From Herbidospora yilanensis (GTDB taxonomy: Bacteria > Actinomycetota > Actinomycetes > Streptosporangiales > Streptosporangiaceae), in assembly GCF_001570565.1 (NCBI RefSeq), contig NZ_BBXE01000016.1:248001-312000 (forward strand): a stretch of DNA of 64,000 nucleotides, in the 5' to 3' direction. The translations under genes were made by a program, and so were the position numbers. The stretch's first letter is position 1. Each line of letters opens with the position of its first letter. The notes beneath the pieces were generated by a model that worked only from the letters and a program-made list of their open reading frames with translations, was not told the origin of the DNA and made no database searches. Of this stretch, positions 1 to 64,000 are shown piece after piece.

Positions 1-40
1 CGAGTTCGTATCGACCGCCGAGTAGCCGTGGCTGAGTCAT
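1..40 (-). CDS. pknB: Serine/threonine protein kinase PknB, N-terminal fragment cut by window edge
   Basis: Reading leftward from an ATG whose first base is at 40 gives MTQPRLLGGRYEL and then the window ends. This is the usual opening of actinobacterial PknB just before the glycine-rich loop. A purine-rich CAGGAA lies just upstream. It sits immediately downstream of pknA on the same strand, as expected for the conserved fhaA-to-pknB cluster. PknB phosphorylates cell-wall synthesis and division proteins and senses muropeptides through extracellular PASTA domains, none of which are in view. Identity rests on 13 residues plus gene order. Confidence 0.75.
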   Translation of the reverse strand, partial: MTQPRLLGGRYEL

Positions 41-104
41 TTCCTGCACAGTCCCTTGCCGTTCATCGTGGGGTGCCGCCGTTGTCCATCATCGACCCCA
101 TACG

Positions 105-1451
105 TCATGGCGTCTCCTCATTCGGGACGGTCGTGGCGCTTGGGGAAGGTATGGGCGTTGTTGGAGTCTCACTTGGCGTCGGAGTCTCGCTCGGCGTCGG
201 GGTCGGGGTGGGAGTCGTCGTGGTCGTCGGCGACGGCGCGGGGCTCTTGCTCGGGATCGCCGTCTTGACAACCGTAGCCGACGGCGTGGAAATAGGCCGG
301 GCCGACGGCACCGAGGGCGGCCGGCGCGTGGCCGGAACCAGGGGCGTGAGTGTGGTCCGCCTCGGCTGGTCGACCGGCGCGAACGTCACCTGACCACCAT
401 CTTCCGGTGACGTTCCGGTCACCGTCTCCGGCTCTGTCGAAGTCGGTATGAACTGAATCGCCCCGAATCCGGCCGCCGCGGCCGCACCGACGGCGGCGAC
501 GACGAGGGCGGTCGTCCGCCGCCCGTTCTGGGGCAGCGGCTTGGTCGACAGCGGCCCGCCCGAAGGCGGGGCGCCCACCCGGTTGGTGATGACGACACTC
601 GGCCCGGTGAGCGTGCTCAGCGCGGCCTCCTGCGGCCCGGCCAGGGAGTCGCGCAGCACCATCGCCCGGTCGCCCAGCTCCCGGGCGCTGCCGGGACGCC
701 GCGCGGGATCTTTGGACAGCAGCGCCATCACCAGCGCCCGCACCGCGTCGGGCACGTCGGCGGGCAGCGGCGGCGGCTGCTCGTTGAGGTGGAGCAGCGC
801 CACGGCCACCTGGGTCTCGGCCAGGAACGGCGGCCGGCCGGTCAGGCACTCGTAGGCCACCACGCCCAGCGAGTAGAGGTCGGTCGAGGGGGTGAGCTGG
901 TGGCCCGAGGCCTGCTCGGGGCTGACGTACTGGGCGGTGCCGAGGACCGTTCCCGTCGCCGTGACCGAGGCAGACTCGAGCGCGCGGGCGATGCCGAAGT
1001 CGGTGATCTTGATCAGGCCGGTCCGGGTGACCAGCAGGTTGCCCGGCTTGACGTCGCGGTGGATGACGCCCGCCTGATGGGCGGCGTGGAGGCCACGCGA
1101 CGACTGCGAGACGACGTCGAGGGTGACCTCGGCGCTCAGCTTCCCGTTGCGCGCCAGGATCGCCGACAGCGGCTCTCCCGGCACCAGCTCCATCACCAGA
1201 TAGGCGAGGTCGTTCTCCTCGCCGTAGTCGAAGACCTGGGCGATGCCCGGGTCGGCCAGCCCCGCGGTGATGCGGGCCTCGGTCCGGAACCGGTCGCGGA
1301 ACGCCGGATCGGCGGCCACGTGGGCGCGCAGCAACTTGACCGCGACCTCCCGGTGGAGGAGGTCGTCGGTCGCGCGCCAGACCTCGCCCATGCCGCCGAT
1401 GGCGATCCGGGAGGTCAGACGGTAACGGTTGCCGAGCAGGCCATGGCTCAT
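105..1451 (-). CDS. pknA: Membrane serine/threonine protein kinase PknA
   Basis: 448-residue Hanks-type kinase that phosphorylates division and cell-wall proteins. Visible features: glycine loop IGGMGEVW at about 18-25, ATP-binding Lys39 in VAVKLL, catalytic loop HRDVKPGN with Asp133, DFG at 151-153, a Thr-rich activation segment and SPEQ at 177-180. One membrane helix spans about 314-335. The outside tail is rich in Pro, Thr and Ser and has no PASTA domain, which separates PknA from PknB. The start overlaps the pbpA stop by four bases (ATGA), so translation is probably coupled. pknB follows about 65 bases downstream. Gene order fits PknA of the conserved cluster. Confidence 0.93.
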   Translation of the reverse strand: MSHGLLGNRYRLTSRIAIGGMGEVWRATDDLLHREVAVKLLRAHVAADPAFRDRFRTEARITAGLADPGIAQVFDYGEENDLAYLVMELVPGEPLSAILARNGKLSAEVTLDVVSQSSRGLHAAHQAGVIHRDVKPGNLLVTRTGLIKITDFGIARALESASVTATGTVLGTAQYVSPEQASGHQLTPSTDLYSLGVVAYECLTGRPPFLAETQVAVALLHLNEQPPPLPADVPDAVRALVMALLSKDPARRPGSARELGDRAMVLRDSLAGPQEAALSTLTGPSVVITNRVGAPPSGGPLSTKPLPQNGRRTTALVVAAVGAAAAAGFGAIQFIPTSTEPETVTGTSPEDGGQVTFAPVDQPRRTTLTPLVPATRRPPSVPSARPISTPSATVVKTAIPSKSPAPSPTTTTTPTPTPTPSETPTPSETPTTPIPSPSATTVPNEETP

Positions 1452-2911
1452 TTCGCTTCGAGCACCGCCTGCATGACGTCACGCGCCAGCGGCGCCGCCG
1501 TGCCACCACCGGTGGCGTCGTTGCCGGCGCTGCCCGCCTCGATGAAGACGCAGATGGCCGTCTCGGGGTTCTCCGCCGGGGCGAAGCCGATGAACCAGGC
1601 GTGCGGCGCCGGGGCGTCGCCCGCCTCGGCGGTGCCGGTCTTGCCGGCCACCGTCACGCCCGGAATCTGGGCGCCGGTGCCGGTGCCGTTGGTGATGACC
1701 GACACCATCATCTGCTTGAGCTCGTCGGCGACCTCGCCGCTCAGGGCCTCGGTGAGCTGCTCGGGCTTCAGCTCCTCGATGACGCTGCCGCCCGGGTCGG
1801 TGATCTTGTTGATCAGCGTCGGCTTCATCAGCACGCCGCTGTTGGCGATCGCCGAGGCGACCTGCGCCATCTGCAGCGGGGTCTGCTGGTTGTTGCGCTG
1901 GCCGATCGAGAGCTGCGCGAGCGCCGCCGTCTCTTCTTCGGGGCCGATCGTGGTGCCGGCGGTCGGCAGGTCGAACTGGATCGGTTCGCCGATGCCGAAC
2001 TTGGCCGACTCCTCGCGCATCGTGTCCCAGCCGAGGTCCATGCCCATCTGGCCGAACGGGGTGTTGCACGAGCGCTCCAGCGCGAACCGCAGCGTCACCT
2101 CACCGCTGCCGCAGGCCGCGCCGCCGTAGTTGGGCAGGCCGGCGGTGGTGTCGGGCAGGTCGAGCACCTGCGGCGCCGGGACGGTCGTCTCGGGGTCGCG
2201 GCTGCGGTCGGCCTCCAGGAACGCCGCCGCGGTGACGACCTTGAACGTCGAGCCCGGCGGATAGGTCTTCTCGGTCACCCGGTTGAGCAGCGGGTCGGTG
2301 TCGTCGTCGGCCAGCTTGTTGTAGGCGGCCGCCACCTTGCCCCTGTCGGGGACCGCCAGATCGTTGGGGTCGTAGGTGGGAAGCGAGACCATCACCTGGA
2401 TGGCGCCCGTCTTCGGGTTGAGAGCCACCACGGCGCCCCGCTTGCCGCTCGCCCGCAGTTTGTCGTAGGCGATCTTCTGGGCGGCCGGGACGAGCGTCAG
2501 GTCGACGCTGGCGCCCTTCGGCGGCTTCTTGCTGACGAAGTCGATCAGGCGGCCGACCACCAGGTCGGGGTCGCTGCCGTCGAGGAGCTTGTTCTCGTTG
2601 AGCTCGATGCCGCGTGCGCTCTCGGGCGCGAAGAAGCCCAGGACATGGGCGTACATGCGGCCGTTGGGGTATTCGCGCTCGTAGCGGAACTTGGCGTCCT
2701 TGGTGTCGACCGTCTTGGCCAGGGTGGTCTTGCCGTTGTCGGCGGTGATCCAGCCGCGGTCGACGGAGTAGCGCTTGTAGAACGAGCGGGTGTTGCGGTT
2801 GTCGGTGCTGTAGTCGCCGGCCTTCACCGCACCCAGGTAGTTCACGTTGATCATGAGCAGGCCGAACATGACCATGCAGGCGACGGCCGCTCGTTTGAGG
2901 GTGCTGTTCAT
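1448..2911 (-). CDS. pbpA: Penicillin-binding protein PbpA (transpeptidase)
   Basis: 487-residue class B penicillin-binding protein. It has one N-terminal membrane anchor (about 7-25), a dimerisation region and a transpeptidase domain. The catalytic motifs are all present: STFK with Ser221, SCN at 281-283 and KTG at 424-426. It cross-links peptidoglycan outside the membrane and works with the SEDS glycosyltransferase encoded just upstream. Both neighbours overlap by four bases (rodA stop and pknA start). In mycobacteria the homologue is controlled by PknB phosphorylation, which fits this cluster. Length is typical of actinobacterial PbpA. Confidence 0.95.
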   Translation of the reverse strand: MNSTLKRAAVACMVMFGLLMINVNYLGAVKAGDYSTDNRNTRSFYKRYSVDRGWITADNGKTTLAKTVDTKDAKFRYEREYPNGRMYAHVLGFFAPESARGIELNENKLLDGSDPDLVVGRLIDFVSKKPPKGASVDLTLVPAAQKIAYDKLRASGKRGAVVALNPKTGAIQVMVSLPTYDPNDLAVPDRGKVAAAYNKLADDDTDPLLNRVTEKTYPPGSTFKVVTAAAFLEADRSRDPETTVPAPQVLDLPDTTAGLPNYGGAACGSGEVTLRFALERSCNTPFGQMGMDLGWDTMREESAKFGIGEPIQFDLPTAGTTIGPEEETAALAQLSIGQRNNQQTPLQMAQVASAIANSGVLMKPTLINKITDPGGSVIEELKPEQLTEALSGEVADELKQMMVSVITNGTGTGAQIPGVTVAGKTGTAEAGDAPAPHAWFIGFAPAENPETAICVFIEAGSAGNDATGGGTAAPLARDVMQAVLEAK

Positions 2912-4296
2912 CGCGTGAACACCTGGGTGAGTCCTTCGTTCTGGATGGCTTGGGGCGGCGGGCGTCGAGCCGCGTCCGACATGCGTACCAGCAGGGCGAT
3001 AAGGATCCAGTTAGCCAGCAGGGCGGAACCGCCGGCGGACATGAACGGCGTGACCAGACCCGTGAGGGGGATCAGCCTGGTCACGCCGCCGACGATGATG
3101 AAGACCTGCCAGGCGAGGATGAACGACAACCCGCCCGCCAGCAGCTTCGAGAACGGGTCTCGGGCGGCCAGGGCGGTGCGCAGGCCGCGCTGGACGATGA
3201 GGGCGTAGACCATCAGCAGCGCCATCAGCCCGGTCAGGCCGAGCTCCTCGCCGACGACGGCCATGATGAAGTCGGAGAACGACAGGGGGATCTGGTCGGG
3301 GAAGCCCTTGCCGAGCCCGGTGCCGAGGATGCCGCCGGAGCCGAACGCGAACAGGCCCTGCATGAGCTGGTAGCTGCCGCCCAGCTCGCGGTCGTAGAAC
3401 TCGGGCAGCTCGGGGTGGAGCCAGACCTCGAACCGCGCCTGTACGTGGTCGAAGATCTGCCCCGCCAGCACGGCGCCGCCGATGAACAGCAGGATGCCGA
3501 TGAGCACCCAGGAGGTGCGCTGGGTGGCGACGTAGAGCATCACGATGAACGTGCCGAACACCAGCAGCGAGCTGCCCAGGTCCTTCTGGAGGATCAGCAC
3601 GCCGAGGCTGAGCCCCCACGTGACCAGGACGGGCCCGAGGTCGCGGGCGCGGGGCAGGTCGATGAAGAGCAGCCGCCGCCCGGCCAGCGCGAGCACGTCG
3701 CGCTTGGCCACGAGGTAGCCGGCGAAGAAGATGACCAGCGCCAGCTTGGAGAACTCGGCCGGCTGGATGGTGAACGGCCCGACGCCGATCCAGATGCGGG
3801 CGCCGTTGATCTCCCGGCCGACGAACGGCAGCAGCGGCATGACCAGCAGCCCGAGGCCGATGAAGCCCATCGTGTAGGTGAGGCGCTGCAAGGCACGGTG
3901 GTCCTTCAACACGATCAGGGTCGCGGAGAACATCACCACGCCGAGCGCGGTCCACATGAGCTGGTTGGTGGCCGAGGCGCCGCCCTGGCCGGTCTGCTCG
4001 ATCCGGTAGATGATCACCAGGCCGAGCCCGTTGACCAGCGTCACCAGGGGAAGCAGCAGGGGATCTGCCCAGGGGGCCCATTTCGCCAGCACGCCGTAGG
4101 CGGCGAACATCAGCGCGGCCAGGCCGAGGCCGTAGGTGAAAGTGCCTGAGGGGATCTGGCCGTCGATGCCGAGGCCGACGCTCGCGTAGGCGCCCATCAC
4201 GACGACGATCGCGAAGGCGAGCATGACGAGCTGCGCGCCCCGCCGCTTCGCGGTCATCGGAACGGCCGGCGCCTCCGCTACGGGTGCGGTCGTCAC
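2908..4296 (-). CDS. rodA: SEDS peptidoglycan glycosyltransferase RodA/FtsW family
   Basis: Polytopic membrane enzyme of 462 residues that polymerises lipid II into glycan strands. The GTG start at 4296 is chosen because it overlaps the pstP stop as GTGA; the open frame runs further upstream, but there it only shadows pstP. About ten to twelve hydrophobic segments are seen. SEDS signatures include NGARIWIGVGPFTIQPAEF, the LQKDLGSSLL segment and GGSALLANW near the C terminus. It overlaps pbpA by four bases, forming the usual SEDS/class B PBP pair. RodA rather than FtsW is inferred from position in the pkn cluster. Confidence 0.94.
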   Translation of the reverse strand: MTTAPVAEAPAVPMTAKRRGAQLVMLAFAIVVVMGAYASVGLGIDGQIPSGTFTYGLGLAALMFAAYGVLAKWAPWADPLLLPLVTLVNGLGLVIIYRIEQTGQGGASATNQLMWTALGVVMFSATLIVLKDHRALQRLTYTMGFIGLGLLVMPLLPFVGREINGARIWIGVGPFTIQPAEFSKLALVIFFAGYLVAKRDVLALAGRRLLFIDLPRARDLGPVLVTWGLSLGVLILQKDLGSSLLVFGTFIVMLYVATQRTSWVLIGILLFIGGAVLAGQIFDHVQARFEVWLHPELPEFYDRELGGSYQLMQGLFAFGSGGILGTGLGKGFPDQIPLSFSDFIMAVVGEELGLTGLMALLMVYALIVQRGLRTALAARDPFSKLLAGGLSFILAWQVFIIVGGVTRLIPLTGLVTPFMSAGGSALLANWILIALLVRMSDAARRPPPQAIQNEGLTQVFTR

Positions 4297-5648
4297 GACG
4301 GCGTTTCCGAGGTGTCGGCCGGGGTGTCGCCGGTGTTCCCGCCGGTGTTCCCACCGGTGTTCTCGCCGGGGTTCGACTGGTCGCCGGCCGGGCTGGGGGA
4401 CGCGTCGGGAGTGGGGCTCTCGGTGCCGCCGGTGAGCGCGGCGATCTTCGCCTTGCCGGCGTCGACGTCGTTGACCATGATCCCGCTCAGTACCTTGTCC
4501 TGTTCCACCTGTGGGAGAGCCGAGACCGACAGGTCGGAGGTGTGGACGACGTGCTTGAACGAGACGAAGCCCAGGTCGGCGTCGACCCCCTGGAACACCA
4601 CCAGGCGGCCTTTGTCGGCGCCGACGTAGAACTGGTTCTGGGTCCACTGGTAGCCGAAGTAGCCTCCGGCCCCCAGGACCCCGACGACGACGACCAGTAA
4701 CGTCGTGACCACCGGCCAGGTGCGCCGCTTGCGGGCGGCCCGGCGGCCGGAGACCGCGAGGGCCTCCGGCGCGGGTCGGTCGTCGAGATCGAGGTCGACC
4801 ATGACCGGCTGGGGCGCGGTCACGGTCGCCGCGCGGCCCGCCGGGTTGTCGGGCGGCGCCGAACGCACGCGTCCGGAACCGGCCGCTCCGACCACCGCCG
4901 CCGCGTGGCTGAGCGGCTGCACGTCGTCGGTCTCGATGACGTCGGCCACCACGCAGGTGATGTTGTCAGGTCCGCCGCCGCGATTGGCCAGGTCGATGAG
5001 CTGGCGTACCACGTCGTCGGGATCGTCGATGGTGGAGAGCGTGTGATGGAGTGTCTCGGCGCTGACGACGGTGGACAGGCCGTCCGAGCACAGCAGGTAG
5101 CGGTCGCCGATCTGGGCTTCCCGGTCCTGCAGGTCGGGGTCGACCTCGCCGCTGCCGTCGAGGGCGCGCAGAAGGATCGAGCGTTGCGGGTGGTTGGCGG
5201 CCTCTTCCTGGGTGATGCGGCCGTCGTCCACCAGCGACTGCACGAGTGTGTGGTCGTGGGTGATCTGGTAGAGCTCACCGTTGCGCAACAGGTAGGCCCG
5301 CGAGTCGCCCACGTGGACGAGCGCGAACCGGGTGCCGTTCCACAACATGGCGGTGAGCGTGGTCCCCATGCCCTTCAGGCTGGGATCGCGGGCCACCATC
5401 ATGTGGAGCTGGTGGTTGGCGTCGCGGACCGCGGCCTCGATCGTGCCGACCAGGTCACTCCCGTAGGCGTCCCTGTCGAGGGACGACAGTGCGGCGATGG
5501 CGACCGAGGAGGCCACCTCACCGTGAGCGTGCCCGCCCATGCCGTCGGCGACGGCGAGCAGGCGGCCGCTGGCGTACGCCGAGTCCTCGTTTCCTTCACG
5601 GAGGAGGCCGACGTCCGAGCGGGCGGCGTATCGGAGTGCTGTTGTCAT
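4293..5648 (-). CDS. pstP: PP2C-family Ser/Thr protein phosphatase PstP
   Basis: 451-residue membrane phosphatase that reverses PknA/PknB phosphorylation. The ATG at 5648 overlaps the fhaB stop as ATGA and opens MTTALRYAARSDVGLLREG, the usual PstP start. PP2C metal motifs are present: NEDSAY, ADGMGGHAHGE, VHVGDSRAYL, CSDGLSTVV and GGGPDNIT. A membrane helix follows at about 310-335, then an extracellular domain and a tail repeating GGNTGGNTG with Asp/Glu/Ser/Thr. The catalytic half is cytoplasmic. Mn2+/Mg2+ dependence is known for the family. Confidence 0.94.
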   Translation of the reverse strand: MTTALRYAARSDVGLLREGNEDSAYASGRLLAVADGMGGHAHGEVASSVAIAALSSLDRDAYGSDLVGTIEAAVRDANHQLHMMVARDPSLKGMGTTLTAMLWNGTRFALVHVGDSRAYLLRNGELYQITHDHTLVQSLVDDGRITQEEAANHPQRSILLRALDGSGEVDPDLQDREAQIGDRYLLCSDGLSTVVSAETLHHTLSTIDDPDDVVRQLIDLANRGGGPDNITCVVADVIETDDVQPLSHAAAVVGAAGSGRVRSAPPDNPAGRAATVTAPQPVMVDLDLDDRPAPEALAVSGRRAARKRRTWPVVTTLLVVVVGVLGAGGYFGYQWTQNQFYVGADKGRLVVFQGVDADLGFVSFKHVVHTSDLSVSALPQVEQDKVLSGIMVNDVDAGKAKIAALTGGTESPTPDASPSPAGDQSNPGENTGGNTGGNTGDTPADTSETPS

Positions 5649-6118
5649 TTGCGCAATTCGATGACGGTCTTGCCGATGCGGATCGGAGTCCCGAGAGGCA
5701 CCGGCGTCGGGCGGGTCACTTTGGAACGGTCGAGGTAGGTTCCGTTGGTCGAGCCGAGGTCTTCCACGATCCACTGGCCGTCCTGAGGGAAGAGCTGGGC
5801 GTGGCGGCTGGACGCGTAGTCGTCGCTGAGGACGAGCGTCGAGTCAGTGGCCCGGCCTATCGTGATCGGCTGTTCGGTGAGGTTGATGATGGTCCCTTGC
5901 AGGGGGCCACCTGTGACGACCATCTGACGTGGCTCCCCCCTCTTGGGCTTGGCAGGAATATTCTTCGCCGGTTTCGTGGGCAACTTCCGGGGATTGGCGG
6001 AAGGAGCCGTTCGCGGACCGAACAAGTCTGTCCGGATCACGCCGACCGCGGCAATGACGAAGAACCAGAGCACCGCCAGGAAGGCGAGCCTGATCAGCAG
6101 CAGCGCGAGCTCGGACAT
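5645..6118 (-). CDS. fhaB: FHA-domain membrane protein FhaB (FipA)
   Basis: 157 residues. One N-terminal membrane helix (about 5-27) is followed by a basic Pro/Lys linker and a C-terminal forkhead-associated domain. FHA signatures are ITIGRATDSTLVL, SSRHAQLF and DLGSTNGTYL, which bind phosphothreonine. In mycobacteria FhaB is a PknA/PknB substrate linking kinases to division and SEDS proteins. Its size matches the family (about 155 residues). It overlaps pstP by four bases and lies 17 bases after fhaA. Confidence 0.94.
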   Translation of the reverse strand: MSELALLLIRLAFLAVLWFFVIAAVGVIRTDLFGPRTAPSANPRKLPTKPAKNIPAKPKRGEPRQMVVTGGPLQGTIINLTEQPITIGRATDSTLVLSDDYASSRHAQLFPQDGQWIVEDLGSTNGTYLDRSKVTRPTPVPLGTPIRIGKTVIELRK

Positions 6119-6135
6119 GGACCGTTTGTCTACCT

Positions 6136-6879
6136 TTAATCGCGTCTGAACACCAGGGTCGTACGCCCCAGTGTCACCCTCGTCCCGTCTTGCATCTCGA
6201 TCCTGCGGACCGGCTGCCCGTTGACGAAGGTGCCGTTCGTGGAACCGAGATCAACCAGAACGACCTGCTGACCCTCGACCCGTAGCTCGGCATGATGCCG
6301 CGATACGCCCGGATCCACCAGCCGTAGATCGCAATCGGTCCCGCGGCCCAGCAGAGTGACCGGTGTGGTCAGCTCGTAGGACCGCTGGCCCTGCGGGTCG
6401 TCCTGGGTGGACACCAGCAGGCGGGGCCGGCCGCCGAACGCGCTGCTCTTGCGAGCGGCGGGCACGTCGCTGACCGGTTGTCTGATCTCGTCTTGCTCGA
6501 CCGTCGCGCCGCGGATGACCCCGGACCTGATCCGGAACAGCCCGACCGCTAGGTCTTCGGCGATCTCGAAGCGCACCCGGACGGGTCCGACGAACGAGTA
6601 GCCCTGCTCCTTGGCGTATTCCCGAGCGAGGTTGGCGAGCTCGTGGCTGATGCTGTCGGCATAGACCTCGAGCCGCTCGTTGTCGGTCGTGGACAACTCC
6701 ACCACGAAGTCGTTGGGCACGAGCGTTCTGCCCTGGGCGACGATCGCGGCACGGTCGTCCATCTCCCTCTGCACCGCGCTGGCGACCTCTACGGGCTGAA
6801 GGTCGGACTTGAACGCACGTGCGAAGGCCCCCTCAACCAAACCTTCGAGCCTGCGCTCGAAGCGCTGAAGGACTCCCAC
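6136..6879 (-). CDS. fhaA: FHA-domain protein FhaA with DUF3662 domain
   Basis: 247 residues. The GTG at 6879 is chosen because GGGAGG lies about seven bases upstream and the product then starts VGVLQRFERRLEGLVEG, the usual opening; an in-frame ATG at 6900 would overlap that ribosome-binding site. Residues about 1-125 form DUF3662 (FhaA N-terminal domain). The C-terminal FHA domain carries TLLGRGTDCDLRL, SRHHAELRV and DLGSTNGTFVNG. It probably reads phosphorylation of envelope proteins such as MviN, as known in mycobacteria. The linker is much shorter than in mycobacterial FhaA. First gene of the seven-gene cluster; a TACGAT -10-like element lies upstream near 6914-6919. Confidence 0.93.
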   Translation of the reverse strand: MGVLQRFERRLEGLVEGAFARAFKSDLQPVEVASAVQREMDDRAAIVAQGRTLVPNDFVVELSTTDNERLEVYADSISHELANLAREYAKEQGYSFVGPVRVRFEIAEDLAVGLFRIRSGVIRGATVEQDEIRQPVSDVPAARKSSAFGGRPRLLVSTQDDPQGQRSYELTTPVTLLGRGTDCDLRLVDPGVSRHHAELRVEGQQVVLVDLGSTNGTFVNGQPVRRIEMQDGTRVTLGRTTLVFRRD

Positions 6880-6987
6880 CGGGTACCTCCCTTCCTCCAT
6901 CGTCTACACGGATCGTATCCGGGTTCAGTGGCACTGGCGGATCCGTGCTAACCTTTCCAGGCAGCCGAAAAGAGGCGCACCCGTAAG

Positions 6988-7070
6988 GGGCAAGTGGCGG
7001 AATGGCAGACGCGCACGGTTCAGGTCCGTGTGTCCGAAAGGACGTGGGGGTTCAACTCCCCCCTTGCCCA
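6988..7070 (+). tRNA. tRNA-Leu (anticodon CAG)
   Basis: Class II tRNA with a long variable arm. The acceptor stem GGGCAAG (6988-6994) pairs with CTTGCCC (7063-7069), discriminator A at 7070. The anticodon stem CACGG/CCGTG encloses TTCAGGT with CAG at 7021-7023. The T arm reads GGGGGTTCAACTCCCCC. CCA is not encoded after the discriminator. A TAACCT -10-like hexamer lies at 6949-6954. Decodes CUG, the dominant Leu codon in high-GC genomes. Confidence 0.96.
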
Positions 7071-7081
7071 CAGAGAATCGA

Positions 7082-7124
7082 CCTCGCTGGTCGGAAGGAA
7101 AACCTTCCGCAGGCGGGGTTTTTT
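7082..7124 (+). terminator. Intrinsic terminator after tRNA-Leu
   Basis: Perfect inner stem CGGAAGG/CCTTCCG around AAAA (7092-7109), an imperfect outer stem (7082-7090 with 7110-7118), then six T residues at 7119-7124. Placed 12 bases after the tRNA, this is a classical rho-independent terminator. Confidence 0.88.
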
Positions 7125-7320
7125 CGTTGTGGGGCATAACGTCCCTGATGGCACGGCGGATCCTCCGTAGTCTGAACGGCGTTGATCCATATTCTCCGAA
7201 GCGCGGCTTTCAAACCGCTTGCACCCGGGTTCGCCGGAAAAAGTTTGCCCGAAGTCTCGCCATGCGAGACGGATTGTCCCGGAATATGGTCCACCCAAGT
7301 GGCCACAGCGACTCCTGAGG
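7125..7320. other. Spacer without a convincing gene; holds a 7-bp inverted repeat
   Basis: About 195 bases of lower-GC sequence between the tRNA-Leu terminator and the hairpin-rich block. Open frames here have no recognisable protein features. A perfect inverted repeat GTCTCGC-CAT-GCGAGAC occupies 7254-7270 and could be a regulator site or a small hairpin. Nothing else is assignable. Confidence 0.4.
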
Positions 7321-7463
7321 CCAGACGGACCCGCGAGGGCGCGCCCCCGTCTGGACTGAGGAGCGCAGGAGAGCGAAGCGAACCGGAGCGACGAGGGAAG
7401 ACGGGGGCTGAAAGCGCCCGAGCCCCCGCGCCGCAGGCGCGGGGGTCGGACGGAGCGCGGGGA
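7321..7463. repeat. Hairpin-rich REP-like intergenic block / terminator of CorC operon
   Basis: Three structured parts are seen. CCAGACGG at 7321-7328 pairs with CCGTCTGG at 7347-7354. Then comes a stretch rich in GAGCG/GAAGCG-type words (about 7359-7398). Last is a perfect 10-bp hairpin, CCCCCGCGCC-GCA-GGCGCGGGGG, at 7423-7445. It ends 18 bases before the stop of the minus-strand CorC-type gene, so on that strand it can terminate the transcript. The arrangement resembles dispersed intergenic repeats of high-GC actinomycetes; copies elsewhere could not be checked. Confidence 0.5.
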
Positions 7464-8462
7464 CTACACAGTCAGCAGCTCACCGATCAGCGACGTCACG
7501 CTGATCTCGCCGACGACCTCGCCCCGCTCGTCGACCACCAGTCCGAGCTGCGCCCGCGCGTCCTGCAGCGCGGTCACGGCGTCGGGGATGGGCGTCGAGA
7601 CGTTCAGGGTCGGTACGGGCGTCGCCAGCTCCCCAGGGGTCATCTCGGGATGGACCAGGCTGTCGCGGACGTGCAGCACGCCTTTGACGCCCTCGGGAGA
7701 GGTCACCAGCATGCGCAGCCGGTTGGCCGCAACCGCCGTCTTGTGCACCCGGTCGGCCGGGGCGTCGGCGGCGATCGTGACCGCGTCGGCGAGCGGCGTC
7801 ATCAGCCGCTCGACCGGCTGGTTCTGCACCCGCAGCGCCCGGGTGAGCAGGTCGTGCTCGGCGCGGTCGAGCATGCCCATCCGGCCCGATTCGGCCACCA
7901 GCACGGCGAGCTGGTGGGGCGTGCGGGCGGTGGCCAGCTCGTCGCGGGGGCGTACGCCGCACAGGCGCAGCAGGCCGTTGGTCAGCCCGTTCAGGCCGGC
8001 CAGCAGGGGGCGGGCCAGCCAGACGAAGCCGCGGAACGGCAGTGCCAGGGCCAGCGCGGCCGGCTCGGGGTGGGTCAGGGCCAGCGACTTGGGCGCCATC
8101 TCCCCGACCACCATGTGCAGGAAGGTGACGATCCCGAGCGCCAGCACGTACGAGATCGCGGTTCCCACACTCTCGGGCAGGCCGCCCAGGAGCGGTTCGA
8201 GCAGGTGGTGCAGGGCCGGTTCGGTCACCATGCCCAGGCCCAGCGAGCAGAGCGTGATGCCGAGCTGGGCGCCGGCCAGCATGAGCGAGAGCTGGCGGCT
8301 GCCCCGCAGGGCGGCCCTGGCGGCGATCCGGGCGAACGGGCCGGTGGCCGACTCTTCGAGGCGGTGGCGGCGGGCCGAGATGACCGCGAACTCCGCGGCC
8401 ACGAACAGCCCGTTCAGCGCCAGCAGCACGACGCCGAGCAGAAGTGCCATCGTGGAGCTCAC
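7464..8462 (-). CDS. CNNM/CorC-family membrane protein with CBS domains (second of tandem pair)
   Basis: 332 residues. The GTG at 8462 overlaps the upstream gene's stop as GTGA; the open frame continues upstream only as a shadow of that gene. The N-terminal DUF21/CNNM membrane domain has about four helices (VVLLALNGLFVAAEFAVISA, the GAQLGITLCSLGLG segment, and HMVVGEMAPKSLAL). It is followed by a CBS pair. The C-terminal CorC/HlyC domain of the longer paralogue is missing. The family includes magnesium/cobalt exporters and proteins affecting Mg2+ homeostasis. Substrate here is not known. Probably acts with its operon partner. Confidence 0.85.
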   Translation of the reverse strand: MSSTMALLLGVVLLALNGLFVAAEFAVISARRHRLEESATGPFARIAARAALRGSRQLSLMLAGAQLGITLCSLGLGMVTEPALHHLLEPLLGGLPESVGTAISYVLALGIVTFLHMVVGEMAPKSLALTHPEPAALALALPFRGFVWLARPLLAGLNGLTNGLLRLCGVRPRDELATARTPHQLAVLVAESGRMGMLDRAEHDLLTRALRVQNQPVERLMTPLADAVTIAADAPADRVHKTAVAANRLRMLVTSPEGVKGVLHVRDSLVHPEMTPGELATPVPTLNVSTPIPDAVTALQDARAQLGLVVDERGEVVGEISVTSLIGELLTV

Positions 8463-9880
8463 ACCGGCCTCCCCTGGAACAGGGCCGAGAAGAGCTCGGG
8501 CGCGTAGTCCTGCGGGCCGGTGTTCTCGTGGGCGGGCTCCTCGACCGCCGCCTCGGCGGACGGGGCCGCGATGGCGAGGCGGATCATCTGGGGCACCCGC
8601 CGGTGCACGTCGAGCACGGTCAGCAGCGCGTGGCGGGGCTCCTCGTCGTCGTCGAGCAGGTCGTGCTCCTCGACGGTCGCGACGGTCACCGCGTCGCCGG
8701 GCTCGGCCATGCGGCCCAGCTCGGCCAGCACGAGGCCGCCGACGGTCTCGTAGCCGTCGTCTTCTGGCAGGGTGACGCCGGTGGCCCGCTCGACCTCGTC
8801 GATGCGCAGGGTGCCGGGCACGTCCCAGGAGCCGTCGGGGTTGGCGGTGACGCCGAGGGGCTCGGGGTCGTTCTCGTCGACCAGTTCGCCGACGAGTTCC
8901 TCGGCCAGGTCCTCGATGGTGACGACGCCCGCGAGGCCGCCGTACTCGTCGATGACGCACGCGAAGGTGCCGCCGGACATGCGGGAGAGCAGGACCGGCA
9001 CCGGCAGGGTGGCCGGGACCAGCAGCGGGGTGCGCATGATCCCGGCGATGGTCGCCTCGCCCTCCCGGCCCAGGTAGTCGAGCAGGCCGACGACGCCCAC
9101 GACGTCGTCGGTGTCGCTGCCGAGCACGGGGTAGCGGGAGTGGCCGTGGTCGCGTACCGCGTCGACCAGGGAGGACACCGGCGCGTCGGCGTGCAGGGAG
9201 ACCACGCGGGGGCGGGGGACCATGACGTCCTCCGCGGCGCGGTCGCCGAAGTCGAGGGCGCGCTCCAGCAGGTCGGCCAGCCGGGGCGGCAGGTCGCCGG
9301 CCTCCCGGGAGTCGTCGACGATGCGGTGCAGCTCCTCGGGGGTGGCGCCGTGTTCGAGTTCCTCGACGGGCTCGATGCCGAACAACCGGACGAGCCGGGT
9401 GGCCGAGCCGTCGAAGAACCGGATCAGCGGCCCGAAGATCTTCAAGTAGAGGAGGGTCGGGCGCGACAACCACATCGCGACCGGCTCGGGCCGGGCGATG
9501 CCCAGGTTCTTGGGCGCCAGCTCGCCGAGGATCATCTGGATGATCGTGGCGATGGCGACGCCGATCGCGACACTCACCCCGGGCACGGCCCCCGGCGGCA
9601 GCCCGAGGTCTTCGAGCGGGCCGCGGAAGGACACCGAAATGGCGGGTTCCGCGAGGAAGCCGACCAGCAGGGTGGTGACGGTGATGCCGAGCTGGGCGCC
9701 CGACAACATGAAGGAGAGCCGGCCGGTGACGTCGAGGGCCCGGCGGGCGGCGGGATTGGTGTCGGCCTGCTGGCGCAGCAGCGCTCGGTCGGCGGCGACG
9801 TAAGCGAACTCCTGGGCGACGAAGAATCCGGTCGCCAAGGTGAGGAGCAGGACGGCGAGGAGGCCGAGGGCGATGGTCAT
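8459..9880 (-). CDS. CNNM/CorC-family membrane protein with CBS and CorC_HlyC domains
   Basis: 473 residues with the ATG at 9880. The N-terminal DUF21 domain (LTLATGFFVAQEFAYVAADR, GAQLGITVTTLLVGFLAEP, ILGELAPKNLGIARP) is followed by two CBS motifs (about 205-330, including DYLGREGEATIAGIMR) and a C-terminal CorC_HlyC domain (about 345-430, with GYETVGGLVLAELGRM). Family members are linked to Mg2+ and other divalent-cation efflux; this assignment is by family only. The next gene is a shorter paralogue overlapping by four bases. The roughly 240-base upstream region is shared with the divergent LCP gene. Confidence 0.87.
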   Translation of the reverse strand: MTIALGLLAVLLLTLATGFFVAQEFAYVAADRALLRQQADTNPAARRALDVTGRLSFMLSGAQLGITVTTLLVGFLAEPAISVSFRGPLEDLGLPPGAVPGVSVAIGVAIATIIQMILGELAPKNLGIARPEPVAMWLSRPTLLYLKIFGPLIRFFDGSATRLVRLFGIEPVEELEHGATPEELHRIVDDSREAGDLPPRLADLLERALDFGDRAAEDVMVPRPRVVSLHADAPVSSLVDAVRDHGHSRYPVLGSDTDDVVGVVGLLDYLGREGEATIAGIMRTPLLVPATLPVPVLLSRMSGGTFACVIDEYGGLAGVVTIEDLAEELVGELVDENDPEPLGVTANPDGSWDVPGTLRIDEVERATGVTLPEDDGYETVGGLVLAELGRMAEPGDAVTVATVEEHDLLDDDEEPRHALLTVLDVHRRVPQMIRLAIAAPSAEAAVEEPAHENTGPQDYAPELFSALFQGRPV

Positions 9881-10123
9881 CTCATCGCCTCACGTGGACC
9901 CGTGCCAAGGCACGGGCCGGTACTCCAGGGGTCCGAAACGGACACGACGGTCCTTTCAACTAGGGGTGCTTCAACCGTAACGGGCGAGCCGCCAATGATG
10001 TTTCCCGGATCGGATCTGTGTACTTTTCCATAGGAAAACCTTGATAACGGGCCCGCCCGGGGCGGTCGGATCGGCGTACCGTCAAGGCAGAGTCAGAAGT
10101 CGGCAAGCGGGGGGTAGAGGAAC

Positions 10124-11278
10124 GTGGTTGAGGACAACGAGCCGACGCGAATGGTGCGGCGGCCGCTGGACCCTCCGGCCTACCCGGTTCGCGAGCCGGA
10201 AGTCAAGGGACCCGAGCCCAAAGGCCGTTCCAAGGTCTACGGCAAGCCCCGGAAGGGCACCTCACCGGTCAGGATGTTCGAGGGTGGGAACGAGCCAACG
10301 GCGCATGACGGCCCGCGCAAGCCTCGTCGCATCGGCCGGAACATCGCCATCGGCCTGGCGGTCTTCCTGTCGCTGGTGCTGATCGGGGTCGTGGCGCTGT
10401 TCTTCAGCGTCCAGGGGAAGATGAACAACGTCGAGGCCTTCACCGACTACGACGGACGCCCGGCCGAGACTCCCGGGCAAGATTGGCTGCTGGTCGGCTC
10501 CGACAGCCGGGCCGGGCTCAGCGCGGCCGAGCGGAAGAAGCTGCGCACCGGTTCCGCCGTCGGGCGGCGCACCGACACGATGATGTTGCTGCACATCCCC
10601 GACGGCGACGGTCGGCCCACGCTGGTCAGCCTCCCGCGTGACTCCTACGTGCCGATCCCGGGCAACGGCAACGGCAAGCTCAACGCCGCCTACGCCTTCG
10701 GCGGCCCGAAGCTGCTGACCCAGACGGTCGAGCAGGTGACCGGCATCCGGATCGACCACTACATGGAGATCGGCTTCGGCGGCTTCGTCGGCATCGTCGA
10801 CGCCGTCGGCGGCGTGGAGATCTGCCCCAAGCAGGCGATCAAAGACCCGAAGGCGGCCCTGAACATCAAGAAGGGCTGCCAGCTCATGGACGGCGGCACC
10901 GCCCTCGGCTACGTCCGCACCCGCAAGACCGGCGCCATCCCCGACTTCGACCGCACCCAGCGCCAGCGTGAGTTCTTCTCCGCCGTGGTCAAGAAGGCGG
11001 CCAGCCCCGGCACCCTGATCAACCCGTTCACGGCCGTCCCGCTGGCCAACAGCGCCGCCGAGTCGGTCGCGGTCGACCCGGGCACCGGCCCGTTCAACCT
11101 GCTCTCGCTGGGCCTGGCCATGAAGAACAACCCGGTCACCACCGCGGTCCCGATCGGCTCGCTGCCCACCATCGACGGGCAGTCGGTGGTCAAGTGGGAC
11201 ACGACCAGGGCCAACCAGTTGTTCGAGGCGCTGGAGGCCGACAAGCCGGTGCCGAAGAGCGCGCTCGAGAAGGGCTAA
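10124..11278 (+). CDS. LytR-CpsA-Psr (LCP) family glycopolymer ligase
   Basis: 384 residues starting at GTG 10124, four bases after AGAGG. A basic, Pro-rich cytoplasmic tail of about 70 residues precedes one membrane helix (about 74-97) and the extracellular LCP domain. Signatures: WLLVGSDSRAG, RRTDTMMLLHIP with the conserved Arg/Asp, SLPRDSYVPIPG, KLNAAYAFGG and VDAVGGVEIC. LCP enzymes transfer polyprenyl-phosphate-linked glycopolymers (teichoic acid, arabinogalactan and similar) to peptidoglycan. No LytR_C domain is seen after the core. Convergent with, and overlapping by four bases, the GPP34 gene. Confidence 0.92.
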   Translation: MVEDNEPTRMVRRPLDPPAYPVREPEVKGPEPKGRSKVYGKPRKGTSPVRMFEGGNEPTAHDGPRKPRRIGRNIAIGLAVFLSLVLIGVVALFFSVQGKMNNVEAFTDYDGRPAETPGQDWLLVGSDSRAGLSAAERKKLRTGSAVGRRTDTMMLLHIPDGDGRPTLVSLPRDSYVPIPGNGNGKLNAAYAFGGPKLLTQTVEQVTGIRIDHYMEIGFGGFVGIVDAVGGVEICPKQAIKDPKAALNIKKGCQLMDGGTALGYVRTRKTGAIPDFDRTQRQREFFSAVVKKAASPGTLINPFTAVPLANSAAESVAVDPGTGPFNLLSLGLAMKNNPVTTAVPIGSLPTIDGQSVVKWDTTRANQLFEALEADKPVPKSALEKG

Positions 11279-11922
11279 CTCACGGTCGTGACGACGACGA
11301 CCGTGGCGATCATCATCAACACGGCCGCCTCCACGGCCTTGATGGCCTCCGTCACGCCCTCCCCGGCCCAGCCACCCTCGGTGATCTCCTTCACCCGGGC
11401 CTCGTCGGCGCCGGGGAACTGCTTCTTGAGCGCCTTGGTGGCGTGCATGAGCCCGATGAGGACCGCCGTCCGCTCGTCGGGCTCGGCGCCGTTCAGCACG
11501 CTCTCCACCCGCATCCGTACGGCCCTCTCGACGCCGCCGTCGAGCTCTGGATACTTGACGGTCTTGAACAGGCCGAGGACCCTGCCCCGCTCCTCCGAGA
11601 GCACCCCGCCCTCGACGAGCCTGACGAGCAGCCGCTCGCGCAACTTGGCGCCTTCGAGCTTGTCGACCCACCACTCGGGCTTGCGGACCTTGGCTTCGGC
11701 GGCGATCCGTGCCAGCGCGGCGTCGAGCTCCGGATCCCCGACGGGGGTCGGGTCGGTGACGACCACCTTCTTGTCGGCCAGGCTGAGCCGGCCCTTGATC
11801 GCCAGTTCGGCCAGGAGGGCGCCGGCGAGGCCGGCGTTCAGCTCGGTGGAGCCGATCGTGGGCCGGCCCGTCTTCTCGTCGTAGCCGAGAAGCAGCACGT
11901 CTTCGGCGATGATGCTGGTCAT
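11275..11922 (-). CDS. GPP34 (GOLPH3-like) family phosphoprotein
   Basis: 215 residues resembling the bacterial GPP34 family. The opening IAEDVLLLGYDEKTGRP and the all-alpha pattern (ALLAELAIKGRL, LRERLLVRLVEGGVL, ERTAVLIGLMHATKAL) match. Eukaryotic GOLPH3 binds phosphatidylinositol-4-phosphate on Golgi membranes; the bacterial role is not established. A hydrophobic C-terminal segment (VLMMIATVVVVTTV) may touch the membrane. It is divergent from the fpg gene across a 26-base gap and convergent with the LCP gene. Confidence 0.85.
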   Translation of the reverse strand: MTSIIAEDVLLLGYDEKTGRPTIGSTELNAGLAGALLAELAIKGRLSLADKKVVVTDPTPVGDPELDAALARIAAEAKVRKPEWWVDKLEGAKLRERLLVRLVEGGVLSEERGRVLGLFKTVKYPELDGGVERAVRMRVESVLNGAEPDERTAVLIGLMHATKALKKQFPGADEARVKEITEGGWAGEGVTEAIKAVEAAVLMMIATVVVVTTVS

Positions 11923-11948
11923 GTGGCCGTCCCTACGTAGTCTGAAGT

Positions 11949-12827
11949 ATGCCTGAATTGCCCGAGGTGGAGTCGCTGGCCGAGTTCCTGCGGGAGCGTG
12001 CGGTCGGACAGGTCGTGCAGGCCGTCGACGTGGTGGCGTTCTCGGCGTTGAAGACCGTTTCGCCGCCGATCACCGCATTGGGCGGCCTCACCGTGACGAC
12101 GGTCGCCCGCCACGGGAAGTTCCTCGATCTCGACTGCGACGGGATCCACCTCATCTTCCATCTCGCGCGCGGCGGCTGGCTGCGCTGGCGCGACGACCTC
12201 TCGGGCGCCAAGCCCGTGCGGCCGGGGAAGGGCCCGCTCGCTCTTCGGGTACGTTTCGCCCCCGACCCCCTCGGCGTCGCCCCGGGCTTCGAACTGACCG
12301 AGGCGGGCACCCAGAAACGGCTGGCCGTCTATGTGGCGGCCTCGCCCGGCGACGTGCCCGGGATCGCCTCCCTCGGGCCCGACCCGCTCACCCCCGATTT
12401 CACCGTCGAGACCCTCGCGGCCATCCTCGAAGGTAAACGCACGCAGATCAAGGGCCTGCTGCGCGACCAGAAGGTCATCGCCGGCATCGGGAACGCCTAC
12501 TCCGACGAGGTGCTCCACGCGGCGAAGACGTCCCCGTTCAAGGTCGCCTCGACCCTGACCCCCGAACAGGTCGCCTCCCTGTACGACGCCATCGTCGTCA
12601 CGCTGAAAGAGGCGATCGAGCGTGCCCGGGGGATCGCCGCCAAAGACCTGAAGGCCGAGAAGAAGTCGGGGCTGCGGGTGCACGGGCGTACCGGCGAGAA
12701 GTGCGAGGTGTGCGGCGACACGGTGCGGGAGGTGTCGTTCGCCGACTCCTCGTTGCAGTACTGCCCGACGTGCCAGACGGGCGGGAAACCGCTGGCCGAC
12801 CGGCGGATGAGCAAACTGCTCAAGTAG
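11949..12827 (+). CDS. Fpg/Nei-family DNA glycosylase/AP lyase
   Basis: 292 residues beginning MPELPEVES, so the catalytic Pro2 and Glu3 are present. RHGKFLDLD supplies the conserved Lys. The H2TH region (KGLLRDQKVIAGIGNAYSDE) and a C-terminal four-Cys zinc finger (CEVCGD, then YCPTCQTGG) are intact. It removes oxidised bases in DNA base-excision repair. Low similarity to canonical MutM in the middle suggests a second Fpg/Nei2-type paralogue rather than mutM itself. A TAGTCT -10-like element at 11938-11943 lies five bases before the ATG, so the mRNA may be leaderless. Confidence 0.9.
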   Translation: MPELPEVESLAEFLRERAVGQVVQAVDVVAFSALKTVSPPITALGGLTVTTVARHGKFLDLDCDGIHLIFHLARGGWLRWRDDLSGAKPVRPGKGPLALRVRFAPDPLGVAPGFELTEAGTQKRLAVYVAASPGDVPGIASLGPDPLTPDFTVETLAAILEGKRTQIKGLLRDQKVIAGIGNAYSDEVLHAAKTSPFKVASTLTPEQVASLYDAIVVTLKEAIERARGIAAKDLKAEKKSGLRVHGRTGEKCEVCGDTVREVSFADSSLQYCPTCQTGGKPLADRRMSKLLK

Positions 12828-12854
12828 GGACCACCTGTCCCTACACTGGGGCGC

Positions 12855-13178
12855 ATGACTCTGCGGGACGTGCAACCGACCGGTGTGCCTGAAGGCGCTT
12901 ACCTGCTTGACGTGCGTGAACTCGACGAGTGGCGGGCCGGCCACGCCCCCTCGGCGACCCACATCCCGCTCGGCCAGCTCCAGAACCGGGTGGGCGAGGT
13001 GCCCCAGGGCGAGCCGGTCTACGTGATCTGCCGGGTCGGCGGCCGGTCGGCCCAGGCGGCGACGTGGCTGAACCACGTGGGCTGGGAGGCCGTCAACGTC
13101 GGCGGCGGGATGCAGTCGTGGGCGGCGTCGGGGTTGCCGATGCAGAGCGAGAGCGGCCAGCCGCCCTACGTGGCCTGA
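12855..13178 (+). CDS. Rhodanese-like domain protein
   Basis: 107 residues, a single rhodanese domain. It has LLDVRELDEWRAGHAPSATH, then the active-site loop VICRVGGRSAQAATWL with catalytic Cys58, then GGGMQSWAASGLPM. Such small rhodaneses move sulfane sulfur or act as thiol relays. Partner not known. TACACT at 12842-12847 ends seven bases before the ATG, suggesting a leaderless transcript. The end overlaps the convergent CqsA-like gene by 13 bases. Confidence 0.9.
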   Translation: MTLRDVQPTGVPEGAYLLDVRELDEWRAGHAPSATHIPLGQLQNRVGEVPQGEPVYVICRVGGRSAQAATWLNHVGWEAVNVGGGMQSWAASGLPMQSESGQPPYVA

Positions 13179-14371
13179 CCTCTGGCGACCGGGCGGCGGG
13201 TGGAGAGCCAGCCCGCGATGCCCGCCTCGTCTCTGACCACCGCGCAGGCATGGAGGATCTGTTCGGCCTCGGCGTCGGTCAGGCCCGCGTGGAGTGACAG
13301 GCGCAGCAGCGTCCGGGTGACCGAGGTCGCCGGGGGGACGAAGACCGCGCCGAACACGTCGTGCCGTTCCAGCAGGTCGCGCAGGAGCATCACGTCGGCC
13401 TCCCGGCCGACCTCCAGGGCGATGATCTGCTCGGTGCCCCCGCCCAGGTCGTAGCCGAGCCCGGCCAGTTCGGGCCGCAACCACGCCGTCAGCTCGCGTA
13501 GCCGGGCCCGGCGGCCTTCTTCGTGTTCGACCAGTTCCAGGGCCGCGGCCAGCAGCGCGGTGTCGTGGGGCAGCAGGGCGCTGCTGAAGACGGCCGGGCC
13601 GGCCTGGTATTTGAAGTAGTCGACGAAGCCGGGATCGTCGCAGACGATCAGCCCGGCCCGGCCGGGGATCGCCTTCGACAGGCTGACCGTCCGGAACGCC
13701 ACCCGGCCCTCCAAGCCCTCTGACGCCACCAGGCCCTCGCCCCGGGGACCGTGGGTGCCCACGGAGTGGGACTCGTCGACGACCAGCAGGGAGTCGTGCC
13801 GCTCGGTCACCTCGGCGAACTCCGCCAGCGGGCAGCGGGAACCGTGGGAGCTGTAGACCGAGTCGACGACCACGACCCCGGGACCGTGCCGGTCGAGCCG
13901 GGACGCCAGATGGACCGGGTCGTTGTGCCGGAAGATCTTCATGGGGGCGCCCGCGAGCTGGACGCCGGTCCGCAGCGAGGCGTGCGCCCGCTGGTCGAGG
14001 TAGACCGGGACGTCGGGCCCGGCGATCACCTGGATCAGGCCCGCGTTGGCCATCCAGCCCGACTGGCAGAGCACCCCGGCCGCCGCCTTCAGGTGGCGCG
14101 CGAACGCGCCTTCCAGCAGGGTCTGCGGGTGGTCGTCGCGCAGGAAGGGCGCCGCCTGCAGGGGCGCGGTCTCCCCGTCGAGTGACCGGGCCATCGCGTC
14201 GACCAACCGGGGATGGCCGCTGATGTTCAGGTAGTCGTTCCTGGTCAGGACGATCGAGGACGGGCCGGGCGCGCGGCCCTGGAGCGCCCGGCGGCCGGCC
14301 CAGGTCGCGGTCACCCGGTCTCGATGGAAGGCGTCGAGCCGGCTCCGGAGGTGGTCGCGCGCCCCGCCCAC
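13166..14371 (-). CDS. CqsA-like PLP-dependent alpha-oxoamine synthase
   Basis: 401 residues, fold-type I aminotransferase of the alpha-oxoamine synthase group (BioF, KBL, CqsA). The pattern follows the Vibrio autoinducer synthase CqsA more closely than BioF: LTRNDYLNISGHP, LCQSGWMANAGLIQ, DRHGPGVVVVDSVYSSHG, LLVVDESHSVGTHGP, PLP-lysine Lys233 in VSLSKAIPGRAG, and FSSALLPHDTA. CqsA (389 residues) joins an aminated C3-C4 donor to an acyl-CoA, giving an alpha-aminoketone that becomes a hydroxyketone signal. The GTG start lies one base after the EF-hand gene stop, so translation is probably coupled. No CqsS-like sensor is in the window. Product here is inferred, not known. Confidence 0.82.
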   Translation of the reverse strand: MGGARDHLRSRLDAFHRDRVTATWAGRRALQGRAPGPSSIVLTRNDYLNISGHPRLVDAMARSLDGETAPLQAAPFLRDDHPQTLLEGAFARHLKAAAGVLCQSGWMANAGLIQVIAGPDVPVYLDQRAHASLRTGVQLAGAPMKIFRHNDPVHLASRLDRHGPGVVVVDSVYSSHGSRCPLAEFAEVTERHDSLLVVDESHSVGTHGPRGEGLVASEGLEGRVAFRTVSLSKAIPGRAGLIVCDDPGFVDYFKYQAGPAVFSSALLPHDTALLAAALELVEHEEGRRARLRELTAWLRPELAGLGYDLGGGTEQIIALEVGREADVMLLRDLLERHDVFGAVFVPPATSVTRTLLRLSLHAGLTDAEAEQILHACAVVRDEAGIAGWLSTRRPVARGQAT

Positions 14372-14372
14372 G

Positions 14373-14915
14373 TCAGATCCGCCCGAGCAGCGCCGAGCCG
14401 TACGCCTCCGGGTCTTCGCTGCAGAAGTAGCCCTCGACGGCGCGGTGGACCTCGCCGAAGGACAGGGCGCCCGCGCCGGTGGTGTCGAGCTGGTCGAAGG
14501 CCTCCTGGCCGTCTTCCTCGGGGAGGCCGAAGGCGCTGTTCATGGTGGCGACGTATTCGGCGCGGGAGACGACGCCGTCGCCGTCGGTGTCGGCGAGCTG
14601 GAGGAACGCCTGGGCCACGGGCTGGACCCGCTGGTAGCCGTCGGGCAGGCCGAGGATCGTCTTGCGGTGGGCCGTCAGGTATTCGTGGAAGTCGAGGCCG
14701 GCGTCGCCGTCGAGGTCCATCGGCGCGTAGACCTCCTGCCACAGGGTGGCGTAGCTCTGCCTGATGGCGATGCTCTGCTCGGAGGTCGGGCTCCAGCCGA
14801 AGGCCGCCGCCGCCCGCCCGGCCGCCGCGGTGAAGTCGGCGAAGGTCAGGACACTGTCGCCGTCGGCGTCGAGCAAGCTGAAGAATTTGTGCATCTTGCG
14901 GCTGTAGTGATCCAT
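14373..14915 (-). CDS. EF-hand calcium-binding protein (calerythrin-like)
   Basis: 180 residues, close to calerythrin (177). Four EF-hand loops occur at about 16-27 (DADGDSVLTFAD), 67-78 (DLDGDAGLDFHE), 109-120 (DTDGDGVVSRAE) and 144-155 (DTTGAGALSFGE). The first three hold the usual Asp and Glu ligands; the fourth lacks acidic residues at loop positions 3 and 5 and probably binds weakly or not at all. No signal peptide or membrane segment, so cytoplasmic. The stop lies one base before the CqsA-like start, suggesting one transcript. It may be a Ca2+ buffer or sensor. Confidence 0.9.
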   Translation of the reverse strand: MDHYSRKMHKFFSLLDADGDSVLTFADFTAAAGRAAAAFGWSPTSEQSIAIRQSYATLWQEVYAPMDLDGDAGLDFHEYLTAHRKTILGLPDGYQRVQPVAQAFLQLADTDGDGVVSRAEYVATMNSAFGLPEEDGQEAFDQLDTTGAGALSFGEVHRAVEGYFCSEDPEAYGSALLGRI

Positions 14916-14995
14916 GAGGCTCCCTCTCGGTGAGACGACGATTACCGAGAGTAAGTAGGCGTGATCGTGCTGTTAATGGCCTCGGGGATACGGTT

Positions 14996-15493
14996 TCACA
15001 TCCGGTAGTAGCCGAGCAGGTCGTCGAGCGCGTTCACGGGGTCGACGCGGACGATGGTGCCGGTCTTGAACGCGTTGATCATCTTGCCGTCGCCGATGTA
15101 GACGCCGACGTGGTGGGTGCGCTTGGCCGTGCCGAAGAAGACCAGGTCCCCCGGGGCCGGAACGGGGGCCGGGCGCATCCGGCGCAGGTGGTCGTCGGTG
15201 GTGCCGGGGCCCAGCACGTCGTGGCCGTAGGCGATCTCGTAGATCCAGCGGGTCAGCCCGGAGCAGTCGAGGCCGGTGGTCCGCTCGGCCGGGCAGGGCT
15301 TGATCTCGCCCCGGTAGCCCCTGCAGGTGCCCGTCGACGGCCCCGCGCTGCCCGCGTGGCCGCCGCCCCACGAGTAGGGATACCGGCCGACCAGCGCGTA
15401 CGCCGACGCGAGGATCTGGTCCCGTTCGTCGGGCCGGGGAGCGGACGCCACCGCCAAGACCAGGATCAGTGCCATGATCGCCGAGATTTTCAT
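14996..15493 (-). CDS. Secreted NlpC/P60 peptidoglycan hydrolase
   Basis: 165 residues with a short signal peptide (about 1-18, MKISAIMALILVLAVASA). The NlpC/P60 domain fills the rest. Catalytic Cys is in LDCSGLTRWIY, and catalytic His is in THHVGVYIGDGKMINA. It probably cleaves the peptide stem of peptidoglycan. The insert with three extra Cys around GTCRGYRGEIKPCP is unusual and may form a disulfide. The EF-hand gene starts 80 bases downstream on the same strand, so all three could be co-transcribed. No long leader that would hold a ydaO (c-di-AMP) riboswitch was recognised. Confidence 0.9.
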   Translation of the reverse strand: MKISAIMALILVLAVASAPRPDERDQILASAYALVGRYPYSWGGGHAGSAGPSTGTCRGYRGEIKPCPAERTTGLDCSGLTRWIYEIAYGHDVLGPGTTDDHLRRMRPAPVPAPGDLVFFGTAKRTHHVGVYIGDGKMINAFKTGTIVRVDPVNALDDLLGYYRM

Positions 15494-15680
15494 CGATACC
15501 AGGATAAAGATCGAGCAAAACTTTTAGGCGCAAACTTTCGACGATGAAAATCAGAAGTCCGTAAGATCGTTGACAAATCTACCCGATGAAGCTCACACTT
15601 CCGACATTCATCGCGTTAGGCATTGGGTCGGCGCTCAGACTCGCGGTGGAGTTCCTGTACGACCCGAAAAGAGGAGCGAC

Positions 15681-18062
15681 ATGCCGTCCTCTCGCCCACG
15701 TCCCACCACCCGAACGTTGACCACTGCCCTGCTGGCAGTGCCTGTCTTGCTGGTCGGCACGCCCGGGGTGGCCCTCGCCGCCGAGAGCGGCGCCCCGCCC
15801 GTCCTCGACGTGGCCACGCTCTCCCCCGTGCACCCCGTTCCGAACTACAACGGCGTCGCGAACAACGCCTACGTGACCTCCACCAGCACCGGCCCCGGCG
15901 GCTGGTTCACCGGCAACGACGTCACGCTGAACCTCTCGGCGACCGACGACGACGCCGTCGCCCTGTTCCGGGTGACCATCGCCGGCAGCACCGTCGAGGT
16001 GCCGGCCGTGCGGAACGGAAACCGGGGCACGGCCACCCACGTGATCAGCGGCGACCGGAACGGCAGCGTGAGCTACGTCGCCGTCGACGCGGCCGGCAAC
16101 GCCTCGGCCTCCCGGTCGATCACGGTGCGGATCGACACCAAGCCGCCGGTGGCGGCCTGGCCCGGCATCGCCAACGGCAAGGTCGCGCACAGCGCGCTGC
16201 CCGCGTCCATCACCCCGACCCGTACCGACCCCACCCCCGGCGCGGGCGGTGCGGCGGTGCGGGACATGTGGATCGACGGCGTCTGGAGCTACCCCCTGCC
16301 GCTGGACCTGGCCACCCTCTCCGTCGGCGAGCACACCTGGGCCGTCAACGTCGGCGACTCCGCCGGCAACGCCGCCAAGTACACGCTGACCTTCGAGATC
16401 ACCACCTCGATCGCCGATCTGCGCGCCCTGGTCCAGCGGTACGTGACCGCCGGCAAGGTCTCCGTGCCCAACGGCGACCGGCTGCTGGCGCTGCTGACCG
16501 AGGCCGAGGGCGGCGCCGCCGAGGCGGCGCTGGTCAAGTTCGGCGCGCTGGCCGCGAAGGTGACCCCCGCGGGCTACATGCGCGACTCGCTGGTCAAGGA
16601 CGCCGCCTACCTCGTCGAGGAACTGCGGGGCGTCGACCACCCCGACGTCGTCACCGGTGTCGCGGTGAGCGCGGGCAAGGGCATGGACCGCTACCCGTTC
16701 CGGGCCCCGGGCGAGGCCGTGCGGAACAACCGGCCCAAGTTCAAGATCCTGCTGTTCGGGAACCGTCCGGGCGCCTTCCGGCACGAGCACATCCCGCTGA
16801 CGATGGCGATGATCCAGGACCTCGGCCGGGCCAACTCCTTCGACGTCGACGTCTACGACTACCTCAGTCCCGAGGTGTCGGTCGCGGGCAACCCGTTCGA
16901 GAGCGCCGAGCGCCTGTCCCAGTACGACGCCGTGGTCGGCGTCTCCAGCGTCGGCAACGACGTGTTCGTCACCAACCGGCCGTCCACGACGACCCCCGGG
17001 GCCACGGTCGACGAGCAGGCCGCGCTGCAGACCTACATCCGCAACGGCGGCGGCTTCGTGGCCATCCACGGCGCCACCGACTCCATGCACAACTGGGACT
17101 GGTACAAGAACCTGGTCGGCGGCGAGTTCGACAACCACGGCTCCAACGCCGGCGGCATCCAGAACACCTGCGGCGGCTGCGTCATCGGCGAGCTGGTCAC
17201 CGAGGACGACACCCACCCGGCCACCCGTCACTTCGCCAAGAAGATGACGGTCATGGACGAGCTCTACAACTGGCGGGGCTTCCTTCCCCGCGAGAAGGTG
17301 CACGTCCTGCAGACGCTGACCGAGTCGACCTACGTGAACGGCATCGGCAACAGCGCGGGCCGCATCGAGGGCCCCGACCACCCGATCTCGTGGTGCGCCA
17401 ACTACGACGGTGGCCGTTCCTTCACGCAGGCGCTGCTGCACAACTGGCAGAACACCGCCGACCCGATCTTCCAGAAGAACGTCCTGGAGGGCATCAAGTG
17501 GGCCGCCGGCGCGTCCTCCGGTAACTGCTCCACCCACATCGAGATGCGCGGGCTGGTCGCCGCCGGCGTGGCCGACGGGTCGGTCGACGCCGGTCTGGCC
17601 GCCACGCTGAACGGCGCGATCGACGCCTCGTACAACGCCTACCTGGTCAAGGACTACGTCAAGGCCATGGAGCAGGCCAAGGTCGTGCGCCGGGAGGTCA
17701 AGGCCAACCTGACCGGGCCGGACAACACTCCGATCCGCGAGCGCGCCAAGGAACTGGCCGAGTGGATGAAGGTGCTCGCCGACGACGCCGTCGTCCTGCG
17801 CTTCCAGTCGGAGCCGACGGCCGCCACCCACCGGGCCGGTGACGACGTGGTCTTCGCGGCCCCCGCCGACGGCCAGAACGTCACCTACCAGTGGCAGGTC
17901 AAGGCGCCGGGCTCGGCCGACTGGGCCGACGTGCCCGGTCAGACCTCGTTCGCGCTCGCCCTGACCGCGGCGCCGGAACTGTACGGCTCCGAGTACCGCG
18001 TCCGCGCGTCGGACCCGACCGGCGTGATCGTCTCGCGCTCGGCGGTCCTGCGGGTCAACTGA
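15681..18062 (+). CDS. Secreted multidomain protein with ThuA-like domain
   Basis: 793 residues. The ATG at 15681 follows GAGGAG by four bases and starts a Sec signal peptide (MPSSRPRPTTRTLTTALLAV, ending near VALAA). An Ig-like region with a D-DDAVALFRVTI pattern spans about 30-205. A helical FIVAR-like region follows. The ThuA-like domain is at about 350-610 (KILLFGNRPGAFRHEHIP, FVAIHGATDSMHNWDWYKNL, GRSFTQALLHNW). A further helical part and a C-terminal Ig-like domain (YQWQVKAPGSADWADVPG) end the protein. ThuA domains occur in trehalose or glycoside-related enzymes; the substrate is not known. A strong terminator follows. Confidence 0.85.
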   Translation: MPSSRPRPTTRTLTTALLAVPVLLVGTPGVALAAESGAPPVLDVATLSPVHPVPNYNGVANNAYVTSTSTGPGGWFTGNDVTLNLSATDDDAVALFRVTIAGSTVEVPAVRNGNRGTATHVISGDRNGSVSYVAVDAAGNASASRSITVRIDTKPPVAAWPGIANGKVAHSALPASITPTRTDPTPGAGGAAVRDMWIDGVWSYPLPLDLATLSVGEHTWAVNVGDSAGNAAKYTLTFEITTSIADLRALVQRYVTAGKVSVPNGDRLLALLTEAEGGAAEAALVKFGALAAKVTPAGYMRDSLVKDAAYLVEELRGVDHPDVVTGVAVSAGKGMDRYPFRAPGEAVRNNRPKFKILLFGNRPGAFRHEHIPLTMAMIQDLGRANSFDVDVYDYLSPEVSVAGNPFESAERLSQYDAVVGVSSVGNDVFVTNRPSTTTPGATVDEQAALQTYIRNGGGFVAIHGATDSMHNWDWYKNLVGGEFDNHGSNAGGIQNTCGGCVIGELVTEDDTHPATRHFAKKMTVMDELYNWRGFLPREKVHVLQTLTESTYVNGIGNSAGRIEGPDHPISWCANYDGGRSFTQALLHNWQNTADPIFQKNVLEGIKWAAGASSGNCSTHIEMRGLVAAGVADGSVDAGLAATLNGAIDASYNAYLVKDYVKAMEQAKVVRREVKANLTGPDNTPIRERAKELAEWMKVLADDAVVLRFQSEPTAATHRAGDDVVFAAPADGQNVTYQWQVKAPGSADWADVPGQTSFALALTAAPELYGSEYRVRASDPTGVIVSRSAVLRVN

Positions 18063-18078
18063 CCCGTCCCGTTTCACC

Positions 18079-18109
18079 GCCGGTGGCCCGAGTTCCTCGG
18101 GCCACCGGC
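18079..18109 (+). terminator. Strong hairpin terminator after the ThuA-domain gene
   Basis: Perfect 14-bp inverted repeat (18079-18092 with 18096-18109) with a TTC loop, starting 17 bases after the stop codon. There is no T tract, as is common for actinomycete terminators. Confidence 0.75.
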
Positions 18110-18134
18110 CTCGCGCCGATCATGGAGTGCACTG

Positions 18135-18614
18135 ATGCGCCGCTGTCTCACGTCGGCCGTGGCCGCGCTCGTCCTGTGCGCCGCGTGCGGCACCCCGGCC
18201 GATTCCCTGGCCGATTCCCCGGCCGATTCCCCGCCGGGGGCGGTCACCTGCGAATCAGGGCCGCGTACGTCACTGGCCGCGGCCGGCGACACCGAGTGGC
18301 GCCATCCTGACCGGTCGTTCTACGCGCCGGCCGACACCGATGTACCCGACGGCGGCAGCCTGGAGCACCTGCTCCTCCGGGACAACGCCCTGATCGTCCA
18401 GTACTCCCCGGAGTTGCCGCAGGAGTCGATCGACGAGATCCGCGACTGGGCGGCGATGCAGACCGCGACGGTGGCCGTGCCGGGACCCGCCGATCCCGTC
18501 ATCCGCGCCACGCTCGCCTCGACGGAGCTCACCTGCGACGGGCTGGACACGGCCCGGCTCACGGAGCTGGCCCGCTCCCGGACCCCCGGACAGGTGACCG
18601 ACCACCCGGCATAG
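18135..18614 (+). CDS. Small secreted protein, possible lipoprotein, DUF3105-like C-terminal half
   Basis: 159 residues. It has a signal-peptide-like start MRRCLTSAVAALVLCAACG. The lipobox is imperfect (Cys at -3), so lipidation is uncertain. ADSLADSPADSP follows, encoded by near-identical 12-base repeats (about 18199-18234). The SLEHLLLRDNALIVQYSPEL stretch resembles DUF3105 proteins, but the His-rich part of that family is not seen. Function unknown. It lies just upstream of the TPP riboswitch. Confidence 0.6.
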   Translation: MRRCLTSAVAALVLCAACGTPADSLADSPADSPPGAVTCESGPRTSLAAAGDTEWRHPDRSFYAPADTDVPDGGSLEHLLLRDNALIVQYSPELPQESIDEIRDWAAMQTATVAVPGPADPVIRATLASTELTCDGLDTARLTELARSRTPGQVTDHPA

Positions 18615-18686
18615 ATCTTTGTCCGGTTGTGGGGCATCATGGAGGCCGCACGCCGGGGTCGATCCCGGGCGTGTTCTCAACTTCAG

Positions 18687-18776
18687 ACCGCGGGAGCTTG
18701 GGCGTAACCAGGCTGAGAGGGCGACCAGCGTCGCCGACCGCATGAACCTGTCCGGGTAATGCCGGCGTAGGGAGCG
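18687..18776 (+). promoter_or_regulatory. TPP riboswitch (THI-box)
   Basis: The universal thi-box core is clear: CTGAGAGG at 18713-18720, then ACCGCATGAACCTGTCCGGG, then GTAATGCCGGCGTAGGGAG ending near 18774. P1 pairs CGGGAGCTTGGG-side bases with the tail. It sits directly before the permease gene, and the GGAG at 18771-18774 that closes the motif is also that gene's ribosome-binding site. This suggests translational repression when thiamine pyrophosphate is high. Confidence 0.95.
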
Positions 18777-18780
18777 TGTG

Positions 18781-20148
18781 ATGACCGCCGTCGTCGACTC
18801 CGAAGCACCCCTCACCCTCGACGAGGCTCCGCCGAAGACTCTCGGCCTCCTCGACCAGGGCGCCCTGTGGGCCAACCTCGGGGTGTCGCTGCTCGGCTTC
18901 TCGGGAGCGATCGCGCTCGTCAACCCCCTCGGCGACCGTCCGCTGAGCTTCGTCGCGGCCCTGACGGCCGCCGTGGTGGGCAGTCTCATCGGCACGGCCA
19001 TGGTCGGCCTGTCCGCCATCCCGGGCACCCAGACGGGCGCCCCGGCGATGATGCTGCTCAGAGGGCTTTTCGGGGCGAAGCTCTCCTATCTCCCGAGCGT
19101 GCTGAACATCATCCAGATGCTGGGCTGGGGGGCCTTCGAGCTCTGGGTCATCGCCCAGGGCGCCCAGGCCATCGCGGGCCAGTTCGGCCTCACCGTGCCC
19201 TACGAGGTGTGGGTGGTCATCGCCGGGTTGATCACCACGGCGCTCACGATCAGGCCGCTGGGGGCGGTGCGCATCCTGCGGCGGTACGTCACCGTCGGCG
19301 TGGTCGTGGCGATGATCTATTTCGCGTACGAGCTGATCTCGCGAGGGCCCTCGCTGGCGGCCGGCTCGTGGGAGGCGTTCACGCCGGCCGTCGACTACGT
19401 CATCGCGCTGAGCGTGTCGTGGGTGCCGCTGGCGGCCGACTTCTCGCGTTTCTCGAAGAGTTCGCGGGCGGCGTTCGGCGGGGTGGTCGGTGGTTACACG
19501 ATCGCCCAGGTGGCCTGCCTGGCGCTGGGGATCGCGGCGCTGGCACTGGTCGGGAACGACACGAACCAGGTGTGGGACCCGTTCGTCACCGCGTCGCTCG
19601 GCGCGGTCTTCTTCGGGATCCTGGTGCTGCGCGAGACCGACCAGTCGTTCGTGAACGTCTATTCGGTGACGATGTCCTTGCAGAACCTGGTGCCGAGGGT
19701 CGACCGGCGCGTTCTCTCGGTCGTCATCGGGGTGCTGGTCACGTTGCTGGCGATCTTCGTGAGCGCGGACACGTACTCGGCGTTCCTGGGGATCATCGGT
19801 GCGGTGTTCGTGCCGATGTTCGCCGTGCTGGTGGTCGACTACTTCCTGCTCGGCGGTTCGCGCGGCTGGGACACCTCCGACCACGCGCCGTCGCGGTGGC
19901 TGATGACGGTGCCGTGGCTGCTTGGGTTCGCCACCTGGTGGATGCTCGGGGCGTTGCCCGACGTCGGGTGGTGGGAGGCGATCTGGACGTCGGCCCGCGA
20001 GGCCGTCGGGTTCGCCCCCGCGCCGTGGATGAGCGCCGCGCTCGGCTCGTTCCTGGTCGCCGCGCTGGTCACGCTGGCGATCGGAGCCTCACGCGGCGCC
20101 CGGTCACGACGTCTATCTGATGCGGGTGAAGGCGACCGCCGCGGCTGA
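18781..20148 (+). CDS. cytX: NCS1-family permease, probable hydroxymethylpyrimidine transporter (CytX-like)
   Basis: 455 residues with about twelve membrane helices, of the purine-cytosine permease (NCS1) family. The ATG at 18781 is preferred over the GTG at 18778 because GGAG lies six bases before it. Typical elements are WANLGVSLLGFSGAI, IPGTQTGAPAMMLLRGLFG and a GWGAFELWVIAQG helix. The TPP riboswitch directly upstream argues for uptake of the thiamine pyrimidine precursor rather than cytosine. The C terminus overlaps the convergent proline-rich gene by 36 bases. The transporter class is firm; the substrate is inferred. Confidence 0.9.
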   Translation: MTAVVDSEAPLTLDEAPPKTLGLLDQGALWANLGVSLLGFSGAIALVNPLGDRPLSFVAALTAAVVGSLIGTAMVGLSAIPGTQTGAPAMMLLRGLFGAKLSYLPSVLNIIQMLGWGAFELWVIAQGAQAIAGQFGLTVPYEVWVVIAGLITTALTIRPLGAVRILRRYVTVGVVVAMIYFAYELISRGPSLAAGSWEAFTPAVDYVIALSVSWVPLAADFSRFSKSSRAAFGGVVGGYTIAQVACLALGIAALALVGNDTNQVWDPFVTASLGAVFFGILVLRETDQSFVNVYSVTMSLQNLVPRVDRRVLSVVIGVLVTLLAIFVSADTYSAFLGIIGAVFVPMFAVLVVDYFLLGGSRGWDTSDHAPSRWLMTVPWLLGFATWWMLGALPDVGWWEAIWTSAREAVGFAPAPWMSAALGSFLVAALVTLAIGASRGARSRRLSDAGEGDRRG

Positions 20149-20778
20149 GGCGATCACGGTCGACAACACGACCATGAACAACACCGACTTCAGCGGGTTG
20201 TCGCGCTTCGGCGGAGTGGCCACGGCCGCGACCCTCGGTGTGCGCGGCTCCGGCGTCGCCGACGGGGTCGGCTTGGGACGCGGAGACGGCTTCTTGGTGG
20301 TCGGCGCCGGTTCGGGGACACGTACCGGAACGACCCTGGCCGGGCGTTCCGCCCTCGGCGTCGGCTCCTTCACCGGAGGCGGCGGGGGTGGCGGCGGCGG
20401 AGGTGGCGGGGGCGGCGGTTCCTCCTCCTCCGCGGGCGGCGGTGGCGGCGGCGGTTCCACCTCCGGCTCCTGCGGCAGGGGCGGCGGTTCCTCCTCGGCC
20501 GGCGGTGGCGGAGGTGGCGGCGGCGGTTCCTCCTCCGCGGGCGGCGGAGGTGGCGGTGGCGGCGGAGGAGGCGGCGGGTCGCACGGCGGCTGCTGGCCGA
20601 CGCCGACCCCGAGTTCCACGTCGAGGATCACCCCGACCTTGACGCACACGCCCACGCCCGGCCCCACGTCGAGGCCCACCCCGAGGATGTCGTCGGCCGT
20701 AGCCGCCGGGGCCGAGGCCACCGACAGGGTGGCCAGCATCAGGAAGCCGAGCGTGGCGGCGGTTATCCGGCTCTTCAT
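20113..20778 (-). CDS. Proline/glutamate-rich secreted membrane-anchored protein
   Basis: 221 residues. Signal peptide MKSRITAATLGFLMLATLSV ends near ATA-DD. Then a valine/glycine-rich stretch (GVGLDVGPGVGVCVKVGV), and from about 65 to 145 runs of Pro broken by EEE/EEEPP units. A basic Pro/Thr-rich part follows, then a C-terminal helix (VLFMVVLSTVIASAAAVAF) with a short basic end. No LPXTG sorting motif. The ATG overlaps the upstream DUF4239 stop by one base (TGATG), so the two are coupled. It is probably a surface or wall-spanning protein. Function unknown. Confidence 0.75.
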   Translation of the reverse strand: MKSRITAATLGFLMLATLSVASAPAATADDILGVGLDVGPGVGVCVKVGVILDVELGVGVGQQPPCDPPPPPPPPPPPPPAEEEPPPPPPPPPAEEEPPPLPQEPEVEPPPPPPPAEEEEPPPPPPPPPPPPPPPVKEPTPRAERPARVVPVRVPEPAPTTKKPSPRPKPTPSATPEPRTPRVAAVATPPKRDNPLKSVLFMVVLSTVIASAAAVAFTRIR

Positions 20779-21545
20779 CAGCTCAACCCCGATATGCGGC
20801 CGAATTCGGCCAGTGCGCTGGTGAACGCGTCGGGCTTGACGGCCAGCCCTCCGTCGAACACGTGGACGATGTCGAACGCCATGTAGATGCCGACCCCCAG
20901 CAGCGCCGCCATGGCCAGCATCGGCAGCAGCGCCATCCCCTTCGGCCGGGCCCCGGCCAGGAACGGGAAGACCAGCACGATCAGGCCGGTCACCACGGTC
21001 AGCACCAGCAGGATCGTCGGCGGCGTCGCCCCGGCGTCGGCGGCGCGCTGCCGGCGCGACGAGCTGAGCTGGGAGATCTGGTCCATGACGGCCGCCTTGG
21101 CGTCTTCCTGGTCTTCGCCGTCGACGACCAGACCGGACACCTGGGTGCGCAGCGTGTTCAGGCGGGTGGTGCCCTCGGGGCTGAGCTGACCGCTCGCCAT
21201 CAGCGGCCACTCCTGGTCGACCACGAAGCCGACGTAGTCGCGCAGACCGGCCTGGACCTGCGCGGCGGCCGGTCCGGGCAGCTCGTCGGCGGCCCAGTAG
21301 GCCTCCACGGCCGACTGGCTCTCGGTGTAGGTGTTCTGCCGGGCCGAGTCGGCGGTCGTCCACGGTACGACGATCGCGATGGCGAAGACCAGCAGGAACA
21401 GCGCCGACAACATCGACCCGGCGTGACCGACCGACGGGCCGCCCGGGTCGGAGTCTTCACTCCCGGCGCCGAACCTCCTGAAAAGGAACGCCGACAGTGC
21501 CACCACGGCGATCGCCGACCCCACGGCGACGATGAACCCCAGCAT
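20778..21545 (-). CDS. DUF4239 (bestrophin-like) membrane protein
   Basis: 255 residues. The ATG at 21545 is chosen because GGGGAG lies five bases upstream; a GTG at 21551 would overlap that site. Four membrane segments are seen: about 3-22, 45-65, 175-195 and 202-222. The loop between carries YTESQSAVEAYWAADELPGP, typical of DUF4239. The family is distantly likened to bestrophin channels, but its activity is not established. A small inverted repeat ATCAC-N5-GTGAT at 21593-21607 lies about 50 bases upstream. Confidence 0.82.
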   Translation of the reverse strand: MLGFIVAVGSAIAVVALSAFLFRRFGAGSEDSDPGGPSVGHAGSMLSALFLLVFAIAIVVPWTTADSARQNTYTESQSAVEAYWAADELPGPAAAQVQAGLRDYVGFVVDQEWPLMASGQLSPEGTTRLNTLRTQVSGLVVDGEDQEDAKAAVMDQISQLSSSRRQRAADAGATPPTILLVLTVVTGLIVLVFPFLAGARPKGMALLPMLAMAALLGVGIYMAFDIVHVFDGGLAVKPDAFTSALAEFGRISGLS

Positions 21546-21641
21546 GACCACTCCCCACTAGTGACCTGGTGATTGCCCGGCGTGAGATTACTATCACATT
21601 GAGTGATCACAGGTTTACCGTGTGGGGACAGACCCGTTGCG

Positions 21642-22211
21642 CTAAGCGATTTCCATGTTCAGCAGCAGTTCTTTGGCCGCTTTTCCACCGGCGTAAGCCC
21701 CCGGCGACCCCGGTCCCTCGACCACCCGGTGACACGGGACCAGAAGGCAGACGGGGTTCTCGGTGACCGCGTTGGCGACCGCGCGCAGCGCCTGGGGGCG
21801 GCCGATGCGGGCGGCGACCTCGGCGTAGGTGGTGGTCGTGCCGTAGGGGACCGAGGTGATCATCTGGAGCACGCTGCGGGCGAAGGGCGTGGCGAGGCGG
21901 AGGTCGAACGGGAGGGTGAAGGTCCGCAGCCGGCGCTCGAAGTAGGCGTCGATCTCCCGCCTCAGCGGGTCGAGGCGTTTGGGGTCGTGGCCGATGAACG
22001 ACCCCACCTCGCGGTAGATCCGTTCGTAGACGGCGTGTTCGTCGTCGAATGTGGCCGCAATCACACCTCGCGCGGTCACGGCCAGCACGAGCGGGCCGGC
22101 CGGGCTTTCGTGGGTGCCGAAGGCGATGTCGGGTGCGGATTCCCCTACGTACGTGGGCGAGGTGACCCGGAGCAGTGCCTCCAGGTCGCCCGATGCGGCC
22201 GACGCGTCCAT
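21642..22211 (-). CDS. ogt: Methylated-DNA--protein-cysteine methyltransferase
   Basis: 189 residues. The ATG at 22211 follows GGGAAG; an in-frame upstream start adds 14 unlikely residues. The active site is LLVPCHRVV with the acceptor Cys, the helix-turn-helix contains TTTTYAEVAARIG, and the tail is GGKAAKELLLNME. It takes alkyl groups from O6-alkylguanine onto its Cys in a one-use repair reaction. The N-terminal half is degenerate and has no Ada zinc domain, so Ogt rather than Ada. Divergent from the histidine kinase gene. Confidence 0.93.
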   Translation of the reverse strand: MDASAASGDLEALLRVTSPTYVGESAPDIAFGTHESPAGPLVLAVTARGVIAATFDDEHAVYERIYREVGSFIGHDPKRLDPLRREIDAYFERRLRTFTLPFDLRLATPFARSVLQMITSVPYGTTTTYAEVAARIGRPQALRAVANAVTENPVCLLVPCHRVVEGPGSPGAYAGGKAAKELLLNMEIA

Positions 22212-22298
22212 GCACTTCCCTTCCCCGGGTTCGAGGGCAGCGTAGCGGAGCATTGGAAAAGGCCATGATCACGATCGGAAAAGCGGCACGATGGACCC

Positions 22299-24191
22299 GT
22301 GGAATGTGACCACTGGGACATACGTGACGACGAGGACGAAGGGATCGCGCGGGCGGTAGTCGCCAGTGCGGCCGATGCCATCGTCGCCCTCGACCGCGAT
22401 CTGTCGGTGGTCACGTGGAATCCGGCCGCGGAGCGGCTGTTCGGCTGGCCCGCCGACGAGATCATCGGCCGCCGGCCGCCCTTCGTGCCCGAGGAGCTGA
22501 TGGCCGAGCACAACGCGGTGCTCGAACGGGTGCGCACGGGTGGCGCCGTACAGCTCAGAACCCGCAGGTTCCGGCGCGACGGCACGCTGATCGAGGTGCA
22601 GGCCGACATCAGCGGGCTGCGCACACCCTCGGGCGCGTTGCTCGGCTACGTCGGCGTCTACCACCAGCGCGACGACAACGAGGCCGCGCGGGCCCGGTCG
22701 GTCCGCCGCGCCCAGCTCGTCCGCCGCCTCACCGACGTCGTCGGCGACATCAACGCCGAACTCGACCAGAACGTGGTGCTCGACCGGATCGCGGGCTCGC
22801 TCACCGAGCTGACCGGCGCCGACGCGGGCGGGTTCGTGCTGATCGACGGCGAAAAGCTCCGGCTGGTCAGCTCCCACCGGCTGCCCGAGGGCATGAAGGG
22901 CGCCACCGCCGACCTGGGCAGCAGCCTGGTCGGCAAGCTGCTGCGCACCGGCAAGCCGGTCATCCTCGAAACCGGGCCCGAGGGCCTCCAGGACCTCATC
23001 TGGGCCCAGCTCGACGGCCTCCACACCATCGCCGTCGGCATCGCGGCCGTCGGCGGGCGGCCCTACGGCGCCCTCTACGCGCTGTTCGCCCGGCGCAAGC
23101 CCGGCCACGTGGAGCTCGAACTGCTCGAACTGCTCGCCGGGCACGCCGGGATCGCGGTCGGCAACGCGGTGGCCTACCAGGACGCGGTCCGGCAGCGGGC
23201 GCACGAACGCGCCGTCTTCGACGCCAGCGCCGACGGCATCGCCGTGCTCAGCGAGAGCGGCACGGTCATGCGCTGGAACCCCAAGGCGGCCGAGCTGACC
23301 GGCTACGCCTACGAGGACGTGATCGGCAGGCCGCCGCCCTTCGACCTGCCCGCCCCCGGCGAGAAGCTGACCTTCCAGCTCGAATCGGGCCGCTGGCTCG
23401 ACGTGCTCTGCGCGACCATCCCGGAGACCGGCGAGATCGTCGCCGACTTCCGCGACATCACCAGCGCCAAGGAGCTGGAGGAGGCCAAAGACCTGTTCCT
23501 GGCCACCACCAGCCACGAACTGCGCACCCCGATCACCGTCGTGACCGGCTTCGCCAGCACGCTGGCCGACCGGTGGGACAAGCTCTCCGACGGCGACCGG
23601 CGGGCCCACGTCCACACGATCGCCGAACGGGCCAAGTCGCTCGGGCGGCTGATCGACCACCTCCTGCTCGGCGCCCGCGCCGGCGCCGCCGAGCCGTCGG
23701 TCCGCGACGAGGCCTTCGACCTGGCCGAACGCGTGCGCGCCGCGACCCTGGGGTTGCCGGTCCTGTCCGACCGCCACCGCGTCGAGGTGCGGGTCCCCGA
23801 CGACCTTCCTCTGGTACGCGGCGACGCGCTCGCCACCGACATACTGCTCGACCAGTTGCTGGAGAACGCGTTCAAGTACTCCCCCGACGGGGGTCTCATC
23901 CAGGTTTCGGCCTGGTCGGAGGAGTCCCGGGTGGTCCTGACGGTCGACGACGAGGGCATCGGCATCGCCCCGTCCGACCGGGAGCGCGTCTTCGAACGGT
24001 TCGTGCAGGGCGAGAGCGGCGACCGCCGCCGGTTCGGCGGGGTGGGGCTCGGGCTCTACATCGTCCGGAGCCTCGCGCGGGCCCAAGGGGGGGAGGTGGC
24101 CGCACTGCCCCGGCCCGAGGGTGGTACACGTATGCAGTTCGTGCTGCGCAGAGAGGGGTTTGTCACCGCACCCGACACACCGGGGCGGTAA
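22299..24191 (+). CDS. Cytoplasmic sensor histidine kinase with PAS-GAF-PAS domains
   Basis: 630 residues without membrane segments, GTG start. Domains in order: PAS (about 15-125, TWNPAAERLFGWPADEIIGR), GAF (about 150-300), second PAS (about 305-390, MRWNPKAAELTGYAYEDVIG), HisKA with phosphorylated His near 406 in TTSHELRTP, and HATPase (LLENAFKYSPDG, VDDEGIGIAP, GGVGLGLYIVRSL). It senses an unknown cytoplasmic signal. No response regulator is adjacent; the nearest orphan one is at 25950. A CACGAT element six bases before the GTG suggests a leaderless mRNA. Confidence 0.9.
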   Translation: MECDHWDIRDDEDEGIARAVVASAADAIVALDRDLSVVTWNPAAERLFGWPADEIIGRRPPFVPEELMAEHNAVLERVRTGGAVQLRTRRFRRDGTLIEVQADISGLRTPSGALLGYVGVYHQRDDNEAARARSVRRAQLVRRLTDVVGDINAELDQNVVLDRIAGSLTELTGADAGGFVLIDGEKLRLVSSHRLPEGMKGATADLGSSLVGKLLRTGKPVILETGPEGLQDLIWAQLDGLHTIAVGIAAVGGRPYGALYALFARRKPGHVELELLELLAGHAGIAVGNAVAYQDAVRQRAHERAVFDASADGIAVLSESGTVMRWNPKAAELTGYAYEDVIGRPPPFDLPAPGEKLTFQLESGRWLDVLCATIPETGEIVADFRDITSAKELEEAKDLFLATTSHELRTPITVVTGFASTLADRWDKLSDGDRRAHVHTIAERAKSLGRLIDHLLLGARAGAAEPSVRDEAFDLAERVRAATLGLPVLSDRHRVEVRVPDDLPLVRGDALATDILLDQLLENAFKYSPDGGLIQVSAWSEESRVVLTVDDEGIGIAPSDRERVFERFVQGESGDRRRFGGVGLGLYIVRSLARAQGGEVAALPRPEGGTRMQFVLRREGFVTAPDTPGR

Positions 24192-24328
24192 GACCGGGGT
24201 AACACCGAAGCTGACCTATTGTCCAAAGTGCACAAGCTGTGATCAGTGCTCGGTTTCCACGGTCAGCGAACGGGGCATTTCGGTCTTACTGGGGTGACCA
24301 TCTTCAGGGGGTTCGGGAGAACGGGGAG

Positions 24329-24781
24329 GTGAGTGCGTCGAGCGTCGTCATGCTGCCGTACGCTCTGTCGAGCGTGGCTGTGGCGCGTCAACGCCTCAGC
24401 GCCGACCTGCTCGCTTCCGGGGTTTTCGAAGCGGCGGTCGACGACACGGTCCTGGTGATGAGCGAACTGTTGAGCAATGCCCTGCGCCACGCACACCCCC
24501 TCGCGTCTGGGCAGCTCAGAGTCACATGGGCCTGTGGTGACGGACATGTGGAAGTGGCCGTGAGCGACGGTGGGGCGACCACCGAGCCGCGTGCCGGACG
24601 GCCTACTCTCTCCTCTCTGGGGGGCCGGGGGCTCGGCATCGTCGAGTTCCTCGCAGAGCGCTGGGGAGTACGCCACGAGGGCGAGACGACGACCGTATGG
24701 GCCATCGTCCACGCCCCGCAGCCTGCCCGAAACGGGCAGTCAGGTGAGTCCGAAATCAGCGCACTGCGCGAAGTCGTCTAA
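24329..24781 (+). CDS. Anti-sigma-factor-type serine kinase / ATP-binding protein (HATPase_c_2)
   Basis: 150 residues from the GTG at 24329. The open frame begins at 24239, but the conserved part starts VVMLPYALSSVAVARQRL. Bergerat-fold signs are LVMSELLSNALRHAHP (N box), VSDGG (G1) and SSLGGRGLGIVEFLAERWG (G2). This family includes RsbW/SpoIIAB-like anti-sigma kinases, and in actinomycetes many orphan copies. It could phosphorylate a STAS protein such as the one at 27124, which is an inference. Its end overlaps the convergent YidC gene by four bases. The start is uncertain. Confidence 0.82.
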   Translation: MSASSVVMLPYALSSVAVARQRLSADLLASGVFEAAVDDTVLVMSELLSNALRHAHPLASGQLRVTWACGDGHVEVAVSDGGATTEPRAGRPTLSSLGGRGLGIVEFLAERWGVRHEGETTTVWAIVHAPQPARNGQSGESEISALREVV

Positions 24782-25437
24782 GCGGCGAGTAGTCGCCGTT
24801 CGGTCGTCGTCCATGCGGTGCTGATCAGCAGGTAGACGCCCGCCGCGAACGGCAGGAACGCGGCGGCGAGCACGGTCCCGTAGGGGAGCAGTTTCAACAG
24901 CCCGCTTCCGGGCATTTCAGGCGTCCCGATCACGAGTCGGGACGACTGCCACGCCACCAGTGCGATGAGCACCAGGAGGCCGACGAACACCAGGGCGGGC
25001 CCGCCGAACAACCCGGAATGGGCGATCACCGCCCCCAGGTGCTCACTCAGGGGCACCGACAACGCGCTGTGGGTCATCAGGACGTTCTGCTGCCCGGCGA
25101 TCACCGGGTGGGTGAACAGGTTGTAGAGCACGAACACGAACGGAGTCTGGGCCAGGCCCGTGCCGACGCCGGCGAACATCGAGGTGCCGGCGCCCGCGTA
25201 GAGGGACCGGACCTCCCTGGCCATGCGTTCCGGGTCCTTGGCGTGGCGTTTCTGGATCTTCGCCAGGTCGGGGGCCAGCTTCCGGCGGATGCGCTGGAGC
25301 TTCGCCTGGCGGATCCCGAGGGGAAGCAGGGCGAGCCGGACGAGCAGGGTCAGCAACACGATCGCCGGCGCGGCGCCGACGAGACCGGCCAGCGCCGCCG
25401 TGGCGTCGTAGGCCGGGCCCAAGATGAAGTCGAACAC
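24778..25437 (-). CDS. YidC/Oxa1-family membrane protein insertase (short paralogue)
   Basis: 219 residues, five likely membrane segments. YidC/Oxa1 pattern: an opening helix FDFILGPAYDATAALAGLVG, the positively charged cytoplasmic hairpin with RQAKLQRIRRKLAPDLAKIQ, and later hydrophobic segments around QTPFVFVLYNLF. The hairpin contains the family's Lys/Arg-rich region. It is much shorter than the housekeeping YidC near oriC and so is probably a second, specialised insertase. It lies downstream of DUF6412 and a small hydrophobic gene in one apparent operon. Confidence 0.85.
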   Translation of the reverse strand: MFDFILGPAYDATAALAGLVGAAPAIVLLTLLVRLALLPLGIRQAKLQRIRRKLAPDLAKIQKRHAKDPERMAREVRSLYAGAGTSMFAGVGTGLAQTPFVFVLYNLFTHPVIAGQQNVLMTHSALSVPLSEHLGAVIAHSGLFGGPALVFVGLLVLIALVAWQSSRLVIGTPEMPGSGLLKLLPYGTVLAAAFLPFAAGVYLLISTAWTTTERRLLAA

Positions 25438-25499
25438 GATTCAGGAACCTTTCGTCAGTTTTCAGACACGACGAAGGCGCCCTTGCCGATCAATGGCGA

Positions 25500-25733
25500 T
25501 CAGCGGGGCGCCGGGTTTCCTGTTGGTGCTCTCGACCGTGTTCGGCCTGGTGAATTCGGGTGGCGGAGCCGTACCAGAACGGCTTCGACTCCCGCGCCGA
25601 GCGGCGCCTGCGCGGCGCGGGGCGCCGCGGACAGCAGCCGCAGCGCCCACGCGACGAGCAGCAGGCCCAGCACGGCGAGGAACGCGATGCCACCGGGCAT
25701 CGCGAGCACGCCGAGCAGGGCCTGGACGAACAT
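25500..25733 (-). CDS. DUF6412 small membrane protein
   Basis: 77 residues. A single N-terminal hydrophobic segment (MPGGIAFLAVLGLLLVAWAL) and a basic, disordered tail. It resembles the DUF6412 proteins found next to a YidC paralogue in Streptomyces and relatives. No function is known. It starts three bases after the stop of the preceding small gene and ends 62 bases before YidC. Assignment rests on context and size. Confidence 0.7.
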   Translation of the reverse strand: MFVQALLGVLAMPGGIAFLAVLGLLLVAWALRLLSAAPRAAQAPLGAGVEAVLVRLRHPNSPGRTRSRAPTGNPAPR

Positions 25734-25736
25734 GTG

Positions 25737-25898
25737 TTACTTCTTGCCCACCAACGTGATCACACCGACCACGACCGCCGCGATCAGCGCGACGACAAGG
25801 AGGAACTTCAGCGTCGCGAAGAGCGCGGGGATGACGAATCCGATCACCAGCCAGATGGCGAGGAAGATCCCCACGACCGCAAGAACAGTACGGGTCAT
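25737..25898 (-). CDS. Small conserved-type hydrophobic protein
   Basis: 53 residues, below usual length cut-offs. After MTRT two adjacent hydrophobic segments run VLAVVGIFLAIWLVIGFV and LLVVALIAAVVVGVITLV, ending GKK. It is first in an apparent operon with DUF6412 and YidC, three bases before DUF6412. A YidC client or a membrane-curvature protein is possible, but not shown. Divergent from the response-regulator gene across about 50 bases. Confidence 0.68.
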   Translation of the reverse strand: MTRTVLAVVGIFLAIWLVIGFVIPALFATLKFLLVVALIAAVVVGVITLVGKK

Positions 25899-25949
25899 GG
25901 CCAACAAACTACGCGTTCGGCGATCGCCGTGCGACCTAGTCTTTGGAGC

Positions 25950-26588
25950 GTGACCGTCATTCTCGTGGTCGACGACGACCCCGCCGTGGCCGAGGTCGTC
26001 GCGCGTTATCTCGAACGCGACGGACACGAGGTCAGGCGTGATCCCGTGGAGCTCACCGGCCCGCCCGACCTGCTCATCCTGGACATGAACCGGCTCGCCG
26101 TCGGCCACGAGCTGCGCGCCCGCTGGCCGGTCCCCGTGATCGTCCTCGGCGAGGCCATCGACCTGGTCGACCTCGACGCCGACGCCGACGACTACGTGAC
26201 CAAGCCCTTCAGCCCCCGCGAACTGGCCCTGCGCGTCGCCGCGGTGCTCCGCAGAGCCCGTGGATCGATCGTCCCGGCCGGAACCGGGGTGCTCCGCGAC
26301 GCCGACCTCGTGGTCGACGTCGGAGCCCGCCACGTGCGTCTGGGCGACGCGGAGGTGACCCTGACCGCCCGCGAGTTCGACCTGCTCGTCTACCTGCTGC
26401 GCAACCCCCGCCAGGCGTTCAGCCGCACCGACCTGCTCGACCGCGTCTGGGGCTGGGCCTTCGGCGACTCCTCGACGGTGACCGTGCACGTGCGCCGGCT
26501 CAGGGAGAAGATCGAACGCGACCCGACCGACCCCGGCCGCATCATCACCGTCTGGGGGGTCGGCTACCGCTACGAACCCATGTCGTGA
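25950..26588 (+). CDS. OmpR-family response regulator with shortened receiver domain
   Basis: 212 residues starting GTG 25950; TAGTCT at 25937-25942 is seven bases upstream, consistent with a leaderless mRNA. The receiver (about 2-100) has the acidic pair in VVDDDPA, a phosphorylatable Asp in LLILDMN and Lys in DDYVTKPFS. It is about 15-20 residues short, losing most of helix 2 and the usual DG-rich loop after the Asp, and the conserved Thr/Ser is Gly (PVIVLGEA). The winged-helix DNA-binding domain is complete (LTAREFDLLVYLLRNP, VTVHVRRLREKIE, GVGYRYEP). No kinase is adjacent. Confidence 0.88.
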   Translation: MTVILVVDDDPAVAEVVARYLERDGHEVRRDPVELTGPPDLLILDMNRLAVGHELRARWPVPVIVLGEAIDLVDLDADADDYVTKPFSPRELALRVAAVLRRARGSIVPAGTGVLRDADLVVDVGARHVRLGDAEVTLTAREFDLLVYLLRNPRQAFSRTDLLDRVWGWAFGDSSTVTVHVRRLREKIERDPTDPGRIITVWGVGYRYEPMS

Positions 26589-26959
26589 CCGATGGAGAAG
26601 GCCTCCGTGATCGCCCGGAACGTCGGGCACGGCCAGCGCCACATGCAACTCCGGCAGCGCAGGATCGGATGGGCCGTGTCACTCGTGATGCCGCCCGCGT
26701 CGCGCGGCTGGTGGAGATCGATCAACCGCAGCGACAACTCGGAAAAGGCCAGCAGATCGTCGCGCGAGGCTTCCAGGAAGTCGAGGTCGGTCGAGGCGAG
26801 CCGGGTCTTGATCGGTACGAAGCCCTCACGGTTGAGCAGAAACCGCAGAGGTCTGACCGCGTCACGCCATGAACTCGCCTTGTCGGTGCGGATCTGGATG
26901 ACTTCCAGCCGCTCACGAAGCCGACGTCTCTGTGGATCTTCAGGAAGTTCCGTGTTCAT
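26570..26959 (-). CDS. Conserved-type hypothetical protein
   Basis: 129 residues from the ATG at 26959; GAGGAG lies about eight bases upstream. The body is mixed charged (RRRLRERLEVIQIRTDKASS) and the end is Cys/Trp-rich (ILRCRSCMWRWPCPTFRAIT). I do not recognise the family. The CxxC in the tail could bind metal. The end overlaps the convergent response-regulator gene by 19 bases. Divergent from the STAS gene. Confidence 0.55.
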   Translation of the reverse strand: MNTELPEDPQRRRLRERLEVIQIRTDKASSWRDAVRPLRFLLNREGFVPIKTRLASTDLDFLEASRDDLLAFSELSLRLIDLHQPRDAGGITSDTAHPILRCRSCMWRWPCPTFRAITEAFSIGHDMGS

Positions 26960-27123
26960 GAGCGCCGCTCCTCCTTCGGCTCCGGCGGGAGCCGGTTCCA
27001 TAGCGTCAAGCTTCGCGCACTCTGCGTTTACATGGGACCGAAATCGGGGACAAAGGGCGGACGACTCTTCGGTAATCCCAGAGGAACGTGACCCAGCGCC
27101 CGACCGGCGCTAGTGTGCGCGCT

Positions 27124-27471
27124 GTGGAGCTCAAAGTCTCGACTCGATCGCATGCGGGTCACGCTGTGATGGCCGTAATCGGAGAAATCGACCTCTATAC
27201 CGCGCCTCGCCTGCAGTCGGAGTTCACCCGAGTGCTCGAAGAGACCGCGCTTGACCGGGTCGTCATCGACATGTCCGGCGTGGAGTTCTGTGACTCCACC
27301 GGCATGAACGTGCTGCTGTCCGCTCTCAAGCGGCTCAAGGAACGCGGCGGCGTGCTGGAGGTGGCCGCGCCACGTCCGGCGGTCCGCAAGATCCTTCAGG
27401 TGACCGGTCTCGACTCGGTGTTCACCGTGCACGAGAGCGTGCCCGCGGAGCTGGCCAACCCGACCGGATGA
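27124..27471 (+). CDS. STAS-domain anti-sigma factor antagonist
   Basis: 115 residues, a single STAS domain. GEIDLYTAPRLQSEF and the phosphorylation loop DMSGVEFCDSTGMNVL are typical of RsbV/SpoIIAA antagonists, with Ser in the DST motif. It would bind an anti-sigma kinase when unphosphorylated. GTG 27124 is preferred: TAGTGT at 27111-27116 ends seven bases before it, a leaderless layout. The stop overlaps the GT2 start (ATGA). Confidence 0.88.
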   Translation: MELKVSTRSHAGHAVMAVIGEIDLYTAPRLQSEFTRVLEETALDRVVIDMSGVEFCDSTGMNVLLSALKRLKERGGVLEVAAPRPAVRKILQVTGLDSVFTVHESVPAELANPTG

Positions 27472-28217
27472 GCAACCTTTCCCCCCGCTCGGACACCGCG
27501 GTCGTCATCCCGGCCAAAGACGAGGGCGACCGCATCGCCTCGACGGTCACCGCCGCTCTCCGCCTGCCCGGCGTCTCGCTCGTCCTCGTGGTCGACGACG
27601 GCTCGTCGGACGAGACGGGACGGGCGGCGCGGGCCGCCGGCGCCCGTGTCGTGCGCCACAGCCGCAACCGGGGCAAGGCCGCGGCCATGGAAAGCGGCGC
27701 CGAGGCCGTGCGGCTGCTCGACGAAGACTGCCACCTGCTCTTCCTCGACGCCGACCTCGGTGAGACGGCCGCCGCGGCGGCCCCCCTGATCGCGCCCGTT
27801 CGCGACGGCACGGCCGACATGACCATCGCGACCTTCGCCACCCGGGTGAAGCTCGGCGGGCACGGCGTCGTGGTGCGGGTCGCCCGCGACGGCATCAAAC
27901 GGCTGACCGGGTTCGACCCGGCACAACCCCTCAACGGACAACGTTGCCTGACCCGCGCGGCCTTCGACGCGGCCCGGCCGCTGGCGGCGGGGTTCGGCGT
28001 GGAGACCGGGCTGACGATCGACCTCGTCCGGAAGGGGTTCCGGGTGGTCGAGGTCGAGGTGGAGATGGCCCACCGGGCCACCGGCACCGACTGGCGTGCC
28101 CAGTTGCACCGGGCCAAGCAACTGCGAGATGTGTCGCGGGCGCTGGCGGCCCGGGAGCCCACCGTGGTCAAGGCGATGGAGACGATCGAGAACTTCCGGC
28201 CACAGACTCGTCCTTAG
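27468..28217 (+). CDS. Family 2 glycosyltransferase
   Basis: 249 residues, GT-A fold, no membrane helices. AVVIPAKDEGDRI (nucleotide binding), VVDDGSSDETGR, and the metal-binding DAD in LLFLDADLGE are all present. GTDWRAQLHRAKQLRDV lies near the end. GT2 enzymes transfer sugars from nucleotide donors to lipids or polymers; this resembles dolichyl- or polyprenyl-phosphate-sugar synthases in overall size. That fits the polyprenol-using GT-C enzymes downstream. Acceptor unknown. Overlaps the STAS gene by four bases. Confidence 0.85.
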   Translation: MSNLSPRSDTAVVIPAKDEGDRIASTVTAALRLPGVSLVLVVDDGSSDETGRAARAAGARVVRHSRNRGKAAAMESGAEAVRLLDEDCHLLFLDADLGETAAAAAPLIAPVRDGTADMTIATFATRVKLGGHGVVVRVARDGIKRLTGFDPAQPLNGQRCLTRAAFDAARPLAAGFGVETGLTIDLVRKGFRVVEVEVEMAHRATGTDWRAQLHRAKQLRDVSRALAAREPTVVKAMETIENFRPQTRP

Positions 28218-28463
28218 GGCTTGTTCATGCGGGCTGTGACGGCCTCTGTCCGCGAGATGCGGGGCCGAGTTCGGATCGGGCGATGACGCCGAGGAGGATC
28301 AGCGGGCGCTTGCGCGCCCGAAATTTCGGTGTATCGGCACCTGAATGACCCGCCTGCAGATGGGCGGCCGTCTCGGGCGGCGAGGTTTCCACAGGCCTGG
28401 AGTTGTCCACAGGCTGCCCGTCGGCAGGGTTGACGCACGGGGTGCGCCTCTAGGCTTCTCGGC
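28218..28463. other. Intergenic region with two DnaA-box-like sites
   Basis: No gene is seen. TTTCCACA at 28386-28393 and TTGTCCACA at 28403-28411 match the actinomycete DnaA box in the same orientation, ten bases apart. TTGACG (28430-28435) with TAGGCT (28451-28456) may be the promoter of the next gene, giving a leaderless start. Two boxes are too few for an origin; they may regulate the gene. Confidence 0.4.
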
Positions 28464-29840
28464 GTGGAGCGTGTGGCTGCGGGCAGGCTGGCCGTCGGGT
28501 GTGTGGCGGCGGCCCTTGGGCTGACGGTGCTGCTGGCCCTGCTGGGGCCGTCGGCGCTGCAGCCCCGGCTGACCGGAGCCGGGTGGGTGCCCTTCTTCGT
28601 CGACGCGGGGCTGCCCGGGTGGACGGCCATCGGGCTGGCGGCGGCGGTGGTCGTCGTGGGGACGGCCGGGGTGCTGCTGGGGCTCTACGGCGCTCCTTCG
28701 TTGCGGGTGCTGCGGTGGCTGGGGGTCGCCGCCGTCCTGCTGCTCGCCTTCCTGCCGCCGATCGGGTCGTCCGACCATCTGAACTACGCCGCCTACGGCC
28801 GGCTCGTGACTTTGGGGCATGACCCTTATTCGGTCACGCCCGACCGATTCCCCGCCGACCCCGTGCTCGGGGCGGTCGAGGAGTGGGCCGCCACGCCGAG
28901 CGTCTACGGGCCGGTGACGACCGGTGTGCAGGCGTTCGCCAGTTTCGTCGGCGGCGACTCGGTGCGGCTGACCGTGTTCGTGATGGCGCTCGTCAACGCC
29001 GCCGCCTTCCTCGCCGTCGCGTGGATGCTGGGGTCGCGGGGAGTGGTCCTGTGGACGGCCAATCCGCTGGTCGTCTACCACCTGGTCGCCGGCGTGCACG
29101 CCGACACGCTCGCCATCGCCTTGGTGGTCGCCGCGCTGGTCACCCGGTTCAAGGGTGTGTTCCTCGGCCTGGGGGTCGCGGCCAAGGTGACCGTCGGGGT
29201 GGTCGCGCTCGGCGTCGCCTGGGAGTCGCGGCGGAACCTGGGCCGCTTGGCGCTGGTGACCGCGACCGCGCTGGCGGTGTCCGGGGTGGCCTACTGGCTC
29301 GCGGGGGCACGCTCGTTCGACCAGGTCTTCAACGCCAGCAAGATGGTCTCGCTCGCCACGCCGTGGAGTGTGGTGAAGGCAGGGCTCCAGACGGCGGTCG
29401 GGCCGGGTTCCTACCAGGTCTGGATTCAGGCCGGCTCGCTGATCCTGTTCGCCGTGCTCGCCGCGTTGCTGCTGCGCGCGCTCGCGCCGCTCGACGCGCC
29501 ACGGGTCGCGGTGGCGCTGGCGGTGGCCTGGTTGTTCTCGGCCGCCTACGCGCTGCCCTGGTATGACGGGCTCGCGTTCGCGCTGCTCGCGCTCGTGCCG
29601 AGGTCGTGGCTCGACTACGTCATGGTCGCCCGGATCTCGCTGCTGTCGCTGGCCTACCTGCCCGCGCGGCAGTTCGACCAGCCCACCGGGTCGGAGTGGC
29701 TGGTGGACGTGGTCAGGTCTCAGGTCGTTCCGTGGCTGCTGCTGGGAGTGGTGGTGTTTCTGCTCGTACGACTGCCGCGAGTGTCAGCGGTACGGCCACT
29801 GTCAGTGCCATCGCCGGAATCGCGATCCCCGAGTCGTTGA
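28464..29840 (+). CDS. Polyprenol-phosphomannose-dependent mannosyltransferase-like membrane protein (MptB type)
   Basis: 458 residues with about twelve membrane helices, GT-C fold. The first outer loop contains GSSDHLNYAAYGRLVTLGHD, whose Asp resembles the catalytic region of MptA/MptB-type alpha-1,6-mannosyltransferases. Later signs: ATPSVYGPVTTGVQAF and PLVVYHLVAGVHAD. It probably uses polyprenyl-phosphate mannose outside the membrane to build a lipomannan-like or wall glycan; exact product is not known. The last 128 bases overlap the convergent gene ending at 29713, an unusually long overlap. Confidence 0.82.
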   Translation: MERVAAGRLAVGCVAAALGLTVLLALLGPSALQPRLTGAGWVPFFVDAGLPGWTAIGLAAAVVVVGTAGVLLGLYGAPSLRVLRWLGVAAVLLLAFLPPIGSSDHLNYAAYGRLVTLGHDPYSVTPDRFPADPVLGAVEEWAATPSVYGPVTTGVQAFASFVGGDSVRLTVFVMALVNAAAFLAVAWMLGSRGVVLWTANPLVVYHLVAGVHADTLAIALVVAALVTRFKGVFLGLGVAAKVTVGVVALGVAWESRRNLGRLALVTATALAVSGVAYWLAGARSFDQVFNASKMVSLATPWSVVKAGLQTAVGPGSYQVWIQAGSLILFAVLAALLLRALAPLDAPRVAVALAVAWLFSAAYALPWYDGLAFALLALVPRSWLDYVMVARISLLSLAYLPARQFDQPTGSEWLVDVVRSQVVPWLLLGVVVFLLVRLPRVSAVRPLSVPSPESRSPSR

Positions 29841-31803
29841 TCAGGAATCCGACGAACGCCGCCGTCAGCGCGCCGATCAACCCGGCCCGCAACTCCGGGG
29901 CCTGCTCATAGGCCACGCTCAGCGCGGCGACCTTCATCTGGCGCGGCCGGGCCAGCACGAGGAACAGGAACGCCACCGCGACCAGCGAGAGCAGGGTCAG
30001 CGGCCAGTTCCCCAGCGTGCCGAGCATCGCGCCGAGCTTGCGCGCCAGCACCCCGCCGGCCTCGCCGTCGATGACCTGCTGGACGAACGCGCCCAGGTGG
30101 GTGCGCTGCTCGGGTGGACGCGACCAGTCGGCCAGCGCGATGACCGCGATGAACGCGGCGCCCCCCACGGCGATCAGGGCCAGCCGGGTCACCGACACCC
30201 GCAGGCCCGCCAGGAGCAGCAGGAACACCGCGAAACCGAGCACGAACGACGGCACCCCGCCGAAGTCGGCCCCCCACGAGGGCCAGCCGTCGGCGGCGAT
30301 GGCGAGCAGGCCGTACAGGAGGCAGAAGGCGAAGGCGAGCGCACGACGGCGGATGAAGTGCGCGGCGGCGGCCAGGAACAGGATCGTGCCGGTCGAGTAG
30401 ACCGCGAACGCCATGTTGCCGAAGCCGTAGAACCGGCCTCCGGTGACCGGCTCGTAGCCCGTGACCGCGTTGACCTGCAGATGAGAGCCCGTCATGACGT
30501 CGAGCAGCAGCGCGGCCGACGACACCCCGGCGACGACGCCCAGCGGCCCGAGCACGTCGCGCCGCCACGGCCCGGCGAACGCGACGCCCGCGATGAGGAG
30601 GGCGAAGCCGAGGATCGTGCCGATCAGCGCGGGCATCGGATGCGCGACGCTCCACCACGGCACGAGTTGCGCCAGGAACGTCGAGATCGGCACCGCGCCG
30701 CTGACGACGCCGACGATCATCATGGCCCGTCCGGCGGCGACGACCTGGCGGCGCATGATCACCGACGCGATGGCGTAGAAGAGGACCTGGATCATGACCA
30801 GCGCGAAGAAGAACGGCTCCCGCACGTCCCTGAGAACCTGGCTGGCGAGATCGTCGTCGGCCAGGGCCCGAGGGTCGGCCGGTTGGCTCGTCGAGGTCCA
30901 GGCGCGGCCCACGACGCCGTCGGGGACGGGCAGGCCGAGGGAGGTCAGGGCGGTCGCGGTCAGGTCGGTGATGGTGACCAGGCCGACCTGACGGGTCGAC
31001 GACGCGGTCAGCAGGCCCGTCCCGAACGCGGGCCCACTGGCCATGGCGACGTGCAGATGGGCGCCGGCGCGGGCGTCCGAGACGCCTCCGACCAGGACCG
31101 TGGCCCCTTGAGGGACCTTGGCGAGGATCGCCCCGACGGTCGTGTCGGCGGCGGCGACGGCCTGGTCTCTTCCCCGGTCGCTCATGCCGCCGGCGAGCCA
31201 GGCGTCGGAGATCTCCGGGGCCTCGGTGACGATGAGCTGGTAGCCGCTGGGGTCGAGATCGGCGATGCTCTCGAAGTAACTGGTGGTGTTCCCGGACAGG
31301 TCGGCCGCGGCCAGCAGTGCCCCCGGGCCCACGGCGACGGTCGTGCCGCCCGCGTCCTTGACCGCCTGTCCGAGGCTGCCGATCCGGGCCTGGAACGACG
31401 ACTGGCTTTGAAGGTCGACGAGCGCCTGCCAGTCGGGCACGGTGGCGCCCCTGGGCCGGACGGGCGGCTCGCACCCCGGGGAGGCGGCCCGCTGCCCGGC
31501 CGAGACGGTCAGCCAACCGGCGACGGGGCACGTGATGCCCCGGCCTTCGAGCGGCACCGCGCGGGTCGACAACGAGGCGTCTCCGGCGCTCTCGGCGAGT
31601 TTCCACAGGTGGGGCGTGCGCGAAGGGCTGAGGTCGGCCCACTCCAGCCCCGGAACACCGATGATCACCACCTGGCCCCGGGGAGCCGCGGACGCGGTTC
31701 CCGGCAGGCAGAAGACTCCGGCCAGGACGGCGATCAGCAGCCCCCAGACGGTCGTGCGGATCCGCGCTCCCCGTGCGGCCTCGGTCGTGGCGGGTCTGTG
31801 CAC
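29713..31803 (-). CDS. Integral membrane protein with alkaline-phosphatase-like extracellular domain
   Basis: 696 residues. A signal or first helix (about 17-40) is followed by an extracellular domain whose opening VVIIGVPGLEWADLSPSRTP resembles the alkaline-phosphatase/sulfatase fold. The C-terminal half has about ten membrane helices, including YGFGNMAFAVYSTG and INDSGIAIPAMALTVAVPLT. Similar proteins are common in actinobacteria, without an assigned reaction. The C terminus is encoded opposite the end of the MptB-like gene. Overlap and neighbours suggest a cell-envelope lipid or glycan role, by inference only. Confidence 0.78.
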   Translation of the reverse strand: MHRPATTEAARGARIRTTVWGLLIAVLAGVFCLPGTASAAPRGQVVIIGVPGLEWADLSPSRTPHLWKLAESAGDASLSTRAVPLEGRGITCPVAGWLTVSAGQRAASPGCEPPVRPRGATVPDWQALVDLQSQSSFQARIGSLGQAVKDAGGTTVAVGPGALLAAADLSGNTTSYFESIADLDPSGYQLIVTEAPEISDAWLAGGMSDRGRDQAVAAADTTVGAILAKVPQGATVLVGGVSDARAGAHLHVAMASGPAFGTGLLTASSTRQVGLVTITDLTATALTSLGLPVPDGVVGRAWTSTSQPADPRALADDDLASQVLRDVREPFFFALVMIQVLFYAIASVIMRRQVVAAGRAMMIVGVVSGAVPISTFLAQLVPWWSVAHPMPALIGTILGFALLIAGVAFAGPWRRDVLGPLGVVAGVSSAALLLDVMTGSHLQVNAVTGYEPVTGGRFYGFGNMAFAVYSTGTILFLAAAAHFIRRRALAFAFCLLYGLLAIAADGWPSWGADFGGVPSFVLGFAVFLLLLAGLRVSVTRLALIAVGGAAFIAVIALADWSRPPEQRTHLGAFVQQVIDGEAGGVLARKLGAMLGTLGNWPLTLLSLVAVAFLFLVLARPRQMKVAALSVAYEQAPELRAGLIGALTAAFVGFLINDSGIAIPAMALTVAVPLTLAAVVRAETPPLPAAATERPET

Positions 31804-31856
31804 GGGGTCTCCTTCCCTGCGGTCCGTCGGCGGGCTAAACGGTAGCCTGCCTCGTC

Positions 31857-33014
31857 GTGGGAAGCGTTGCGCGGAGTCGGACGACCTGGTGGCCGCTGGC
31901 GGGAGTGCTGCTGGTGCTGGCCGCGGCCGCGCCGCTCGTGCACTACTGGCTGACCAACCCCGATGACCAGAGGCTCGTCGATCTCGACGTCTACCGGCTC
32001 GGCGGGCAGGCGCTCCTCGACGGGCTTCCCGTCTATGGCGTGGTCACGCCGGCGCCGCAACTGCTTCCGTTCACCTATCCGCCGATTTCGGCCATGCTCG
32101 CGGTGCCGCTCGCGTTGATGCCGTGGCCGGTGTTGCAGTGGGTCTGGACGGCGGCCATCGTCGCGACGCTCGTGGCGGTCGTCTGGGTGGCCTTTCCCGA
32201 GCAGCGGAAATGGCTGCCGCTGGTCACGATCGCATGCCTTTACCTGATGCCGATCCGCGACCAGATCAGGTTCGGTCAGGTCGATCTGTTCCTCGTCGCG
32301 TTGTGCCTGTTCGACGTCGTCGTCAAACGGCCCTGGTGGCCGCGCGGGATTCTCATCGGCATCGCGACGGCGGTGAAGCTCACGCCGGGCGTGTTTCTCA
32401 TCCTCCTGCTGCTGGTGGCGTGGCGGAAGCCGTACCGGAATGAGGAAATGAAAACGTTCCTCACGGCATCGGGAACGGCGGCCCTTCTCACGGTCATTCC
32501 GTTTCTCGTGATTCCGCAGGACGCGGTCGACTTCTGGTTCGGGGCGCTGCTCGATTCGGAAAGGCTCGGGGCCAATACGGCGACCACGAATCAGTCGATG
32601 CGGGGCATGCTGCTGCGGCTCTACTGGCCCGACGCGCTGACCACCGTGCTCTGGCTCGCCGCCGTCGCCTTTATCGGGTGGTACGGCTTCCGCGCCGCCC
32701 GCCGCCATTACCTCGGCGGCGACGTTCTCACCGCGACGGCGCTCACCGGGTTGATGGCGGTGCTGCTTTCGCCGGTGGCCTGGATTCACCATCTCGCCTG
32801 GATCGTGGTCGTGCTGGCCGCGCTTCCCGGATTCAGGCGGCGGTCGGCCACCTGGGTCTATTACGTGCTGCCGATCCCATGGTGGGGGGCCTACATCAAG
32901 ATGTGGGAGATCCCCGTGTTGTCGCCGGCGCTGGGGAAGATCGTGCAGAACGCCTTCGGGTTGGGAGCGATGGCGCTGGTGTTCGTCCTTGCCCGAAGCC
33001 GGGCGAAATCGTGA
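31857..33014 (+). CDS. GT87/DUF2029 alpha-mannosyltransferase-like membrane protein
   Basis: 385 residues, GT-C fold with about ten helices. RLVDLDVYRLGGQALLDG supplies the conserved Asp of GT87, and PFTYPPISAMLAVPLALMP, IRFGQVDLFLVALCL, TAVKLTPGVFLI and PVAWIHHLAWIV match the family. GT87 includes PimE and the arabinan-mannan capping enzymes, which use polyprenyl-phosphate mannose. Which glycan this builds is unknown. TAGCCT at 31843-31848 lies eight bases before the GTG, a leaderless layout. Divergent from the phosphatase-like gene. Confidence 0.88.
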   Translation: MGSVARSRTTWWPLAGVLLVLAAAAPLVHYWLTNPDDQRLVDLDVYRLGGQALLDGLPVYGVVTPAPQLLPFTYPPISAMLAVPLALMPWPVLQWVWTAAIVATLVAVVWVAFPEQRKWLPLVTIACLYLMPIRDQIRFGQVDLFLVALCLFDVVVKRPWWPRGILIGIATAVKLTPGVFLILLLLVAWRKPYRNEEMKTFLTASGTAALLTVIPFLVIPQDAVDFWFGALLDSERLGANTATTNQSMRGMLLRLYWPDALTTVLWLAAVAFIGWYGFRAARRHYLGGDVLTATALTGLMAVLLSPVAWIHHLAWIVVVLAALPGFRRRSATWVYYVLPIPWWGAYIKMWEIPVLSPALGKIVQNAFGLGAMALVFVLARSRAKS

Positions 33015-33036
33015 CCGCGCCATTACGCTCGGTCGC

Positions 33037-33495
33037 GTGCTGGTTACCGCTTTCGTGATCGTCGGGCTGCTCGCCGGGTTCACCGGGGTCGTCATCGGGC
33101 TCTACTCGCTGCGCAACGCGCGGGCCGCCGTCCAAGACTGTCTCGACGTGCTGGCCAGGCGGGCGGCGGTCGAGGGGGTCGTCGACACCAAGGCGATCCG
33201 CGACGTCGCCGTGTTCCGCTACGACGCCCTGGAGGAGATGACGGGCCGGTTGTCGTTCTCGGTCGCGCTGATCAACGGGCTGGGCGACGGGATCGTGCTC
33301 ACGTCGATCAACGGGCGGACCGAAACCCGCACCTACGTCAGGGCACTAAGGGGAGGCAAGGGGCTCCAGCCCCTCTCTCCCGAAGAGGAGCAGGCCGTGC
33401 GGGCCGCGCGGCTCGGGCTGGGGCCCGAAGTCGAGGCGGCCGACGGTGACCTGCTGCGACCCGCCGGAGGGCTCTGGAGCAACTCCGCCCGCTGA
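33037..33495 (+). CDS. DUF4446 membrane protein
   Basis: 152 residues. The GTG at 33037 is chosen because TACGCT at 33024-33029 ends seven bases before it; the open frame starts 48 bases earlier. One N-terminal membrane helix (FVIVGLLAGFTGVVIGLYSL) precedes a soluble domain with DVAVFRYDALEEMTGRLSFS and a C-terminal LSPEEEQAVRAAR, both typical of DUF4446. Function unknown. Its position just before pheA and serS is a conserved actinobacterial arrangement as far as I can recall. Confidence 0.85.
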   Translation: MLVTAFVIVGLLAGFTGVVIGLYSLRNARAAVQDCLDVLARRAAVEGVVDTKAIRDVAVFRYDALEEMTGRLSFSVALINGLGDGIVLTSINGRTETRTYVRALRGGKGLQPLSPEEEQAVRAARLGLGPEVEAADGDLLRPAGGLWSNSAR

Positions 33496-33545
33496 AGTCG
33501 TGTAGTTCCGCATACACCACCCTCGACTGTGGCTAACCTGGTGTT

Positions 33546-34472
33546 ATGTCAAAGCTCGCCTATCTGGGCCCCGAGGGCACCTTCTGTGAAGCCGCCCTTC
33601 GTGAACTGGCGCCCGAGGCCGAGCGCCTGCCGTGCGCCAACGTCAGGGCCGCGCTCGACGCGGTCCGCAACGGCGAGGCCGAAGGGGCCGTCGTGCCTCT
33701 CGAGAACTCGCTCGAAGGCGGCATCGCCCAGACGCTCGACGAGTTCGCCTGGGGCGAGCCGCTGCTGATCGTCGCCGAACTGCTGCTCCCCGTCGAGTTC
33801 TCCCTGCTCGTCCGGCCGGGCACCGAGATGCGGCAGATCAAGCGCATCTTCACCCACCCCGCCGCGCACACCCAGTGCCGTGAGTTCATCGACCGGGAGA
33901 TCCCGGGCGCCGTGGTCGTCCACGCCTCCTCGACCGCCGGCGCGGCCCAGGAGATCGCCAACCCCGAGTCGCCCTACGACGCCGCCATCGGCCCGGCCAT
34001 CGCGGGTGAGATCTACGACCTGACCGAGCTGGCCTCCGACATCGGCGACCGCAACGACACCGTGACCCGGTTCGTCCGGGTCGCGCCGCCCGGGGCGCTC
34101 CCCGAGCCGACCGGCGCCGACCGTTCGTCGATGGTCGCTTTCCTGCGCGACGACCACGCGGGCGCGCTGCTGGAGATGCTCTCCGAGTTCTCCGTACGCG
34201 GCGTCAACCTGACCCGCATCGAGTCGCGTCCGACCGGTGACGGGATCGGCAGCTACTTCTTCCACTTCGACTGCGAAGGGCACATCGCCGAGGCGCGGGT
34301 CGGAGAGGCCATCTCGGGGCTCCACCGCATTTCGGGCGATCTACGCTTCCTCGGGAGCTATCCGCGGGCCGACAAGGTGCCGACGCAGATCAAGCGCGGC
34401 ACGGCCGACCCCGATTTCGCCGAGGCCGCCGGGTGGCTGGGTCGCATGCGGGCGGGAGCCGTGCAACGGTAG
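33546..34472 (+). CDS. pheA: Prephenate dehydratase
   Basis: 308 residues. It converts prephenate to phenylpyruvate in phenylalanine synthesis. The catalytic domain (about 1-185) has [44 protein letters not shown] and the active-site Thr in [10 protein letters not shown]. The C-terminal ACT domain has [17 protein letters not shown], the usual phenylalanine-binding motif for feedback inhibition. There is no chorismate mutase domain. TAACCT at 33534-33539 ends six bases before the ATG. Confidence 0.96.
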
Positions 34473-34482
34473 CGTTTGCTCC

Positions 34483-35745
34483 GTGATTGACCTGCGAACC
34501 CTACGCGAAGATCCCGACCGGCTGCGCGACTCGCAGCGCGCCCGCGGGGAGGACGACACCGTCGTCGACACGCTGCTCTCCCTCGACGGGCGTCGTCGTA
34601 GTGCGCTGGGCTCCTTCGAGTCCCTGCGCGCCGAGCAGAAGAACGTGGGCAAGTCGGTCTCCAGGGCGTCCGGCGACGAGCGGCAGGCGCTGCTCGACCG
34701 GGCGAAGGATCTCGCGGCGCAGGTGAAGGCGGCCGAGGCGGAGGCCGAGCAACTCGGCGCCGAACTCGACGCCAAGTTGATGTCGGTGCCCAACATCGTC
34801 GACCCGGCCGCGCCCCACGGCGGTGAAGACGACTACGTCGTCCTCGACCACGTGGGCACCCCCAGGGAGTTCGACTTCACCCCGCGCGACCACCTTGAGC
34901 TGGGCGAACTGCTCGGCGCGATCGACATGGAGCGGGGGGCGAAGGTCTCGGGCTCCCGGTTCTTCTTCCTGCGCGGCGCCGGGGCCCGGCTCCAGCTCGG
35001 GCTGCTCAACATGGCCATGCAGCAGGCCGTCGAGGCCGGTTTCGTGCCGATGATCACTCCGGTGCTGGTCAAGCCCGAGTCGATGCAGGGCACCGGCTTC
35101 ACGATCGCCCACGACAGCGAGATCTACCGGCTGCCCGAAGACGACCTCTACCTGGTCGGCACCTCCGAGGTGCCGCTGGCGGCCTACCACGCCGACGAGA
35201 TCCTCGACGGCTCCCAGTTGCCCCACCGCTACGCCGGCTGGTCGTCGTGCTTCCGCCGGGAGGCCGGGTCGTACGGGAAGGACACCCGCGGCATCATCCG
35301 GGTGCACCAGTTCGACAAGGTCGAGATGTTCTCCTACTGCAAGCCGGAGGATTCGGCGGAGGAGCACCAGCGGCTGCTCGCGTGGGAGAAGCAGATGCTC
35401 GACAAGTGCGAGCTGCCCTACCGTGTCATCGACACCGCCGCCGGCGACCTCGGCATGTCGGCCGCCCGCAAGTTCGACTGCGAGGGCTGGATCCCCAGCC
35501 AGGGCCGCTACCGCGAGCTCACCTCGACGTCGAACTGCACCGAGTTCCAGGCCCGCCGCCTCAAGGTGCGATTCCGTGACGAAGACGGCAAGCCCCGCGT
35601 GGTGGCCACGCTGAACGGCACACTCGCGACCACCAGATGGATTGTGGCGATTCTCGAGAACCACCAGCAGGCCGACGGTTCGGTCGTGGTTCCCAAGGCG
35701 CTGCGGCCCTTTGTGGGGCTCGACGTTCTCGAACCGGTCAAATAA
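34483..35745 (+). CDS. serS: Seryl-tRNA synthetase
   Basis: 420 residues from GTG 34483; TAGCGT at 34470-34475 is seven bases upstream, so probably leaderless. The N-terminal coiled-coil arm (about 40-105) binds tRNA-Ser. Motif 2 is [20 protein letters not shown] and motif 3 is [31 protein letters not shown] is the serine-site loop. It charges tRNA-Ser and also tRNA-Sec. The tRNA-Ser(UGA) gene lies about 5 kb away. A strong terminator follows. Confidence 0.97.
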
Positions 35746-35750
35746 CACGA

Positions 35751-35790
35751 CGAAGGCCGGGGTTCTTCTTTCGAAGAGCCCCGGCCTTCG
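35751..35790. terminator. Bidirectional terminator between serS and cspA
   Basis: Perfect 12-bp stem CGAAGGCCGGGG/CCCCGGCCTTCG (35751-35762 with 35779-35790), with an AT-richer loop that can itself pair. It sits five bases after the serS stop and 14 bases before the convergent cspA stop, so it can serve both. Confidence 0.9.
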
Positions 35791-35804
35791 CCGTTGTCAG
35801 TGGT

Positions 35805-36008
35805 CTAGAGTGCGCGGACCTGCGAGGCCTGCGGACCCTTCGGGCCCTCGGTCACCTCGAACTCCACACGCTGGCCGTCTTCCAGGTTCCGGTAGCCGGA
35901 GCCGGTGATGGCCGAGAAGTGCACGAACACGTCCGGCGCGCCGCCGTCCGGGGCGATGAAGCCGAAGCCCTTTTCAGCGTTGAACCACTTGACGGTTCCC
36001 TGAGCCAT
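35805..36008 (-). CDS. cspA: Cold-shock protein
   Basis: 67 residues, a single cold-shock domain. The RNA-binding motifs KGFGFIAPD (RNP1) and DVFVHFSAI (RNP2) are complete. It begins [18 protein letters not shown], the normal start; longer upstream frames are not real. It binds single-stranded RNA/DNA and acts as an RNA chaperone. The preceding 239 bases (36009-36247) hold no gene and probably include its 5' leader. Confidence 0.97.
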
Positions 36009-36247
36009 TAACGCTCTCCCTAAGGAAGTGAATCTTGGGGCACACACCTCGTGAGCCCCGGTGTGTCGCACAGCTCCCCGGGTGGCTCATAACAGTCAAG
36101 CTGGTTTTCGCTACGGGAACAGCTAATACAACGCGTTCACATCTAACACTATGTCGGCCCCCCGGTGTTCCAAGTCCGGGGGAGAATTCTTGTCCTGAGA
36201 TCCCCTTGACCGGGGAGTCTCGGAGACAGGGCAAACTGGGAGCTGTT

Positions 36248-37042
36248 ATGGCCCCACCGCGCCTCGTCGCCACCGACCTCGACGGCACCGCCCTGCGTTC
36301 CGACGGCACCATCTCGGCCCGCACTGCGGCCGCCTTCGCCGCCGTCGAGGACTCCGGCGCGACCCTCGTATTCGTCACCGCCCGCCCGCCCCGCTGGATG
36401 ACGACCGTCTCCCACGTCGTCAACCACCGAGGCCTGGCCATCTGCGCCAACGGCGCGCTCCTCTACGACCTCCACACCGAGTCGATCGCCGACTCCCACC
36501 TGATGCCTTCCGAGGTGGTGGCCGAAACGGTCACCCTGCTCCGGGCCGAAGTGCCTTCGCTGGCCTTTTCGGTCGAGTACGAAACCGGGTACGCCTACGA
36601 GATCGACTTCCCTTTGGGCGGCTGGGATCTGCGCTTCGGCGACGGCCGCCCGCCCGTGGCGTCGGTTCTGGGGCTGCCCTGCGCGAAGTTGCTCGCCTAT
36701 CACCACACGATGGAGGCCGACGACCTCTACGAGCAGGTCGTGGAGTTGGTGGGCGGCCTGGTGACGCCCACGCATTCGAGCGGGCGGGCGCTGATCGAGA
36801 TGAGCGCGCTGGGGGTGACCAAGGCGACCGCCCTGGCCCGCTTCGCCGAACGCAACGGCATCGCGCCCGGGGAGGCGGTGGCGTTCGGCGACATGCCGAA
36901 CGATCTGCCGATGCTGGGCTGGGCCGGCACGTCGTTCGCGGTGGCGAACGCCCATCCCGACGTGTTGACGGCCGTCGACCAGGTGACGGCGGGCAACGAC
37001 GACGACGGGGTGGCGCTGGTGCTCGAACGCCTGTATGGGTGA
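36248..37042 (+). CDS. HAD-superfamily Cof-type phosphatase
   Basis: 264 residues from the ATG at 36248, preceded by GGGAG. Motif I is VATDLDGTALRSDG, motif II includes VFVTARPP, and motifs III/IV are GVTKATALARF and VAFGDMPNDLPML. The C2 cap between about 80 and 190 is typical of Cof/YbiV sugar-phosphate phosphatases. Substrate unknown. It follows the cspA leader and is convergent with the proteasome activator gene. Confidence 0.92.
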   Translation: MAPPRLVATDLDGTALRSDGTISARTAAAFAAVEDSGATLVFVTARPPRWMTTVSHVVNHRGLAICANGALLYDLHTESIADSHLMPSEVVAETVTLLRAEVPSLAFSVEYETGYAYEIDFPLGGWDLRFGDGRPPVASVLGLPCAKLLAYHHTMEADDLYEQVVELVGGLVTPTHSSGRALIEMSALGVTKATALARFAERNGIAPGEAVAFGDMPNDLPMLGWAGTSFAVANAHPDVLTAVDQVTAGNDDDGVALVLERLYG

Positions 37043-37090
37043 AGGGCCAGGTGCCCGGGGGTCGCCCAGCCCGTACCCGAAACGACGGTT

Positions 37091-37600
37091 CTAGAGGTAA
37101 GGACCCGAGGCGCCGCGGTGGCCGGGGTCTTCCTGGCCGCCCTGGGAGAAGCCGCCGGGCAGCGCGCGGCGCATCTGCTCCAGTTGGGCGCGGGCCGCCA
37201 TCTGCTGGGCGAACAGGGTGGTCTGGATGCCGTGGAAGAGGCCTTCCAGCCAGCCGACCAACTGGGCGTGGGCCACGCGGAGCTCGGCTTCGCTGGGCGG
37301 GGAGCCGTTGGTGTCGGTGAACGGGAGCGAGAGCCGCTCTAGTTCGTCGACGAGCTCGGGGGCCAGGCCGTCTTCGAGCTCCTTGATCGAGCTCTGGTGG
37401 ATCTCCATGAGACGCTTGCGGCTCGCCTCGTCGAGGGGGGCCGCGCGGACCTCTTCGAGAAGCTGGCGGATCATGCTGCCGATCCGCATCACCTTCGCGG
37501 GCTGTTCCACCAGGTCGGCGACCGACCGCTCCTCGCCGCCCGGGGCCTCTTCGCCTGCCGGAAGAACCACGATGTGTGGAGTGCTCTCGTCAGCGTTCAT
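37091..37600 (-). CDS. bpa: Bacterial proteasome activator Bpa/PafE
   Basis: 169 residues, close to mycobacterial PafE (174). It is all-helical with VADLVEQPAKVMRIGSMIRQ, EASRKRLMEIHQSSIKELED and QLVGWLEGLFHGIQTTLFAQ, the family's signature region. It forms dodecameric rings that open the 20S proteasome without ATP. The usual C-terminal motif is GQYL; here it reads GPYL. GAGAGG precedes the ATG at 37600. Shows that this organism has a proteasome. Confidence 0.92.
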   Translation of the reverse strand: MNADESTPHIVVLPAGEEAPGGEERSVADLVEQPAKVMRIGSMIRQLLEEVRAAPLDEASRKRLMEIHQSSIKELEDGLAPELVDELERLSLPFTDTNGSPPSEAELRVAHAQLVGWLEGLFHGIQTTLFAQQMAARAQLEQMRRALPGGFSQGGQEDPGHRGASGPYL

Positions 37601-37605
37601 GCCTC

Positions 37606-38565
37606 TCAACCTACTAGCAGGATCTTGCCGATGTGGTCGCCGGCTTCGAGCATCCGGTGGGCCTCCGCGGCGTGTTCCATCGGTATCTCGGCGTGGATGA
37701 TCGGGCTGATCGCGCCCGCGCTGACCAGCGGCCACACGCTGTCGGCGACGCCCCGGCAGATCGCGCCCTTCTCGTCGGGGGTGCGGCTGCGCAGGGCCGA
37801 GGCCATGACGGTCGCCCGCTTTCGCAACAACGTGGCGATGTCGAGTTCGCCCCTGGTTCCGCCCTGCATCCCGATGATGGCCAGCCGCCCGCCTGTGGCC
37901 AGGACCGCGACGTTGGGCTGAAGGTACTTGGCGCCCATGATGTCGAGGATCACGTCGGGGCGGTCGTCCTTGAGTACTTGGGAGAAATCTTCTTCTCGGT
38001 AGTTGATTCCTCTATCCGCGCCGAGAGCCAGGCATCGTTCGAGCTTGGCCTCCGAGCCCGCCGTGACGATCACCCGCGACCCGAAGGCCTTGCCGAGCTG
38101 GATGGCCATCGTGCCGATGCCGCTGGCGCCGCCGTGGACGAGCAGCGTCTCGCCCTTGCGCAGGCGTGCCGCCATGAAGACGTTGGCCCAGACCGTGCAG
38201 GCTACCTCGGGCAGCGCGGCCGACTCGGCGAGGGAGGTGGGGGCGGGCATCACCTGCTGCCACGGAACTGCCACCTTTTCGGCATATCCGCCGCCGGCCA
38301 GCAGGGCGGTGACTTCGTCACCCACCGTGAGGGTGTCGACACCTTCGCCGACTTCGGTGATCACCCCAGAACATTCCATCCCGGGAATTTCAGACGCTCC
38401 GGGCGGGGGCGGGTAGAGTCCTTGCCGCTGGAGGAGGTCGGCCCGGTTCACGGCTGACGCCGTGATCTCAATCACCACTTCACCTCGGGCGGCAACGGGA
38501 TCCGGCACCTCGCGCCACGCCAGAACGTCCGGTCCGCCGGGGCTTGATATCACGATCGCACGCAT
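37606..38565 (-). CDS. NADPH:quinone oxidoreductase (zeta-crystallin-like MDR)
   Basis: 319 residues, zinc-free medium-chain dehydrogenase/reductase. It has ASAVNRADLLQRQGLYPPPP, the GroES-like N domain, and the nucleotide-binding HGGASGIGTMAIQLGKAFG. The Cys/His zinc ligands of alcohol dehydrogenases are absent. Members reduce quinones or enoyl groups; PIG3-like enzymes share the opening pattern. On the minus strand TACTTT lies seven bases upstream of the ATG, a leaderless layout. It ends five bases from the bpa start, so the two may be co-transcribed. Confidence 0.9.
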   Translation of the reverse strand: MRAIVISSPGGPDVLAWREVPDPVAARGEVVIEITASAVNRADLLQRQGLYPPPPGASEIPGMECSGVITEVGEGVDTLTVGDEVTALLAGGGYAEKVAVPWQQVMPAPTSLAESAALPEVACTVWANVFMAARLRKGETLLVHGGASGIGTMAIQLGKAFGSRVIVTAGSEAKLERCLALGADRGINYREEDFSQVLKDDRPDVILDIMGAKYLQPNVAVLATGGRLAIIGMQGGTRGELDIATLLRKRATVMASALRSRTPDEKGAICRGVADSVWPLVSAGAISPIIHAEIPMEHAAEAHRMLEAGDHIGKILLVG

Positions 38566-38680
38566 GTGACCTAAAGTAACCGAGCGGCCAACTCGACGGT
38601 TGGCCGCGTTCGCCTGTATACGGGGCGCTAATCTGCAATGTGTTTGCTGCCCCTTTAGCCCATCCCGAGGGGGAAACACG

Positions 38681-40711
38681 GTGGCACGACACGATCGTGA
38701 GGATCCCCACTCGCTCGAAGACCAGCTCGCCTGGCTCGACGCGATCAAGGAGATGCCCGACGAGGTCGACATCGCGGTGTCCGCGGTGACGGCGTCGTCG
38801 CTGGCTGCCTCCCAGCAGCCCGCGCCGCCAAGCGACGAGGTGCCTTCGCCATACCCGAAGGACCCATGGCGGTCCGTCCCGGCCGAACCGGCGCCCTTCC
38901 GCGCGGTCGCCGCCGTCGACGAGCCGCCCGCGACCGACAGCGGGGTCGAGACGCTCGACCCGCTGCCGTTCGGGAACGGGCGCGGGGCGTTCGGGGACTC
39001 CCCGATCGACACCGACTCCTACAACGTGGGAGCGTTCGGGGAACGGCCACCGGCCGAGCCCGACGTCCCCGACGAGCCGGTGCGCGGCTGGCTGGAGCCG
39101 GCCGTGCCGGTGTCCGACGAGCCGTCCGACTCGGGACGCTTCCCCCGGCCCGACGCCGAGACGGGCCGCTTCTCGCCCGAGACGGTCTCCGACCTGGCGA
39201 GCTTCGGGCGTACCGACACCGACCCCGATTCCGACTCGGGGGGCTTCCGGTTCTCCCGGAACGACACCGACCGGGTCTCACGTCCGGAGAGTGACCTGGG
39301 CGCTTTCGGGCGGACCGACACCGACTCCGGGCCCTTCGTGTTGCCCTCGGACCCGGAGCGGGGCGCGTTCTCGCGTACCGACAACGACTCCGGCAGGTTC
39401 TCCTGGCCCGGCACCGAGCCCGAGGAGATCCCCGCCGTCGAGGACACCGACCCCGGCGACCGGTTCCGGCCCATCCGCGACGCCGAGGAGCCCTTAAGGG
39501 GATCCCTGCGGGAGAACCTCAGCAAGCCGGCCGAAGCCGCCCCCGGCCCCGGGGAGGCCTTCCGGTCCTCGGCGCGGGAGGCGCTGGACGCGTACACGAG
39601 AGAGGTCCAGCCACCCCCCTCGGAGTCGCGCGAGATCGCCGAACGCGAGCCCTACCAGCCGCGGCGGCGCCAGCCCGACAACCTGCCCGCACCGGCCTTC
39701 TCCACCCCGTCGCGGGCCCTCGTGCCCCGCTCGTCGAAGCCCTCGGCCGACAGCCTCGACCCCGCGACCCTCCTCAAGGGCCGCAAGGACGGCCCGGCCA
39801 CCGGCTGGCGCCGCGTCGTCTTCAAGGCGACGGCCGGCTTGATAAAGCCCGGCGAAGCCCCCGAGGTGCGCCGCCGCCAGGAACTCGTGGCCCGTGCGCG
39901 CACCCCCGTCTCGGCCGGCCACCACCGCGTCGCCGTGCTCAGCCTCAAGGGCGGCGTCGGCAAGACGACCACGACCGTGGGCCTCGGCGCGACCCTGGCC
40001 CAGGTCCGCGGCGACCGCGTGATCGCCGTCGACGCCAACCCCGACCGTGGAACGCTCTCCGACAAGGTCGAGCTGGAGACGTCGGCGACCATCCGTGACC
40101 TGCTGAACGAGCGCGGGGACATCCGCCGGTACGTCGACATCCGCGCCTTCACCTCACAGACGCCCTCGCGGCTGGAGATCCTCGGATCCGACCGGGACCC
40201 CTCCGTGTCGGAGGCCTTCTCCGCCGAGGACTACCAGGCCGTCTCCGCGGTTCTGGAGAACTTCTACTCGATCTGCATCACCGACTGCGGGACGGGTCTG
40301 CTGCACTCGGCGATGTCGGGCGTCCTGGGCCTGGCCGACCAGCTTGTGCTGGTGAGCAGCCCTTCGGTGGACGGGGCCCGGGCGGCCTCGGCGACACTGG
40401 ACTGGCTTGAGGCGCACGACTACGGCGACCTGGTCAGGTCGGCGACCGTGGTGTTGTGCAGCGTGCGGCCCCGGTCGAAGTCGACCGTCGACCTCAAGCG
40501 GCTGGAGGCCCACTTCGCGGCTCGGTGCCGGGCTGTGGTTCGGGTGCCTTACGACCCGCACCTCGAAGAAGGGGCGGAGATCGACCTGGAGAGGCTGCAG
40601 GAGCCCACCCGGGCTGCTTTCCTGCGGCTGGCGGCTTCCGTGGGAGACGGGTTCGCGGGGGCGCCGGGGATGGGAGAGCGGCGGTACTCCGAGATCCCGG
40701 ATCACATCTAG
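38681..40711 (+). CDS. MinD/ParA-like ATPase with long acidic repeat N-terminal region
   Basis: 676 residues from GTG 38681 (GAGGGGG upstream). Residues about 1-400 are disordered and acidic, with imperfect repeats of the form GAFGRTDTDSGPF, GAFSRTDNDSGRF and ASFGRTDTDPDSDSGGF. From about 412 the ParA/MinD ATPase fold begins: VAVLSLKGGVGKTTTT (deviant Walker A near 422-430), VIAVDANPDRGTL and ITDCGTGLLHSAM. It resembles ESX-associated ParA-like proteins such as EspI, though no ESX genes are in the window. A localisation or secretion role is possible, not shown. Confidence 0.83.
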   Translation: MARHDREDPHSLEDQLAWLDAIKEMPDEVDIAVSAVTASSLAASQQPAPPSDEVPSPYPKDPWRSVPAEPAPFRAVAAVDEPPATDSGVETLDPLPFGNGRGAFGDSPIDTDSYNVGAFGERPPAEPDVPDEPVRGWLEPAVPVSDEPSDSGRFPRPDAETGRFSPETVSDLASFGRTDTDPDSDSGGFRFSRNDTDRVSRPESDLGAFGRTDTDSGPFVLPSDPERGAFSRTDNDSGRFSWPGTEPEEIPAVEDTDPGDRFRPIRDAEEPLRGSLRENLSKPAEAAPGPGEAFRSSAREALDAYTREVQPPPSESREIAEREPYQPRRRQPDNLPAPAFSTPSRALVPRSSKPSADSLDPATLLKGRKDGPATGWRRVVFKATAGLIKPGEAPEVRRRQELVARARTPVSAGHHRVAVLSLKGGVGKTTTTVGLGATLAQVRGDRVIAVDANPDRGTLSDKVELETSATIRDLLNERGDIRRYVDIRAFTSQTPSRLEILGSDRDPSVSEAFSAEDYQAVSAVLENFYSICITDCGTGLLHSAMSGVLGLADQLVLVSSPSVDGARAASATLDWLEAHDYGDLVRSATVVLCSVRPRSKSTVDLKRLEAHFAARCRAVVRVPYDPHLEEGAEIDLERLQEPTRAAFLRLAASVGDGFAGAPGMGERRYSEIPDHI

Positions 40712-40719
40712 TGGCGTGG

Positions 40720-40749
40720 CTCTCCCGTCTTCTGGTGGGGGCGGGAGAG
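40720..40749 (+). terminator. Hairpin after ParA-like gene
   Basis: CTCTCCCG (40720-40727) pairs with CGGGAGAG (40742-40749) around a 14-base loop, nine bases after the stop codon. No T tract. It may end the ParA-like transcript before the tRNA-Ser gene. Confidence 0.55.
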
Positions 40750-40789
40750 AGTAGGGTTGCGTTCTGTGGCACCTCTTGGTGGGTGCTTT

Positions 40790-40878
40790 GGAGAGCTCGC
40801 CTAGTGGACGATGGCGGCGGTCTTGAAAACCGCTAGGGGCGGTGACGTTCCTCGTGGGTTCGAATCCCACGCTCTCCG
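40790..40878 (+). tRNA. tRNA-Ser (anticodon TGA)
   Basis: Class II tRNA of 89 bases. Acceptor GGAGAGC (40790-40796) pairs with GCTCTCC (40871-40877), discriminator G at 40878. The anticodon stem GCGGT/ACCGC encloses CTTGAAA, with TGA at 40824-40826. T arm GTGGGTTCGAATCCCAC is complete. TAGGGT at 40752-40757 may be its -10. CCA not encoded. Decodes UCA and, by wobble, UCG. Confidence 0.96.
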
Positions 40879-40983
40879 CCCAGCTCGGACAACATGGTCC
40901 TCACCCGCACGATGATCTTGACGGTGTCTCGCCGGTCATCAGGTCCGTGACATTCGCGGTTGGCTGTTGCCTCCGCGACGCGA

Positions 40984-41706
40984 TCACCAGGGGATGACGC
41001 CCGCGTCCTCGAAGAAGCCGCCGGTCGGGCCGTCGTCGGGGAGGGTGGCGAGGCGGATCGCGGTGGCGGCGCCCTCCTCTGGGGTGCGGCCCGTGAAGCC
41101 GGTGAAGTCGGTCGCGACCAGGCCGGGGCAGGCGGCGTTGATCAGGATTTTCGTCCCCGCGAACTGGCGGGCGTACTGCACGGTGACGGCGTTGAGGAAC
41201 GATTTCGACGGCGAGTAGGCCGCCATGATCGGGCCTATCGCGATGTCCGGGTCGGCCTGGCGGGTCACCGAGGCGACGCTGCTGGAGATGTTCACGATGC
41301 GGGGCGAAGGTGACTGGCGAAGCAGCGGCAGCATCGTGTTGGTCACCCGGATGACGCCGATGACGTTTGTCTCCACGACCGTTCGGACCACGTCGAGATC
41401 GAGCGTCGTCGGGTCCTGGACCCACCCCGGGCCGAAAGGGCCGGAGATGCCGGCGTTGTTGACCAGGACGTCCAGCCGGTTGATCAGTGTGGCCGCGGTG
41501 GTGACGCTCTCCTCGTCGGTCACGTCCAGCGGCACGCCGAATGCGTCCACCCCCGCCGCCCGCAGCTTCTCCACCGCGGTCTCGCGCCGGGATCGGTCCC
41601 GCGCGCCCACGCCCACGCGGTAGCCGAGGGCGCCCAGTCCGGCCGCGATCGCGTGGCCGATTCCCTTGTTCGCGCCCGTCACCAGGGCGGTCTTCGTTTC
41701 GCTCAT
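40984..41706 (-). CDS. Short-chain dehydrogenase/reductase
   Basis: 240 residues, classical SDR. It has the cofactor motif TGANKGIGHAIA, NNAGIS, the catalytic Ser in VNISSSVASV and YSPSKSF as the YxxxK motif. ARDRS after strand 2 suggests NADP(H). It resembles carbonyl reductase-like SDRs that act on small aldehydes or ketones. Divergently transcribed from a LysR gene with a palindromic operator between them, so the LysR protein probably controls it. Substrate unknown. Confidence 0.9.
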   Translation of the reverse strand: MSETKTALVTGANKGIGHAIAAGLGALGYRVGVGARDRSRRETAVEKLRAAGVDAFGVPLDVTDEESVTTAATLINRLDVLVNNAGISGPFGPGWVQDPTTLDLDVVRTVVETNVIGVIRVTNTMLPLLRQSPSPRIVNISSSVASVTRQADPDIAIGPIMAAYSPSKSFLNAVTVQYARQFAGTKILINAACPGLVATDFTGFTGRTPEEGAATAIRLATLPDDGPTGGFFEDAGVIPW

Positions 41707-41763
41707 GCCCTCGATGGTCGTCCGAGGTCGGGCGGTGAGGCCAACACCGATAAGGTGCGCTGT

Positions 41764-41780
41764 GATACCCGGCAGGTATC
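41764..41780. promoter_or_regulatory. LysR-type operator overlapping the lysR -10
   Basis: GATACC-CGGCA-GGTATC is a perfect 6-bp inverted repeat and matches the T-N11-A LysR box (T at 41766, A at 41778). Its right arm overlaps TATCGT (41777-41782), the likely -10 of lysR, six bases before the GTG. This position fits autorepression together with control of the divergent SDR gene. Confidence 0.7.
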
Positions 41781-41788
41781 GTCGAAGC

Positions 41789-42664
41789 GTGGACACGCGT
41801 GAGTTGCGCTACTTCGTGGCCGTCGCCGAGGAACTGCACTTCGGGCGGGCCGCCGAGCGGCTCGGGATGGCCCAGCCGCCGCTGTCGCGGGCGATCAAGC
41901 AACTCGAACGCCGCCTCGGCGTCTCCCTGCTCGAACGCAACCGCCGCGGGGTGGCCCTGACGAGCGCGGGTGAGGTGCTGCTGTACGAAGGTCGCGCCGC
42001 CCTCGATGCGACGGCCGCGGCCGCTCGACGTGCCCAGCGTGCTGGTGGCGTGGACGATCCGCGCAGCCGGCTGGTGCTGGCCGTGAAGGCCGCCGGTTCC
42101 CACGAGTTGCTGCAGAAGCTTCTCGACGCCTATTCGGCCGTGCCCGGCGCCGCCGAGATCGAGGTGCTGCTCTGCGGCTTCTGCGATCAGGAGGGACTGC
42201 TGCGCGACGGACGTGCCGACGCGGCGCTGATGCACACGCCGTTCAATTCCCTCGCCGGGTTCGACAGTGAGGAACTGACCACTGAGGGGCAGATCGCCAT
42301 CTTGCCGGCCCGGCATCCGCTCGCCGCGCGCGAGTCGTTGACGGTCGCCGAGGTCAGCGACGTCCCCGGTCTGCCGCTCGCCCGCTGGCCCAGCTACGGC
42401 GTCTACCCGCCCGGCCCCGGGCCCGAGATCCGTGACCAGACGCAGCTCGCGCAGTTGATCGCACTGGGGCGTACCGTCGCGATCGTGCCCGACTCCGCCC
42501 GCGCCTGGTTGTGGGCCGAGCACGCGGCCATCCCGCTGACCGACGCGCCCCAGGTCGTCACCCACATCGCGTGGCCCGCCCACAGCCGGTCCCTCGCTCT
42601 GGCGGGGTTGATCCGCACTGCCACCGAACAGCGTGGCGATCACGACCAACCCCGTCAGCGGTGA
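41789..42664 (+). CDS. LysR-family transcriptional regulator
   Basis: 291 residues from GTG 41789. The N-terminal winged helix-turn-helix reads LRYFVAVAEELHFGRAAERL then PPLSRAIKQLERRLGVSLLE. The effector domain (about 95-285) is a type 2 periplasmic-binding fold. The region matches LysR proteins such as those of the BenM/CatM-like group in overall layout only. The effector is unknown. Divergent from the SDR gene, with an operator in the 82-base gap. Probably leaderless. Confidence 0.92.
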   Translation: MDTRELRYFVAVAEELHFGRAAERLGMAQPPLSRAIKQLERRLGVSLLERNRRGVALTSAGEVLLYEGRAALDATAAAARRAQRAGGVDDPRSRLVLAVKAAGSHELLQKLLDAYSAVPGAAEIEVLLCGFCDQEGLLRDGRADAALMHTPFNSLAGFDSEELTTEGQIAILPARHPLAARESLTVAEVSDVPGLPLARWPSYGVYPPGPGPEIRDQTQLAQLIALGRTVAIVPDSARAWLWAEHAAIPLTDAPQVVTHIAWPAHSRSLALAGLIRTATEQRGDHDQPRQR

Positions 42665-42713
42665 GGCCACCCCCGACAGGCCTCCGCTGGCACGTCGGGA
42701 TGGCTTCCGGTGG

Positions 42714-44021
42714 TCAGGCGACGGTGCAGTTGGCGCCATTGAGGGTGAAGGCGGAGGGGCGGCCGGAGTTGCCCGTGTGGGTGGCCTGGAAGCCGATCTC
42801 GGTGGAGGCCCCCGGGGGCAGGGAGCCGTTGTAGTTGACGTTTCTGGCGGTGACCTGACCGCTGCTCGGGCTGTAGGTGGCGTTCCAGCCGCCGGTGATG
42901 TTCTGCCCACCCGGCAGGGTGAAGACCAGAGACCAGCCGTTGAGAGCGCTGTTGCCGGTGTTGGTGATGGTGAGGTTCTCGGTCAGGCCGTTGTTCCAGG
43001 CGTTGACCGTCACGGTGACGCGGCAGGACGACCCGCCGGGAGACGGCGACGGGGACGGCGAGGGCGAAGGCGACGGCGAGGGGGCGGTCGGGCCGCCGAA
43101 CTGGGTGAAGAAGTTCCAGACCACACCCGGGACCCACGTACGTGAGCCGCTGTCGCCGCCGGCGCCGTCCTGCGGGGCGGCGATGTGGCCGCCGTCGAAG
43201 GCCGCCCAGACGACCGGATAACCACTGCGGCAGCCGGAGTAGGTGGTGACGCGGTGGGTGAGGCTGCCCGCGGCCGGTTCCGGGGGGTTCTGGGCGGTGC
43301 AGCCGTTGTTGGTCACGAACCTGTTGCGCAGCGAGCGGCCGGAGGTGATGTTGTCGCCGATGCCGTGCACGCCGAGGTAGGCGACCGGCTGGGTGCCGCC
43401 GTCGCAGCCGCTCAGAGTGCCGGGAGAGGACTGCACCGCGACGGCGCGGAAGACGTTGGGGCGGGCGCAGGCCAGGGCGAAGCTCATGGCGCCGCCGTAG
43501 CTGAACCCGACGGCGAAGCGCTGGGTGGTCTCCACGCAGAGGTCGGCTTCGATGCGGCGGAGCATGTCGTCGACGAAGACGAGGTCCTCCCCGCCGGTGT
43601 TGGCCCAGCCGTTGCTGATGCCCTGGGGGGCCACGAAGATGGTGCTGTTGTCGGACAGGCGCAACAGTCCGTAGTAGGCCCACACGTCGCGTTGCACGGT
43701 CTGGCCGGTGGCCACGTCGGTGGCGGTGCCGCCCCACCAGTGGAAGCCGAAGACGATCCGGTAGGCCCGGTTGCGGTCGTAGTTGTCGGGGATCCGCAGG
43801 ATGTAGCTGCGGGACTTGCCGCCGCTCTGGATCGTGTTGGTGCCGTTGACCAGGGTCGGGGCCTTGCCGCAGCCGGTGGTCGGAGCCAGCATGGCGGCGG
43901 AGGCGGGGGCGCCGCTCAGCACGGCGGGGATCGTGGCCAGCACGAGGAGCGTGGCTGAGGCGATTGCGGTGAGGATGGATCTACGCCTGCCGGCGTTCGT
44001 CGGGGACGGACTCGAAACCAT
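42714..44021 (-). CDS. Secreted PHB-depolymerase/feruloyl-esterase-type CE1 esterase with CBM2
   Basis: 435 residues from the ATG at 44021, with AAGGAG upstream. A signal peptide (about 1-42, ending ASA) precedes an alpha/beta-hydrolase esterase: nucleophile Ser174 in GFSYGG, likely Asp223 and His279 in GGHIAAP. A (PS)n linker at about 313-328 leads to a CBM2 cellulose-binding module (333-435) closed by Cys333 and Cys432. It probably removes feruloyl or acetyl groups from xylan bound near cellulose. Regulation by a CebR-like repressor is possible (site at 44043). Confidence 0.9.
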   Translation of the reverse strand: MVSSPSPTNAGRRRSILTAIASATLLVLATIPAVLSGAPASAAMLAPTTGCGKAPTLVNGTNTIQSGGKSRSYILRIPDNYDRNRAYRIVFGFHWWGGTATDVATGQTVQRDVWAYYGLLRLSDNSTIFVAPQGISNGWANTGGEDLVFVDDMLRRIEADLCVETTQRFAVGFSYGGAMSFALACARPNVFRAVAVQSSPGTLSGCDGGTQPVAYLGVHGIGDNITSGRSLRNRFVTNNGCTAQNPPEPAAGSLTHRVTTYSGCRSGYPVVWAAFDGGHIAAPQDGAGGDSGSRTWVPGVVWNFFTQFGGPTAPSPSPSPSPSPSPSPGGSSCRVTVTVNAWNNGLTENLTITNTGNSALNGWSLVFTLPGGQNITGGWNATYSPSSGQVTARNVNYNGSLPPGASTEIGFQATHTGNSGRPSAFTLNGANCTVA

Positions 44022-44042
44022 CTGCTGCTCCTTGGTAGGAGG

Positions 44043-44054
44043 GGGAGCGTTCTC
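44043..44054. promoter_or_regulatory. Candidate CebR-like operator upstream of the esterase gene
   Basis: On the minus strand the sequence GAGAACGCTCCC matches 10 of 12 positions of the actinomycete cellulase operator GGGAGCGCTCCC. It lies 22 bases before the esterase ATG. The match is imperfect, so the site is tentative. Confidence 0.4.
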
Positions 44055-44285
44055 GATGACCTGTGAACCGGAGCCCCGCAAATGATTGCGTTAACATCGT
44101 GGACGCCGCTCTCTTCGCAGGCGATCGAGACACCAGTGCAGCGGGAGCAAACAGGAAACCGTCACACCCGGTCAAGGACGAGGTCATTCGGCGACCCCTC
44201 GTGCCATCACTGACCAGGACGGCGACCGCGGTCGGCTGACATGCCGTGATGAAACTTCCACCGGCACGATCGCGGCCGAACTCGT

Positions 44286-44807
44286 TCAGTGGTTCAGCAG
44301 CCAGAACGCGAAACTCACGGGGACGATATAAGACATCCAGGCGAGGACCGGCACCATCAGCGCGGCCGCCATTCTGCTGCTCCGCCAATAGACGAAGAGA
44401 GCGCCGACGGCGAGCAGCCAGAACCACATCGCGTCGACGGCGGCCAGAAAATACCAGTTCAGGGCGAGCACCAAGGGTGTCCACAAGGCGTAGAAGGCGG
44501 TATCGGCAGCCCACCACCACAAGGCGAAAGCCCTGGCTTTCTCATACCAGAGCAGACCGGCGGTCAGAGCGAGGAGGAGTGACGCGAAGGCGAAGGCCGG
44601 CCCGTTGAGCCAGATCGGCAAAGCCCACGACGGCAGGCGAATACTCCGATATTCCCGGTGTGAATCGACCACGAGAACACGGTTGTCCACCATCACGGCG
44701 AGTATGGCGGCAAGGGCCAGCGCCAGCCCCGGCCAGCGCTGGAGCCAATGGCCGCCCGCGTAACCAGCCATGTCCAGGCGCTGCCCACACGCGAGATCGG
44801 TAAACAC
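44286..44807 (-). CDS. Divergent TspO/MBR-like membrane protein
   Basis: 173 residues with five membrane segments. The order LPSWALPIWLNGPAFAF, then ALWTPLVLALNWYFL, then FVYWRSSRMAAALMVPVLAWMSYIVP and a terminal WLLN follows the TspO fold (PSW..P, LNW, terminal N-x-x-x-W/LN). Several conserved TspO residues are changed, so porphyrin binding is doubtful. GTG 44807 is used; an ATG at 44771 is an alternative. The 264 bases upstream to 44285 hold no gene. Confidence 0.6.
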   Translation of the reverse strand: MFTDLACGQRLDMAGYAGGHWLQRWPGLALALAAILAVMVDNRVLVVDSHREYRSIRLPSWALPIWLNGPAFAFASLLLALTAGLLWYEKARAFALWWWAADTAFYALWTPLVLALNWYFLAAVDAMWFWLLAVGALFVYWRSSRMAAALMVPVLAWMSYIVPVSFAFWLLNH

Positions 44808-44900
44808 GCGATCCCGGGGCGGAATCGTCGAGCGGCCGGAGGAGGCTCCCGCTGACGACCGGCACTGGAGACGATCACCGTCCTGGTCGCCCGCTCCCGT

Positions 44901-45557
44901 TTACGCCTGCTCGCCCTTCCTTCGCCGTACCCGCAGCAGCACGACCACTCCGATGACGGCAGCCGCCGCGGCGGTGCCGGCGGCCACGGTGATCACGGCC
45001 GCGGTCGTGCCGCCGCCGGAGCCGGTGAAGCGCAGTCGGCTGGTCTGCTGCCGCGCCGTGTAGAGGGTCTGGGCCGGGGTGGCCGGCGTCTCGGCGGTGA
45101 GCATGGTCCGGTAGTTCTCGTTGAGGTCGGTGAGGGCGCTCACCGTGACGTCGAGGTCGACGGCCGGACGAGGGCAGTCGAAGGTCAGCCGGGCGCCTTG
45201 GGCGACCACTCGTTCCAGCGACTCCAGCCGGCCGGGACACGGGGTGCCGCTCTGCGCGACGGTGATGCGGCCGAGCAGGTAGTCGCGGACCGCCGCGGAT
45301 CGTTGCAGCTTCTGCTCTCCGGTGAGGGCGGTGGACACCGGCCCGTTGGCGGGGTTCTCGAAGGCGCCGAGTGACTGGCCGAGCGCGACCCAGTCGTCTT
45401 CGGCCGCCAGCCAGGCGATGGCCACGTGTGAGCCGTCAACGCTGATCCGCGCGGTGGACGGGGGGCCGAAGGGGTGGGCGGCGGCCGGCGCCGCCGGTGT
45501 GGCGGCCACCGCCGCCGCGGCGAGCAGCGCGCCCGTCAGACGGATACGGAAGGTCAC
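44901..45557 (-). CDS. Hypothetical secreted protein with C-terminal membrane anchor
   Basis: 218 residues. A signal peptide (about 1-27, ending AAA-HPF) is followed by an extracellular domain with two Cys (CPGRLESLERV and FDCPRPAVDLD) that may form a disulfide, then a Gly/Thr linker and a membrane helix (AAAAAVIGVVVLLRV) with a basic RRRKGEQA tail. Overall it has the layout of a wall-facing type I membrane protein. Family not recognised. A terminator-like hairpin and the phosphatase gene follow downstream on the other side. Confidence 0.65.
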   Translation of the reverse strand: MTFRIRLTGALLAAAAVAATPAAPAAAHPFGPPSTARISVDGSHVAIAWLAAEDDWVALGQSLGAFENPANGPVSTALTGEQKLQRSAAVRDYLLGRITVAQSGTPCPGRLESLERVVAQGARLTFDCPRPAVDLDVTVSALTDLNENYRTMLTAETPATPAQTLYTARQQTSRLRFTGSGGGTTAAVITVAAGTAAAAAVIGVVVLLRVRRRKGEQA

Positions 45558-45589
45558 GGGGTCTCCTGTCGAGCCGGCCTGGGGTGGCC

Positions 45590-45612
45590 GGGCCGGCGTG
45601 GTGCGCCGGCCC
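45590..45612 (-). terminator. Hairpin terminator downstream of the phosphatase gene
   Basis: GGGCCGGCG (45590-45598) pairs perfectly with CGCCGGCCC (45604-45612) around TGGTG. On the minus strand it lies 11 bases past the phosphatase stop. Confidence 0.65.
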
Positions 45613-45622
45613 GGCCCGGGTA

Positions 45623-47293
45623 CTACTTGACGGTGATCACCGGGCTGGTGATCTCCTGGGTGGCGCTCTCCAGGTACACCCGGTAGGTGCTGTCCTTGTC
45701 GAGGTCGGCCGGCAGCTTGAAGCCGTAGGTCAGCTTGCCGAGCGCGTCGGCGGTCTGGGTGCCGACGTAGATCCGGCTGTCGACCGTGCCCTTGATGCGG
45801 ATGAGGTAGACCTTCACCTTCTCGGCCGAGTCGTAGCCGAAAGCGGTGGCGGTGAGCTGCTCGCCCGGCGAGACGCTGGTCTTGTCGACGATGACCTGCT
45901 CGCCGGTGTTGCCGGTGCCGAGCTCGGTGACGGTGCGCTCACCGGCGTCGTTCTTGCGGATCAGGAAGCCGTCGTGGTGCTCGCCGTTGGCGTAGCGGGC
46001 CTCGAAGCGGATCTGGTCCTTGTCGACGTCGATCATCTGGTAGAGCTGCGTGTTCTCGCTGCTGCTGATCAGCTCGGCGCCGTTGCCGGTCCAGTTCACG
46101 CCGCCGTTGAGCTCGTACATCTTGCCGCCCGAGACGGAGACCACGTACGAGACGCCGTTGTGCGTGGTCGCGGACTGTCGGGCCGACTTCGGGTTGCCGC
46201 GGCCGTACGAGTGGTCGTGGCCCTGGAGCACCAGGTCGACGCCGTACTTCTCGAACAGCGGGGCCCACTGGGCGCGGACGACCGGGTTGTTGCGGGTGCC
46301 GGTGGTGGAGTAGACGGGGTGGTGGAAGGTCACCACGGTCCACTTGTTCGGGTTGTCCTTGAGGAGGCCCTCCAGCCACGCGGTCTGCTTGGCCATCAGG
46401 TCGGGGATGGACTGCACGTTGGTGTTCAGGCCGATGAAGCGCACGCCCTGGTAGTCCACGTAGTACGCGGTCTTGGCGATGTTCTGGGCGCTCGGGTAGT
46501 CGGTCCAGGCCGGGCCGTTGTCCGGGTACGGGAACTGCGGCACCCAGAACGACGACAACGCGGAGCCGCTGTACTCGTGGTTACCGGTGATGGAGAGGTT
46601 GTTGACCTGGCTGTCGATGAAGCCGCCGGCCTTGAACCACTGGCCCCACTGCTCCTCGCTGTTGGCGGAGTCGATGAGGTCACCGGCGTTGACGATCAGC
46701 TTGGCCTGCGGCCGGTCGGCGAACGCCTGGCGGAACACGCGGGGGACGGCCGAGTCGATGTAGTTCTGCGCGTCGCCGTAGTAGATGAAGGAGAACGGCT
46801 GGAAGGCGGCGGCGGCGGTGGTGAAGTCGTTCCACTCGCTCCAGTTGGTGCCGTCGCCGACGCGGTAGGTGTACCGGGTGGCGGGCTTGAGGCCGGTGAA
46901 CTCGACCGTGTGGTACGTCGAGGCGTACCCGAGAGTGGTGTTGACCGGGGTGCTCGACTGGGCCTTCACGTTGGTGACGGCGCCGGCGGCGGGGGCGACC
47001 TCGCCCAGCGCGCGAGGCGACTCCAGGATCTCGGCCTGGGCGACATCGGCGGTGGCGTTGGCGCGCCAGGTGACCTTCTGGGACGCGGAAGGCGTGGCGG
47101 TCGGGGTGAGGATGACCCGGTCGGGCATCGGGGTGGGCTTGTGGATCTCGGCGGCGGGGAACTTCGGCGGTGCGGCGGCGCCGAACGCCATCGGGCTGAA
47201 GGACAGACCGCCGACGAGCAGCGCGCTGGCGCCGATCACGGTCAGTTTGGCCTTCCGGGTCCGCGGGGACCAGGGTCGGGTGGCGTCACTCAC
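45623..47293 (-). CDS. Secreted purple acid phosphatase-type metallophosphoesterase
   Basis: 556 residues from a GTG at 47293 (AGGAG 11 bases upstream; a GTG at 47305 is an alternative). A signal segment (about 12-40) is followed by a fibronectin-like N domain (about 60-165) and the metallophosphatase domain. Metal-binding motifs: YYGDAQ, NAGDLIDSA, TGNHEYSG, VTFHHPVY and GHDHSYGR. These are the dinuclear centre residues of purple acid phosphatases. A C-terminal Ig-like part ends the protein. It probably releases phosphate from organic esters outside the cell. No clear PHO box was seen. Confidence 0.9.
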   Translation of the reverse strand: MSDATRPWSPRTRKAKLTVIGASALLVGGLSFSPMAFGAAAPPKFPAAEIHKPTPMPDRVILTPTATPSASQKVTWRANATADVAQAEILESPRALGEVAPAAGAVTNVKAQSSTPVNTTLGYASTYHTVEFTGLKPATRYTYRVGDGTNWSEWNDFTTAAAAFQPFSFIYYGDAQNYIDSAVPRVFRQAFADRPQAKLIVNAGDLIDSANSEEQWGQWFKAGGFIDSQVNNLSITGNHEYSGSALSSFWVPQFPYPDNGPAWTDYPSAQNIAKTAYYVDYQGVRFIGLNTNVQSIPDLMAKQTAWLEGLLKDNPNKWTVVTFHHPVYSTTGTRNNPVVRAQWAPLFEKYGVDLVLQGHDHSYGRGNPKSARQSATTHNGVSYVVSVSGGKMYELNGGVNWTGNGAELISSSENTQLYQMIDVDKDQIRFEARYANGEHHDGFLIRKNDAGERTVTELGTGNTGEQVIVDKTSVSPGEQLTATAFGYDSAEKVKVYLIRIKGTVDSRIYVGTQTADALGKLTYGFKLPADLDKDSTYRVYLESATQEITSPVITVK

Positions 47294-47576
47294 GTCGAGC
47301 TTCACTCCTGAGGAAGGGGACTTCGTCCCACCGAAGGGGCACGGTGGGATGTCCGAATCCACGCAGAATCGGTTGGCCAAAGATCCACCAGAACCTTGCC
47401 GCGAAGTGAACTGACGATCTCCTCCGCGCTGTTGTGAGCAACGTCACCCGAGGTCAGGCCGGGGGAGCCGAGCCGTCATCAGGACTCCGTACGGCTGACA
47501 CCTGGCGTTGAGGTGATATTTCACATGATGCGGAAGTCTGGGGGGTCAGCATGATCGCCCGTCAGGACAGGTGCCG
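47294..47576. other. Intergenic region with a leader hairpin
   Basis: No gene is seen. TCCCACCG (47326-47333) pairs with CGGTGGGA (47342-47349), placing a hairpin in the probable leader of the phosphatase mRNA. The rest holds no recognisable site. Confidence 0.4.
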
Positions 47577-48071
47577 ATGACCGTAGCCCGGCAGACCGCC
47601 CGCCGGCCGTTCCGCCTTCTGACGATGGCGCCGGCCGTGCTCGCGCTCGGCGCGCTCTTCGTCGTCCCGGCGACTACGGCCGTCCACAAGGGCGACGACT
47701 TCATCACCCCGGAGACGACCGGAGTGCTCAACCTGGAAGCGGGCGAGTGCTTCACCGACCCGGAGTACTCCCCGGCGGCGGGCGAGGAGATCGTCCTTTA
47801 CACGCCCTGCGACCAGCACGCCGACAACCAGTCCTACGGCTTCGTGCACGCCGACGACGGGCCCTACGACCGTGCCGGGCTGGCCGCGTTCGGCTGGAGC
47901 AGGTGCGAGCGGGGGTTCGTGCACTATTGGCCCGGCGCGGCGGAGGGGGAGCTGTCCTACTATCCGATCCTGCCGACCGCCGAGACCTGGGCGGACGGCG
48001 ACCGCGACATCATGTGCGTGGTCTACGACCCCCGAGGCGAGCTGGCCGGCTCGATGTTGCCCCGGGCCTGA
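47577..48071 (+). CDS. Secreted septum-formation-family-like protein
   Basis: 164 residues from the ATG at 47577 (AGGA nine bases upstream). A signal peptide (about 10-35) precedes a domain with four conserved-type Cys: LEAGECFTDPEY, YTPCDQHADNQSYGF, GWSRCERGF and DIMCVVYDP. This resembles the Septum_form family of actinobacterial secreted proteins. Function unknown. The reading frame stays open for another 69 codons past the TGA (see next feature). Confidence 0.65.
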   Translation: MTVARQTARRPFRLLTMAPAVLALGALFVVPATTAVHKGDDFITPETTGVLNLEAGECFTDPEYSPAAGEEIVLYTPCDQHADNQSYGFVHADDGPYDRAGLAAFGWSRCERGFVHYWPGAAEGELSYYPILPTAETWADGDRDIMCVVYDPRGELAGSMLPRA

Positions 48072-48119
48072 GACCGCATTCCACAAGCGACCGTCGACCA
48101 CGAGTCCGACGGCGACTTC

Positions 48120-48278
48120 GTGCCCCTGAACACCGCCGACAACCGGCTGCGCCTGGCACTCGGCGTGGTCCTGTCGCGCCCCGGCCGCACCCGGCTCCTG
48201 GCCCTCGCCGGAAAGGTGCTGCCGGAGACGGTGAAGGCGCGCATGACACGCACGATGATCCGGCCCGGTCGCGACTGA
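48120..48278 (+). pseudogene. Small open frame in phase with the upstream gene; remnant or 52-residue peptide
   Basis: From a GTG at 48120 the frame encodes 52 residues, rich in Arg and Leu (ADNRLRLALGVVLSRPGRTR, then GKVLPETVKARMTRTMIRPG). The same frame is open back to the TGA at 48069. No ribosome-binding site is seen. It looks like the C-terminal end of a larger enzyme, so a decayed gene is the simplest reading. A short real peptide cannot be excluded. Confidence 0.35.
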
Positions 48279-48355
48279 GCGATCCAGCCGCACATGTTTG
48301 CCCATGTCATCGCGGGTAGGGATGACTGGCCATCCGCGACGAGAGGAACGATGAC

Positions 48356-48595
48356 ATGCAATTCGATCCCGCTCACGAGCCCGGCTCGCCTGAGGGAATG
48401 ACGTCGCGCGAAGTGAACGGCCGCAGCGAACTGGCCAAATGGATCAGCGGGACCCATGTGTTCCCGGCCGATCGCGCCGCTCTGCTGAAGCAGGCCCAGT
48501 CCGAAGGGGCGCCGGACATCGTCCTGGCTCTCGTGCGGTCGATTCCCGACCGTACGTACGAGAACCTCCAGGACGTCGTCGACGAACTCGGCTAG
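48356..48595 (+). CDS. DUF2795 protein
   Basis: 79 residues, with GAGAGG upstream of the ATG. SELAKWISGTHVFPADRAAL and LVRSIPDRTYENLQDVVDEL match the DUF2795 family of small actinobacterial proteins. Function unknown. The stop overlaps the convergent decarboxylase gene by four bases. Confidence 0.85.
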   Translation: MQFDPAHEPGSPEGMTSREVNGRSELAKWISGTHVFPADRAALLKQAQSEGAPDIVLALVRSIPDRTYENLQDVVDELG

Positions 48596-50046
48596 TGCTG
48601 GTCCTTGACGACGTGGATCGTCTTCAGTGAGGAGTCCCAGGCGTCCGGGATGACCATTCCCGCGCGCAGGCCGCTGGTCAGGTAGGTCAGCACGTCGTCG
48701 GTGAGCCGCTCGCCGGGCAGCGCGGCCGGGACGCCCGGCGGGTAGGGGGTGAGCATCTCGGCGGAGATCCGTCCCGCGGCCTCGTCCACCGAGACCTGCT
48801 CGATCTCGGCGAAGAAGGCGTCCCGGGGCGGCATGACCTGTTCGAGGCGCAGGTCGCCGGGCAGCCGCACCTCGGCGGGCGGCATGTCGGCGGCGTGCGC
48901 GCCGAGGTCGCGCAGGGCGGTCAGCAGCGCCTCGGCCGACTTCTCGTCGTCGGCGTGGGTGAGCTGGGCGCTGATCCGGCGGTGGTCGGCCAGGTGGATG
49001 TTGATGTGGTGGTGCTCGCGGAGCCAGTCGGCCATCAGGTAGCCGGAGGCTCCGGTCTGCGCGATGTCGATGATCACCTGCAGCGGGTCCATGTCGGCGG
49101 TCAGGCCGTCGTACTCCGCGTGGCCGTACACGTGGAAGCCGTCGATGTCGTCCACGGCCGCGCGCACGTGGTGGGCCAGCGCCAGGGCGCGGTCGTAGAT
49201 CGTGTGGCCGTGCTCGACCATCTGCCGCCGCCAGCCGTCGAGCGCGGCGTAGATCAGCACGGACGAGCTCGTGGTGTTCAGCAGGTCGGAGCGGGCCTTC
49301 AGCAGGCTCGGGTCGATGCGGTCGCCCTGGAGGTGGAAGACCGAGCTCTGCTCCAGGGCCGAACCCATCTTGTGCACGGACGTCACGCACATGTCCGCGC
49401 CGGAGTCCATCGCCCAGGTCGGCAGGTCGGGGTGGAACGGCAGGTGGGCGCCCCAGGCCTCGTCCACGAGAAGCGGCCTGCCGTGCTCGTGGCACACGCG
49501 GGTCAGCGCCGACAGGTCGGCGCAGGTGCCGTAGGGCGTCGGGCTGACCACCAGGACGCCCTTGGCGTCGGGATGGGCCTCCAGGGCGGCGGCGAACGCC
49601 TCGACCGACGGCGGGTGGGCCAGGTGCCGCTCCTGATCCCACGTCGGGTCGACCCAGACCGGGATCACCCCGGTCAGGACCAGCCCGGAGCCGACCGACT
49701 TGTGCACGTCGCGGCCGATGACGAGCTTCTCTCCGGGCCCGGCCGTCGCCATGATCGCCGTCTTGACCGAGAGCGAGCTGCCGCACGTGCTGAAGAACGC
49801 CCGGTCGGCGCTGACGGCGTCGGCCATCAGCTCCTCGGCCTCCTGCAGGATGCCGCCGGACGACTGCCGGTCGTCGAGCCCGGCCGTGGCCAGCACGTCC
49901 GACCGGAACACGTCCATGCCCATGACCTCGGCGACCCGGGGATCCACCCCCCGTCCCTGCTTGTGGCCGGGCGGGGTGAACGGGGTCTGCCCGCTGGCGT
50001 GGTAGGCGGCGAGGGCTTCCAGAACGGGTGCGCGTGAATGGTCCAC
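48592..50046 (-). CDS. Group III Orn/Lys/Arg decarboxylase (short form)
   Basis: 484 residues from a GTG at 50046 (GGAAGG nine bases upstream), giving the common opening VDHSRAPVLEALAAYH. The PLP fold-type I domain has FFSTCGSSLSVKTAIM, DEAWGAHLPFHPDLP and the PLP-Lys in TSVHKMGSALEQSS. The C-terminal domain is the short Gram-positive type, without the N-terminal wing of Adi/LdcI. It makes cadaverine, agmatine or putrescine; substrate unclear. On the minus strand it follows the CDF gene by about 70 bases. Confidence 0.88.
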   Translation of the reverse strand: MDHSRAPVLEALAAYHASGQTPFTPPGHKQGRGVDPRVAEVMGMDVFRSDVLATAGLDDRQSSGGILQEAEELMADAVSADRAFFSTCGSSLSVKTAIMATAGPGEKLVIGRDVHKSVGSGLVLTGVIPVWVDPTWDQERHLAHPPSVEAFAAALEAHPDAKGVLVVSPTPYGTCADLSALTRVCHEHGRPLLVDEAWGAHLPFHPDLPTWAMDSGADMCVTSVHKMGSALEQSSVFHLQGDRIDPSLLKARSDLLNTTSSSVLIYAALDGWRRQMVEHGHTIYDRALALAHHVRAAVDDIDGFHVYGHAEYDGLTADMDPLQVIIDIAQTGASGYLMADWLREHHHINIHLADHRRISAQLTHADDEKSAEALLTALRDLGAHAADMPPAEVRLPGDLRLEQVMPPRDAFFAEIEQVSVDEAAGRISAEMLTPYPPGVPAALPGERLTDDVLTYLTSGLRAGMVIPDAWDSSLKTIHVVKDQH

Positions 50047-50116
50047 GATTGGGGCCCTTCCCGGCATGTCCGAGAAAAGCCCCAACCGCCGGGTGATTTT
50101 CTTTTGAGGCCGGGGA

Positions 50117-50779
50117 TCAGCCGCAGCAGCCGTCGGCGCAGCCGCCCGTGCGGGCCCCGGCCGTGGGCAGGGGGACGCAGCAGGCCTCGCCGCGCCATGC
50201 CTCGCGGCCTTCCTTCACCGCCACGGCCGCGATGACCAGGGCGGCGATCGGGTCGGCCCACGACCAGCCGAACAGGCTGTTGAGCGCCAGGCCGACGAGC
50301 AGGACGCCGGACAGGTAGGTGCACAGCAGGGTCTGCTTGGAGTCGGCGACCGCGCTGGCCGAACCCAGCTCGTGTCCGGTCCGGCGTTGCGCGTACGACA
50401 GGAACGGCATGATCACCAGCGACAGACCGGCCAGGACGAGCCCGGCCGTGGAGTGTCCGGCCTCCCCCGCGCCGAGCAGGGCGCGCACGGCGTCGAAGGT
50501 CACGTACGCGGCCAGGGCGAAGAACGAGACCGCGATCACCCGCAGGGCCGTTCGTTCGCGGCGCTCGTGGTCGGCGACGGAGAACTGCCAGGCCACCGCG
50601 GCGGCCGAGGCGACCTCGACGACGGAGTCGAGGCCGAAGCCGATGAGCGCGGCCGACGAGGCGGCGGTTCCGGCGCTGATCGCGACCGCCGCCTCGATGA
50701 CGTTGTAGGTGATCGTGGCGGCGACCAGCCACCGGATGCGGCGCTGTAACGTCGCCCGGCGGGTCACGACGGTGGTCAT
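50117..50779 (-). CDS. Cation diffusion facilitator (CDF) metal exporter
   Basis: 220 residues with six membrane helices. ATITYNVIEAAVAISAG and ALIGFGLDSVVEVASAAAVA are the CDF metal-site helices. The tail ends CCVPLPTAGARTGGCADGCC, with five Cys that may bind metal; the long cytoplasmic domain of typical CDFs is missing. The ATG overlaps the arsR-type stop (ATGA). It probably exports Cd2+, Zn2+ or a similar ion under control of the regulator upstream. Confidence 0.88.
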   Translation of the reverse strand: MTTVVTRRATLQRRIRWLVAATITYNVIEAAVAISAGTAASSAALIGFGLDSVVEVASAAAVAWQFSVADHERRERTALRVIAVSFFALAAYVTFDAVRALLGAGEAGHSTAGLVLAGLSLVIMPFLSYAQRRTGHELGSASAVADSKQTLLCTYLSGVLLVGLALNSLFGWSWADPIAALVIAAVAVKEGREAWRGEACCVPLPTAGARTGGCADGCCG

Positions 50780-51132
50780 GGCGCCTCTCCGGCCGGGCAC
50801 AGGGTCACTTCGTGGCCGGTGGCCTGGAGCAGGTGTTCGGCCGAGGCGAGCAGGTCCATCAGTTCGGGGCGGGTGAGGGCGTAGAAGGACTGGCGGCCCT
50901 CCGTCCGGTAGTCGACGAGACCACAGCCGCGCAGGCAGGCCAGGTGCTTGGAGACGGTCGACTGGGCCAGCCCGAGTTCCGCGGTCAGGTCGACGACCCG
51001 GGCCTCGCCCCGGGCGAGGCGCTGCACGATGCGCAGGCGGGTCTCGTCGGCCAGGGAATGGAACAGGGCGGCCGCCGGGGGGACGCCGGCGGCGATGTCC
51101 GCGCTGACGCAACGCTCGCTATTGATCGCCAT
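50776..51132 (-). CDS. ArsR/SmtB-family metal-responsive repressor (CmtR-like)
   Basis: 118 residues from the ATG at 51132. Winged helix: SLADETRLRIVQRLARGEAR and LAQSTVSKHLACLRGCGLVDY. Cys66 and Cys70 match the metal ligands of mycobacterial CmtR (LSCLRGCGLV), and Cys112 in the tail matches its third. An extra Cys8 is near the N terminus. CmtR senses Cd2+ and Pb2+; the same metals are likely here. It is first in an operon with the CDF exporter. A nested palindrome lies directly upstream. Confidence 0.9.
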   Translation of the reverse strand: MAINSERCVSADIAAGVPPAAALFHSLADETRLRIVQRLARGEARVVDLTAELGLAQSTVSKHLACLRGCGLVDYRTEGRQSFYALTRPELMDLLASAEHLLQATGHEVTLCPAGEAP

Positions 51133-51133
51133 G

Positions 51134-51158
51134 TCGCGATGATAGCTATGGATCGCGA
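51134..51158. promoter_or_regulatory. Nested palindromic operator before the arsR-type gene
   Basis: TCGCGAT (51134-51140) and ATCGCGA (51152-51158) form an inverted repeat around another palindrome, ATAGCTAT (51142-51149). It touches the regulator's start codon region and so could block transcription. Probably the binding site of the CmtR-like protein; it may also affect the divergent lipoprotein gene starting at 51197. Confidence 0.6.
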
Positions 51159-51196
51159 TCGATGTCCGGCGAAGCCGAACGTGCGAGACTCGCGGG

Positions 51197-52435
51197 ATGA
51201 GAGCGGCCGCTTGTCTCCTGACCGTCGCGGTGGTCGCCGGTTGTGCGTCCGCGCCGGCGGCACCCGTCCGGACGACCGCCGTGAGCACGCCCTCGGCCAC
51301 ACTCGCGCCCCTGCCGGCCGGGTCGGCGGGTTGCGAGCTTCCCGGCGAGAAGGCCGACGACCTGCGGGCGGCCGACGCCCGCACCGCGTGGCGGACCGTC
51401 TGGGTCGACGACGACCGTGGGTCCATGGGGTTGCTGGCGGCGGCCCCCGACGGGGCGTTGTGGTCGACGTACACCAGCGAGAAGCAAGAGGACGGCGCCC
51501 TCGTGAGCAGGGACGGCGGGGTGCGCCGCTGGGACGGCGCCGGGTGGCGGACCTTCCGGATCCCCCGGGCCCGGCCCGAGCACCCGCAGTCCACCGTGGC
51601 GATCGCGGCGGCCTCCGCCGATCAGGCGTGGGTGTTCGGCCCGTCCGACGGCAGGTCGCCGAAGGAGACCGCCGGGTTCGTCGCCGCGTTCGCGGGTGGC
51701 GGGTGGCGTGCGGAGCCGCTGGCCGAACCGGCCGCGCGTTCGGTCGGCTGGGCCTTCACCGCCGCGCGTGCCGTGGACGGCGAGGTGTGGGCCGTGAACG
51801 GCCGGGCGGCGGTGTCGTGGACGGGGCGGCAGTGGCGTCACCACCCGCTTCCGGCGGCGGCCGGGGCCTTGGGCTCCGGAGACGGGGAGTGGTGGGCGGT
51901 CAGCGGGGCCCACGACGCACCTGCCGCGATGCGCTGGGAGTCCGGGGCCTGGCGCCAGGTCACCACACCCCCGTTCGAGCCTCCCGCGGACGTCATGCTG
52001 CCGCGTGTCACCCTGAGCGACGTCGTGGTGATCGGCCCCGACGACGTGTGGGTCGTCGGCGGTGTCTCCTGGCTCGACAAGGACGAGTACGACGAGGAGA
52101 ACGAGCCGCTGGAGAGGGGCCATCCGCTGGCGCTGCACTGGGACGGGAAAGGCTGGACCTGCCACTGGGGGCCGGCCACCTCCACCGCCGGCCGGATGAT
52201 CCGCTTCGGCCAGGCCGAGCCTGACGGCGGCGGCGGGCTGTGGGTGATCGCGGGGAGCGACCTGCTCTGGCACCTGGACGGCCGTCGCTGGACCCGCCAC
52301 CGGGTGCCCGCGCCGCCCGGGGCCGAGCCGCGCGTCGACTCTCTGGCCTGGCGTCCGGGAACCCGGGAGGTGTACGCGGTGGGATCGGTGGTCTCCAAGG
52401 GCGGGATCTCCCACGCCGCCCTCTGGCGGGCCTGA
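51197..52435 (+). CDS. Lipoprotein with beta-propeller-like repeats
   Basis: 412 residues. Signal peptide with lipobox VVAGC (Cys16). The mature part has repeated blocks of the type ...RRWDGAGWRTFRIP, VSWTGRQWRHHPLP, MRWESGAWRQVTTPP and LWHLDGRRWTRHRVP, spaced at about 60 residues, as in beta-propellers. Ligand unknown. It lies divergent from the arsR-CDF operon and convergent with the SpoIIE gene. Confidence 0.75.
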   Translation: MRAAACLLTVAVVAGCASAPAAPVRTTAVSTPSATLAPLPAGSAGCELPGEKADDLRAADARTAWRTVWVDDDRGSMGLLAAAPDGALWSTYTSEKQEDGALVSRDGGVRRWDGAGWRTFRIPRARPEHPQSTVAIAAASADQAWVFGPSDGRSPKETAGFVAAFAGGGWRAEPLAEPAARSVGWAFTAARAVDGEVWAVNGRAAVSWTGRQWRHHPLPAAAGALGSGDGEWWAVSGAHDAPAAMRWESGAWRQVTTPPFEPPADVMLPRVTLSDVVVIGPDDVWVVGGVSWLDKDEYDEENEPLERGHPLALHWDGKGWTCHWGPATSTAGRMIRFGQAEPDGGGGLWVIAGSDLLWHLDGRRWTRHRVPAPPGAEPRVDSLAWRPGTREVYAVGSVVSKGGISHAALWRA

Positions 52436-52442
52436 CCGGGGA

Positions 52443-54440
52443 TCAGGGCTGGATGCGGGCCATGAGCAGGGCGATGTCGTCCTCGGCGGGCGCGTCGCCG
52501 ACGATGGAGTCGATCACGGTCGCGCACACGCGGTCGAGCGTCGCCGACCGCGACGCCGCGTGCGCGAGGGCGTCGGCGAGCCTGGCCATGCCCGCGTCGA
52601 GGTCGGCCTGCCGCGTCTCGATCAGGCCGTCGGTGTAGAGGGCCAGCAGGGTGCCCGGCGACAGGTCCAGGTCGTGCGACTGGAAGGTGCCCAGCCCGAC
52701 GCCGATCGGGGTGCCGGCGGGCAGTGACGGGAACGTCACCTCACCCGACGGGCTCACGATCGCGGGCGGCGGATGCCCGGCCGTGGCCATGGTGCAGCGG
52801 CCGGTGCTCGGGTCGTAGACGGCGTACAGGCAGGTGGCGCCCATGGCTTCGGGGGTGAGGGCGTCCTCCGTCATGAGCTGGTCGAGGTGGGTGAGCAGCT
52901 CGTCCGGAGTCAGGTCGAGGTAGGCCAGGGCGCGTACGGCGGTGCGCAGCCGCCCCATGGTGGCCGCCGCGTTGATGCCGTGGCCGGTCACGTCGCCGAC
53001 GACCAGGGCGATCCGGCCGCCGGGCAGGTGGATGACGTCGTACCAGTCGCCGCCGACCCCCTCGTGCGCGTCGGAGGGCAGGTAACGCGAGGCCACCTCG
53101 ACGGCGCCGCTGCCGCACAGGTTCTGCGGCAGCAGGTCGCGCTGGAGGGCGAGCGCGGTCAGCCGCTCGCGCGTGTACTGGCGCGCGTTGTCCAGGCTCA
53201 GCGCGGCCCGCGTGACCAGTTCCTCGGCCACCAGCAGGTCGTCTCTGCTGAACGGCGCCGGATTGGTGCTGCGCGCGAAGACCGCGACGCCGAGCACGTC
53301 GCCGCGCGCCTCCAGCGGAACGACGATCAGCGAGTGCATGCCGGTGGCGGTGATGATCCGCGCCCGGTCGGGGTCCAGATCCAGCCAGGTGCCCGGCGAA
53401 GTGTCCAGCACGGGCTCGAAGTGCGACCGGCGCGAGTGCAGGACCTCCATGAACGGCGATCGCGGCGGCACGAACACCGCCTCCCCGCGCTCCCAGAGCG
53501 ACTCGGGCGCCCCGTCGTGCACCGAGGCCACGCCAGCCCGCCGGAACACGGGGGCTCCGGCCTCCGGCGTGGCCAGCCGCCGCAGCGGCTCGGTGCCCGG
53601 CAGCACCGCCTCGGGCAGGTCGACGGTCACGAAGTCGGCGAGCACCGGAATGGCCAGTTCGGCCAGCTCCTGGGCGGTGCTCATGACGTCCAGGGTGCTG
53701 CCGAGCCGGACGCCCGCCTCACGCAGCAGGTCGAGGTGGTCCCGCGCCTTGCTGTTGCTGAAGTCCAGGGCCACCGAGCACACGCCCAGCGGCCTGCCGT
53801 CGACGCCCGCCAACGGCAACAGCGAGATCGACAACACCCGCTCCTCGCCCTCATAGGACCAGTGGGCCTCACGATCGATCATGGGCCGGCCGTCGGCGAG
53901 CACCTCGCGCATGGCGTCCCGCACCCCTTCGTTGTCGATCCCCGGGATGACCTCGGTCAGGGAGCGGCCGATCCGGTAGTAGGGATAGCCGTCCTGGAGC
54001 TGCTCGGCCGCCTCGTTGAACCAGACGCAGCGCAGATCCCTGTCCCAGATGGCCAGGGCGACCGGGAAGCTGCCGATGAGCGACTCCAGCAGCGCGCTGG
54101 TGTCGCTGGACAGGTCGATGGCGACCGGAATCGCCGACACCAACCACGACTCGCCTCTCTGGCCGTCGTCGCCAAGAGTGAGCGGCGCGGCGTCGGCGCG
54201 CACGATGACCACCTCGCCGTCCCGCCGCCGCACCTCCACCATCCCCGTTCGCGGCAGGTAGGCCCCGGGCCGTTCGCCGCCGGGCGGGAGAAGCGTGCCG
54301 ATGGGCCGCCCGAAGATGTCGGCCGCGAGATAACCGGTGAGCTCCTCGGCGGCCCGAGTCCAGCCGATCACGGACCCGGTGCCGTCGACGACGGCGACCG
54401 CCGGGGTCGCCGCTCTATGGACACTGTCAGCTGATTTCAT
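52443..54440 (-). CDS. PAS-PAS-GAF-SpoIIE (PP2C) signalling phosphatase
   Basis: 665 residues, cytoplasmic. Domains: PAS (about 10-105, VIGWTRAAEELTGYLAADIF), second PAS (about 120-240, CVWFNEAAEQLQDGYPYYRI), GAF (about 250-420) and SpoIIE-type PP2C (about 440-660). Metal-binding motifs in the last are GVGGDWYDVI, VVGDVTGHGI, TAGHPPP and LYTDGLIE. Such proteins dephosphorylate STAS anti-sigma antagonists. Target not identifiable; the STAS protein at 27124 is one candidate in the window. Divergent from the large decarboxylase. Confidence 0.9.
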   Translation of the reverse strand: MKSADSVHRAATPAVAVVDGTGSVIGWTRAAEELTGYLAADIFGRPIGTLLPPGGERPGAYLPRTGMVEVRRRDGEVVIVRADAAPLTLGDDGQRGESWLVSAIPVAIDLSSDTSALLESLIGSFPVALAIWDRDLRCVWFNEAAEQLQDGYPYYRIGRSLTEVIPGIDNEGVRDAMREVLADGRPMIDREAHWSYEGEERVLSISLLPLAGVDGRPLGVCSVALDFSNSKARDHLDLLREAGVRLGSTLDVMSTAQELAELAIPVLADFVTVDLPEAVLPGTEPLRRLATPEAGAPVFRRAGVASVHDGAPESLWERGEAVFVPPRSPFMEVLHSRRSHFEPVLDTSPGTWLDLDPDRARIITATGMHSLIVVPLEARGDVLGVAVFARSTNPAPFSRDDLLVAEELVTRAALSLDNARQYTRERLTALALQRDLLPQNLCGSGAVEVASRYLPSDAHEGVGGDWYDVIHLPGGRIALVVGDVTGHGINAAATMGRLRTAVRALAYLDLTPDELLTHLDQLMTEDALTPEAMGATCLYAVYDPSTGRCTMATAGHPPPAIVSPSGEVTFPSLPAGTPIGVGLGTFQSHDLDLSPGTLLALYTDGLIETRQADLDAGMARLADALAHAASRSATLDRVCATVIDSIVGDAPAEDDIALLMARIQP

Positions 54441-54544
54441 GCCATCACCCCTTTTTCGGTGGGGGCCGAGTTCGCTGCCAGAAACGTCAGAATAACTGCG
54501 TCTACCTGCACTTATGTCAAGTTTGACCAGGCTTTGGCAGGTGC

Positions 54545-54573
54545 TTGATCAAAGGCTCGTCACTCTGTGTAAT
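54545..54573 (+). promoter_or_regulatory. Candidate promoter of the large decarboxylase gene
   Basis: TTGATC (54545-54550) and TGTAAT (54568-54573) are separated by 17 bases and resemble a SigA-type -35/-10 pair. A start near 54580 would give a 30-base leader with GGAG before the ATG at 54611. Confidence 0.5.
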
Positions 54574-54610
54574 TGATTGGTCGCACGTCCCCTCGACCGT
54601 GGAGCGCCGT

Positions 54611-56839
54611 ATGGAGCGAATGGTTCTGGCCGCCGTCACCGAGCATCCCGACGCCGACACCGCACTGGCCGGGCAACTCCGCCGGGTCTGTGCCGCGATG
54701 AGCGAACAAGGGCTCCAGGCTCGCTGGACCTACCGCCCCGACGACGCCCTGGCCGTCATCGGGTCGGACGCCTCGCTCACGGCGGTGCTGGCGGCCTGGG
54801 ACGCACCCGGGGCCGAAGACCTCCTCCGCGCCGTGGCCGGCCGCTTCCGCAGCCTGCCCGTCTTCCTGATGACCCAGGACCAGGAGCTTCCCCTGTGGGT
54901 CTACGAGGTCATCCAGGGTTACGTCTTCCCGCTGGAGGACACCCCGCAGTTCATCGCGGGCCGCATCGCGCACGCCGCCGAGCAGTACGCCGACACGATC
55001 CTCCCGCCGTTCTTCCGCGCCCTGCGGCGGCTGCAGGACCACCACCGCTACTCCTGGCACACCCCGGCGCACGCCGGTGGCGTCGCGTTCCTCAAGTCTC
55101 CCGTGGGCAGGGCCTTCTTCGACTTCTACGGCGAACGCCTCCTGCGCACCGACCTGTCGATCTCGGTCCCGGAGCTGGGCTCGCCCCTCGACCACACCGG
55201 CCCGATCGGCGAGGCCGAGCACAACGCCGCCCGCGTCTTCGGGGCCGACCGCACGTTCTTCGTCGTCAACGGCAACTCCACCGCCAACCGCATCGTCGGG
55301 CACCACGCCATCGCCCGCGACGACACCGTGCTGGTCGACCGGAACTGCCACAAGTCCGTCCAGCACGCCCTCGCGATCAGCGGCGCCCGGCCCGTCTACC
55401 TCGTGCCCGAACGCAACGGCCTCGGGCTGGCCGGGCCGATTCCGCCGAAGGCGCTGGAGCAGGCCGCCGTCCGGGCGCGGGTGGCCGATCATCCGCTCGC
55501 CTCCGGGGAGCCCACGTACTCGGTCGTGACCAACTCCACCTACGACGGCGTCTGCTACGACGCCATCAGGGTCGCCGAGCTGCTCGGGGCGAGTGTGCCG
55601 CGTGTGCACTTCGACGAGGCGTGGTTCGCCTACGGGCGGTTCAACCCGCTCTACGCGGGCCGTTACGGCATGGCGGTCGACGTCCACACCCTGCCGGGAC
55701 CCGACCGGCCCACGGTCTTCGCCACCCAGTCCACGCACAAACTGCTGGCCGCGTTGTCGCAGGCCGCGATGCTGCACGTCCGGCCGGCGCCCCGGGCGCC
55801 GGTCGACTACGACGCGTTCAACGAGACCTACCTCATGCACGCCTCGACCTCGCCGCTCTATCCGATGATCGCTTCGCTCGACGTCGCGGCGGCGATGATG
55901 GACGGCCCTTCGGGGACCTTCCTCACCCAGGAGGCGATCGTCGAGGCGGTCCGGTTCCGGCAGGCGATGACCCGGCTGGCCGCCCGCATCCGCGAAGAGG
56001 GCCGGCGGCCCGAATGGTTCTTCGGCGTCTGGCAGCCTCCCGCGGTCGCCGACACCGATCTCGCCCTGCTGTGCGCCGATCCGCGTTACTGGACGCTGGA
56101 GCCGGGGGCCGCCTGGCACGGCTTCGACGGGATGGCCGACGGATACGCCCTGCTCGACCCGATCAAGGTGACCATCACCTGCCCGGGCGCCGACGCGGCC
56201 CAGGGCACCCTCGACTGGGGCATCCCGGCCCGGGTCGTCGACGCCTACCTGCAGCGGCGCGGCATCGTGGTGGAGAAGACCGGCGACCACACCCTTCTGG
56301 TGCTGTTCTCCATGGGGATCACCAAGGGCAAGTGGGGCACCCTCATCGACGCCCTGACCGACTTCAAGCACGCCTACGACAACGACGTGCCCCTGGCCGA
56401 GGTGCTGCCCGGTTTCGGGCCGCCCTCGGTCTCGCTGCGGAAGTACTGCGCCGACGTCCACGGCATGCTGCGCGAGTCGGCGGTGGGCGACCTGCTCGAC
56501 CAGGTCTTCACCGACCTGCCCGAGCCGGTGTCGACCCCCGCCGACTGCTACCAGGCCATGATCCGGCGGCGCACCGAACGGGTCCCGCTGGCCAAGCTCC
56601 CCGGACGGGTCGCCGCGGCCACCGTCGTCGTCACCCCTCCCGGCATCCCCATGCTGATGCCGGGCGAGGCCGCGGGCGCGGCCGACGGGCCGCTGATGGC
56701 CTACCTCCGCGCGCTCGAAGACTTCGACCGGGCCTTTCCCGAGCTCGCCACCGACATCCACGGCGCTCACCGCGACGGTGACGGGCGCTACTGGATCGAG
56801 GTCCTAGCCGGAGTAGAGCGTCTCGATGCTGGCGTGTAG
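54611..56839 (+). CDS. Group III Orn/Lys/Arg decarboxylase (long form)
   Basis: 742 residues from ATG 54611, with GGAG six bases upstream. An N-terminal wing (about 1-105) of the Adi/LdcI type is followed by the PLP domain (FFVVNGNSTANRIVGHHAIA, HFDEAWFAYGRFNPLY, PLP-Lys in TQSTHKLLAALSQA) and a C-terminal domain (TVVVTPPGIPMLMPGE). The family acts on Arg, Lys or Orn. It is a distant paralogue of the short form at 48592. The 3' end overlaps the convergent TPP-enzyme gene by 36 bases. Confidence 0.92.
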   Translation: MERMVLAAVTEHPDADTALAGQLRRVCAAMSEQGLQARWTYRPDDALAVIGSDASLTAVLAAWDAPGAEDLLRAVAGRFRSLPVFLMTQDQELPLWVYEVIQGYVFPLEDTPQFIAGRIAHAAEQYADTILPPFFRALRRLQDHHRYSWHTPAHAGGVAFLKSPVGRAFFDFYGERLLRTDLSISVPELGSPLDHTGPIGEAEHNAARVFGADRTFFVVNGNSTANRIVGHHAIARDDTVLVDRNCHKSVQHALAISGARPVYLVPERNGLGLAGPIPPKALEQAAVRARVADHPLASGEPTYSVVTNSTYDGVCYDAIRVAELLGASVPRVHFDEAWFAYGRFNPLYAGRYGMAVDVHTLPGPDRPTVFATQSTHKLLAALSQAAMLHVRPAPRAPVDYDAFNETYLMHASTSPLYPMIASLDVAAAMMDGPSGTFLTQEAIVEAVRFRQAMTRLAARIREEGRRPEWFFGVWQPPAVADTDLALLCADPRYWTLEPGAAWHGFDGMADGYALLDPIKVTITCPGADAAQGTLDWGIPARVVDAYLQRRGIVVEKTGDHTLLVLFSMGITKGKWGTLIDALTDFKHAYDNDVPLAEVLPGFGPPSVSLRKYCADVHGMLRESAVGDLLDQVFTDLPEPVSTPADCYQAMIRRRTERVPLAKLPGRVAAATVVVTPPGIPMLMPGEAAGAADGPLMAYLRALEDFDRAFPELATDIHGAHRDGDGRYWIEVLAGVERLDAGV

Positions 56840-58453
56840 CTGCTCGGCCAGCGGCGGCGCGGTGTACGGGTCCGTCACCACCTCGATGTAGCAACCGCCC
56901 TTGGCCGACTGGGCCGCCTCCATGGCCCGGTCGAGCTCCGCCAGGGTGGTGACCCGGGCGGTCTGCCAGGCCTCGCAGCCGAACACCGTGGGCAGCTCCG
57001 AGTAGCGCCACTGGCCGAGGTCGTTGTAGGCGCTGTCGGGGTCGCGGCAGAGCAGGCGCTCGATCAGGTAGCCCTTGTTGTTGAGGACGAAGACGATCGG
57101 GCGCAGGCCGTACCGGCCGAAAACGCTCAGTTCCTGGACGGTGAGCTGGTGGGAGCCCTCGCCGGTGATCAGCACCACCCGCCGGTCGGGTGCGGCGAAG
57201 GCCGCCCCGACCGCGGCGGGGGTGGCCCAGCCGATCGAGCCCCACATGGTCTGGTTCTCGAACGCGACGTGCTTGGGCAACCGGGCGAAGGCCATGCCCA
57301 GCGACGGCGTGCCGGTCTCGGCCACCAGGATGTCGCCTTCCTTCAGGAACGACTCCCAGCGCGGATACAGCGTCTCGGCGGTGATCGCGTCCTGGCCGCT
57401 GCCGCGGACCGGCTCCATGCGGGTGACGTCGACGCCCGGCATGGGCCAGTTCCGGTCGGGCAGGTCGCTCGTCAGGGCGGGCAGCAGGTCCTTCATCTCC
57501 ACGCTCTGGTAGGTCAGGCCGTCGACCTGGGTGTGGTGGTGGCGGATGTCGACGACCTTGGCCGGGTCGAGGTCGGCGGTGAAGGCGCCGCTGTTGAAGT
57601 CGTGCATGAGCGCGCCGATCATGATCACGACGTCGGCGTCCTCGACGAAACGGCGCACGCTCTCGTTCATGAGCCTGCCGTCGTACATCCCGGCGAAGGC
57701 CGGGTCGTCCTCGTCGAGGATGCCCTTGTCGGCCACCATCGTGGCGAAGGGCAGGCCCGTGGCGTCCAGGAACGACCGCAGCTCCTCGCCCAGCCCGGCG
57801 CGGACGGTCAGCAGCCCCGGCAGGACACAGGCCGTCTCGGCCTTGCCGAGCATCCGGGTGACCGTCTCGACGACCGCCTCCACCTGAGCGGGGTCGCTGG
57901 CCGGAGGCGGCAGCGGCGCGGCCTGGCTGACGATCGGCATCGAGGCCATGTCGGCGGGAAAGGCGAGGTAGACGGGCCGGCGGTGGTAGAGCGCGGCCCC
58001 GATCAGCCGCTCGATCTCGGCGGCGGCGTTCTGCGGGGTGAAGATCGCGCCGGCGCACACGACCGGCTCGGACATCCGCCGGAACAGGTCGAACTCCCCG
58101 TTGCCGAGCGTGTGGTGGATCAGCGAATGATGAGCCTGTACGGGCATCTTCGGCATCCCCACCAGGTGGAACACCGGCAGATGGTCGGCGTACGCCCCCG
58201 CGATGCCGTTGATCGCGCTCAGCTCGCCGACGCCGTAGGTCGTGCAGACGGCCCCGGCGCCGTTGACGCGCGCGTAGCCGTCGGCGCTGTAGGCGGCGTT
58301 GAGCTCGTTGCAACTGCCCACCCATTCGACGTCCGGGTGGGCCACGATGGCGTCGTCGACGGGGAACGCGTAGTCCCCCGGAACGCCGAAGACGTGGCGC
58401 ACGCCGATGTCCCGCAGGCGGTTCAGGACGTGCTCGATCACTGTGATGGCCAT
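56804..58453 (-). CDS. Thiamine-pyrophosphate-dependent 2-oxo acid decarboxylase (indolepyruvate/phenylpyruvate type)
   Basis: 549 residues. Activating Glu50 (GSCNELNAAYSADGYAR), the paired His113-His114 (LIHHTLG) of pyruvate and indolepyruvate decarboxylases, and the C-terminal TPP motif GEGSHQLTVQELSVFGRY ending in NNKGYLIE. The canonical GDG is GEG. The substrate is probably an aromatic or branched 2-oxo acid; indole-3-pyruvate would give an auxin precursor. Starts at ATG 58453. The cofactor is thiamine pyrophosphate, the product sensed by the window's riboswitch. Confidence 0.87.
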   Translation of the reverse strand: MAITVIEHVLNRLRDIGVRHVFGVPGDYAFPVDDAIVAHPDVEWVGSCNELNAAYSADGYARVNGAGAVCTTYGVGELSAINGIAGAYADHLPVFHLVGMPKMPVQAHHSLIHHTLGNGEFDLFRRMSEPVVCAGAIFTPQNAAAEIERLIGAALYHRRPVYLAFPADMASMPIVSQAAPLPPPASDPAQVEAVVETVTRMLGKAETACVLPGLLTVRAGLGEELRSFLDATGLPFATMVADKGILDEDDPAFAGMYDGRLMNESVRRFVEDADVVIMIGALMHDFNSGAFTADLDPAKVVDIRHHHTQVDGLTYQSVEMKDLLPALTSDLPDRNWPMPGVDVTRMEPVRGSGQDAITAETLYPRWESFLKEGDILVAETGTPSLGMAFARLPKHVAFENQTMWGSIGWATPAAVGAAFAAPDRRVVLITGEGSHQLTVQELSVFGRYGLRPIVFVLNNKGYLIERLLCRDPDSAYNDLGQWRYSELPTVFGCEAWQTARVTTLAELDRAMEAAQSAKGGCYIEVVTDPYTAPPLAEQLHASIETLYSG

Positions 58454-58607
58454 CGGACTCCCCCTTGTCGTCTGCCAACAGGGGGAAGCCTGCCCAGTTA
58501 AACGTGGCGAATCACCATAAAACGGGCAGTGGTCTTCGTGGGTACGGCGGTTCTCCAGATCCGCTAGCCTGGCCGCTCCACCACTTGAATAGAGGAAAGG
58601 TGCGGTC

Positions 58608-59438
58608 GTGATCGGCTGGTTCGAAGCGGTCATTCTCGGGCTGATCCAAGGGCTCACCGAGTTCCTGCCGATCTCTTCCAGTGCCCACATCCGCGTGGTG
58701 TCGGCCTTCGCCGGCTGGCCCGACCCGGGAGCGGCGTTCACGGCGGTGATCCAGCTCGGCACCGAGGCCGCCGTGCTGATCTACTTCCGGAAAGAGCTCT
58801 GGGAGATCATCTCCACCTGGACACGCTCGTTGTTCGACAAGTCGCTGCGCGACAACTGGGCCGCCCGCATGGGGTGGTACATCATCGCCGGCACCCTGCC
58901 CATCGCGGTCCTCGGCCTGGTGCTGAAAGACCAGATCGAGACGGTCTTCCGCGATCTGCGCATCGTGGGCGTCACCCTGATCGTCTTCGCGCTCATCCTC
59001 TGGTGGGCCGACCACACCGCGCGCAACACGTTGTCGCTGCAGACCCACCTCAACTTCAAGCACGCCCTCGGCTATGGCTTCGCCCAGTCGCTGGCGCTGA
59101 TCCCCGGCGTCTCCCGTTCGGGCGGCACGGTGACCGCGGGTCTGCTGCTCGGCTACCGGCGTGAAGACGCGGCCAAGTATTCGTTCCTGCTGGCCATCCC
59201 GGCCGTGCTGGCGTCGGGCGGGCTGGAGTTGTTCGAGATCGGCGAGGGGCAGGCGCCCGCGTGGGGGCCGACGATCCTGGCCACGGTGATCTCGTTCTTC
59301 GTGGGCTACGCGGCGGTGGCGTGGTTCCTGCGCTACATCAGCACCCACCGGTTCACCCCGTTCGTGATCTACCGGATCGTCCTCGGGGTGTTCGTCATCC
59401 TGTCGGTCAGCATGGGGTGGATCCCCGCGCAGGGCTGA
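58608..59438 (+). CDS. uppP: Undecaprenyl-diphosphatase UppP (BacA)
   Basis: 276 residues, about eight membrane helices, GTG start preceded by GAGGAAAGG. Active-site motifs: GLIQGLTEFLPISSSAHIRV near the N terminus and LIPGVSRSGGTVTAGLLLGY near 165-185. It dephosphorylates undecaprenyl pyrophosphate on the outer membrane face, recycling the lipid carrier for wall synthesis and giving bacitracin resistance. Convergent with the small membrane protein at 59439; stops are adjacent. Confidence 0.96.
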   Translation: MIGWFEAVILGLIQGLTEFLPISSSAHIRVVSAFAGWPDPGAAFTAVIQLGTEAAVLIYFRKELWEIISTWTRSLFDKSLRDNWAARMGWYIIAGTLPIAVLGLVLKDQIETVFRDLRIVGVTLIVFALILWWADHTARNTLSLQTHLNFKHALGYGFAQSLALIPGVSRSGGTVTAGLLLGYRREDAAKYSFLLAIPAVLASGGLELFEIGEGQAPAWGPTILATVISFFVGYAAVAWFLRYISTHRFTPFVIYRIVLGVFVILSVSMGWIPAQG

Positions 59439-59612
59439 TCACGTCTCCATCGCCATCACGATGACGAGCCCGACGAGGTGGATCAGCACCACGAACACCA
59501 TGAAAGCGACGAACAGCCACTTCGCCGGGCCGTGCTCGAAGGTCTTGTCGTCCTTCAGCGGCGGGCGCTTCGCCTGGCGGTCGGCGATCCGCTCTTCCAG
59601 GGGCTTTCGCAT
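59439..59612 (-). CDS. Small single-pass membrane protein
   Basis: 57 residues. A charged head (MRKPLEERIADRQAKRPPLK) and one membrane helix (WLFVAFMVFVVLIHLVGLVI) ending MAMET. The frame is intact and codon use is normal. It ends one base after uppP on the opposite strand. The OhrR-like gene starts about 75 bases away in the other direction, with its operators in between, so it may be regulated by it. Family unknown. Confidence 0.7.
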   Translation of the reverse strand: MRKPLEERIADRQAKRPPLKDDKTFEHGPAKWLFVAFMVFVVLIHLVGLVIVMAMET

Positions 59613-59646
59613 CAGGGCCGTCCTCGGTCGGGTAGTGCGCTAACAT

Positions 59647-59673
59647 TTAGTGTACTAATCATTAGTGTACTCA
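59647..59673. promoter_or_regulatory. Tandem MarR/OhrR-type operators
   Basis: TTAGTGTACTAA (59647-59658) is a perfect palindrome, and TTAGTGTACTCA (59662-59673) repeats it with one mismatch in the arm, in the same orientation. They lie between the small membrane protein and the OhrR-like gene and overlap likely -10 elements (TAGTGT, TACTCA). Typical of MarR autoregulation. Confidence 0.75.
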
Positions 59674-59686
59674 ATGGGGTGACGTC

Positions 59687-60112
59687 ATCGATCCGCTGTC
59701 TCTGGAGAACCAGGTCTGTTTCGCCCTGGCCGTCGCCTCCCGGTCGGTGATCGCGCTCTATCGGCCGGTGCTGGAGCCGATGGGCCTGACCCACCCGCAA
59801 TACCTGGTCATGCTGGCCCTGTGGGAACGCGCGCCGCTGTCGGTGAAAGACCTCGCCGGGCTGCTGCAACTGGAGCCGGCCACGTTGTCGCCGCTGCTCA
59901 AGAGGCTGGAGGCGGCCGGCCTCGTCGAGCGCCGGCGCGGCACCGCCGACGAGCGCTCCCTGGCCGTCACGCTCACCGATGACGGCCGCGCGCTCCGCGC
60001 CCAGGCCGAGAAGATCCCCGCCACGATCGTCGAACGCCTCGGCATGGACATCGCCGAGTTGCAGGACCTGCACCAGGCGCTGACCCGGGTGATCGCCGCC
60101 GCGACCCGGTGA
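59687..60112 (+). CDS. MarR/OhrR-family regulator with irregular start
   Basis: The conserved product begins before the first ordinary start codon. In frame from 59687 it reads IDPLSLENQVCFALAVASRS, like OhrR proteins with the reactive Cys in QLCF. The only in-frame ATG/GTG/TTG is GTG 59747, which would remove that Cys and helix 1. A GTG at 59679 is at the right place for a start but one base out of phase. So either a frameshift or a rare start (ATC 59687 or CTG 59696) is used. The rest (LTHPQYLVMLALWER, LLKRLEAAGLVERRRGTADERSL) is a normal MarR fold. The start given here is uncertain. Confidence 0.72.
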   Translation: MDPLSLENQVCFALAVASRSVIALYRPVLEPMGLTHPQYLVMLALWERAPLSVKDLAGLLQLEPATLSPLLKRLEAAGLVERRRGTADERSLAVTLTDDGRALRAQAEKIPATIVERLGMDIAELQDLHQALTRVIAAATR

Positions 60113-60125
60113 CACACTCGTCTGT

Positions 60126-60857
60126 GTGAAACGCCTCCTCCTCATCGGGATCGGCGCCGGAGACCCGGACCATCTCACCCTCCAGGCCGTCAAGGCCATC
60201 GCGGCCACCGACGTCTTCTTCATCGTCGACAAGGGTGCGGAGAAGCGCGACCTGACCGATCTGCGCCACCAGATGATCAAGGATCACGCGCGCGAGCCCC
60301 ACCGGATCGTCACCGCGACCGACCCCGAGCGCGACCGCACCGCCGCCGCCTACGCCGAGGCGGTCGAAGACTGGCGCGAGCGCCGCGGCGTCCTCTATCA
60401 CCGGATGATCGACGAGGCTCTCGGCGAGGGGCAGATCGGGGCGTTCCTGATCTGGGGAGATCCGGGTGTGTACGACAGCACGCTCGCCGCGCTGGAAGGC
60501 CTCCCGGCCGGCGTCGACGTGGAGGTCGTGCCCGGCATCAGCGCCGTCGCCGCCCTGACCGCCCGCCACCGCGTCGGCCTGACGCGGGTCGCCCGCCCCG
60601 TCCACCTGACCACCGGCCGCAGCCTCGCCGACGAGGGGCCGAGCGCCGACGACATGGTCGTCATGCTGGACGCCCGCCTCGCCTTCGAGGGCCTCGACGA
60701 CTTCGACATCTACTGGGGCGCCTATCTCGGCACCCCCGACGAGATCCTGGTCGCCGGCCCGGTCGCCGAAGTCGCCCCCAAGATCAGGGAACTGCGCGCC
60801 CAGGCCAGGGAGCGCAAGGGCTGGATCATGGACACCTACCTGCTGCGCAGACGCTGA
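60126..60857 (+). CDS. cobF: Precorrin-6A synthase (deacetylating) CobF
   Basis: 243 residues, GTG start. SAM-dependent tetrapyrrole methyltransferase fold: LLLIGIGAGDPDHLTLQAVK, then GAFLIWGDPGVYDST and VEVVPGISAVAALTA. CobF methylates C1 of precorrin-5 and removes the acetyl group in the aerobic cobalamin pathway. No other cob gene is in the window. A GDPDH in the first motif separates CobF from other precorrin methylases. Confidence 0.93.
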   Translation: MKRLLLIGIGAGDPDHLTLQAVKAIAATDVFFIVDKGAEKRDLTDLRHQMIKDHAREPHRIVTATDPERDRTAAAYAEAVEDWRERRGVLYHRMIDEALGEGQIGAFLIWGDPGVYDSTLAALEGLPAGVDVEVVPGISAVAALTARHRVGLTRVARPVHLTTGRSLADEGPSADDMVVMLDARLAFEGLDDFDIYWGAYLGTPDEILVAGPVAEVAPKIRELRAQARERKGWIMDTYLLRRR

Positions 60858-60885
60858 GACCGTTCCCTGAGCTGGTCGGAAGGCT

Positions 60886-62369
<1,484 letters not shown>

Positions 62370-62382
62370 TCACCGATCGTCC

Positions 62383-62418
62383 GAATCCCTGGCCGGCGGT
62401 CTCGCCGGCCAGGGATTC
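62383..62418 (+). terminator. Terminator after argG
   Basis: Perfect 15-bp stem (62383-62397 with 62404-62418) around GGTCTC, 13 bases after the argG stop. One of the strongest hairpins in the window. Confidence 0.85.
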
Positions 62419-62497
62419 GTCATGTGCGGGACACGGGTGACCTCCACCGACGCGGGTATCCGAGAACGGCACCGACCCATCGACTGGGAGAGACGCC

Positions 62498-63820
62498 GTG
62501 AGGCTCGCACGACTCATGCTTCCACTCGCGCTGCTGCTCAGCGCGTGCGCGACGGCCGAGCAGGCGGCGCCTGCCGTGAGTTCGCCGGCCGTCACGTCGG
62601 GGGCGTACACCGGAGTGCCCGTTCCCGGCACCCCCGTCGGCGAGAAGCTGACGTGGTATCTGGGGGCGCTGTCGGCGCTGCCCATCCCGGCCGACCAGAT
62701 CAACAAGAACTTCGCGCCGTCTTTCCTCGAACAGGTGCCCGCCGCGCAGATCAACGAGGTCAGCGGCCAGCTCAAGGGCCTGCGGCTGGTCGAGATCCAG
62801 CGGGCCACCGAGACCGACCTCGTGGCCCTGGTCGAGTCGGGCGGGAACCGGGCGAAACTGACCATGGCCGTCGACCCGTCGGGGAAGATCGCCGGTCTGC
62901 TGGTCTCCCCGGCCGACGCGCCTGCCCCGGCGAGCTGGGGTGACATCGACGAACGCCTCGCGACCACGGCCCCGTCGGGCTTCCTCGCCGCGGGTCGGGA
63001 CTGCGAGCCCGTCCACGGGATCGCCCCAGACCAGGCCCGTCCACTGGGTTCGATGTTCAAGCTGTACGTCCTGGGCGCCGTCGCCCGGGAGGTCAAGGCC
63101 GGCCGCCTGTCCTGGACCGACCAGTTGACCATCAGTGACACGAAGAAGAGCCTGCCCAGCGGGGAACTGCAAGACCGTCCCGACGGAACCGAGGTCACGG
63201 TCAAGGAGGCCGCCAAGCTGATGATCTCCATCAGCGACAACACCGCCACCGACCTGCTGATCGACCGCGTCGGCAAACCGGCCGTCGAGGCCGTGATCCG
63301 CGACTGGTCGTCGAACGCCGACAAGAACATCCCCCTGCTGACCACCCGCGAACTGTTCGTGCTGAAAGGCGCCGACCACCCCGAGTACGCCGAGGGCTTC
63401 CTCAAGGCCCCCGACCGGCGCGCCTACCTGGAAGACGTCGTGGACAAGGTCCCGACCAGCGAGGTCACGCCGTGGACGACCCCTCGCGACGTCACCACGA
63501 TCGAATGGTTCGGCAGCCCCACCGACATGTGCCGCGCCCTGGTCGACCTCCACGGCCTCGGCGGCCCCGAACTGAACGAGATCATGGGCGCCAACGACGC
63601 GGGGCTCGGGCTCGACCAGAAGACCTGGCCCACGGTGTGGTTCAAGGGCGGCTCCGAGCCCGGCGTGCTGACGCTCGGCTTCCTGGCCAGGTCCGACCAG
63701 AACAAGATCGGCGTCGTGGTGGTCCAGTCCGTCGACGAGAAGAAGGCCCTTTCCGAGGTGGCCGCGGCGACCGAGGTCCTGGCGATCGTCCGGGGAGCCT
63801 TCGGCCTCCTTCACAGGTGA
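62498..63820 (+). CDS. Serine hydrolase lipoprotein, beta-lactamase-like (Cpe/ORF12 type)
   Basis: 440 residues. Signal peptide with lipobox LLLSAC (Cys18 region). An N-terminal steroid-isomerase-like domain (about 40-145, as in Cpe/ORF12 proteins) precedes a beta-lactamase-like domain with SxxK in LGSMFKLYVLG and SDN in SISDNTATDLL. The third motif reads WFKGGSEPG instead of KTG. The clavulanic-acid ORF12 protein shares this arrangement; it may act as an esterase or be a wall-peptide hydrolase. Beta-lactamase activity is not implied. Confidence 0.82.
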   Translation: MRLARLMLPLALLLSACATAEQAAPAVSSPAVTSGAYTGVPVPGTPVGEKLTWYLGALSALPIPADQINKNFAPSFLEQVPAAQINEVSGQLKGLRLVEIQRATETDLVALVESGGNRAKLTMAVDPSGKIAGLLVSPADAPAPASWGDIDERLATTAPSGFLAAGRDCEPVHGIAPDQARPLGSMFKLYVLGAVAREVKAGRLSWTDQLTISDTKKSLPSGELQDRPDGTEVTVKEAAKLMISISDNTATDLLIDRVGKPAVEAVIRDWSSNADKNIPLLTTRELFVLKGADHPEYAEGFLKAPDRRAYLEDVVDKVPTSEVTPWTTPRDVTTIEWFGSPTDMCRALVDLHGLGGPELNEIMGANDAGLGLDQKTWPTVWFKGGSEPGVLTLGFLARSDQNKIGVVVVQSVDEKKALSEVAAATEVLAIVRGAFGLLHR

Positions 63821-63858
63821 GCCCGGGTTTTGTCGGTGCCGGTCGATAGTGTGTTCGT

Positions 63859-64000
63859 ATGAGTTACGCCATCAGCTTCCTGCCGCTGGAGGAGAGGGCC
63901 CCGGAGACGGTCGACTACGCGATCTGGTCGACCGTCGCCGTCGCGGTGCGCGACGTGCTCGGCGTGGTGTCCGAAGACCTGCTGAACTGCGAGGTGACCC
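63859..64000 (+). CDS. Unidentified gene cut by the right window edge
   Basis: Starts MSYAISFLPLEERAPETVDY at ATG 63859 and remains open for 47 codons to the edge. TAGTGT at 63847-63852 ends six bases before the ATG, a leaderless layout. The frame looks coding by its third-position GC. No family is recognised from this short part. Confidence 0.6.
   Translation, partial: MSYAISFLPLEERAPETVDYAIWSTVAVAVRDVLGVVSEDLLNCEVT

Follow-up and report, generated by a model that had tools for sequence, protein, structure and literature searches.

The window analysed here, a stretch of 64,000 nucleotides from Herbidospora yilanensis, carries a gene for a CqsA-type synthase next to a gene for an EF-hand protein. 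The features of the locus are listed below.

13166..14371, minus strand: CqsA/LqsA/JqsA-type PLP-dependent alpha-oxoamine synthase, 401 aa, GTG start
14372: single-base gap from the EF-hand stop to the synthase start, present by coordinates in 3/3 Herbidospora carriers
14373..14915, minus strand: SCP-type (calerythrin/CabD-like) EF-hand protein, 180 aa, Pfam EF-hand
14924..14951: inverted repeat CTCTCGGT-N12-ACCGAGAG, immediately 5' of the EF-hand start
13179..14995: unit of presence or absence (EF-hand gene, synthase gene and leader)
14996-15493, minus strand: NlpC/P60 gene, Pfam PF00877

The preliminary description of this DNA had reported the one-base spacing between the two genes, and position 14372 does separate the EF-hand reading frame from the GTG; such a gap suggests that both genes are translationally coupled. 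At its other end, the synthase gene shares its final codons (13166-13178) with the end of a rhodanese gene. The inverted repeat is mostly conserved in both other Herbidospora carriers and is a possible operator or 5'-UTR hairpin. As such it was not seen in five divergent Streptomycetaceae intergenic stretches, and an operator common to the pairs of both groups was therefore rejected. A scan for sigma-70 promoters, a weak test for a high-GC actinomycete, found nothing. The NlpC/P60 gene lies upstream as described, but it does not belong to the unit: since all seven Herbidospora genomes have it, with or without the pair, we regard it as a bystander and rejected it as a third member. A defence system was rejected as well, because a PADLOC scan of the three proteins gave no match.

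The identity of the synthase was established by several lines of evidence, and chance would not produce a resemblance of this degree. It scores 447.4 bits against NCBIfam NF005526, above the curated cut-off of 428, and falls below the cut-offs of the BioF profile (TIGR00858, 209.5 bits, cut-off 426.45) and of the KBL profiles (NF005394/TIGR01822, 161.7 bits with cut-off 460 and 131.9 bits with cut-off 493). The best solved structure is V. cholerae CqsA (E 1.7e-77), followed by SPT (E 6.4e-36), and the predicted model matches 2wk7 with a Z of 50.3. In a tree of 61 CqsA-type and 8 outgroup rows, built without LqsA and SPT, the enzyme falls inside the CqsA/JqsA clade, which is split from BioF, KBL and ALAS with 100/100 support. 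The motifs SGWMANAG, RHGPGVVVVDS, DESHSVGTHGP and SLSKAIPGRAG are all found in the ORF as originally listed, and K233 aligns with V. cholerae CqsA K236, described in PMC3376566 as the PLP-binding lysine. Diagnostic positions were set from 23 Gram-negative CqsA-type rows and 8 outgroup rows; L106, L112 and L120, whose stretches showed no JqsS-type sensor, were dropped. The synthase carries 24 of these 29 positions and all 30 shared ones, with substitutions at Q72, R134, S175, V204 and S232; the eight BioF/KBL/ALAS-type rows carry 0 or 1 diagnostic residue. Its identity to the Janthinobacterium lividum homologue is 49%. An alternative role in biotin synthesis or threonine breakdown, as a relative of BioF or KBL, would agree with the superfamily and fold of this enzyme; given the profile scores, the tree split and the diagnostic residues, we rejected this identity and consider its probability negligible. 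The CqsA-like assignment made earlier is thus upheld, and the enzyme probably performs CqsA-type chemistry.

The EF-hand protein matches the solved structure 3aka over nearly its full length (E 2.3e-19), and its profile and predicted fold (pLDDT 92.9) are those of a four-unit SCP-type protein, with near full-length agreement in sequence, profile and fold with calerythrin and Streptomyces CabD. The four EF-hands of the preliminary description are therefore right for the overall architecture, but under a loop pattern devised for the present analysis three loops fit and the fourth, LDTTGAGALSFGE, is degenerate. From these loops we infer that the protein binds Ca2+. It is probably cytosolic, because the reading frame enters the first EF-hand helix directly. 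Among the families listed in the structure comparison (unlisted families may still match), the model ranks closest to calexcitin (Z 21.6), the Renilla coelenterazine-binding protein (Z 21.1, rmsd 2.5 over 174 residues, 20% identity), JH diol kinase (20.0) and aequorin (17.3), all above the best calmodulin (13.3). Calexcitin is not known to carry small molecules.

To explore how widely the pair occurs, we compared related loci. At a single site in Herbidospora both genes are present in 3/7 genomes and the remaining 4/7 have a clean empty site; this distribution is all-or-none, and the tree of the flanking genes implies at least three changes of presence or absence. In the Streptomycetaceae, 6 of 11 genomes have a divergently oriented EF-hand gene beside the synthase; five of these six encode related EF-hand proteins (at least 184 and at least 265 bits) and one, G1350, a distant one (66.1 and 50.2 bits). 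Each half of the actinomycete core clade therefore contains pairs, and pairing extends beyond the one strain in which it was noticed. The EF-hand neighbour is missing in 5/11 Streptomycetaceae genomes, in the Nocardia locus and beside the second CqsA-like gene of the window's genome. In searches that scored, for each genome, a limited set of first-look candidates, the pair accompanied 3 of the 44 CqsA-type genes of the order sample and was absent from the other 41, and a further Streptomyces search found it in 2/395 genomes, both already in the set. The pair is thus a real but minority arrangement. A scan of named genomes gave at least 592 pattern matches, and of the 560 relatives that were confirmed the best 80 were used; none of the 70 non-actinomycete loci among these 80 contained at least two EF loops in one ORF.

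Within 5 kb of the synthase, EF-hand genes were the sole neighbour family that the window's Herbidospora group had in common with another group (34 loci, E<=1e-8, excluding ORFs that overlap the homologous span of the synthase by more than 60 bases). An earlier comparison, read from its top rows, excluded rows with more than 300 bases of overlap with the synthase ORF; without such a filter, antisense reading frames of the synthase dominated the result. A tree of the EF-hand proteins is compatible both with a single origin of the paired members and with several (20% of bootstraps; AU p 0.437), so co-inheritance of the pair is not demonstrated. One deletion can remove two adjacent genes, which weighs against reading their joint loss as a functional tie. 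Taken together, the sequence comparisons nevertheless make a functional coupling of the two genes probable.

Alpha-hydroxyketone signalling as described for Gram-negative bacteria has a synthase and, linked to it, a sensor kinase (PMC3566124, PMC3376566). PMC7567580 reports predicted homologues from CPR and DPANN genomes as well; for 51 of these homologues the neighbour is a kinase of CqsS-like profile. The preliminary description had proposed looking for such a sensor. The N-terminus of a CqsS/LqsS/JqsS-type sensor was found at 64/70 non-actinomycete loci and at 0/10 actinomycete loci, both within the best 80 of 560 relatives, and again at none of 20 Streptosporangiales stretches (5 at the same places as named-set loci) or of 17 more stretches (1 being the window's own locus and 10 from Streptomyces or Nocardia). 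A JqsS search of the window's genome returned 30 matches, all to the kinase core alone, from residue 185 or later, and a JqsS-type sensor elsewhere in this genome was accordingly rejected. Since no sensor of this type was found in the actinomycete stretches examined, a quorum-sensing role for this locus, like any signalling role of the product, is unproven; a sensor of another type may exist.

The window synthase therefore resembles the CqsA/LqsA/JqsA synthases in its NF005526 score, PLP lysine, diagnostic motifs, fold and clade nesting, but differs from them in its Gram-positive host, its EF-hand partner and the five substitutions, and its locus differs in that no CqsS/LqsS/JqsS-type sensor or JqsR-type regulator was found nearby. 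The JqsA-JqsS-JqsR system of Janthinobacterium, as described in PMC3566124, is a functionally studied case of this synthase type; there JqsA is linked to a sensor and a regulator, whereas the window synthase is linked to an EF-hand gene. For calerythrin and CabD, the portion of PMC10574481 consulted mentions no enzyme partner. The Renilla coelenterazine-binding protein is an animal protein, a Ca2+-triggered small-molecule carrier, which the bacterial protein resembles in predicted fold.

We propose, at a probability of roughly 0.5, that the two genes form a module in which a CqsA-type synthase is joined by an EF-hand partner that makes the availability of its product Ca2+-dependent. As in CqsA, the enzyme would take an acyl-CoA (or acyl-ACP) as one substrate and SAM or an amino acid as the other, and their condensation would yield a hydrophobic alpha-aminoketone or enaminone. 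The EF-hand protein would be its dedicated intracellular partner, through which Ca2+ would set product availability. In the mode that we favour it would act as a carrier: it would bind and shield a ligand, either the product, which would be hydrophobic and unstable, or an acyl precursor of it, and a rise in Ca2+ would make it release this ligand, like the Renilla protein. Coelenterazine is described as stored in the coelenterazine-binding protein with Ca2+ governing its availability (PMC7590018), and the enamine product of CqsA as unstable (PMC3376566). We infer both the chemistry of the enzyme and the carrier role. The carrier mode, drawn by analogy, is tentative: the protein is of the SCP rather than the calmodulin type by profile and fold, with the coelenterazine-binding protein, JH diol kinase and aequorin ranked above calmodulin, but calexcitin ties with the coelenterazine-binding protein in the fold ranking. 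A further idea is that the hypha might convert an ion signal into a diffusible chemical one, with an SCP-fold EF-hand protein holding an acyl-aminoketone inside the cell until Ca2+ frees it; this seems quite unlikely to us.

The EF-hand protein might instead act on the enzyme itself, as a regulatory subunit whose Ca2+-loaded or Ca2+-free form alters the activity or stability of the synthase. A stoichiometric complex would fit the single-base gap with its probable translational coupling, the cytosolic appearance of both proteins and their gain or loss as a unit. The lobes of calmodulin wrap around their targets, and the SCP-type fold is compact by comparison. In addition, EF-linked enzymes differ from the others at just two weak positions, which gives no surface specific to them; a similar C-terminal tail is present in the Janthinobacterium enzyme, in a stretch without an EF-hand ORF; and the 41 unpaired relatives of the order sample work without an EF-hand neighbour. 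Direct Ca2+ regulation of the enzyme is thus unlikely.

A looser association is conceivable, in which the product is a specialised metabolite or building block and the EF-hand protein, which would buffer Ca2+ or serve development, is merely co-regulated. SCP proteins can be plain buffers, and calerythrin and CabB are described as such in PMC10574481; the missing sensor, both in the window's genome and near the actinomycete loci, points the same way, as does a CqsA-like clade of Actinomadura and Streptomyces in which a ketoacyl synthase is shared and, among some members, a flavin amine oxidase too. However, that clade is separate from the window's (100/99), and a general buffer need not track one enzyme in two orientations and at a clean presence/absence site, which leaves this explanation doubtful. 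Chance or hitch-hiking, with common actinomycete EF-hand genes falling beside CqsA without any functional link, would suit the scarcity of the pair among relatives, the 12 EF-hand matches in one Streptomyces genome (G1200) and an EF-hand tree that does not show one origin. Yet the pair recurs in six Streptomycetaceae genomes and three Herbidospora carriers, with no second neighbour family common to both groups within 5 kb. The chance of an EF-hand neighbour in one genome is 2.6e-4 to 3.5e-3 (assuming 1.1 kb per gene), and a rough model, in which hits are taken as independent and the gene spacing is the same, gives p ~8e-4 for two hits among 12 clades even at the highest EF-hand density. We therefore consider coincidence improbable.

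A literature search covering some licences found no paper on the combination of CqsA with an EF-hand protein, and none on an actinomycete CqsA was apparent in the same search, mostly at listing level. The best reading of the data is a sensorless CqsA-type synthase coupled to a Ca2+ protein in actinomycetes, and the adjacency of the EF-hand gene in a sensorless locus suggests possible Ca2+ control of the enzyme or of what it makes. This sensorless actinomycete branch, part of which carries the EF-hand gene, would offer a two-gene handle on two questions: the function of CqsA-type enzymes in Gram-positive hosts, and whether EF-hand proteins of bacteria have particular small molecules or enzymes as their targets instead of serving as buffers.

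Re-derivation of the open reading frames bore out the coordinates and motifs that the preliminary description had assigned to the synthase and its EF-hand neighbour, and the locus reads as follows (window positions).

13166-14371, minus strand: CqsA-type synthase, open reading frame of 401 residues with a GTG start
14373-14915, minus strand: EF-hand gene (protein P0002), open reading frame that stops one base ahead of the synthase GTG
14924-14951: conserved inverted repeat (arms separated by 12 bases), preceding the EF-hand gene
14996-15493: NlpC/P60 gene

Among seven Herbidospora genomes, three carry both genes and four carry neither. In these four empty sites 0 to 15 bases separate the end of the rhodanese gene (window 13179-13196) from that of the NlpC gene (window 14990-14996). 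Carriers are interleaved with non-carriers in a tree built on the rhodanese-Fpg block that flanks the site; at least three changes are required, and the genome closest to the window's in this block is without the pair. The clean empty sites and the interleaved carriers therefore indicate that the synthase and EF-hand genes were gained or lost together. A second CqsA-like paralogue, with 51-54% identity to the window synthase, is present in six of the seven genomes (in the window's own at G000:C18:112635-113804, minus strand, L001/L039, 458.8 bits to NF005526), and its surroundings, searched as stretches of 17-19 kb, showed no EF-hand gene. Elsewhere the window holds two tRNA genes with identical Rfam scores (6988-7070 and 40790-40878, both plus strand, 52.5 bits each) and a TPP riboswitch (18680-18791, plus strand; RF00059, 61.7 bits). 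Because this riboswitch stands before it, the Transp_cyt_pur permease gene (18778-20148) probably encodes a thiamine-precursor transporter; its listed GTG start, 18778, falls within the riboswitch, and the true start is likely further downstream.

The window protein scored 447.4 bits against NF005526, the NCBIfam model of alpha-hydroxyketone autoinducer synthases (cut-off 428), and far under the cut-offs of the BioF, SPT, KBL and ALAS models. Its top match among solved structures was V. cholerae CqsA (E 1.7e-77), followed by SPT (6.4e-36), and its predicted model (pLDDT 90.9, from 33 sequences) matched CqsA 2wk7 with Z 50.3 and 2.1 A rmsd over 384 residues, the next enzyme reaching Z 46.3. A maximum-likelihood tree of 69 rows separated 61 CqsA-type from eight BioF/KBL/ALAS-type sequences at 100/100 and placed the window protein on the CqsA side, as had been proposed, within a 29-member actinomycete core clade (100/99) nested among Gram-negative JqsA-like sequences. 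Twenty-nine positions are diagnostic in that 23 Gram-negative CqsA-type rows conserve them and the outgroup does not; the window protein retains 24 of these, the five Streptomycetaceae enzymes paired with a related EF-hand retain 24 to 28, and each outgroup row has 0 or 1. K233 aligns with K236, given as the PLP lysine of CqsA in PMC3376566; from this source and the family background, CqsA-like chemistry is most likely. Certain Actinomadura relatives look decayed: the L053 enzyme (genome G278, 8738-9799) shows K233R in the alignment with just 16 of 29 diagnostic positions, and is possibly non-catalytic. It was also, at 317.1 bits, under the NF005526 cut-off, as was one Nonomuraea enzyme (369.4 bits) among the relatives scored.

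The CqsA/EF-hand pair is real and conserved across part of the actinomycete branch. In 297 Streptosporangiales genomes we found 44 CqsA-type genes in 41 genomes at 260 bits or more, and 14 additional genomes matched only at 158 bits or below. Conservation beyond the strain held within Herbidospora and in six of 11 CqsA-positive Streptomycetaceae genomes, but not for 41 of these 44 genes; the three with an EF-hand neighbour are all from Herbidospora (for two of the 44, the flank to one side was shorter than 1 kb). In Streptomycetaceae such synthases are rare (3/392, 9/394 and 2/395 genomes in overlapping draws, the last not entirely of that family); the 11 distinct genomes include S. natalensis and Streptacidiphilus jiangxiensis. 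In the six, the EF-hand gene immediately adjoins the synthase in divergent orientation; five of these EF-hands are interrelated (46-74% identity) and the sixth, in G1350, is distant. Scored against a model made from seven of them, the eight related paired EF-hands reached 265-316 bits; the G1350 neighbour reached 50, and no other EF-hand of these genomes exceeded 149. A phylum sample matched at E 1e-70 in one of 396 genomes, the window's own. Streptomyces G1200 has an additional tandem EF-hand gene next to the paired one (L180, 5785-7176 and 7381-7947, both minus strand). In Streptomyces G935 two CqsA-like copies (L156, L158) have equal scores and mirror positions near both ends of one contig, so that the chromosome is probably linear with these copies in its terminal inverted repeats; a polyprenyl-synthetase gene (L181, 6585-8294, minus strand) lies within 5 kb of a CqsA-like gene there, and likewise at Nonomuraea L045 and L090. 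A separate CqsA-like clade (Streptomyces L183 and L184, Actinomadura L052 and L055) has in common a downstream ketoacyl synthase gene and, for some of its members, one for a flavin amine oxidase, and looks like a specialised-metabolite cluster.

All neighbours within 5 kb at 34 actinomycete loci were compared; with E 1e-8 as the limit, a single family, the EF-hand gene, was common to the window's Herbidospora group and any other group, with 15 of 15 hits against five Streptomycetaceae loci. Since the nine carrier genomes hold 1 to 12 EF-hand matches each (three Actinomadura genomes hold none), the one-genome chance of such a neighbour is about 2.6e-4 to 3.5e-3, and two independent events among 12 clades at the highest density have a probability of about 8e-4, these being rough estimates at an assumed 1.1 kb per gene. 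The EF-hand tree is too weak to separate an ancestral from a twice-formed pair (single origin: 20% bootstrap, AU p 0.437). Against such an association, the majority of relatives manage without an adjacent EF-hand gene, the Nocardia locus and the sister enzymes of Actinomadura and Nonomuraea among them. The EF-hand protein is probably a functional partner of the synthase.

A CqsS/LqsS-like sensor, raised in the preliminary description, was not found in the actinomycete stretches tested or the window genome. With the sensor region at the N-terminus of Janthinobacterium JqsS as query, relatives appeared in 64 of 70 non-actinomycete loci and none of 10 actinomycete loci (best 80 of 560 relatives, stretch examined), in none of 20 stretches from Streptosporangiales (6.9 to 19 kb long, five coinciding with those loci), in none of 17 additional stretches, chiefly Streptomyces and Actinomadura, and not near the second CqsA-like gene of the window genome. 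The 30 matches to JqsS in that genome all begin at residue 185 or beyond and cover nothing but the kinase core. Three of the sensorless non-actinomycete stretches (L075, L102, L137) are cut by contig ends and have the regulator, one also the kinase part; in those of L106, L112 and L120 (Nitratireductor and two Pseudomonas), whose CqsA-like genes keep 29/29 diagnostic residues, neither sensor, regulator nor kinase part was found. Actinomycetes may have a sensor of a different type.

P0002 is an SCP-type EF-hand protein. Its top single-sequence solved match was Streptomyces coelicolor 3aka (E 2.3e-19), named CabD in PMC10574481; in a 20-sequence profile, silkworm JH diol kinase, CabD and calerythrin led. 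Calexcitin and the second JH diol kinase ranked behind one partial match to a calmodulin fusion construct (4il1, profile positions 60-161), and ordinary calmodulins lower still. Of the four Ca2+ loops first described, three match the author-defined loop pattern and the fourth does not. The predicted model (pLDDT 92.9) resembles calexcitin (Z 21.6), Renilla coelenterazine-binding protein (21.1, a likeness of fold) and JH diol kinase (20.0), then aequorin and CabD (both 17.3), and is less like calmodulin (best 13.3).

The synthase would join acyl-CoA with either SAM or a small amino acid, giving an alpha-aminoketone or enaminone, which the EF-hand protein would bind, its release being gated by Ca2+. 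We lean towards this carrier mode, by a small margin, over a calmodulin-like activation of the enzyme, because the compact SCP fold seen in the model includes Ca2+-triggered ligand carriers; a plain Ca2+ buffer is possible. Our literature search returned no publication on a CqsA-type synthase combined with an EF-hand protein, and within the literature searched this pairing is apparently new.
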